DNA from: Candidatus Uhrbacteria bacterium
GTDB taxonomy: Bacteria > Patescibacteriota > Patescibacteriia > UBA9934 > GWF2-40-263
DNA length: 32,627 bases
Direction of reading: 5' to 3'
NCBI GenBank assembly: GCA_016208545.1
Contig: JACQXU010000022.1
Span: 1-32,627 of the forward strand
The notes under the pieces were generated by a model. The model saw only the letters and a program-made list of their open reading frames with translations, did no database searches and had not been told where the DNA came from. This document shows positions 1-32,627 of the stretch, piece after piece. Both the position numbers and the translations under genes were made by a program. How positions within the stretch are numbered: the first letter of the stretch is position 1; each line of letters starts with the position of its first letter.

Positions 1-815
1 TTTATTTCTTCAGGGCTACATGTCGCATAACGAAGTTTCACTTGTTCAGCAACGTCAATTGAAGTTCTCAAGCCAAGAGCAATATCTGAAGTAATATGGT
101 CAGACCCAATCGGTAAAACTGAAGTGTGAAGAACATCGCCTTCTTCATAAACAACTAAAGACGTAGTTGATGCGCCAATGTTTACAACACAAACACCGAG
201 TTCCTTCTGACGATCTGACACAACAGCTTCTGCTGTTGCGAGAATTGAAAAAACTAAATCTTCGATATTCAATCCGGTTCGATATACTGCTTTTGTGAGA
301 TTTTTAATTTGTGAACCCAAACCTTGAATGATAAGCGCATCAACTTCAAGTCGAATTCCGTTCATTCCAACCGGATCTTTAACACCGCGCTGACCATCAA
401 CAATAAAACTTTTTGGAATAACGTGAATTATCTCGTAATTTGTCGGCGTCGCGACTGTTCGAGCGGCTTCGATTGCGCGCTCAACATCTTCTTCACGAAT
501 TTCACCGTCGCTTCGCCCGACTCCAATCACACCTCTTGATTCTTGTGAAATGATGTGCCCGCCGCTTATTCCGACCCAAGCTGAATTGATTGGAACGCCA
601 GTGATTCGTTCAGCTTGTTCAAGCGCGCGAGAAACAGAGGAAACTGCGTCTTCCAAATTTGTGATTGTGCCTTTATTCACGCCAGATGAAGGAACCTCAA
701 CAGCGCCGATGATGTGCATCTGCTCTTTTCCGTCAGATGACGGAACCAGTTTTCCAACCGCCACACGCACGGCATGTGAACCAACATCAAGCCCTGCATA
801 GATTTCTTCGGTCAT
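1..815 (-). CDS. ftsA: Cell division protein FtsA (C-terminus truncated by window edge)
   Basis: Reverse-strand translation from ATG at 815 reads MTEEIYAGLDVGSHAVRVAVGKL...GTITNLEDAVSSVSRALEQAERITGVPINSAWVGISGGHIISQESRGVIGVGR...; typical FtsA actin-fold N-terminus and SHS2 region. Open to base 1, so absent from the ORF track. Confidence 0.93.
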   Translation of the reverse strand, partial: MTEEIYAGLDVGSHAVRVAVGKLVPSSDGKEQMHIIGAVEVPSSGVNKGTITNLEDAVSSVSRALEQAERITGVPINSAWVGISGGHIISQESRGVIGVGRSDGEIREEDVERAIEAARTVATPTNYEIIHVIPKSFIVDGQRGVKDPVGMNGIRLEVDALIIQGLGSQIKNLTKAVYRTGLNIEDLVFSILATAEAVVSDRQKELGVCVVNIGASTTSLVVYEEGDVLHTSVLPIGSDHITSDIALGLRTSIDVAEQVKLRYATCSPEEI

Positions 816-816
816 A

Positions 817-953
817 CCCGGTAGTACAACAATGATACTTATATTTGTTAGTGTTTCTTTGACTGACATTGTTACGACATCTTACGTATGGAGTCGTACA
901 ATCTTTATTAATACACAGCAGAACAGGAGACAGATCATTGTTGTCCTACCGGG
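817..953. mobile_element. MITE-like 137-bp element, copy 1 (20-bp imperfect terminal inverted repeats)
   Basis: Begins CCCGGTAGTACAACAATGAT, ends ATCATTGTTGTCCTACCGGG (reverse complement with one mismatch). Flanked by CATA at 813-816 and 954-957. Confidence 0.7.
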
Positions 954-957
954 CATA

Positions 958-1094
958 CCCGATAGTACAACAATGATATTTATATTTGTTAGTGTTTCTT
1001 TGACTGACATTGTTACGACATCTTACGTATGGAGTCGTACAATCTTTATTAATACACAGCAGAACAGGAGACAGATCATTGTTGTCCTACCGGG
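958..1094. mobile_element. MITE-like 137-bp element, copy 2 (tandem, about 2 substitutions from copy 1)
   Basis: Same sequence as 817-953 except CCCGA/CCCGG and ATATTTA/ATACTTA. Flanked by CATA at 954-957 and 1095-1098. Period exactly 141 bp. Confidence 0.7.
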
Positions 1095-1126
1095 CATACT
1101 CATACTTTTCTTCAAGTATAGCTCGT

Positions 1127-1489
1127 TTAGGAAAACAAACGCAAATGCGGGGCGAAAATCACTACACCGATTACGACAGCGATTAAAGACATAAGTAGCA
1201 CTGTCGCGGCCATAATGTCTTTAATGTCATGAACGATTGGATGAATTCTGGGTTTGAACGTGTCAACAATTCGTTCAAACACACTATTTATCAGCTCGAG
1301 AGTTAATATGAGTCCAATGAGCAATAAAAGTACAATCCATTCAAACGCGTTTACTTCAAACCAAATTGCCAGAACAATAATTGCAACTGCCGCAAGTGTT
1401 TGCATACGAAAATTTTGTTCACTTTTGAACACAACTCGAACACCTCGAAGCGCGTGAGAAAAACTTTTTATTAAACGACTTATAGACAT
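1127..1489 (-). CDS. dgkA: Diacylglycerol/undecaprenol kinase family protein
   Basis: NFRMQTLAAVAIIVLAIWFEVNAFEWIVLLLLIGLILTLELINSVFERIVDTF...HDIKDIMAATVLLMSL; DAGK_prokar motif ExINTAIE-like (ELINSVFE) plus three TM segments. Confidence 0.92.
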   Translation of the reverse strand: MSISRLIKSFSHALRGVRVVFKSEQNFRMQTLAAVAIIVLAIWFEVNAFEWIVLLLLIGLILTLELINSVFERIVDTFKPRIHPIVHDIKDIMAATVLLMSLIAVVIGVVIFAPHLRLFS

Positions 1490-1896
1490 AGTCTGTTCAA
1501 AATTTTTGTTTGCAGTGAAAACATTTTTTCCGCATCTTTTGATTTTTCATGATCGTATCCGAATAAATGCAGTAGTCCATGAATTATCAAAAAAGTTATT
1601 TCTTTTTCTGCACTGTGTTTAATTTTTTTGGCTTGACGACTAGCTCGCGAATAGGAAATTAGAAGTTCGCCGCTGTCTTTTGTGAGTGGAAAAGACAAAA
1701 CGTCGGTCACGGAATCTTTTCCACGATAAACACTATTCGCGAAACGCATTGTTTTATTGTCAACAAACGCGATTGAAACAGTGTACTTTTTTGCTTTCAC
1801 TTCGCGGCTGACAAGTCGCAAAATCTTTGACAATTTAGAAATAGGAAAACGCTGACCGCTTTCTAACAATGTTTGATTGACTTCCGCGCGAATCAT
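1480..1896 (-). CDS. ybeY: Endoribonuclease YbeY (rRNA maturation factor)
   Basis: Contains TDVLSFPL and the metal-binding HGLLHLFGYDH motif. Confidence 0.95.
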   Translation of the reverse strand: MIRAEVNQTLLESGQRFPISKLSKILRLVSREVKAKKYTVSIAFVDNKTMRFANSVYRGKDSVTDVLSFPLTKDSGELLISYSRASRQAKKIKHSAEKEITFLIIHGLLHLFGYDHEKSKDAEKMFSLQTKILNRLCL

Positions 1897-2885
1897 AACA
1901 CGATTTTTTTCAAACTATTGATCATCATTTGAAAGGTCTGAACATAATCAGCTGTTGATTTCGTTGGAATTTCGTAAGTCAATGACAAAACTGTTGAATC
2001 AATCATAACAAGCGCGGCGCGTTTATTTTGTGCAATATAAAATTCAAGACCTGTTTTTGTGGTCGTCTTAACAATTTTTTCTTGTCCGCCTTGTTCTTGA
2101 GTCCAATCGCTTATTGTTTGAACAACAGCTTCAGGAGTTTGTGAACGAACAGCGATCACAAAAGATTCGCCGGTTGTTGTTTGAATAAAAGTTGACATTG
2201 GAGTTGGTCCGGTTTGCGTCTGCCAAATTGATGGATATACAAATTCAACAACTGAAGGAAGTGTAAAAGAAGAAACCAAATCGGCTTCGATCAGAGTTCC
2301 AGGCGCTATTCCACTTGGATTGTATAAATGAAAAACTTCATTGCCGTCCAAAAATCCATCAGCATCAGTGTCTGGTAAATTTAAGTTTGTTTTGTAAATC
2401 AATTGTTCTTCGATGTCTGTCAAACCGTCCGAATCTGTGTCTTTTCCCGGAACGATTTCGACAGACTGTGCAGGCTCTTCTTTTATTTCTTCTTCTTCTT
2501 TAACTATCGGTTTTTCAACTTCAGGTCGCGAAACAACAGATTGTGTAACAAGCTCTTGTGTTGTAGGAGTTTGTGTTTCAACACTCCGAAGCAAAATATA
2601 ACCAGTAACGATCAAAGCTAGAATCACAATTCCTCCGGAAATGAGAAGCGCTTTTGTGGAAGCTGATAAACCTTTTTTCGTTGGTTGTTTCAAAATTGGA
2701 GCCGGTTTTTGTGGAGGTGGCGGAGTCGGAGGAATGTTCACAGCCTGCGGCCTTGCTTGCCCTTTCGGTTCAACAATTTTTGATTCTTTGCCATGACGAT
2801 ATTGCTCGGGCATCGTAAAAATCTGCGCATCTGGTGCAGTTTTTTTCTGTTGCTGATTTTCCATTTTCAATTCTGTTTCCTGCAT
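1893..2885 (-). CDS. Membrane protein with thrombospondin type-3-like calcium-binding repeats
   Basis: Pro-rich N-terminus, one TM (ALLISGGIVILALIVTGYILL), then DTDSDGLTDIEEQLIYKTNLNLPDTDADGFLDGNEVFHLYNPSG. Overlaps ybeY by 4 bp (ATGA). Confidence 0.8.
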   Translation of the reverse strand: MQETELKMENQQQKKTAPDAQIFTMPEQYRHGKESKIVEPKGQARPQAVNIPPTPPPPQKPAPILKQPTKKGLSASTKALLISGGIVILALIVTGYILLRSVETQTPTTQELVTQSVVSRPEVEKPIVKEEEEIKEEPAQSVEIVPGKDTDSDGLTDIEEQLIYKTNLNLPDTDADGFLDGNEVFHLYNPSGIAPGTLIEADLVSSFTLPSVVEFVYPSIWQTQTGPTPMSTFIQTTTGESFVIAVRSQTPEAVVQTISDWTQEQGGQEKIVKTTTKTGLEFYIAQNKRAALVMIDSTVLSLTYEIPTKSTADYVQTFQMMINSLKKIVL

Positions 2886-2934
2886 AATTTTCCATTACCA
2901 CTTACTCCCTTTCTCCCTTTCTTTTATTTTTTTC

Positions 2935-3528
2935 TTAACTTCCACTTGGAACTTCCAACAACTTCCCTTGTCCGTTTGGATTATATCCGGCTTTAACTTC
3001 GTCGCCGTCTGAATATCCGTCGCCATCTGAATCTGGATTCAAAGGATTGGTTCCATAAACTTCGATCTCTTCGCGATCAAACAGAAAATCACCGTCTGTG
3101 TCTGAACTTGTTGCATTGGTTCCAAATTGAGCTTCTTGCAAATCAGACAGTCCGTCTTTATCTGTGTCAACTTCTATAGCCTCTTCAGCTTCTACTGCCT
3201 CTACAGCTTCTTCAGCTTCTACAGCTTCTTGAGCCGGTTCTTGAGGCGTAACAGGCGTTCTAGAACTCAAAATTCGCCAAGAAATTAAAAATGCAATAAC
3301 GATTACTGTCAAAACTGAAACAACGATGATAATAGTTTTTAGGTTTTGGGTTTTAGGTTTTGGGTGTTGGGTTTTGGGTGTTGGGTTTTGGGTGGAAGGA
3401 GTAGGAGAAGACTGAACTGGCTCCGAAACTAAATGAGTTGGCGGAGCTGTTGGCGGAATCACTTGCGGCGCGGCTTCGTCTGTTTTTGCAAAAATGTCTT
3501 CAGGAGGTTTTTGTAATTCGTCGAACAT
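2935..3528 (-). CDS. Membrane protein with TSP3-like calcium-binding repeats (paralogue 2)
   Basis: TM segment TIIIVVSVLTVIVIAFLISWRIL; DTDKDGLSDLQEAQFGTNATSSDTDGDFLFDREEIEVYGTNPLNPDSDGDGYSDGDEVKAGYNPNGQGKLL. Confidence 0.82.
   Translation of the reverse strand: MFDELQKPPEDIFAKTDEAAPQVIPPTAPPTHLVSEPVQSSPTPSTQNPTPKTQHPKPKTQNLKTIIIVVSVLTVIVIAFLISWRILSSRTPVTPQEPAQEAVEAEEAVEAVEAEEAIEVDTDKDGLSDLQEAQFGTNATSSDTDGDFLFDREEIEVYGTNPLNPDSDGDGYSDGDEVKAGYNPNGQGKLLEVPSGS
3336..3395. repeat. Telomere-like G-rich TTTTGGG/TGTTGGG repeat tract inside a CDS
   Basis: Plus strand GTTTTTAGGTTTTGGGTTTTAGGTTTTGGGTGTTGGGTTTTGGGTGTTGGGTTTTGGGTGG; encodes the linker PTPKTQHPKPKTQNLKT on the minus strand. Confidence 0.75.
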
Positions 3529-3566
3529 AGGTTTTTGGTGTTAGGTTTTGGGTTTTAGGAAAAAAA

Positions 3567-4364
3567 TTAAGGCAATTTTCCAGCGCCGTTTGGATTATAA
3601 CCTGCGGCGATTTCTTGACTGTCGCTATATCCATCTCCGTCAGTATCAGCTTTGTACGGATCAGTTCCGTACAATTTTTCTTGCGTGTTATCCAAATCGT
3701 CAAAATCCGGATCATCAACCAAAATCCATTCTTCCTTACACAATCCAATTCGGTCTTCGTCAATTAATTTCTCACAAACTCGAGAGTCTTGTTTTTGATT
3801 CGCCTCTTTAACGACGATCAAAAATTCACATTCTGATGGATCTTTTCCAAGCGTCGCACAATTTTCAGCAGTAACTGGCTCAAGACCAGAGTGGCATCCT
3901 TGTCGTTTATTCTCGTTTTGTATTTTATCACACAACTTCACATTTTGAGCAGAAACTGCAAGAGCATAATTCACACTGTCTGAACAAAGTCTTTTCCATT
4001 CTTCGTTAACGATATTTTCACAAATCGAGGTATCTTTTTTATCAACTCCAAGTTCCCAAACGCAAGCGTCATAACTTTTGTCTGTTAAGCCTTCGCAAAA
4101 CAAAACATTTCCGGTTTGAGAAGCAAGTTTTTGAGTTTGTTGTTGAGCGCATTTTTCCTTGTCAACCGCACTCTGACAGGTTTGTTCGATTTGAGCGCGT
4201 TGATTTTCAAGTTCCTGCGTTTGCAGAGATGTTTCATTTCTTCCGCTGATAAAACGAACAGCGCCTATCACCAAAAACACAGCAATTAAAACTCCGACTG
4301 CGATAATCGCGACAGGTTTCCAAGAAATTTGTTTTTGTTCAGTTGGATAGTCGGAGAAAGGCAT
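3567..4364 (-). CDS. Membrane protein with paired-Cys repeats and C-terminal TSP3-like repeat (paralogue 3)
   Basis: N-terminal TM (VAIIAVGVLIAVFLVIGAV), about 12 regularly spaced Cys, then DPDFDDLDNTQEKLYGTDPYKADTDGDGYSDSQEIAAGYNPNGAGKLP (C-terminus matches paralogue 2). Confidence 0.8.
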   Translation of the reverse strand: MPFSDYPTEQKQISWKPVAIIAVGVLIAVFLVIGAVRFISGRNETSLQTQELENQRAQIEQTCQSAVDKEKCAQQQTQKLASQTGNVLFCEGLTDKSYDACVWELGVDKKDTSICENIVNEEWKRLCSDSVNYALAVSAQNVKLCDKIQNENKRQGCHSGLEPVTAENCATLGKDPSECEFLIVVKEANQKQDSRVCEKLIDEDRIGLCKEEWILVDDPDFDDLDNTQEKLYGTDPYKADTDGDGYSDSQEIAAGYNPNGAGKLP

Positions 4365-4400
4365 AAATTAGGTTTTTGGTTTTGGGTGTTTGCGAAAAAA

Positions 4401-7400
4401 TTACTGCGAAGGACAATACTCAAAATTAATGTTAGAAAAATTCATCGTTCCGGTTCCGTTGAAAATTGTTTGAATCGGCATCAAAGTTTGCTTGTTCTGA
4501 CACGCGAATGTTGACGGTAAAGGCAATTCAATATTTTGACCAACAGGAGTGATCGCAGTTTGCGAACTTGATTCTGTTCCCTTTGTCGCAGTAACTGTTG
4601 TTTTTGATTCCAAAACAGATTCGATGATTTTGTTATACATTCCCTTAATACCTTCAGCTGTCGTTGCTTGATACGCATAGTCTCCTTCAAAACAGTCATT
4701 AAGTGCTGACATTGTGTATCCATGGCATTTCATGCTAGACAAATGTTCCATGTAGACAATTTGAGTGGTGTTATTAGATATGACTGCGGAATAAAAAGTG
4801 ATGTCACCAGATTTTATATGATCATAAATCATTCCGTCTTCATAACGAGCTTCGGCAATGCAAGCATCAGGTCCATCATAATTATAATCTTCAGTATTTT
4901 CGTCCGTTTCTGAAGTAAACACCTTAGAATAATCAGTACAGTGGTGATCATATTCTGACGGTGTATTCTCATCAAAATCTATAGGATGGTTTGCTTCGCC
5001 GTCTGCAAGAAGAATTACAAATTTTTTGTTTTCCGAAGGAGACTGTTCATCTAAAATTTGAATTGCTTTTTGAATAGCTTTGCCAGTTAATGTCCATCCA
5101 CCTGTATTGTCCTTATAAGTTCCAATAATACTTTGTAGTATTGTATTATTCCCTGCTTCATTCAATGACAATAAACTGTCGGTGCTTGTTGGATTCATAA
5201 AAAGAACATCGTCTTGAACATTATGAACAGCATCGCCTTTTCCTGCCTCTTGTTCGTCTGGTGTTCCATATCCGTACGAGACTAAACCAATTCTGACTTC
5301 TCCTTCGTTGCCTTGATACGCATTGTACAAGTCGTCTATCGCTTGAATTGCGGATTCCGCGGCAATGTCAATTTTGCGATTTGGAGCAGTGGCGGCTGTT
5401 CCATCTGGAGCATCTTCCATTGTTCCTGTTAAATCCGTCACAAACACAATATCAATGTTTGGTTCAATTACATTTATGTTATCAATATTTGCTGTAATTT
5501 TTGTTCCAACAGAGCAAGCCGGCAAAACCAAAACCGCATTATCTGGCGAGAGTTTTTCTGTGTTGAAATAACTATAAAGATCAACGCTTGGAAGCGGTTG
5601 AGCACCGGAAAGTTCACTTTGCACTAAAATTCCTGTTTTCTTTAGTGAAAACGGACATGCTCCAGTACAATCACTCGCGCAAACAGGCGCAACGCAAACA
5701 CTATCTGCTCCGCAAAGAGTTTTATTTGCTGAACTAGTATAATCTGTTGTATTTTTGTCCGGTGGCTGAAGTGTGCATGGTTTGCCGTTATCTGCTCCGC
5801 CATTGCAAACTCCTGCGTAATGGCACGAATATCCTGATTCGCACGAACTATCAGTTAAAACATCACTTTTTGGACAACTCGCGCCACGTTTTGAATCTCC
5901 ATTATTGTAATCAATGCACCAATACGGCTGGTCGTTCCCATCGCAAAATTCATTTCCATTTATAATTCCGTCGCCGCAATACGAACCAGACAAAGTTTTA
6001 TATTGACACTGCCAATTGCAATAATTGCAAGTGTCGTCGTACGAAGCTGTGCACGGATTTGTGCTAAATGGTCCGACATTCTCTCCGCCATTGTCGCACG
6101 CCTCAACACCACTAAAAACATAATTATCTCCGCAGATATTTTTCTGGCATCCGTTTGTGCAACTATCATTGTTTGAATCATTTCCATCATCACATTTTTC
6201 AGTTCCTTCCACTTTTCCATTTCCGCAAACTTGATCTCCGCCAGAACACGCAGACCAACCAGGCCATGAACAATCATTCTGACAAACGCGAGTTCGAGTA
6301 AGTTCGTAAGTGAAATCGGAACATTCGGCGTTTAAACCGGCACAGTCGGTGTTTACATTGCATTTCTCTCCAACTTCTGTTCCTCCAACACAAACTTTAC
6401 TGTTTCCACATTCTAGTTTTCCAGCTCCTCCTCCGCAGGAATATCCTGTTGGACAATCACTTTGCGTTTCACAAGTTGTTAAATTATCAGTACAAAGTTT
6501 TCCAGCCCACTGTTCACTTCCTCCGTCGCACTGTTCCGGACCATTCACAATTTTGTCTCCGCAAGAAAGTCCCGGCTGTTTGCAGTCATATGTGCAAGTT
6601 TTGGTTGGAGTATTTCCGTATTGTCCGTTTGACGCAACACAAGAATTCAACTTTGCCCAACTTTGCGCACCAAGCGTTGCAAAATTTTCAATTGAACCGC
6701 AATCGCACTCTTCACCGCCTGCCAAATATCCATCACCGCACAAAAATGCTGTTGAAAGTAAACATCCTGTTCCGCAGTGGCCATAAGTTCCGTTTAATTC
6801 TCCGTCATCACAAATTTCATTTCCTTCCAAAACACCATTTCCGCACTCAAATTGAATAAGCGGCGAACCAGCTGTCATTGCCTCTTGCGCTGACTGAAAA
6901 CCTGAACAATCGTCTTTACACGCAACGTTAATGTATTCCGTTGAAACTGTTCCTCCTGACGGAGTCGGACATTTATCAACCAAAACTCCTTGATCCCAAA
7001 CCTTCGCGCATTCTATACTTTGCACTTGTCCCAATTCGCACGTTTCACCAATTCCTGAAACTCCATCGCCGCACACAGCTGAAATTCCCCAACTTGTGCT
7101 GTCAGCGCAGAAAAGTGGATTTGAAACAAATCCTTTCGGAACTGCGGCGAGTCCGCTTAAATACTCCGCAACAACTGTCGCGTCATCAGTTGGAAACTGA
7201 TCAATTGGGAAATTCCACACCGCATCTGCGTATTCAAGTTGAGTAAATAACGTATATTTTTCAGCGCCTTTATTTTGATAACCATAAACGTGCGATCCTT
7301 TTGGACAAACAAATTTCCCTTCCAACCCGTTAAAACAAGTTAAAGGATCAAAACCTTCGCCTTGCGACTTACAACCTTGCCAGAACTCGTCGATCGGATC

Positions 7401-10400
7401 TTTCGGAAGAGATGTTCCAACCGCGTTTGAAAGAACCGCGTTCCACGATTCCCATTTACTCACGCTCATTGCTGGAACATAAGTTCCTTGTTGAACTGTT
7501 GGATAACCTTCAACACATACTTCTGTGCCTGGACACTGCGGATCTGATGAACATCCTTGATTTTTTGTGACTGAACAATGTTTGTTTTGCAATCCATATT
7601 TTGTAAGCGCGGAAATCGTTGTTGTAATATCCGTCAATCTCTGCGTGTCATTTTGCAATTTTGCTTTGTCGTTGTCGCAAAATGCGTCTTTGGAAACATC
7701 AAGTGGACAATCTGATGCGAATCCGCTCACTGGTTTATCTTTGGAAATCGAACACTCGCCGTCAACAAATTCTTCAACACACTCACCATCCCATGAACAA
7801 TTTATAAAATCATTTTTTTCATTTTTCACATACGCGCCACTCATTTTTTTACACAGTCCGACATTGCTGACAGCAATTGTGTTTGCATTGAATTTCCAGT
7901 GATCGAAAATCTGCGCAAAAATTTCTTTCGCATCAATTCCAGCATTTGGATTATATGAAACAACGTAAATGTTTGGATATAAAATCTGACTGTGCTCATT
8001 TGCCGCGGCAACATAAGCTGTGTTTCCAGATTGGATCGCTTGATATCCATCAATTTCTATTTCTTTGTAAGTGCCTTTAAAATTTTGCGATTCAAACCAA
8101 TCCTTTGGGGAAAGATAACTCGGGTTTTGAAACACGCGAACTCCGATCGCGTCAGGCGTTCCTTCAACTTTGAAAAAAAGTTCCTGCAAAAGTCCGGCGG
8201 TTGCGACAGAAGTTACATCAACTGGATCAGCAAGCGACGGAAGATCATCAGTTGTTCCGTCTTCGCCTCGATCACGGCAATAATAGAAACCAAAGTTAGA
8301 TGGTTTTGTCGGATCTGTTTTTTCAATATATGGAAACCCAAGTGGTGAACCCAAAGCCGGCCATGGATTTTCACAAACAAGAGCTGTAATTTCAAGCGAA
8401 CCTGCTGTTTGCTTTCCTGATGTTGTCGGCGTATTTAGAGTATCTTTACCGATTGTCGCTGTCGCAACAACGTGCTCAAGTCCGTTATTTCCAACTGATG
8501 AAAATTCAGCTTTGTGCAACTGCTTTTTTGTAAGATCAACAATGTTTTCCGGAGTTCCACTTGCAAACGACGAACCAAAATCCCAAGTCCATCCGTAAAT
8601 GCTTGTTGAGTTGATCGGTTCGTAAACTCCAAGCCCGTCTCGGTAAGTCAGAGCTTTAGCGGTAAATTCGTGCGTTTCATTTTTCTTTGAGAAAAATTGT
8701 GGAGAATGAATTTCATAATCTTTCAAATTGAGCGTTTTGGTGTCTTCAACACTAACAGCTTCGAGCAAACAAACTTCTTTGCCGATCTTGAACGTATTTG
8801 TCGTTTGCCCAAATTGGCATTTATTTCCTGATCCTAAACATATTCCAACTCCATTTTCACTTAACACTCCGTCGGCTTTATTGTCGTTTGTGATTTTGTC
8901 GCCAATTACTACAATTTGATAATAAGAATTCGGTTCAAGTAAATCATTATATTGAATCACAACTTTTTGACCGCCTACTGCATCATCAATTGTTTCAAAA
9001 GTTACTGGCGCATAACAAAATTGCAAAGCCGCTGAAACGTCTTTTCCAAAAAACGACCAAAATCCTGTTTTTACAAAATTCCAAAGTTTAGCAAACCAGC
9101 CAGATGGCGCTTGCCCTGTTGAAACAAGCTGATAGTTTGATGGACAAAGTGTTAGATTTGTTGAAATGTTTTTTCCGTTTATTGTTATCAATTTCAATCG
9201 AATGTTAGAAAGTCCATCCTTCACATTAACAAACGGCGGTTTTACATTTGGCCGAGAGAAACAACAACTACCTGCGCCGCATCCAAGCAGTTTACCATCT
9301 CCGCACGACTGATCGGTTTTACATGAACACTCGATTGCGAGCTCTGTGTCGCCAATCACATTTTCTGCTGAGGCTGTAATTGTTGAAATCGCGTAACCTG
9401 TTGTTGGATCAACCTCTTTTGGAGCATTTGTAGCAATTTGAGCCGCACCGTATCCTCCAATCGAGACTTTACTGCCAACAGCCGCTTCGCATTCCTCGCC
9501 TGTTTGTTTTTGAATGTCGCCGCAATACGATGGAGCTACATATTGAACAGACGAACCTTCTTTCAAACACACTGCGGAACATCCGTCGCCGGAATTCAAA
9601 TTTCCATCATCGCAATCCTCGCCTTTTTCAGGCGCGCCGCTATTACCGCAACATGGAATTTTGAACGGCTGACATTTTGCTGGAGCTGTGCAATCCGCAT
9701 CAACAGAACACGACTCATTATTGTCAGAACAGACAAGCGCACACTCTGCTGTTCCTTCGTTCAAACATTTTTCATTGCATCCATCTCCAGAAACCGCATT
9801 GCCGTCGTCGCAATCTTCTCCGGATTCCTTTTTCGCATTTCCACACGTCGCATAAACGAATTCTTCCGCGATCGCTCCTTCAAACAAACATTGGCCAGAA
9901 CATCCATCGCCATTTTTGTTATTTCCATCATCACAATCCTCGCCTCCTTTTTGCGGCGCGAAATCAACAATTCCGTCTCCGCAAGTTGAGCCAACAGAAG
10001 ATGATCCGTTGTTTAAACAAATTGAATTGCATCCGTCGCCGTTGGCTGTGTTTCCATCATCGCACTGCTCGAAAGCGTCAACGACATTATTTCCACACGT
10101 TGTCGCATTTCCCTCTTTCAAACAACTTGAAGAACATCCGTCATTTGGCGTTGTGTTTCCGTCATCACATTCTTCAGCTTCATTTTTTCCATCGCCGTTG
10201 TAGTCAATAATTCCATCTCCGCAAACTGATTGAGTGTGTTTAATTGAAGCTCCGGCATTCAAACAGTTGAACGTGCACCATTGTGGAAGTTGGTTTGTGA
10301 GACTTATCGCGCCGTTTTTGAGCATAAACGCAACATCCTGTGTTCCGCCGCCTTTCGCAACTGTAAAATTATCCGGCGTATCTTTTGAAACCCATGATTT

Positions 10401-13400
10401 CCATGTGTAGTTTGAATTTTGTAAAGCCTGTCCTGACGCGTCGCAATCATCTGGCGCTCCGTAAGTTGTTGCCTTGTATTCTTGTTTTTGTCCAACGTAA
10501 TTCAATTTCTTTTTGTCTGGTGAAACGACAATCGAATCAATTCCGCAACTGATGTCTGAATCTTTTGTTTTGAAAACCCAAGAAAAATCATCGCCGTAAT
10601 TTGCGCCAGAATCTTTGAGTGCAACTCCGGAATCAGATTTTATTGAAGTTCCGTTCAAAACCATTCTGTACCAAGTGTTCGCAAGCAAAACTGAACCGGT
10701 TTTGAAATCAACAAACATTGTTTTTGTGTCTTTGTTGTAAGTGACATTTTGAATGATGTTTGTTTTTGTGAGTTCACCTGCCGCGCAAAGCGAATCTTCA
10801 CACTCAAAAAGCGAAACAACAGCGGTTGAAACAGTGGACGGATCAAGATCTGCGTCAAAACGAACCCAAGGCTGTGCGTTCACGCACGCGGTTTTACAAT
10901 TTGGAAAAAATGCGTCAACTGTTGGATCACTAAAATCAATTGTCAAATCTCCGGTGTCTTCAGGTGTGTTTGCCGTGTTTGTAACTTCAGCTTTAATTTT
11001 TGCGATTTTCCCTTTTGTTTCTTCTGTTGTTTTAACGGTCGCCAAACATAAAGCGTCCCCAACTGTCGGAGCTTGAACAGCGGCTCCGAAAAAATCCGAT
11101 GACCACGAAAGAGTTTGTCCTTCACAACTGATCGTTACACATTTATTGTTTTTTGAAATGAGTTGCGAACCGTAATCTACTGTTTGATCGTCTTGGATCG
11201 CTGTGAATTCTGCTGGAGATACATTCACTCCGCCGACTTCACAAAAATCATTTTCACCGGAAGTTGTAAATTCCCAACTATAATCTTTTTCCATGAACGC
11301 ACCGCCAACAGAATCGCTCGCGCGAACTCCGCCTTGTCCGCCTTTAATTGTTGTGCGATAAAGCGAGGTTGGAGAAAACTGTTGTTTTGGCGTCCAATTA
11401 AACGAAATTTCTGTTACTGAAATTGTCCCTTCGAGTTCTTGCCACGCACCACAGCTTCCGTCGGTTTTTAGATCAGTGCATTTTTCAACAATCACATTGT
11501 CCGGAATCGAAGTCTTGTCCATTTGTTTTGTAAATTCCGCGGTAACTATCGCATTCAAACAAACAGAAGTTGAATCAGCCCAACTTTCCCACGGACTTGG
11601 TGAAATTGTATCTTCATCGCACGCAACTTTCACTGTTGGAGCAATAGGAATTAAACCTGTTGAAATACGAAAGGCGAAATGCGATTCTTTCGGTTTCAAA
11701 TCGCAGTCAATTTGATTTGCTTTGCATGTTCCATCTCCGCAACAAAAAGTATTCACAGGACACACAAAATCATTTTGACAATTTCCAACAGCAAAATTTA
11801 CAGAGTTTGATGTGTAACCAGTTTGAGTTGTGGCAAAAATAGGGCCAGTTTTACCTAAATCAGGAACATTCGCGTCAGTGATTGTTGTATTTTCCCAAAT
11901 GAGCGGAACGGATTGCTGATTCTCAAAAAATGTGATTGATCCCTTTTCAGATCCAAAATTTTCACCAACGACTTTTACAGGCGTTCCGATTGGCCCCGCA
12001 ACTGGATCAAGCTCACAAATCGCAGGCCCTGGCGCGCCGTCAACAATCACAAAATCTTTGTTGTTTGAAGTTTGGCCGTCTTGGCGCGTGAGAGAAAGTT
12101 GATATGTTCCAGAAACAATTTCATCACTCGGAACTTTCACAATGACTGATGTGTTTCCCCAAAACTTCGGACATTGATCTGGAAATATCGTATCAGCAAC
12201 AAATTTTTTCCCTAAACCATCTAAAAAATAAACTTGACCGATTTGCGTTCCAAAATCTGTTCCAAGAATTGTGACGTACTGTCCGGACGGTCCCCAATTT
12301 GGAGCGCCTTCACATGTGCCTTCGCCGCAGTCTGTGGACTCAGCGCAAAGCTCGCCATTTTTAGTGCCTCCACTACAAGCTTTCCAACCTGTTTCAATAT
12401 ACGAAATGTTTGGTTTTGTGGCCGCTTCCGCAGGGTCCAAAACTGTAAACGCAAGTTTATTTGATCCTACACGCACTGAAACGCAAAGTCCTGCGTTGTT
12501 TTTTTCACATGTTTCATCTGACGAACAATAAGCGAGAGTTTCACTGCACCACGAAGTCGCGCAAGTATTTTTCTCTCCGCAATCGCTGTCAGACGCGCAA
12601 AGCGTTCCTGTTTCTTTTCCTGTTTCATCAATGCAACGATAATCGCCGGTGAACGCTTGAGTGTAAATTTCACCGGAAGAAATGTTTGGAACAACTGTTT
12701 TGACTTGAGTATCAGACCAGGCCAAACTGGCTGGCGGAAGAAAATTTTTAAAATAAATCTCCGACGAACCTTGTTTTTCTCCAAGTCCAAGCCCTGAAAA
12801 AATTGTCTCTGTGGCTGTTTCGGCTTTTTCTGGTTCAACATCGCAAAGTCCAGGACGTTTCACAGCGTTCACATCAAAATCAGAAGAAAACGGCCCATAA
12901 TCATCGTCGGTACGATCTGTTTTTACGTCAGGTCCAGAAGTTGCAACTTCGATCGGACCATCTTTGGCTTCATTTGGAACTTGAACAATAATTTGTTTGT
13001 CGCTCCATTTTGTTTCGCTGTTGCAGACATAAGCTGAAACTCCAATTTTTTCATCATCCTTCAATCCCAAAAATGTAACGCTCCCGCCAAGCGCGCCAAA
13101 TCCTTCTCCTTTGATCGTAACCAAATTTTGAACTGCTCCATCGCCAGGAGACACAGAATCAATTCGCGGTTTGCTTACACAAACTTCGTTTTCGCACACA
13201 AGACCTGGCGCGCATTCTGCTGTTTGTCCGCACGGGTCATCCGCACATTTGCCGCAATAAAACGCGCTTTCGGAATCACCGCCGCAATTCAAACCTGTTT
13301 CGCCAAACTCTTCGTCGATCTCTGCATTACCACAATTTACCGCTTTAACAACAGCTGAAATTTTTGTCGCAACAGCTGTGTTCCCTGCGCAATCAGATGC

Positions 13401-14474
13401 TGAAGCCCAAAGCGGATAACTTTTGTTTGTGATGTAACCTATTGTGTCCCATTCAACAGTATCATCTGTTGAAAAAGTGTTAGGCGAATCTTTTCCTGTT
13501 AATTTTTTCTCGCTTGAAAAATTCAAGCCTGAAGTGTAAAGCGCTTCGTCGTCGTCGACCGCGTAAAAATCAACACTTGAAACTCCTGTGTCATCTTTTG
13601 TTTGTGATTGCAAAAGCTGAATCGATCCAACAATCACAGATTGACCGTTTGTTGGAGTCTTCATGCTGATTGTCGGTTTTTTTGTGTCAACACCTTCACC
13701 TGTTGTGAATGAAAAATCACACGGCGACTCAACAGTGCAAGAAAGCCCTGCGCCATTTGTTGATTTGAGAACCGTGGCGTTGACATTGAGTTCGTAATCT
13801 GTGTTTGCGGTAAAACAATGAACAGTGCCGTTTGGATCAGAACAAAAAGCCGATGGTGTGAAAGTAACAACACTTCCTTTGGTCACAAAAGTTCCTTCGA
13901 CTGGATCGCCGTTTTTTACTTTAATTTGAATTCCATCAGCGACAGTCGCGGAATTCACGCTTTTTGAAAAAACAAGTTGAAGTTTGATGTTGCGAAGCGT
14001 GTTTGCGCATTCTGTGTTGACTGAATTGAGTTTGAAAGAGGAAAGAGTTGTGCTGTCTGGATACAAACCGGGTCCTCCATCTTCGGTTGTAATACCTCCT
14101 CCAGATGTTTCAACAAGTTTACCAATTATGAATTGAACAATTCCAAATGAAGCTAGAACAATTATCAGTCCAACAATTGCCTGTTGCAAAATCTTTTTTG
14201 CTGTTTCAATCCGTTTTGTGTTTCCAACGGCTGTCATGTATAAAAATCCAGCGTAAACAATCATGACAACAGCAATAATTCCAACAAAACTAACGAAAGT
14301 CCGAATAAGCCTCGCAATAATGAGCTGAATCGACGGACCTGTTGCAAATCCAGAAGCCTCTGCAAACGCTTTTAGATCAACTCCTTGCGCGAAAACCGGA
14401 ACAGCAATAATCAACCCAACGCTCAAAAGCGCGAGAAAGAAACCATATAGAAATGATAGACGAGAAGTACGCAT
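4401..14474 (-). CDS. Giant (3357 aa) surface protein: signal peptide, VirB2/TrbC-like TM domain, Ig/IPT-like and Big_5-like domains, Cys-rich CGDG..CDDGN..GDGC repeats, C-terminal vWA domain
   Basis: N-terminus ...PVFAQGVDLKAFAEASG...ARLIRTFVSFVGIIAVVMIVYAGFLYMTAVGNTKRIETAKKILQQAIVGLIIV; many CGDGxxxxxExCDDGNxxxGDGCxxxC repeats; C-terminal NIDIVFVTDLTGTMEDAPDG...GGWTLTGKAIQ...FVILLADGEANH (vWA/MIDAS-like). Confidence 0.88.
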   Translation of the reverse strand: MRTSRLSFLYGFFLALLSVGLIIAVPVFAQGVDLKAFAEASGFATGPSIQLIIARLIRTFVSFVGIIAVVMIVYAGFLYMTAVGNTKRIETAKKILQQAIVGLIIVLASFGIVQFIIGKLVETSGGGITTEDGGPGLYPDSTTLSSFKLNSVNTECANTLRNIKLQLVFSKSVNSATVADGIQIKVKNGDPVEGTFVTKGSVVTFTPSAFCSDPNGTVHCFTANTDYELNVNATVLKSTNGAGLSCTVESPCDFSFTTGEGVDTKKPTISMKTPTNGQSVIVGSIQLLQSQTKDDTGVSSVDFYAVDDDEALYTSGLNFSSEKKLTGKDSPNTFSTDDTVEWDTIGYITNKSYPLWASASDCAGNTAVATKISAVVKAVNCGNAEIDEEFGETGLNCGGDSESAFYCGKCADDPCGQTAECAPGLVCENEVCVSKPRIDSVSPGDGAVQNLVTIKGEGFGALGGSVTFLGLKDDEKIGVSAYVCNSETKWSDKQIIVQVPNEAKDGPIEVATSGPDVKTDRTDDDYGPFSSDFDVNAVKRPGLCDVEPEKAETATETIFSGLGLGEKQGSSEIYFKNFLPPASLAWSDTQVKTVVPNISSGEIYTQAFTGDYRCIDETGKETGTLCASDSDCGEKNTCATSWCSETLAYCSSDETCEKNNAGLCVSVRVGSNKLAFTVLDPAEAATKPNISYIETGWKACSGGTKNGELCAESTDCGEGTCEGAPNWGPSGQYVTILGTDFGTQIGQVYFLDGLGKKFVADTIFPDQCPKFWGNTSVIVKVPSDEIVSGTYQLSLTRQDGQTSNNKDFVIVDGAPGPAICELDPVAGPIGTPVKVVGENFGSEKGSITFFENQQSVPLIWENTTITDANVPDLGKTGPIFATTQTGYTSNSVNFAVGNCQNDFVCPVNTFCCGDGTCKANQIDCDLKPKESHFAFRISTGLIPIAPTVKVACDEDTISPSPWESWADSTSVCLNAIVTAEFTKQMDKTSIPDNVIVEKCTDLKTDGSCGAWQELEGTISVTEISFNWTPKQQFSPTSLYRTTIKGGQGGVRASDSVGGAFMEKDYSWEFTTSGENDFCEVGGVNVSPAEFTAIQDDQTVDYGSQLISKNNKCVTISCEGQTLSWSSDFFGAAVQAPTVGDALCLATVKTTEETKGKIAKIKAEVTNTANTPEDTGDLTIDFSDPTVDAFFPNCKTACVNAQPWVRFDADLDPSTVSTAVVSLFECEDSLCAAGELTKTNIIQNVTYNKDTKTMFVDFKTGSVLLANTWYRMVLNGTSIKSDSGVALKDSGANYGDDFSWVFKTKDSDISCGIDSIVVSPDKKKLNYVGQKQEYKATTYGAPDDCDASGQALQNSNYTWKSWVSKDTPDNFTVAKGGGTQDVAFMLKNGAISLTNQLPQWCTFNCLNAGASIKHTQSVCGDGIIDYNGDGKNEAEECDDGNTTPNDGCSSSCLKEGNATTCGNNVVDAFEQCDDGNTANGDGCNSICLNNGSSSVGSTCGDGIVDFAPQKGGEDCDDGNNKNGDGCSGQCLFEGAIAEEFVYATCGNAKKESGEDCDDGNAVSGDGCNEKCLNEGTAECALVCSDNNESCSVDADCTAPAKCQPFKIPCCGNSGAPEKGEDCDDGNLNSGDGCSAVCLKEGSSVQYVAPSYCGDIQKQTGEECEAAVGSKVSIGGYGAAQIATNAPKEVDPTTGYAISTITASAENVIGDTELAIECSCKTDQSCGDGKLLGCGAGSCCFSRPNVKPPFVNVKDGLSNIRLKLITINGKNISTNLTLCPSNYQLVSTGQAPSGWFAKLWNFVKTGFWSFFGKDVSAALQFCYAPVTFETIDDAVGGQKVVIQYNDLLEPNSYYQIVVIGDKITNDNKADGVLSENGVGICLGSGNKCQFGQTTNTFKIGKEVCLLEAVSVEDTKTLNLKDYEIHSPQFFSKKNETHEFTAKALTYRDGLGVYEPINSTSIYGWTWDFGSSFASGTPENIVDLTKKQLHKAEFSSVGNNGLEHVVATATIGKDTLNTPTTSGKQTAGSLEITALVCENPWPALGSPLGFPYIEKTDPTKPSNFGFYYCRDRGEDGTTDDLPSLADPVDVTSVATAGLLQELFFKVEGTPDAIGVRVFQNPSYLSPKDWFESQNFKGTYKEIEIDGYQAIQSGNTAYVAAANEHSQILYPNIYVVSYNPNAGIDAKEIFAQIFDHWKFNANTIAVSNVGLCKKMSGAYVKNEKNDFINCSWDGECVEEFVDGECSISKDKPVSGFASDCPLDVSKDAFCDNDKAKLQNDTQRLTDITTTISALTKYGLQNKHCSVTKNQGCSSDPQCPGTEVCVEGYPTVQQGTYVPAMSVSKWESWNAVLSNAVGTSLPKDPIDEFWQGCKSQGEGFDPLTCFNGLEGKFVCPKGSHVYGYQNKGAEKYTLFTQLEYADAVWNFPIDQFPTDDATVVAEYLSGLAAVPKGFVSNPLFCADSTSWGISAVCGDGVSGIGETCELGQVQSIECAKVWDQGVLVDKCPTPSGGTVSTEYINVACKDDCSGFQSAQEAMTAGSPLIQFECGNGVLEGNEICDDGELNGTYGHCGTGCLLSTAFLCGDGYLAGGEECDCGSIENFATLGAQSWAKLNSCVASNGQYGNTPTKTCTYDCKQPGLSCGDKIVNGPEQCDGGSEQWAGKLCTDNLTTCETQSDCPTGYSCGGGAGKLECGNSKVCVGGTEVGEKCNVNTDCAGLNAECSDFTYELTRTRVCQNDCSWPGWSACSGGDQVCGNGKVEGTEKCDDGNDSNNDSCTNGCQKNICGDNYVFSGVEACDNGGENVGPFSTNPCTASYDDTCNYCNWQCQYKTLSGSYCGDGIINGNEFCDGNDQPYWCIDYNNGDSKRGASCPKSDVLTDSSCESGYSCHYAGVCNGGADNGKPCTLQPPDKNTTDYTSSANKTLCGADSVCVAPVCASDCTGACPFSLKKTGILVQSELSGAQPLPSVDLYSYFNTEKLSPDNAVLVLPACSVGTKITANIDNINVIEPNIDIVFVTDLTGTMEDAPDGTAATAPNRKIDIAAESAIQAIDDLYNAYQGNEGEVRIGLVSYGYGTPDEQEAGKGDAVHNVQDDVLFMNPTSTDSLLSLNEAGNNTILQSIIGTYKDNTGGWTLTGKAIQKAIQILDEQSPSENKKFVILLADGEANHPIDFDENTPSEYDHHCTDYSKVFTSETDENTEDYNYDGPDACIAEARYEDGMIYDHIKSGDITFYSAVISNNTTQIVYMEHLSSMKCHGYTMSALNDCFEGDYAYQATTAEGIKGMYNKIIESVLESKTTVTATKGTESSSQTAITPVGQNIELPLPSTFACQNKQTLMPIQTIFNGTGTMNFSNINFEYCPSQ

Positions 14475-14482
14475 GAAGAATT

Positions 14483-14575
14483 GTAGTAAGTGGCTTGTAG
14501 CAAGTAGTAGGTATACTTGATACTTACTACTTACTACCTACTACCTACTACTTATTACCAACTACTTACTACTAA
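14483..14575. repeat. (TAGTAAG/TAGTAGG)n intergenic heptamer repeat with inverted arms
   Basis: gtagtaagtggcttgtagcaagtagtaggtatacttgatacttactacttactacctactacctactacttattaccaactacttactac; left arm TAGTAAG-type, right arm CTTACTA-type. Confidence 0.75.
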
Positions 14576-14577
14576 CT

Positions 14578-16380
14578 TTATTTCACATTCCCCGGCAATG
14601 TTCCTGGTTCATTCACAGTTTGACAAGCGGTCGCAGACGGATTTCCGTTACAACAATACGGCTGATTTGAATTTCCGCCGTCACAGTTTCCGCCGACTTG
14701 CATCGAAGGATACATACAAATCTGATAAACGCTCTTCAAACCGTTTGTGATAACTGGATAATAATCGTATCCGCCTTCGGCATTGCTGATAAATGCGGCG
14801 TGATTTACGAGCGCTTTACTGGTTTTAGCGTTCACATCATCTTCTTTTCCAGTTGAAAACCACATTAGATAAAGCGGATCCGGCCAAACAGAAACGTTCG
14901 TGGTGTTAACAGTTGACGCTTTGAGCAAAGTGTTGAACGAAATCTCAAGTAGAGCGTTTTGATCAATCTCTTGACCATCGATTCCAGGATTCAAAGTTGT
15001 AATTTTTGGAACTGTGTCGTTTATCGTGTTTGTTGTTTTGAAAACCCACGCGTAATTGTCGTTTTTACTACTATCAGAACAAACAATCGTGTCATTTTCC
15101 GTTCCGCACGCGACACCGTCTCCGTTTCCGTCAAGCGAATTACCTGATGCATCAGTCAAACCATCATATTTCACACCAATTAACTGTGCTTGCGGAGGAT
15201 TGGAATTATCAAGTGTTGCGGCTTTTGCTGTTACACTCAAATCCGCGTTTGCCGGCAAACAATAAATTACATCTCCGCATGGATCTTTTGAACAAGCATT
15301 AATCGAAGTAAATCCAACTGTTTTGTAACCATTGCTAATTTCATAAGTTCCCTGAACATTTCCAACATCTTTTTGCGCAATTGTGATATTTGTAAACTGC
15401 GTATCTTTTCCAGTGATATAAGAACCTGTCGAAGATACAGGATCCATTGCTTCATTGAATGTTATTTCAACTGTGATATTTCGCGCTTCTTCTGAATCGT
15501 TTTTTGGAATCATAGAAACCACTTTTGGCGGAGTTAGGTCAATTTCCGTTGAAACTTCAAACGTCCATCCATAACCGGAAGAATATACGCCAACAAATGC
15601 GTTCGATCCATCTGCTTTTTTGATTCCAGGCTGAAGCGCAACAGTGTAATTCGTGTCTGAAGTCGGATTTCCCAAGAGATCAACAGGATCAAAAACAAAA
15701 ATCGTTTTTTCTTCGTTCGTCGCAACTTTCACTGCGGAGCTGTCGAGCTTTTTGTCTTTACCTTTTGCTGTTTCAAAAATCCAAACATTATTATTGTCGA
15801 GTGTTCCGTCATCTTTGATGATAGTTTTCGACTCGATCGCTTCTTTAAACGTCACGAAAATTTTCGTATTGCGCGGAATGTCAATTGCGTTGCGCGGTGG
15901 ATAATGACTTTCAACAATTCCGGCTCCCAAAGCTCCTGCAAGCGGTTCTTTGTACTTTTCCACAGCAGTTTTAGAAACGATCTGGCCGCCTGTTGCGCCA
16001 ACAATCGCATTTATAATGAACGATGCAATCGCGTATGAAGAAAAAATGATGAGCATTCCGACAACTGCTTGAGTAATCATCTTTTTTGCTTTGTCAGTTT
16101 TCGCGGCTTCGCCTTTTGACGTCATGTACAAAAATCCGGCGTAGATGACAAGAATAACAAAAATAATTCCTAAAATTCCAAGAAAAGCTCGAATAAGTCG
16201 CGCAATAATCAAAATAATGTTTGTTTGCGGTAAACCAGACGCTTCAGCTGAAGTTGTGAGAAAATCTTCCTGCGCAAACACTGGATCAACAAGACCAAAT
16301 AAAACAAAAACACACAGCACGCCAAAGCCTGCCGCGCAAACGACAAATGAACGCAAACGTGTCCGATAAGAATCGGTCAT
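14578..16380 (-). CDS. Surface protein with VirB2/TrbC-like N-terminal TM domain and Big_5-like Ig domains (short paralogue of the 3357-aa protein)
   Basis: ILIIARLIRAFLGILGIIFVILVIYAGFLYMTSKGEAAKTDKAKKMITQAVVGMLIIFSSYAIASFII aligns with the 3357-aa N-terminus; then YPPRNAIDIPRNTKIFVTFKEAI, PPKVVSMIPKNDSEEARNITVEITFNEAMDP, VPKITTLNPGIDGQEIDQNALLEISFN. Confidence 0.82.
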   Translation of the reverse strand: MTDSYRTRLRSFVVCAAGFGVLCVFVLFGLVDPVFAQEDFLTTSAEASGLPQTNIILIIARLIRAFLGILGIIFVILVIYAGFLYMTSKGEAAKTDKAKKMITQAVVGMLIIFSSYAIASFIINAIVGATGGQIVSKTAVEKYKEPLAGALGAGIVESHYPPRNAIDIPRNTKIFVTFKEAIESKTIIKDDGTLDNNNVWIFETAKGKDKKLDSSAVKVATNEEKTIFVFDPVDLLGNPTSDTNYTVALQPGIKKADGSNAFVGVYSSGYGWTFEVSTEIDLTPPKVVSMIPKNDSEEARNITVEITFNEAMDPVSSTGSYITGKDTQFTNITIAQKDVGNVQGTYEISNGYKTVGFTSINACSKDPCGDVIYCLPANADLSVTAKAATLDNSNPPQAQLIGVKYDGLTDASGNSLDGNGDGVACGTENDTIVCSDSSKNDNYAWVFKTTNTINDTVPKITTLNPGIDGQEIDQNALLEISFNTLLKASTVNTTNVSVWPDPLYLMWFSTGKEDDVNAKTSKALVNHAAFISNAEGGYDYYPVITNGLKSVYQICMYPSMQVGGNCDGGNSNQPYCCNGNPSATACQTVNEPGTLPGNVK

Positions 16381-16457
16381 GTTAAAAAGGGAGAAGTTGT
16401 ATTTATATTTTAGCGCATTTGAAAAAAGTAGGATAGTAGTAAAGGATCGAAATTAAA

Positions 16458-16479
16458 AAACGCGTTTTTAAACGCGTTT
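16458..16479. terminator. Palindromic hairpin, probable (bidirectional) terminator
   Basis: AAACGCGTTTTTAAACGCGTTT with A-rich sequence on the left (T-rich on the minus strand); just 3' of the minus-strand ORF ending at 16509. Confidence 0.6.
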
Positions 16480-16508
16480 CTTTTCCATCTCCTACTTTCC
16501 TACTATTT

Positions 16509-17267
16509 TTACATAACCTCCACAACAACCGTTGAAACGCCGTACAACAAAACAACTGCAATTGAACCGATGAAACCAGTCATTATTTTTCTCCATGCTG
16601 AAACATGCGACTCATCGCGCATGCCGGAAACCATATAATCAAATCCGCCTGCTAAAATTAAATTCACGGTCAAAATCCCAAACCAAAGAAGTAGAACCCG
16701 AAAAATACGCACACCAGTTTCAAAAAATGAATATGCTTGCAAAGACGCAGGAACAATATCAATTGCGGCAAGTGCCGGAAAGGCTAATCCGACTCCAAAA
16801 ACTGCAAGCACAAATACTGCAAGCAATGTTTCAATAATTTGTTTAACGCGAGTTCCGTCAGCTTTGCCTTGAACAGCTTTCATAACAGCTCCCATCGCTT
16901 TTCCCATTTCCTGTCTGCTTTTCACACCAGATTCTTCAAGAGTTTTTTTCACAATCTGTGTTAATTCGTCGTCGGACATTTGCTTAGGAAGATACGCCTC
17001 TAAAACCGCGATTTCTGCGCGAGCTTGAGAAGCTAGATCTTCGCGATTCGCGCTTTCGTATGACACTAATCCATCGCGCAACTGTTTCACTTGCGATCGA
17101 ATCACACCCAAAATTTCCTCATCTGAAAGTTCGTGCTGAACATCAATCTGTTTATTTTTCATTGCAGAACGCAACAAACGCAACGTTGAAAGCGTTGCGT
17201 CGTTTTTGCTTTTCATTGCGTCTTTCATCGCGTTTGTGATTTGGTCAGAAAGAGACATAGTATACAT
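16509..17267 (-). CDS. GatB/YqeY domain protein fused in frame to a signal-peptide/VirB2-like two-TM domain
   Basis: N-terminal part MSLSDQITNAMKDAMKSKNDATLSTLRLLRSAMKNKQID...EAYLPKQMSDDEL...MGKAMGAVMKAVQGKADG is YqeY-like; C-terminal part LLAVFVLAVFGVGLAFPALAAIDIVPAS...FRVLLLWFGILTVNLILAGGFDYMVSGMRDESHVSAWRKIMTGFIGSIAVVLLYG is VirB2-like. Confidence 0.8.
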   Translation of the reverse strand: MYTMSLSDQITNAMKDAMKSKNDATLSTLRLLRSAMKNKQIDVQHELSDEEILGVIRSQVKQLRDGLVSYESANREDLASQARAEIAVLEAYLPKQMSDDELTQIVKKTLEESGVKSRQEMGKAMGAVMKAVQGKADGTRVKQIIETLLAVFVLAVFGVGLAFPALAAIDIVPASLQAYSFFETGVRIFRVLLLWFGILTVNLILAGGFDYMVSGMRDESHVSAWRKIMTGFIGSIAVVLLYGVSTVVVEVM

Positions 17268-17292
17268 AATGTCAAATGCTTAATGACAAATG

Positions 17293-17478
17293 ACTATAGA
17301 CTTCACACTATGAAACAGGACTTAGAAATAAGACAAAATTGCGCAGGACGCAGTTTTGGAGCATTGAAAAACCACAGCGGTATCCGTAGATACCGTGAGG
17401 ATTTTTCAATGTGAAAAACAAGTTCTGCACAATTTTGGCTATTTATGGAGTCCTGTTTAATAGTGTGAGGTCTATAGT
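17293..17478. repeat. 186-bp foldback (near full-length inverted repeat) element
   Basis: Left end ACTATAGACTTCACACTATGAAACAGGACT, right end AGTCCTGTTTAATAGTGTGAGGTCTATAGT; arms stay similar through CAAAATTG.GCAG.AC and CATTGAAAAA to a central CGGTATC-cgta-GATACCG hairpin (17378-17395). Confidence 0.8.
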
Positions 17479-17554
17479 GAATGACTAATGACCAATTTGG
17501 CATTAAAACATTTGACATTAATTTGTCATTTGCCATTTGAAATTTGACATTACA

Positions 17555-17800
17555 TTATCTTCCCCTTGATGGCGGACGGACTTCTTCTTTCAATTGTCCG
17601 ATGCGCGCCAGATATTCGCGTTTTTCGCGAATTTCAATTTTGCGCAAAGCGCTTTGGCGTTGCTTATTTTTATTTGGCTTTGATGAATGAAAGCGAATTT
17701 TGCGAACTTCAAGCTGTTTGCCGCTTTGCTGAAGACGGCGGCTAAACCTGCGCAAAAGACTTTCAAAACTTTCACCTTTTTTTCGTTTGACTTCGACCAT
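17555..17800 (-). CDS. rpsU: 30S ribosomal protein S21
   Basis: MVEVKRKKGESFESLLRRFSRRLQQSGKQLEVRKIRFHSSKPNKNKQRQSALRKIEIREKREYLARIGQ; the track start at 17896 extends into repeat DNA, so the start is set at 17800. Confidence 0.9.
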   Translation of the reverse strand: MVEVKRKKGESFESLLRRFSRRLQQSGKQLEVRKIRFHSSKPNKNKQRQSALRKIEIREKREYLARIGQLKEEVRPPSRGR

Positions 17801-17807
17801 AAAATTG

Positions 17808-17855
17808 GTAGTAAGTAGTAGGTAGTAAGTATTAAGTAGCAGATAGTGAGCAGAT
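17808..17855. repeat. (TAGTAAG)n heptamer repeat, upstream of rpsU
   Basis: ttggtagtaagtagtaggtagtaagtattaagtagcagatagtgag. Confidence 0.65.
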
Positions 17856-17857
17856 TT

Positions 17858-17922
17858 GGTAGCCGCGGGCTTTAGCCCGCGTTCGGGCGTAAACACAACG
17901 CATGCTAAAGCCTGCGGCTACC
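17858..17922. repeat. REP-like palindrome (GGTAGCCGC..GGCTTTAGCC family), copy 1
   Basis: GGTAGCCGCGGGCTTTAGCCCGCGTTCGGGCG...GCATGCTAAAGCCTGCGGCTACC. Confidence 0.8.
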
Positions 17923-17994
17923 GCACAGACGAGCAAGATTATGCCGAATTTACCTAATTTTTGTCAAGTTCCCAGACGTTTTGTGCAATACAGG

Positions 17995-18150
17995 TCGTTC
18001 GGACTCTTTTGTTCGCAGACATACAGAGCCGACTAGCATAAACGCTGGTTAACTACGAAGGTCACGTCGGCGATGGCTAAGCCGCCGCCACTCACGTTGG
18101 TATTTATTAACGCCAGACGGCGGCGGTCAAGAACAGAAGAGTCCGAACGA
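17995..18150. mobile_element. MITE-like 156-bp element with 20-bp terminal inverted repeats
   Basis: Left TCGTTCGGACTCTTTTGTTC (17995-18014); right GAACAGAAGAGTCCGAACGA (18131-18150), reverse complement with one mismatch; GC-rich internal hairpin CCGCCGCC...GGCGGCGG. No ORF inside. Confidence 0.65.
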
Positions 18151-18162
18151 TCTAAATCATCT

Positions 18163-19578
18163 TTAGCTTTCCGACACAGGTGAAAACCCTTCCGGTTTCA
18201 CACCTGAATCTTTTTGAAGTTTACGTTCAATCACTGAAACGACTTTTTTTGCGTCAATCGTTTCTTGCGCGCCAGATTCCATGTCGCGAATAATGATCGT
18301 TCCATCCAATACTTCTTTTTGTCCAAGAATCAACGTGAGTTGAACTCCGAGTTTGTTCGCGACTTCAAGCTGACCCTTAAGCGCATTTTTTCCAGCGGCT
18401 TCGGCAATCGGAATATGCGCTTTTCTAAATTCCTCAAACAAACGCAAACCAACTCTGCGCGCGGCATCTCCAAGTTGAGCAAAAAACACATTTGGAACAG
18501 GAATTGATGGTGGATTGATTCCTTTGTCAGCCAAAGCGCGAGCTGTTCTCTCGATTCCCAGTGCAAAACCGCACGCGGCTGTCGGACGTCCTCCTAAAAG
18601 CTCAATCAATCCATCATATCGCCCTCCTCCGCATAAAGCGTTTTGCGCTTTTTCTCCTTCGTCGCCTGCAAGCACAAACTCAAACACAGTGTGCGTGTAA
18701 TAATCCAAACCGCGCACGAGATGAGAATTTAACACATACGGAATTTCCACTTCATCCAAAAATTCCAAAACTTTCATGAAATGTTCTTTTGATTTTTCAT
18801 CAAGCCAATCCAAAATCTGCGGAGCTTCTTTCAAAAGTTCAATTGTTTCCGGCTCTTTGCTATCAAGAAGTCGCAAAGGATTTTTTTGCAAACGTCGTTT
18901 GTCGTCTTCTGAAAGTTTGCTTCTGAATTGCCTAAAGTAGGCCACGAGTTCGGTTAAATATGCTTGTCTGCAATCAGGTGTGCCGATTGAATTGATTTGC
19001 ACTTCAACATTTAACCCCAACTCCTCAAAAATCTTTTTAGCAATCAAAATTAACTGTGCGTCAATGATCGATTCGTTCCCACCCAACACTTCAAACCCAA
19101 CTTGGTGCAGTTGACGATAACGGCCAGCTTGCGGCCGGTCGTGACGAAACATCGGCCCTTCATACCATAATTTAACTGGCTGTGTGCGTTCGACCATTCC
19201 GTGTTCAATATACGCGCGAGCAACAGATGCCGTTGCCTCCGGACGAAGCGCAACCGAACGATTGGACGGATCAGTGAAAACGTACATTTCTTTTTCAACA
19301 ATGTCGGTCGCTTTTCCAATCGAACGCAAAAACAAATCCGATCGCTCCAAAATCGGCAAATCAATGCGGTCGAAACTGTACGCCTCGGCAAGAGCGCGGG
19401 AAGTGTCGCGGATCAAATTCCATCTCCCCTGCTCTTCCGGCAAGATGTCTCGAAATCCACGCAAAAGTTCAGGTGTGCCTTTTGATGATTTTTTTGAGTC
19501 TTCTTCATCTCCATCCTCTGTTTCAGGTTTCTTTACCGGTGCTTGTAAAGGCTTTGGTGTATTTCTTTTGAAGGGCAT
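18163..19578 (-). CDS. hisS: Histidine--tRNA ligase
   Basis: GTPELLRGFRDILPEEQ...ALRPEATASVARAYIEHGM...WYEGPMFRHDRPQAGRYRQLHQVGFEVLG...LVRGLDYYTHTVFEF...CGGGRYDGL. Confidence 0.97.
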   Translation of the reverse strand: MPFKRNTPKPLQAPVKKPETEDGDEEDSKKSSKGTPELLRGFRDILPEEQGRWNLIRDTSRALAEAYSFDRIDLPILERSDLFLRSIGKATDIVEKEMYVFTDPSNRSVALRPEATASVARAYIEHGMVERTQPVKLWYEGPMFRHDRPQAGRYRQLHQVGFEVLGGNESIIDAQLILIAKKIFEELGLNVEVQINSIGTPDCRQAYLTELVAYFRQFRSKLSEDDKRRLQKNPLRLLDSKEPETIELLKEAPQILDWLDEKSKEHFMKVLEFLDEVEIPYVLNSHLVRGLDYYTHTVFEFVLAGDEGEKAQNALCGGGRYDGLIELLGGRPTAACGFALGIERTARALADKGINPPSIPVPNVFFAQLGDAARRVGLRLFEEFRKAHIPIAEAAGKNALKGQLEVANKLGVQLTLILGQKEVLDGTIIIRDMESGAQETIDAKKVVSVIERKLQKDSGVKPEGFSPVSES

Positions 19579-19588
19579 AGATTTGAAT

Positions 19589-19672
19589 AGTAGGTAGTAA
19601 GGTAGTAGGTAGTAAGTATATTTGTAAAAAAGCGAGTATACCTAATACTTACTACTTAATACTTGCTACTTT
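19589..19672. repeat. (TAGTAAG/TAGTAGG)n heptamer repeat with inverted arms
   Basis: gtaggtagtaaggtagtaggtagtaagtatatttgtaaaaaagcgagtatacctaatacttactacttaatacttgctact, between hisS and lepB. Confidence 0.7.
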
Positions 19673-20272
19673 TTACAAATTATACAACGGTGAATTAAAC
19701 GTTCCGAGTCGCGAAAGTGGAAGCCCGCGCACCCATACGCGGCCAATGAATCCAGCACGCTTCACGGCACCGAATGCGCGAGAGTCTAAACTTTCATCAC
19801 GATTATCTCCGAGCAAAAAATACTCATTCTCTCCCAAAGTTGTGCGAATTTTTCCGTCTGTTCTTTCATGGACAATATACGATTCTTCAAGAATAGTGCC
19901 GTTTGGATGTTCTGAAGTGTAAAGAATGATTTTCCCGTTTGTGATTTCAACTGTTTCACCTGGCAAACCAATAACACGCTTGATGAAAAACTGACGCGGA
20001 TCGCGCGGATATCGGAATACTACGATTTCCCCGCGCTCTGGCTCGCGAAGACGATACGAAAGCTCATCTATAATAAGGTATTCGTGATCGTAGAAATTCG
20101 GTTCCATTGAAGCGCCTTTAACGTAAAACGGTTGGATTAAAAAATATCGAATCGGAATTATAATCGCGGCCGAGACAGCAACAATTTGAATCACTTCCAA
20201 AATAAAAAAAAGAATCGAACCAAAGGTTCCTCCAAACCGATTCTGAAGTTTTTGCTCAAATTCTACTCGCAC
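19673..20272 (-). CDS. lepB: Signal peptidase I
   Basis: VKGASMEPNFYDHEYLIIDELSYRLREPERGEIVVFRYPRDPRQFFIKRVIGLPGETVEI...FLLGDNRDESLDSRAFG. Confidence 0.96.
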   Translation of the reverse strand: MRVEFEQKLQNRFGGTFGSILFFILEVIQIVAVSAAIIIPIRYFLIQPFYVKGASMEPNFYDHEYLIIDELSYRLREPERGEIVVFRYPRDPRQFFIKRVIGLPGETVEITNGKIILYTSEHPNGTILEESYIVHERTDGKIRTTLGENEYFLLGDNRDESLDSRAFGAVKRAGFIGRVWVRGLPLSRLGTFNSPLYNL

Positions 20273-20276
20273 AAAT

Positions 20277-20564
20277 TTATTCTTTTTTTGGATTCAAAAT
20301 TTCGTGACAAACTTTAAACACATTGGCTGGAACCATTGAAGCAACTGCTTCAGCCAATTCGTCTTTTAACGGATGATCACCAAGTGCGCTTATCAATGTG
20401 TGTTCGTTTCTATTTATTGCCGCCTCTGTTCGCGCTCCAGCGTTGTCATATCGATCATAATCTTCATTAAAAGCTTCGTACGCACGCCGAAAATCCGCAA
20501 GTGGATCGCGTTCAATCCGAGGAAGGTAATCTTTGAAGATGTCTTCTTGATGTATTTCATTCAT
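20277..20564 (-). CDS. Hypothetical protein (95 aa)
   Basis: ORF compactly spaced (4 bp gap) upstream of lepB, same strand; no family recognised. Confidence 0.6.
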   Translation of the reverse strand: MNEIHQEDIFKDYLPRIERDPLADFRRAYEAFNEDYDRYDNAGARTEAAINRNEHTLISALGDHPLKDELAEAVASMVPANVFKVCHEILNPKKE

Positions 20565-20633
20565 AAAGCAAAAAACTATAAACAGTCTATCATAGTTCTT
20601 TAAAAATGAGAAGGGGGGAGCGCAAACAAAAAA

Positions 20634-20650
20634 AGCGCCAGGGAGGCGCT
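20634..20650 (-). terminator. Rho-independent terminator (minus strand)
   Basis: Minus strand AGCGCCTCCCTGGCGCTTTTTTTG, immediately 3' of the ORF ending at 20654. Confidence 0.8.
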
Positions 20651-20653
20651 AGA

Positions 20654-21169
20654 CTAGAGAGGATAGAGTTCGAACCTGCGAGGAAGAGGAAAAGACGCGC
20701 CAGACGGAAGCGAATTCTCGTCAGCAAAACGCCAGTTACTTTCCTCCATCAGTCTGTTATAGCTTGCGGCGAGCGAATTGTAGTCAACTTTTGCGGTGTC
20801 AAGATCAAAAAGAATGTCGTTATACTCGTTGTACGTTGCCTGACCGCCATCAGGGACGTTCACAAAAACATCCTCGAGTAATATCAGAACTCCTTCGTGT
20901 GCTTCGACAGTCTCGCGTTTGGACATGATCAGTGAACAGAGTTCATCGAGCGTTTCGTATCGCCGGAGGTCAGATCGCTCCTGCGACTCCTGCTGTCTCT
21001 CATCGATCCTGTCAGACTCGATCGCGCGACCGATTTCGAAAAAAGTCCAGATGAAGACCACGGCGACCATTAGTACGAGTAACGCCACACAGATCTGAAT
21101 AAAGAGTCTGATACCTGGATCCATTCTCTTATACTCGTCTTCACTCACGTTTCTCCTTCCATCAAGCAT
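20654..21169 (-). CDS. Hypothetical single-TM protein (171 aa)
   Basis: TM segment FIQICVALLVLMVAVVFIWTFFEIG followed by a coiled-coil-like acidic region; followed by a clear terminator. Confidence 0.65.
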   Translation of the reverse strand: MLDGRRNVSEDEYKRMDPGIRLFIQICVALLVLMVAVVFIWTFFEIGRAIESDRIDERQQESQERSDLRRYETLDELCSLIMSKRETVEAHEGVLILLEDVFVNVPDGGQATYNEYNDILFDLDTAKVDYNSLAASYNRLMEESNWRFADENSLPSGASFPLPRRFELYPL

Positions 21170-21247
21170 TTGGCTTGAATCCTCAATATATTCTTAGCGG
21201 ATTTGACGAAAAAGGTCAAGAGATTAGGTTTTGGGTTTTGTGGTAAA

Positions 21248-21306
21248 GGTAGCCGCAGGCTTTAGCCTACGTGCGTTACAAGCACAGGCTAAAGCCTGCG
21301 GCTACC
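21248..21306. repeat. REP-like palindrome (GGTAGCCGCAGGCTTTAGCC family), copy 2
   Basis: GGTAGCCGCAGGCTTTAGCCTACGTGCGTTACAAGCACAGGCTAAAGCCTGCGGCTACC, near-perfect inverted repeat. Confidence 0.85.
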
Positions 21307-21338
21307 AATTTTAAATATCCGACTTCTGACATCTGAAA

Positions 21339-21415
21339 TGGTGGACGTTGGAGGACTTGAACCTCCGACCTTCGCAATGTGAATGCGACGCTCTAACCAG
21401 CTGAGCTAAACGTCC
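21339..21415 (-). tRNA. tRNA-Val(CAC), CCA encoded
   Basis: Reverse complement GGACGTTTAGCTCAGCTGGTTAGAGCGTCGCATTCACATTGCGAAGGTCGGAGGTTCAAGTCCTCCAACGTCCACCA; all four stems pair; anticodon loop TTCACAT. Confidence 0.95.
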
Positions 21416-21500
21416 ATAAACAAATTCAATTCTATCACGATAATCATTGCTTTTCAAACGCTTGCTTTTTCGTCATCACACCGATAAAATACACACAAAC

Positions 21501-23072
21501 ATGAATATGGATAAACCGAAAATTGATTTACTCAAACAGAAATATCAATTAGACGGTAACAAGAAGAATAACCTTCTTGTTTTTGGTCGTGTCATGATTA
21601 TCGCACTTGCGATCAGTGCAGTGATCGGAGTTGCGTTTTCTTATCGCATAAATTCAACTACAACAAGCACGAACGATTTTCCAAAAATTTCTCTTCTTTC
21701 AACAATTCGAAATTTTGTTGACGGCGATAAATTGAATGGTGAAGAAAACGATCGTGTCAACATTCTCCTTCTCGGAATCGGCGGTGAAGGTCACGAAGGC
21801 CCGCAACTCACAGACACAATTATGTTTGCCAGTTTCCAGCCGTCAACCGGAAAAATCGGGCTTATGTCTCTTCCTCGTGACATGACAGTTCCAATTCCGG
21901 GCTATGGTTATAGAAAAGTAAACCACGCAAACGCGCTTGGAGAAATGGACAAAACAGGATCAGGTCCAAAACTTGCGTCTCAAGTTATCGGACAAGTTTT
22001 AGACGAAGAAATCCAATATTATTTCCGTGTTGACTTTAACGGTTTTGCACAACTTATCGATCAAGTTGGCGGAATTGATGTTTATGTTGAACGCGGATTC
22101 ACTGATCCAGAATATCCAATACTCGGAAAAGAATATGATGAATGTGGAGGAGAAGCAGAAGAAGACCCAGAAGGCCCAGAAGGCCAAGAGGGCCTGGATG
22201 GTGAAAAAATTATTTCTCCAAATTATTCCTGTCGTTTTGAATCTTTAACTTTTCAAGAAGGCTGGATGCACATGAGCGGAGACACAGCCTTAAAATTTGT
22301 GCGTTCTCGTCACGGAACAAACGGTGAAGGCTCTGACTTTGCCCGTTCTGCGCGCCAACAAAAAATTTTGCTAGCAATCAAAGACAAAGTTTTTTCAGCT
22401 TCGACGTTTTTGAATCCTGCCAGAATGAATAAAATCCTCGACACACTCAAACAAAACATCGCAACGAACTTGGACGTTTCAAAAATGCTTAGGCTCGGAC
22501 GCGCGATAAAAAATCTTGAATCAGATCAACTTACACATCACGTTATTGACGCCTCTGAAGATTCACCTTTGTATGCGACAATTCTAAACGGCGCGTTTGT
22601 GCTTCTTCCAAAAAACGATGACTGGCGTCCTTTGCAAAAAATAGCTAAATACATTTTCACTCCAAAACAGGAACAATCGCGTTTTGCGCTATCGCCGGAT
22701 GAAAAACCAAAATTTGTAAAAGTTGAGATTCAAAATGGCACAAACCTGACAGGACTTGCATTTCGCGCATCGCAACTCCTCGACGGCCAGGGATTTGATG
22801 TTGTAAAAGTTGGAAATGCGGCGTCGCGCGGATATGAACACACTGTAATTTATGATTTGACAAACGGCGCTCGCGGCAGTGAACTGAAGGCCTTAAGCGA
22901 TTTTTTGAAAGCAGATGTAACGCTTTCCGCAACAGGTTGGATGGTAAGCGGTGAGGTGGTTCCAAAAGAAATTTCCGTAACAAGCGAAGAATATGAAAAA
23001 CTCGCGACAGAACAAAATATAGATTTTTTAATCATATTAGGTGAAAATTCGTCGAGTTTGGTGAGACAATAA
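21501..23072 (+). CDS. LCP (LytR-CpsA-Psr) family protein with LytR_C-like C-terminal domain
   Basis: VNILLLGIGGEGHEGPQLTDTIMFASFQPSTGKIGLMSLPRDMTVPIPGYGYRKVNHANA...VDFNGFAQLIDQVGGIDVYVE...HMSGDTALKFVRSRH; C-terminal VEIQNGTNLTGLAFRASQLLDGQGFDVV. The track start at 21447 is also possible. Confidence 0.92.
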   Translation: MNMDKPKIDLLKQKYQLDGNKKNNLLVFGRVMIIALAISAVIGVAFSYRINSTTTSTNDFPKISLLSTIRNFVDGDKLNGEENDRVNILLLGIGGEGHEGPQLTDTIMFASFQPSTGKIGLMSLPRDMTVPIPGYGYRKVNHANALGEMDKTGSGPKLASQVIGQVLDEEIQYYFRVDFNGFAQLIDQVGGIDVYVERGFTDPEYPILGKEYDECGGEAEEDPEGPEGQEGLDGEKIISPNYSCRFESLTFQEGWMHMSGDTALKFVRSRHGTNGEGSDFARSARQQKILLAIKDKVFSASTFLNPARMNKILDTLKQNIATNLDVSKMLRLGRAIKNLESDQLTHHVIDASEDSPLYATILNGAFVLLPKNDDWRPLQKIAKYIFTPKQEQSRFALSPDEKPKFVKVEIQNGTNLTGLAFRASQLLDGQGFDVVKVGNAASRGYEHTVIYDLTNGARGSELKALSDFLKADVTLSATGWMVSGEVVPKEISVTSEEYEKLATEQNIDFLIILGENSSSLVRQ

Positions 23073-23075
23073 TTT

Positions 23076-24443
23076 ATGGATGACCGAAAAATCCCGACGG
23101 TCGCTCTGATCGGACGCACAAACGTCGGAAAATCCACACTTTTCAATCGCATGTTGGAACAGCCAAAAGCGCTGGTTTCTGATATTCCAGGAACAACACG
23201 CGATCGAAACGAAGGCGAATGCATCTGGCGCGGAAAAACAATCAACCTAGTTGACACTGGCGGACTTGATGTTGATAAAAAAGATGCGATTGAACGCAAC
23301 ACAATTTTACAAGCAGAACACGCCATGAAAAAAGCTGACTTGATTCTATTTGTGCTTGACGCAAAAGTCGGACCGCTTCCGCAAGAACACTCACTGGCTC
23401 TCACGCTTAATAAATCTAAAGTTCCAGTGATCGTTGTTGCAAACAAAGCCGAGTCTGCCGCAGAACGCGCAGATGTCAAAGGCTCTCATTGGTTCCTCCA
23501 CGGACTAAAAGCTCCGATTGCGGTTTCAGCAAAACGCGGTTCAAGCGTTGGAGATCTTCTTGATGAAATTTTCGAACAGCTTGAGCGCGTCGGAACTCCT
23601 CCGATTGAAATTCAAAAAATAGAAGCAACTCGTGTTGCTGTAATTGGAAAACCAAATGTCGGAAAATCAACACTTCTTAATTCAATGATCGGCGAAGAAC
23701 GTTTCATAACAAGTCCAATTGCGCACACAACTCGCGAACCAAATGACACTCTTGTTCAAAAAGGCGATAAAAATTATATTTTCGTGGATACTGCCGGAAT
23801 GCGAAAAAGCGGAAAAGTAAAAAAATCAGGCGGGCTTGAAGCCGCGGCTGTTAAACGAAATGAATACGCAATCAAAATTTCAGATGTAACACTTTTGATT
23901 GTAGACGCGACTGAACCGATCGGAGCGCAAGAAAAAATTCTGGCCGGATTTTTGAAAGAATCAGGGACAGGCGTAATTGTAATTGTGAATAAATGGGATT
24001 TGGTGAAAGACAAAACAACAACAACAATGAATCGTTATCGCGAATATGTTGCCGCGTCGCTTCCCTTTCTTGAATGGGCGCCTGTTTTATTTATTTCAGC
24101 ATTGACAAAACAACGCGTGCAAACAATTTACGACATGATTGACACTGTTCAAACAAATAGAAATAGATGGCTTACTGAAAAAGAAATGGATGAATTTCTG
24201 AAACGAACGATCGCAGAACACAGACCAACGGCTGGCAAAGGAATTTTTCCTCCAAAAATTTTAGGAATGAAACAAGTCGCAATAGCTCCACCGGAATTTG
24301 ATCTAATCCTCAAAGCAAAACGCACTGATATTTTAAGTCAAAGTTATATTCGTTTTATAATCAATCGTTTGCATGATACATTTCATTTGAATGGAACGTC
24401 GGTTAGGATGAATATAAGGATCGCGAGATCGACAGCGGTATAG
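23076..24443 (+). CDS. der: Ribosome biogenesis GTPase Der (EngA)
   Basis: Two G-domains: ALIGRTNVGKSTLFNRM and AVIGKPNVGKSTLLNSM; DTGGLD, DTAGMRKSGKVKK, NKWDLV; KH-like C-terminus. Confidence 0.97.
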   Translation: MDDRKIPTVALIGRTNVGKSTLFNRMLEQPKALVSDIPGTTRDRNEGECIWRGKTINLVDTGGLDVDKKDAIERNTILQAEHAMKKADLILFVLDAKVGPLPQEHSLALTLNKSKVPVIVVANKAESAAERADVKGSHWFLHGLKAPIAVSAKRGSSVGDLLDEIFEQLERVGTPPIEIQKIEATRVAVIGKPNVGKSTLLNSMIGEERFITSPIAHTTREPNDTLVQKGDKNYIFVDTAGMRKSGKVKKSGGLEAAAVKRNEYAIKISDVTLLIVDATEPIGAQEKILAGFLKESGTGVIVIVNKWDLVKDKTTTTMNRYREYVAASLPFLEWAPVLFISALTKQRVQTIYDMIDTVQTNRNRWLTEKEMDEFLKRTIAEHRPTAGKGIFPPKILGMKQVAIAPPEFDLILKAKRTDILSQSYIRFIINRLHDTFHLNGTSVRMNIRIARSTAV

Positions 24444-24446
24444 ACT

Positions 24447-24974
24447 ATGCTCCTTATCATCGGCCTTGGAAATCCCGGAACACAATACACAAACACTCGG
24501 CACAATGTCGGATTTCTTGTGATTGATGAACTTTCAAAACGACTCAATATCAGTTTGCGAGAAAAACAAACTCTGGAAGCTGAAGTTGGTGAAGGTGAAA
24601 TAAATGGACAGCACATCGTACTTTCCAAACCACAAACTTTTATGAACAAAAGCAGTAGAGCCGTCCGCAAGCTCATGAAAAAATACTCTGCAAAACCAGA
24701 AAATGTGTTAGTGATTTATGATGACGCAGATCTTGCGTTTGGAAATGTGCGAATGAAGCCGGCTGGTTCGTCAGCCGGACATCGCGGAATGCAGTCAATA
24801 CTTGATTTGTTTCCATCAGGAATAAACATCGCGCGAGTCCGCGTTGGAATCGGCAGGCCAAGCCAGGATATTCCGCTTGATGAATTTGTTTTGCAAAAAT
24901 GGACGTTGTCTGAAAAAAAAGAATTGGAAAAAGTGATTGAAAAAGCTGTTGAGGTTTTGGGTTTTAGGTTATGA
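24447..24974 (+). CDS. pth: Peptidyl-tRNA hydrolase
   Basis: MLLIIGLGNPGTQYTNTRHNVGFLVIDEL...LSKPQTFMNKSSRAV...DDADLAFGNVRMKPAGSSAGHRGMQSI. Confidence 0.96.
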   Translation: MLLIIGLGNPGTQYTNTRHNVGFLVIDELSKRLNISLREKQTLEAEVGEGEINGQHIVLSKPQTFMNKSSRAVRKLMKKYSAKPENVLVIYDDADLAFGNVRMKPAGSSAGHRGMQSILDLFPSGINIARVRVGIGRPSQDIPLDEFVLQKWTLSEKKELEKVIEKAVEVLGFRL

Positions 24975-26056
24975 TACAAAATGATCTTCCTTATTGGCTG
25001 GCGCTTGCCCGATTCCAACCGTTTGGTTCTGTTCGGATGCAAAAACTAATGCGCCGTTTCAAAACAATGCAAAAAGTTTTTTCAGCAAGCGCGTCGTCGC
25101 TCACAGAAGCTGGAATTGAACCGCAAATTGTCAGTCGTTTTTTGCAAGAGAGAATTCATTTGAATCCAGAACAAGAACTTTTGAAGCTGAAAGAAGAGAA
25201 CGTCGAAGCAATAACACTTAACGATGAAAAATATCCTTCACTTTTGAAAACTTTGTATGATCCGCCCGCTGTTTTGTTTGTTCGCGGCAAACTTCCAAGC
25301 GAAGACAAAAAACATTTGGCAGTTGTTGGATCGCGAAAAGCGAGCGGATACGGAAAAGACGCTGTTCGAACTATTGTTGAACCACTTGCGAGAGCTGGGG
25401 TTGTGATTATTAGCGGACTTGCGTACGGAATTGACGCACTTGCGCATCAAGCCGCTCTCGACGCTGGCGGAACAACAGTTGCGGTTTTAGGATCGGGTGT
25501 TGACACAGAAAGTATTTATCCTTCTGCCAACCGAACGCTCGCATCTCAAATTCTCGCGCACAACGGCGCGATCGTGAGCGAATATCCAATCGGAACTTTG
25601 CCGCTAAAATCTTTTTTCCCAGTTCGAAATCGTATCATCGCAGGACTTTCAAGCGGAACTCTCGTTATCGAGGCGGCCCTCAAATCCGGATCGCTCATCA
25701 CAGCTCGTGCCGCTCTTGAACAAGGACGAGACGTTTACGCAGTTCCAGGATCGATATACTCGTCACTAAGTGACGGCCCAAACAATTTGATAAAAATGGG
25801 GGCGATACCTGTCACACAAGCGTCGGATATTTATCCTGTCGAAACGAACGAAAATACTGACAAATACCAACCAGCAAACGAAGAAGAACGCGCACTTTTC
25901 GACGCGATAGAACCAATTCCGCGCCACATTGATGAACTTATTCGACTCACACAACTTCCTCCAGCAACTGTAAATCATGTTCTTACTATTCTTGAAATGA
26001 AAGGCGCGATCAGGCACGATGGCGGACAATATTATTCTCGCAAAAACAATTCGTAG
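24971..26056 (+). CDS. dprA: DNA-processing protein DprA (Smf)
   Basis: LAVVGSRKASGYGKDAVRTIVEPLARAGVVIISGLAYGIDALAHQAALDAGGTTVAVLGSGVD...SEYPIGTLPLKSFFPVRNRIIAGLSSGTLVIEAALKSGSLITARAALEQGRDVYAVPGSI. Confidence 0.97.
   Translation: MIQNDLPYWLALARFQPFGSVRMQKLMRRFKTMQKVFSASASSLTEAGIEPQIVSRFLQERIHLNPEQELLKLKEENVEAITLNDEKYPSLLKTLYDPPAVLFVRGKLPSEDKKHLAVVGSRKASGYGKDAVRTIVEPLARAGVVIISGLAYGIDALAHQAALDAGGTTVAVLGSGVDTESIYPSANRTLASQILAHNGAIVSEYPIGTLPLKSFFPVRNRIIAGLSSGTLVIEAALKSGSLITARAALEQGRDVYAVPGSIYSSLSDGPNNLIKMGAIPVTQASDIYPVETNENTDKYQPANEEERALFDAIEPIPRHIDELIRLTQLPPATVNHVLTILEMKGAIRHDGGQYYSRKNNS
25761..25776. repeat. CGTCACTAAGTGACG palindrome within dprA
   Basis: cgtcactaagtgacgg; same core as the palindrome upstream of relA/spoT. 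Confidence 0.6.
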
Positions 26057-26157
26057 CATGGAGAGCTGGCTCGACTGGGCGCCCGTGAAAGGTAATATCA
26101 TAGAGTTTTATAAAAAAACTTGACGTCCACGAATTTCTATATTAGTAATACTTACAC

Positions 26158-28428
26158 ATGTCAACAAAACTCCTCATCGTCGAGTCTCCGACGAAAGCAA
26201 AAACAATTTCAAAATTTTTAGGGAATGATTACACAGTCCTCTCTTCATTTGGTCATATTCGTGACCTTCCAAAAAGCAAAATCGGCGTTGATGTTGAAAA
26301 TGATTTCACTCCAACATACACAATTCCGCCAGACAGCAAAAAACACGTTACTGAACTCAAAAAGGCTGCAAAAAATGTTGATGAAATACTTCTGGCAACT
26401 GACGAAGACCGAGAAGGAGAAGCAATCGCATGGCACGTTGCAAGCGCGCTTGGAATTGATGAAAAGAATGCGAGTCGAATCACTTTTCACGAAATTACAC
26501 GATCCGCGATTGAAGAAGCAGTCTCGCATCCGCGGTCGCTTGATTTGAATCTCGTGAATGCGCAACAAGCCAGACGCATTCTTGATCGTCTGGTTGGATA
26601 TGAACTCTCCCCTTTTTTGTGGCAGAAAGTCCGTCGCGGACTTTCGGCCGGACGCGTGCAATCTGTTGCAATGCGTCTCATAGTTGAACGTGAACGCGAG
26701 CGTTTGGCATTTAAAATTGATGAGTATTGGACGATCGATGCTGTTTTTCAAAAACGGCAAACTTCTTTTCCGGCAAAACTTGTTGAGATGGACGGAAAAA
26801 AATTGGATAAACTCGACATTCACACGAACGAACAAGCTGATAAAATCGTTTCTGATTTGACTGACGCTGATTTTGTCGTGAGCGCGGTTGAAAAAAAAGA
26901 AATCAGCAAAACTCCGCCAACACCATTTACAACTTCTGCTTTACAAATTGATTCAAACAACAAACTTGGATTTAGCGCAAAGCAAACAATGGTTCTCGCG
27001 CAAAAATTGTATGAAACAGGACGCATCACTTACATGCGCACAGACTCTATGAATCTCTCGGAAAAATTTTTGCAAGAAGCGCAAACTTTTATATCAGAGC
27101 GATTCGGCTCGCAGTACGCGACTGGAATCAAACATTACAAAACAAACAAAAAAGGCGCGCAGGAAGCACACGAGGCAATTCGTCCGACAGATGTTAATTC
27201 AAGTCCGGACGTTCTAAAAGGAATACTCGATCCGCGAGAATGGCGGCTTTATGATTTGATTTGGCGTCGAACACTTGCTTCACAATTTCCAAACGCTAAA
27301 CTAGAACGAACGTCAGTTGATCTATCCGCAAAATCTTACACATTTCGAGCAAACGGAAATGGAGTTGTGTTTGATGGTTTCATGAAAATTTATCAAGCCG
27401 CAAAAGAAACTTTATTGCCTTCCCTTTCAAAAGGCGACGCTGTTGAAACTCAAGAAATAAAACCAACACAACATTTCACAGAACCGCCAGCGAGATTTTC
27501 AGACGCGTCGCTTGTGAAAGCGCTCGAGGAATTTGGAATCGGCCGTCCTTCAACTTATGCTCCGACGATCAGCACAATCATCGAACGAGGATATATTGAA
27601 CGCGATGAAAATAAAAAACTTTTTCCAACTGACATTGCAATGATCGTGAATGATTTGTTGGTCGAACATTTTCCGCAAGTCGTTGATTTTGAATTCACTG
27701 CCAAAATGGAAAAAAATTTGGATGATGTTGCAGACGGAGAAATCGATTGGATCCCGATGCTCAAAGAATTTTATGTTCCGTTTCATTCAAACTTAGAAAA
27801 TAAAACAAAAGAGCTTACGCGACAAGACATTATGCCTGATCGCACGCTCGGCACTGATCCGCAAACTGGACTACCAGTAATTTTAAAAACTGGACGTTTT
27901 GGATCGTATGTTCAGCTTGGTGAATACACGGAAGAAGATAAAAAAAATGAAAAACCCAAACCAAAAAGTTCGTCTTTGCTAAAAGGAATGAACGCGGAAT
28001 CTGTAACTCTCGAACAAGCGCTCGCGTGTTTGTCGCTTCCGCGCACGATCGGGACAATGTCTGACGGAGAAGCGATCATTATTTCAAACGGACGTTTCGG
28101 GCCATATCTCAAAGCCGGTGAAAAAACTGCGTCAATTAAAGAACCGTGTGATCCGCTCACAATCACAAAAGAACAAGCAATCGAACTTTTGATTCAATCA
28201 AGCGAACTCAAGAAAAAAATGATGGAACCAATCGCGGAATTTGGTACAGATCCAGAAAGTAGCGGAACGATTTTGCTAAAACACGGACGCTTCGGTCCGT
28301 ATGTTACGGACGGAAAAACAAATGTTTCGCTTGGAAAAAAATTAGAACCGTCGGACATTACTCGCGAAAAAGCAATCGAACTCCTCGCCAAAAAACGCAC
28401 ACGAAGAAAATATGAAAAAAAGGCCTAA
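26158..28428 (+). CDS. topA: DNA topoisomerase I
   Basis: LLIVESPTKAKTISKFLG...DEDREGEAIAWHVA...YMRTDSMNLS active-site region; C-terminal topo repeats NGRFGPYLKAGE, HGRFGPYVTDGK. Confidence 0.97.
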   Translation: MSTKLLIVESPTKAKTISKFLGNDYTVLSSFGHIRDLPKSKIGVDVENDFTPTYTIPPDSKKHVTELKKAAKNVDEILLATDEDREGEAIAWHVASALGIDEKNASRITFHEITRSAIEEAVSHPRSLDLNLVNAQQARRILDRLVGYELSPFLWQKVRRGLSAGRVQSVAMRLIVERERERLAFKIDEYWTIDAVFQKRQTSFPAKLVEMDGKKLDKLDIHTNEQADKIVSDLTDADFVVSAVEKKEISKTPPTPFTTSALQIDSNNKLGFSAKQTMVLAQKLYETGRITYMRTDSMNLSEKFLQEAQTFISERFGSQYATGIKHYKTNKKGAQEAHEAIRPTDVNSSPDVLKGILDPREWRLYDLIWRRTLASQFPNAKLERTSVDLSAKSYTFRANGNGVVFDGFMKIYQAAKETLLPSLSKGDAVETQEIKPTQHFTEPPARFSDASLVKALEEFGIGRPSTYAPTISTIIERGYIERDENKKLFPTDIAMIVNDLLVEHFPQVVDFEFTAKMEKNLDDVADGEIDWIPMLKEFYVPFHSNLENKTKELTRQDIMPDRTLGTDPQTGLPVILKTGRFGSYVQLGEYTEEDKKNEKPKPKSSSLLKGMNAESVTLEQALACLSLPRTIGTMSDGEAIIISNGRFGPYLKAGEKTASIKEPCDPLTITKEQAIELLIQSSELKKKMMEPIAEFGTDPESSGTILLKHGRFGPYVTDGKTNVSLGKKLEPSDITREKAIELLAKKRTRRKYEKKA

Positions 28429-28441
28429 GCGGCCTTTTTTT
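28415..28441. terminator. Bidirectional terminator shared by convergent topA and the 28425-29084 gene
   Basis: AAAAAAAGGCC-taagc-GGCCTTTTTTT; the loop/stem contains the stop codons of both genes (TAA plus strand, TAG minus strand). Confidence 0.85.
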
Positions 28442-29084
28442 CTTCACTCGATTCTTCTACTTTTGACGGTTCTTCTTTCCCCTCTTCCTTTCCTCCTTCT
28501 CCTTCCGCTTTGTCCACTTTTCTTTTTCCTGCATCTGCTTTTTTCTTTTTCTCTTCTTCAGCAACTTTTTCTCTTAAACTTTTTTCCGGCTTTGACATTC
28601 CAATTTTTCCAGCCAAGAAAACCCCAAGTCCGACAAGCGGACTCAAAATCGTTAATTCCAACTGTGTCGGATTGGCGGCTTTCCAGTATTTTTTAATTTC
28701 GTCAGTTCCAGCCTTCTCAATCGAAGAGAAAAAATCATCCCACCACATTGCAACTCCCTTTGCCGCTTTTTCAACTCCGCGACCAAACGGCCAAGAGACG
28801 CCGAGCTTGGCAAGCCCACCCCAAAATTTTCCTTGTTGGCTAGGCGGACGTTCAACAACCCTAACTTTTGCCGGCTCTTCTTTTTTCTTTAATCCAGCCG
28901 CCAATCTTACAGCTTCCTCTTCAGATCTGGCTCGATCTTCAACCATTGCTGAATTAAGCACTTCACGGCGCTGTGCGGATTCGTCTTCTGACGAACCAAA
29001 CTCTTCACCTTCAATTTCTGGAGTTTCCTCATCAATTTCAAATCTAGTTGTGTCCATAGGTGGATATTGTTCAAATTCAGACAT
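28425..29084 (-). CDS. Hypothetical Lys/Glu-rich membrane protein (219 aa)
   Basis: Acidic N-terminus, one hydrophobic segment (LTILSPLVGLGVFLAGKIG), K/E-rich tail. Confidence 0.7.
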   Translation of the reverse strand: MSEFEQYPPMDTTRFEIDEETPEIEGEEFGSSEDESAQRREVLNSAMVEDRARSEEEAVRLAAGLKKKEEPAKVRVVERPPSQQGKFWGGLAKLGVSWPFGRGVEKAAKGVAMWWDDFFSSIEKAGTDEIKKYWKAANPTQLELTILSPLVGLGVFLAGKIGMSKPEKSLREKVAEEEKKKKADAGKRKVDKAEGEGGKEEGKEEPSKVEESSEEKKAA

Positions 29085-29148
29085 ATATTACTTTTAATTT
29101 AGCACAAAATCGAACTTACGTCAAACAAAATCCTCCAACCTTCTCAAT

Positions 29149-29252
29149 CGTCACTAAGTGGATGGAATTTTTAAGAAAATTTATTTGTAATTTAAGCAAA
29201 AAAAAATCACACGTTTTTACCGTCACTTAGTGACGGGGATATAGTGACGGGG
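29149..29252. promoter_or_regulatory. Palindromic CGTCACTWAGTGACG sites in the divergent promoter region of relA/spoT and the 219-aa gene
   Basis: CGTCACTAAGTG (29149-29160), CCGTCACTTAGTGACGG (29220-29236), then TAGTGACGGGG again (to 29252). Confidence 0.45.
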
Positions 29253-29313
29253 AATAATTGAACTTTTTTCACTGCCCATGGTATGTTTAGATTTGAATAA
29301 ACGAACTTCCGCT

Positions 29314-30678
29314 ATGCCAGATTCAACTCACACATTCAAACAGCTTGAAAATTTCGTACAAAAAAACTATACGAATCCTGATTTGGATTTATTGCGTCGA
29401 GCGAATCAAACGGCTGTTGCGGCTCATGAAGGAAAAACTCGGCTAACTGGCGAGCCATTTATCAATCATCCAATTGCGGTTGCGTATCGTCTTGCTGAAA
29501 TGGGACTACATCTCAATGTTGTCGTTGCTGGACTTTTGCACGACGTTGTCGAAGACAGCGAATATGAAATTGAAGATGTGCGAATTGAGTTTGGAGATGA
29601 TATTGCGTCGCTCGTTGACAGTGTTACGAAATTGAAACGCAATGTGAATTATCGAGGCGTTGAACGCTACGCGGAAAACTTGCGCAAAATGTTTCTCGCG
29701 ATGGCAAGCGATGTTAGAGTTGTATTCATGAAATTTGCAGACCGACTACACAACCTTCAAACTCTTTACGGACAACCAAAACACAAACAAGAGCGCATTG
29801 CTCGAGAATCGCTTGAAATTTACGCACCGATTGCTGGACGACTTGGAATGAGCGAAATCAAGGGCGAACTTGAGGATTACGCTTTTGCGTATTTACAACC
29901 AAAAGAATACGAAAGAATGAAGAGCATCATGGATATCAAAGATTCTGATGATCTTGACAAAATTTATGACTTAATCGCGGTTCGAATCGTTGTAAACAAT
30001 GTTGAAGATTGTTATGCGGCGCTCGGCGTTCTTCATCAAAAATGGCGACCAGTGCCGGGACGCATTAAAGATTATATCGCGCAACCAAAACCAAACGGAT
30101 ATCAATCTTTACATACAACAATGTTCACAAGTGAAGGAGAAGTAGTTGAATTTCAAATTCGCACACAGGAAATGCATGAATTGTCAGAATATGGTGTTGC
30201 CGCGCACTGGCGATACAAAGAAGGAAGCGGACAACAAGAACGGAATATGCGATGGATGGAAGAATTGGCGCAAATTCAAAAAGAACTTGCGAGCAAAAAA
30301 GATTTTCTTGAACAACTTGAGTACATGAAAATTGACGTGTTCAACGATCGAATTTTTGTGTTCACTCCGCAGGGAGACGTTATTGATTTACCAGAAGGTG
30401 CGACACCAATTGATTTTGCGTACGCAATTCACTCAAAAGTCGGTGATAAATGTGTTGCCGCGCGCATCAATGACGTGATGCGAAATTTGGACACAAAACT
30501 AACTTCTGGTGATATTATAGAAATAGTAACTGATAAAAATCGAAAAGCTCCTAACCCAGACTGGCTCAAATTTGCGCGCACACGTCACGCAAGAAAAAAA
30601 ATTAGAGACGCAACTCGCAATACAGTTAAAGGTTGGTTCGTAGGAGTTTTGCACGGAAGAGAAAAAGGAGGGAAATAG
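29314..30678 (+). CDS. RelA/SpoT family (p)ppGpp synthetase/hydrolase, HD + synthetase + TGS, no C-terminal ACT domain
   Basis: HD domain INHPIAVAYRLAEMGLHLNVVVAGLLHDVVEDS; synthetase YDLIAVRIVVNNVEDCYAALGVLHQKWRPVPGRIKDYIAQPKPNGYQSLHT; TGS VFTPQGDVIDLPEGATPIDFAYAIHSKVGDKC. Track start 29278; MPDST at 29314 preferred. Confidence 0.93.
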   Translation: MPDSTHTFKQLENFVQKNYTNPDLDLLRRANQTAVAAHEGKTRLTGEPFINHPIAVAYRLAEMGLHLNVVVAGLLHDVVEDSEYEIEDVRIEFGDDIASLVDSVTKLKRNVNYRGVERYAENLRKMFLAMASDVRVVFMKFADRLHNLQTLYGQPKHKQERIARESLEIYAPIAGRLGMSEIKGELEDYAFAYLQPKEYERMKSIMDIKDSDDLDKIYDLIAVRIVVNNVEDCYAALGVLHQKWRPVPGRIKDYIAQPKPNGYQSLHTTMFTSEGEVVEFQIRTQEMHELSEYGVAAHWRYKEGSGQQERNMRWMEELAQIQKELASKKDFLEQLEYMKIDVFNDRIFVFTPQGDVIDLPEGATPIDFAYAIHSKVGDKCVAARINDVMRNLDTKLTSGDIIEIVTDKNRKAPNPDWLKFARTRHARKKIRDATRNTVKGWFVGVLHGREKGGK

Positions 30679-30734
30679 AAGAAAAAACTAATTTCAATTT
30701 TCCTACAATCCTCCCACCCTACAACCCTTTACCA

Positions 30735-31583
30735 CTATCCAATTAGTCTGTCGAGCAAATCTAAAAATTCTTCGCGGGAATAAAATGAGATGGAAATTTT
30801 TCCTTTTCCGTTTGATTCTGAAATTTCAACTTTTGTCCCAAGCACTTCACGTAATTTTTTTTCATGCGCGAGAATGTTTGGATCTTTTTTTGCTCCAGAA
30901 TTACCTGCGCGTTTACTTACAATGCGCGCTTCTGCTTCTCGAACTGAAACATCACCGCTTAACATTTGTTTAAAAAGAGAAAAACGTTTTTTTGTGTCTG
31001 TTTCAGCCAATAAAGTTCGAGCATGGGATTTTGTGATTTGTCCGTTTTTAAGCGCGATTAAAATTTCTTCGGGAAGTTCTAGCAGTCTAAGAATGTTTGC
31101 GATATTTGAACGGCTCTTTCCAACACGTTTTGAAACTTGTTCTTGCGTTAAATTAAATTCTTCAATGAGCGCTTTGTAGGCAAGCGCTTCTTCCAGAGCA
31201 TTCAAATCTTGTCGTTGAATGTTTTCAATAAGCGCAAGTTCGAGTTTTTGTTGTTCTGTTGCGTCGCGAACAATTGCTGGAACGGTTTTGAGCCCAAGAG
31301 TTCTGGCCGCTCGCAGACGCCTCTCTCCAGCGATAAGCTCATATTCACCGTTTGAACGCGTTACAATGAGCGGCTGGATGATTCCGTGTTCTTGAATGGA
31401 GTTGATGAGATCTTCAAGTTCACTCGGTGAAAAATTCGCGCGCGGCTGGCGAGGATTTTCGTGAATTTCTTTAACTGAAATTTCGAGCACCTCATGCCGC
31501 GCTTCAGGAAGAACTTGTTCAGTTATTGATTGCCTTTGTGGGATGAGTGAACCAAGTCCCCTCCCAAGAGCTGGTCTGATCAT
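30735..31583 (-). CDS. parB: Chromosome partitioning protein ParB/Spo0J
   Basis: GLGSLIP...ISVKEIHENPRQPRANFSPSELEDLINSIQEHGIIQPLIVTR...YELIAGERRLRAA...LIENIQRQDLNALEEALAYKALIEEF. Confidence 0.96.
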   Translation of the reverse strand: MIRPALGRGLGSLIPQRQSITEQVLPEARHEVLEISVKEIHENPRQPRANFSPSELEDLINSIQEHGIIQPLIVTRSNGEYELIAGERRLRAARTLGLKTVPAIVRDATEQQKLELALIENIQRQDLNALEEALAYKALIEEFNLTQEQVSKRVGKSRSNIANILRLLELPEEILIALKNGQITKSHARTLLAETDTKKRFSLFKQMLSGDVSVREAEARIVSKRAGNSGAKKDPNILAHEKKLREVLGTKVEISESNGKGKISISFYSREEFLDLLDRLIG

Positions 31584-31684
31584 AAATTAAATAATCTAAA
31601 TTCGAAATTCTAATATCGAAATCCGAAACTACTAATAAATATTCATCTTTAATCTCAAATCTTTTTTAATACTTGCTTCGAATT

Positions 31685-32458
31685 TCATAAAATTCCTTCT
31701 TCTCTCAAAATAAATTCTTTTGCTAAACGCTCATATGCTTTCGCGGCGCGAGATGATGGATCGTATCCTAAAATTGATTTTCCAAATGATGGTGCTTCGG
31801 CCAGTCGCACACTTCGCGGAATAACAGAACGAAAAATTTTATCAGGAAAATATCTATACAGTTCTTGCAAAACTTCATTTGAAAGCCTTGTGCGAGAATC
31901 GTACATTGTTATAACTGCTCCCATGAGTTCCAAATCAGGACGCAGATTTTCTTTCACCAAATTAATTGTGTTAAGAAGTTGTGTCAATCCTTCAAGGGCA
32001 TAATATTCTGCTTGAACAGGAATGAGAACTGAATCTGACGCAACCAAACCGTTGATCGTGAGCATTCCAAGCGACGGAGGATTATCAATTAAAATATAAT
32101 CGTAATCATTTCGAACTTCAAGAAGCGCCTTGCGCAAAAAATGTTCGCGTTCCTCCGCGTTCACAAGTTCAACGGTCGCACCAGCCAGAGATTGCGTTGC
32201 CGGAAGAAGTTTAAGGCCTGGATGCGCTGTTTTGTGAATCAAATTACGAACGGAATGCGAACCAATCAAACCTTCATAGACTCCGGCTTGTAAAGTTGTG
32301 TGATCTACGCCAAGTCCAGAAGTCGCGTTTGCTTGAGGATCAAGATCAACAAGTAAAACAAATTTTCCGTGTTCAGCCAAAAAAGCCGCGAGATTCACGG
32401 TTGTTGTTGTTTTTCCAACTCCACCTTTTTGATTAACGACCGAAATTATGTGAGCCAT
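31685..32458 (-). CDS. parA: Chromosome partitioning ATPase ParA/Soj
   Basis: MAHIISVVNQKGGVGKTTTTVNLAAFLAEHGKFVLLVDLDPQANATSGLG...YDYILIDNPPSLGMLTINGL; start reset from 32524 to the MAHII methionine. Confidence 0.95.
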   Translation of the reverse strand: MAHIISVVNQKGGVGKTTTTVNLAAFLAEHGKFVLLVDLDPQANATSGLGVDHTTLQAGVYEGLIGSHSVRNLIHKTAHPGLKLLPATQSLAGATVELVNAEEREHFLRKALLEVRNDYDYILIDNPPSLGMLTINGLVASDSVLIPVQAEYYALEGLTQLLNTINLVKENLRPDLELMGAVITMYDSRTRLSNEVLQELYRYFPDKIFRSVIPRSVRLAEAPSFGKSILGYDPSSRAAKAYERLAKEFILREEGIL

Positions 32459-32509
32459 ACGCGAAAGATAGTATAACAAAAACATCCGCGCAATGCACGA
32501 AAAAACAAA

Positions 32510-32536
32510 ATTTCCCCTCGCCAAGCGAGAGGAAAT
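32510..32536 (-). terminator. Rho-independent terminator downstream of tRNA(CAT)
   Basis: Minus strand ATTTCCTCTCGC-TTG-GCGAGGGGAAAT followed by TTTGTTTTTTCG. Confidence 0.85.
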
Positions 32537-32538
32537 TC

Positions 32539-32581
32539 TGGTTGCGGGGGTTGGATTTGAACCAACGACCTCAAGGTTATG
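32539..32581 (-). tRNA. 3' exon/half of an initiator-type tRNA-Met(CAT); 5' half not contiguous
   Basis: Minus strand CATAACCTTGAGGTCGTTGGTTCAAATCCAACCCCCGCAACCA: intact T arm, 5-nt variable loop, 3' acceptor CCCCGCA with A at position 72 and encoded CCA. The expected 5' partners CAAGG and TGCGGGG are absent in the adjacent sequence. Confidence 0.85.
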
Positions 32582-32627
32582 CTTACCTACTACAGCTTTC
32601 GCTGCTCCGGAAAACTGGATTTGTGGT
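32582..32627 (-). ncRNA. Putative intron (group I-like) 3' end interrupting the tRNA anticodon loop; truncated by window
   Basis: Minus strand ...GGAGCAGCGAAAGCTGTAGTAGGTAAG|CATAACC: ends in G before the exon, with a CAGC-GAAA-GCTG GNRA-tetraloop hairpin resembling a P9-type stem. Confidence 0.55.

Follow-up and report, generated by a model that had tools for sequence, protein, structure and literature searches.

Short inverted-repeat elements at the ftsA start codon: probable members of a family that inserts at start codons in Patescibacteria

The two 137-bp units that precede the cell-division gene ftsA in this patescibacterial DNA are probably non-autonomous representatives of a patescibacterial family of mobile elements with inverted repeats, which insert at the start codons of host genes. 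The window analyzed covers bases 1 to 32,627 of contig C43, and its source genome (G000) comprises 817 kb in 57 contigs; all genomes used here are draft assemblies of uncultured organisms. Sequence comparisons indicate that insertion occurs at an NATG (mostly TATG) start codon with duplication of 4 bp, that the gene is left with the adjacent duplicate as its start codon, and that the original one on the upstream side, which keeps the host promoter and leader, has become the start of a reading frame within the element. In longer relatives this frame is that of a GIY-YIG nuclease, read from the host start, and because of these relatives the window elements are best viewed as non-autonomous derivatives of a start-codon-capturing GIY-YIG element. 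To our knowledge, no mobile element is known that targets start codons, uses the host initiation codon to start its own gene and leaves the host a working copy in exchange. A search of the open-access literature returned no earlier report of such elements.

The tandem pair upstream of ftsA

The features of the locus, with one gene-bearing relative further along the contig, are the following.

1..815, minus strand: 5' part of the ftsA coding sequence, cut by the contig end; start ATG at 815-813; TIGR01174, E 3e-81
813..816, minus strand: TATG (CATA on the plus strand) adjoining ftsA and supplying its present start codon
817..953, minus strand: 137-bp non-autonomous element, ftsA-proximal copy
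954..957, minus strand: TATG (CATA on the plus strand) separating the two copies
958..1094, minus strand: 137-bp non-autonomous element, ftsA-distal copy, with 2 differences from the proximal one
1095..1098, minus strand: TATG on the original upstream side, the ancestral ftsA start codon by comparison with the empty site of genome G001
1023..1097, minus strand: 24-codon leader frame MPGRTTMICLLFCCVLIKIVRLHT*, headed by the ancestral ftsA TATG
1115..1120, minus strand: TATACT, a -10-like hexamer by consensus match only
C43:45771-46072, same contig but outside the window: gene-bearing copy at the adk start codon, with only a GIY-YIG frame inside

The original prediction described two 137-bp units with 20-bp inverted ends lying between three copies of CATA, and this arrangement was confirmed. 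The pattern of the terminal repeat occurs four times in the window against zero expected in shuffled sequence, and the unit folds with a z-score of -4.2 as DNA and -5.2 as RNA. It had also been proposed that the duplication regenerates the ftsA ATG. This is borne out by the last three letters of the ftsA-proximal TATG, which are the start codon of a protein whose TIGR01174 match begins at residue 6 and whose orthologue in the same-genus genome G001 (Candidatus Uhrbacteria NC_groundwater_421) is 97.8% identical, starting at residue 1. The leader frame headed by the ancestral TATG is found again at 956-882, and its start coincides with the position of the nuclease start in the gene-bearing relatives. 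The TATACT hexamer lies 16 nt before the ancestral TATG in the window, compared with 14 nt at the empty G001 site. Either unequal exchange or a further insertion, this time into the regenerated start codon, could have produced the tandem arrangement.

Copies, empty sites and target genes

Copies of the unit elsewhere in the genome, which the original prediction had proposed to look for, are numerous: G000 holds 14 complete copies, a truncated one at a contig end and one that another insertion has split, while five are present in G001 and one in G002. In G001, which was read whole, the regions upstream of infB and infC match those of G000 up to one TATG with no insert, and the insert is missing as well from ftsA, which likewise has a single TATG, from rpmE and from other orthologues. 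No occupied site is common to G000 and G001. Together, the further copies, the empty sites and the lack of common occupied ones indicate that the unit is a mobile element that duplicates 4 bp, as originally suggested. The pattern named beforehand as contrary to this reading, a unit absent elsewhere and conserved at ftsA, was not found in G000 and its same-genus relative. A second subfamily, also short and sharing the outer ends, is represented by C51:1903-2030 in G000 and C7:8204-8327 in G001, both at start codons. In GTDB contigs, the only named Uhrbacteria assembly matched by the exact pattern was G001, and in a phylum sample the 3'-end pattern of the window subfamily followed by TATG occurred in G000 only, apart from one probable chance match; TTC-type ends are spread more widely. 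Complete CCCAGTAGTACAACTTC element ends that have no partner adjoin two further G000 regions, C5:1-130 with tRNA-Gly-like fragments and C35:7781-7801 near a tRNA gene.

The original prediction treated the position at a start codon as peculiar to ftsA, but it proved instead to be a rule across the whole family. Read in gene orientation, all 22 of the datable copies in G000 and G001, both fully read and with the sites of the second subfamily taken in, end in a TATG whose ATG starts the next gene. Targets in G000 include ftsA, an ATP-grasp gene, a riboflavin-kinase-like gene, infB, rpmI, rpmE, gyrB/parE, infC, rpsL, ileS, grpE and a permease gene, as well as adk for the gene-bearing copy; in G001 they include cysS, secF and a secD-like gene. 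Many of these identities and start positions were verified against NCBIfam. Searching the phylum with the ends of the G000 gene-bearing copy uncovered related elements, also at start codons, in G008 (rpmB, miaB, parB), G578 (rpsT, glgA, a sugar-transferase-like gene), G716 (rpmI and others), G495, G543, G403 (rpsP, rpsQ, rplE, an rpsA-like gene and others, flanked by TATG, AATG or CATG), G163 (rpsE) and G319. With these further genomes the tally is 50 of 52 sites, or 39 of 40 when sites found only with patterns ending in TATG, which are biased to such sites, are left out. The exceptions are a CATA beside a subtilase start in G008 (L258) and a TAGG site in G166 (L272). The same gene was in two cases hit by different elements in different genomes (grpE in G000 and G543, rpmI in G000 and G716). 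No motif beyond NATG was found in the sequence flanking the insertions; many of them lie, as judged by eye, 7-16 nt downstream of a TATACT-like hexamer.

GIY-YIG nuclease genes in the longer relatives

The longer relatives hold a single gene, which encodes a GIY-YIG nuclease of about 95 amino acids. Eight gene-bearing copies with inverted ends were found at start codons in G000, G495, G543 (two), G578, G319, G403 and G166, and the first 14 bp of the G000 copy at adk are the same as those of the short elements. Full-length relatives with the same ends, which the original prediction had proposed to look for, were thus found; their gene, however, codes for this nuclease, a candidate mobilizing enzyme, and not for the transposase expected. 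In seven of the eight copies the nuclease frame runs from the position of the host ATG, where the G000 copy has ATT; in the remaining one (L294, G166) the frame is out of register with the host ATG. The terminal repeat supplies the codons for the first residues of the nuclease (PGSTTS, for example). G403 has 2 extra nt after the host ATG and 1 extra nt in the terminal repeat, so that the frame from the host ATG is preserved.

Membership of these proteins in the GIY-YIG family is indicated by PF01541 matches of E 1e-14 to 1e-16 for the five nucleases scanned and by the motif residues, which are invariant in an alignment of five proteins from gene-bearing copies. In a 58-row tree, six start-codon-element nucleases from six genomes form one clade (99/96), with the L309-L294 pair making up another lineage; only after this tree had been built was L294 recognized as a start-codon element. 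Most other GIY-YIG genes in the relatives showed no such ends, and the claim is therefore limited to the clades that have them. As a mechanism, we propose that the nuclease would cut NATG targets and element ends and so drive insertion, with the short copies being moved in trans.

Several GIY-YIG loci have other arrangements. L318 (G543) has 19-bp inverted ends and lies directly after the apparent ATG of a murC-like gene, which seems to start again within the element, at an ATG that overlaps the stop codon of the nuclease. L303 (G495) is inserted near the 5' end of the coding sequence of a dTDP-glucose-dehydratase-like gene, and the 3' end of the element holds a recoded copy of the first codons by which this gene is restored. 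In L305 (G578) and L304 (G403), the GIY-YIG gene is enclosed by long inverted repeats that bear no relation to the CCCGGTAG ends.

Alternative explanations and known systems

Insertion might take place at any TATG, with only the events at start codons surviving selection because those within genes are lethal and TATG is common at starts. TATG is indeed enriched there, with up to 566 at starts against 436 outside ORFs in G000 and 636 against 546 in G001. Even with the generous G000 baseline, however, 22 of 22 at starts has a p of ~3e-6 (~3e-19 against all TATG). Moreover, a TATA-flanked family in the same genome has only about 5 of 22 members near a start (Fisher p 9e-7 against the start-codon elements), so intergenic insertions elsewhere are tolerated, and we regard this explanation as unlikely. 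Somewhat less plausible still is mobilization by a conventional transposase that has no relation to the GIY-YIG protein, the nuclease merely riding in some copies. MITEs usually depend on a transposase, and we know of no GIY-YIG enzyme that acts as one. Against this, no Y1 or DDE_Tnp_1 transposase, the two families searched, scored over the cut-off in G000 (a genome 92% complete), and the gene-bearing copies contain nothing besides a nuclease whose N-terminus comes from the terminal repeat.

A cis-regulatory RNA leader common to a regulon of translation and replication genes would account for the many ribosomal protein and translation factor genes among the targets and for the strong hairpin next to the AUG, since 31 of the 33 short elements are predicted to fold into a terminal stem. 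This reading is nevertheless very improbable: the direct repeats and empty sites indicate insertion, orthologous conservation between G000 and G001 is missing at the occupied sites, Rfam gave nothing meaningful at the locus, and the stem shows a single compensatory pair among 29, with broken pairs present. As covariation support was not found, the stem may be only a by-product of the inverted ends. An assembly artefact is hardly credible as the source of the tandem copy, given the single copies at many other genes in several independent genomes, and a pure assembly duplication appears unlikely because the two copies differ.

Start-codon insertion by a mobile family is the preferred reading, and it bears on translation of the host gene. 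In most short elements both UAUG copies are predicted to pair at the base of the stem, concealing the downstream AUG. Ribosomes starting at the captured upstream ATG and reading the leader frame would open the stem, and the host gene would be translated by coupling or re-initiation. A bolder version, which we consider unlikely, is that no DNA motif is read and start codons are instead recognized in their own right, by way of the mRNA, the initiating ribosome or the initiator tRNA, and that many small GIY-YIG genes in Patescibacteria belong to a phylum-wide class of start-codon parasites. On this view, as the UAUG can pair with its own copy at the foot of the stem, each insertion would make a built-in translational switch.

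Free-standing GIY-YIG homing endonucleases, such as the Seg proteins of phage T4, are encoded beside host genes, and in this the start-codon elements resemble them. Homing, however, copies into allelic sites, whereas the start-codon elements have inverted ends, a 4-bp duplication and many non-allelic sites with only NATG in common. For UPF0213 and similar small GIY-YIG genes in other bacteria we know of no element ends. Proteins of this group (PDB 1zg2, 1ywl) are the closest solved structures by sequence to the element nucleases, but UPF0213 proteins of other bacteria come from ordinary-looking single genes, unlike the element-borne ones. IS200/IS605-type (Y1) and PATE/REP elements do not fit the 4-bp duplication or the lack of a Y1 hit in G000, and no Rfam match to a group I or II intron was obtained in the region. 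The description as MITEs does agree with the short length, terminal inverted repeats, lack of a functional transposase gene, target-site duplication and empty sites. Longer GIY-YIG-bearing relatives with the same outer ends were found, and their nuclease may be the mobilizing enzyme. Prokaryotic MITEs such as Correia elements are likewise short, gene-less, inverted at their ends, flanked by a target duplication and present in many copies near genes (PMC10969869). The start-codon elements differ in targeting the start codon itself and in having a longer relative that encodes a GIY-YIG nuclease, and the text of that review contains neither "start codon" nor "GIY-YIG" nor "TATG" (PMC10969869). 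The rRNA genes of CPR bacteria, the same phylum, also carry non-intron insertions encoding GIY-YIG proteins and uncharacterized ORF-less ones, mostly <200 bp (PMC11270868); these lie in rRNA genes, however, and the paper names no start codons and no inverted repeats.

Insertion at start codons would offer selfish DNA a route into small genomes without breaking essential genes, and it suggests what some of the numerous small GIY-YIG genes in Patescibacteria may do. The GIY-YIG nuclease becomes a candidate transposition enzyme of a new type, and the occupied genes are natural test cases for translation behind a hairpin that separates a gene from its original leader.

Other inverted-repeat families are present as well. 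The TATA-flanked family has about 32 full or partial loci in G000, one of them in the window (17299-17472, ~175 bp, TATA on both sides), and occurs in G001 too; at C46:4404-4647 of G000 one of its members splits the permease start-codon element, a nested insertion. A third family, ~151-196 bp with GATC on both sides, lies at C15:3321, C45:7581 and C50:3972 in G000 and at C3:41769, C9:43308 and C10:8369 in G001. A fourth, with ends like GAGACCTCTGCAAAACTC, was found at C13:19082, C32:1630 and C41:2697 in G000 and at C1:59560 and C8:43418 in G001.

Follow-up and report, generated by a model that had tools for sequence, protein, structure and literature searches.

The DNA analyzed here, a stretch of 32,627 nucleotides that we call the window (G000:C43:1–32627), belongs to a contig of 71,302 bases in a genome of 817 kb. 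Its end contains, on the minus strand, the 3′ half of a tRNA gene. A sequence-only reading of the window had described this half as intact from CAT to CCA, and CATAACCTTGAGGTCGTTGGTTCAAATCCAACCCCCGCAACCA (32581–32539, minus strand) comprises a CAU anticodon, a complete T arm, the CCCCGCA acceptor strand, A73, and CCA. As that reading also held, the sequence upstream of CAT does not complete a tRNA: neither ARAGORN nor Rfam reported a complete tRNA at the locus within the window. The 5′ half is not visible there because the window stops at the edge of a 35-N scaffold gap (C43:32628–32662), which begins immediately after the last base of the window and lies inside the interrupting intron. Extending the contig past position 32627, as the sequence-only reading had suggested, revealed a matching 5′ half about 270 nt upstream of the 3′ half, with a group I intron core between the two. 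The features of the locus, with the basis for each assignment, are listed below.

32539–32581, minus strand: 3′ exon of tRNA-fMet, from C34-A35-U36 through A73 and the encoded CCA (fold of the joined exons; same-genus genes)
32582, minus strand: ωG, the last intron nucleotide; the 3′ splice site lies before C34 (38-intron alignment; empty-site comparison)
32582–32627, minus strand: 3′ end of the intron, with P9, P9.1, the 3′ strand of P9.0, and ωG (alignment and covariation with 37 other introns)
32593–32604, minus strand: P9.1 hairpin CAGC-GAAA-GCUG with a GAAA tetraloop (paired in 100% of cells in 38 introns)
32616, minus strand: differing base, A on the window side versus G in the copy across the gap (comparison of the 20-nt overlap)
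C43:32628–32848: continuation of the intron past the window, the 35 N included
C43:32882–32849, same orientation as the 3′ half: 5′ exon, CGCGGGGTAGAGCAGTCTGGCAGCTCGCGAGGCT, 34 nt, ending GAGGCT

The interrupted gene and the scaffold gap

When the two exons were joined, ARAGORN called a 77-nt tRNA-Met(cat) with a complete cloverleaf, a CAU anticodon, and a C1×A72 mismatch. A C1 that is unpaired with A72 is a hallmark of bacterial initiator tRNAs, and the mismatch therefore identifies the joined molecule as an initiator, the identity that had been proposed from the 3′ half. Run in intron mode on the precursor, ARAGORN reported tRNA-Met(cat) carrying an intron of 212 nt that begins at position 35, the first position past the 34-nt 5′ exon. 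Without intron mode it called nothing on the unspliced gene, which accounts for the absence of the gene from the annotation.

The pairs of the anticodon stem are C-G, G·U, A-U, G-C, and G-C. The G·U pair arises from the end of the 5′ exon, ...CGAGGCT; the sequence-only reading had predicted ...CAAGGCT. The run of three consecutive G-C pairs is incomplete (A29-U41), as it also is in the intact genes of the same genus.

The gap is flanked by two copies of a 20-nt sequence, ACCACAAATCC[G/A]GTTTTCCG, that differ at one base. The flanks are probably an assembly overlap that was left unmerged, and the difference between the copies perhaps reflects strain variation. The G allele completes P9 (UCCGG-UUUU-CCGGA), while the A allele leaves one mismatch. 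Once the gap and the 20-nt overlap are removed, the intron is 212 nt; we infer this length and the sequence of P9 from the overlap and from related introns.

Within this genome, which is estimated to be 92% complete, this locus is the only DNA similar to an initiator tRNA. Neither the similarity search nor the 30 tRNA matches inspected, of 35 over the cut-off, showed a second tRNA-fMet; an elongator-type tRNA-Met at C43:34380 was among the inspected matches. The interrupted gene is thus the sole initiator tRNA detected in the genome and, provided that the completeness estimate holds, its product must function. Together, the intron and the scaffold gap explain why an initiator tRNA appears to be lacking.

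The intron core and its covariation

The sequence-only reading had attributed the interruption to a group I intron. Beyond the gap, the sequence between the tRNA halves matches the group I core model RF00028 with 51.4 bits (E ~1e-12; gathering score, 50). The score barely exceeds the cut-off, in part because the scaffold gap cuts off the P9 end. With this match directly upstream of the 3′ half, and with ARAGORN calling tRNA-Met(cat) for the joined exons, chance is excluded as an account of the tRNA halves. We take the intron to be IC3-like by analogy with bacterial tRNA introns, as Rfam gives no subtype. Two details that had been read from the window also hold: the 46 nt from 32627 to 32582 end in G, and the hairpin with the GAAA tetraloop, CAGC-GAAA-GCTG, lies exactly at 32593–32604.

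We aligned 38 introns at this site, taking the overlap-joined window copy as the first row. The alignment supports helices P2, P3, P4, P5, P6, P6a, P7, P8, P9.0, P9, and P9.1. Standard pairs occupy 95.1% of pair cells compared to 78.2% in shuffled alignments and at most 42% when the structure is slid; as the structure was drawn from the window copy, the slid control is biased towards it, and the stronger evidence comes from pairs changed on both sides (362 cells versus 109 in shuffles). Such changes occur in all four pairs of P9.1 and in four pairs of P3, which is paired in 100% of cells. P7 is likewise 100% paired, but since it is invariant, it contributes no evidence of covariation. The pseudoknot expected of P3 and P7 is present, and all family-invariant core positions are intact in the window copy. 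The last column is G in 38 of 38 introns, a terminal G having been required by the collection scan described below, although not for relatives of the same order.

P1 and P10 were read from the sequence. In P1, the 5′ exon GGCU and an intron C pair with the guide GGGCU, forming a U·G wobble; across the 38 introns G2 of the guide is invariant and its GGGC nearly so. In P10, the CAU of the 3′ exon can pair with an AUG that lies just before the guide.

The insertion site and its introns in other bacteria

In tRNA-fMet, the insertion separates U33 from C34. In two congeneric genomes (G001 and G002), the gene at the same locus is uninterrupted; it is 97% identical to the 5′ exon and 100% identical to the 3′ exon, with the two parts abutting exactly. 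As the neighboring tRNA-Leu(CAA) and tRNA-Met are conserved in both genomes, these genes represent empty orthologous sites. Three registers of the intron, which slide by 0–2 nt, give the same spliced product because CA is repeated at both ends. We chose the U33/C34 register since it alone satisfies the U33·G requirement of P1 and places ωG last in the intron. The sequence-only reading, which had considered a junction directly before C34 worth documenting, was correct as to its position, but the site is already widespread: U33/C34 is common to the tRNA-fMet introns of cyanobacteria and many other bacteria.

An intron interrupts the same gene at this site in nine of the 59 near relatives. In six of these (G005, G010, G017, G024, G039, and G056) the intron is 657–713 nt and contains an ORF of ~150 amino acids. 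The G005 protein matches PDB 2OST, which we take to be I-Ssp6803I, with E 3e-65, and the Pfam family PDDEXK_5 was recovered for both G005 (E 1e-49) and G056 (E 1e-47). The relatives' same-site introns thus encode homologs of I-Ssp6803I (PDB 2OST; Pfam PF11645; PD-(D/E)XK), whereas the intron in the window contains no endonuclease ORF and hence no counterpart. The PF11645 profile had no match in this genome, and the control genomes were likewise without a match. In the relatives (L072–L074, L076, L079, and L080), the endonuclease ORF occupies the P1 loop that separates the 5′ splice site from the guide, and its final codons extend over the guide and helix P2.

We also scanned the collection for tRNA-fMet 3′ halves preceded by G instead of U33. 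This interrupted junction occurs in at least 115 stretches from many phyla. A 5′ half ending in GGCT lies upstream in 68 of 80 fetched stretches, most of which contain the core motif. Cyanobacteria, Omnitrophota, Nitrospirota, Planctomycetota, Acidobacteriota, and various CPR lineages are among the hosts of the matches listed. Within the host phylum the same type of pattern, which is strict, is rare: an evenly drawn sample contained it in at least 5 of 380 genomes. The cyanobacterial tRNA-fMet introns recovered by the scan share with the window copy the U33/C34 junction, the GGGC guide, and ωG. In a quick tree of 77 introns, built from a short alignment and containing many weak branches, the window copy falls apart from the other introns of its order. 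This placement would fit horizontal movement without proving it.

Group I introns in tRNA-fMet have been known in cyanobacteria, namely Synechocystis PCC 6803 and Gloeobacter, since 1994 (Biniszkiewicz et al., 1994; Paquin et al., 1997, both as cited in PMC8450103). The intron described here resembles these in its host gene, its insertion in the anticodon loop, and its group I core, but it resides in a Patescibacteria-type bacterium. The Synechocystis intron is 655 nt and carries a 150-amino-acid endonuclease ORF (PMC1995217), unlike the window copy, which has the U33/C34 insertion of the cyanobacterial-type lineage and lacks the ORF that is optional and found in mobile members. Group I introns in CPR tRNAs were mentioned in 2021, in a passage that names neither their sites nor the tRNA isotypes (PMC8172020), and a preprint by Nakagawa et al. 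(2025), cited by title in PMC12641178, concerns a novel insertion site in Patescibacteria tRNAs.

Proposed splicing and alternative explanations

We conclude that the sole tRNA-fMet detected in this genome is almost certainly interrupted at U33/C34 by a small group I intron of IC3-like type that would be spliced as follows. The transcript would fold such that the GGCU of the 5′ exon and the guide GGGCU form P1, with U33·G as the wobble. A guanosine bound in P7 would attack after U33, and U33 would then attack after ωG, with the CAU/AUG pairing of P10 assisting. The exons would be ligated to give the mature tRNA and the intron would be released. We infer that splicing would occur both in vitro and in the cell. 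The endonuclease encoded by same-site relatives would be expected to carry the intron into empty alleles, making introns at this site potentially mobile; the window copy would be the ORF-less form, of ~212 nt. If splicing proceeds as proposed, the supply of initiator tRNA in this genome would depend on a ribozyme.

Three other accounts of the locus have to be weighed. As the 3′ ends of tRNA genes often serve as attachment sites and the window alone shows neither a 5′ half nor an RNA family match, the 3′ half could be a tRNA fragment, such as the integration scar of a mobile element. The sequence-only reading had named this as its alternative, to be preferred if the 5′ half or the group I core were missing and an intact tRNA-fMet lay elsewhere. 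What was found is the reverse: a matching, co-oriented 5′ half ~270 nt upstream, a group I core between the halves, and no second tRNA-fMet in the ~92% complete genome. Nine near relatives share the interrupted architecture, and the 20-nt overlap argues against a mis-scaffolded gap that joins unrelated contigs. With the 5′ half and the intron core in place, we regard a scar as ruled out.

It is also highly improbable that the intron is a degenerate remnant that no longer splices, leaving the gene a pseudogene. Although the endonuclease ORF is absent and the A on the window strand breaks one pair of P9, ORF-less copies of ~200–250 nt are common in this intron family, and the family-invariant positions of the core are all intact. 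Moreover, the exons yield a fold-competent tRNA that is nearly identical to the intact genes of the same genus, and it is the only initiator tRNA detected. Slightly less improbable, but still unlikely, is an intron longer than 212 nt, with additional sequence such as an endonuclease gene concealed by the 35 N of the assembly; the introns of relatives do reach 713 nt. However, the gap is flanked by the same 20 nt with a single mismatch, the signature of an unmerged overlap, and the P9 region joined at this overlap aligns end to end with those of relatives. Further, the endonuclease of the relatives precedes the guide, within the P1 loop, and that part of the intron is free of gaps here.

The small intron at U33/C34 is a real and well-supported case of a kind already known, a group I intron in tRNA-fMet. 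We also favor, with reservations, a broader interpretation in which it belongs to a horizontally moving tRNA-fMet lineage that is driven by I-Ssp6803I-type endonucleases, has spread through many bacterial phyla far outside the cyanobacteria, and leaves some minimal-genome Patescibacteria with a sole initiator tRNA whose supply requires a ribozyme. Introns that occupy one site, are distributed patchily across phyla, and sometimes carry an endonuclease offer a tractable case for studying homing across phyla.

Several other features of the window and genome were recorded. Downstream of the tRNA, on the same strand, lies a ParA-like ORF (32458–31685), an arrangement shared by several relatives; a ParB-like ORF is found beyond it (31583–30735). 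An ORF at 832–1194 contains the segment FVSVSLTDIVTTSYVWSRTIFINTQQNRRQIIVVLPGI twice in tandem and has the appearance of a DNA repeat, not of a gene. Near tRNA-Leu, Rfam gave a weak hit to a miRNA family of plants that was far below the gathering score and was taken as chance. Elsewhere in the genome, the 23S rRNA gene spans ~6 kb (1182–7243 of L203, which is G000:C13:1–13500). Two group I introns within it score above the Rfam cut-off (3457–3673 and 4033–4267) and two further matches are weaker (5684–6046 and 6200–6958), in line with the rRNA introns reported in CPR bacteria (PMC11270868).
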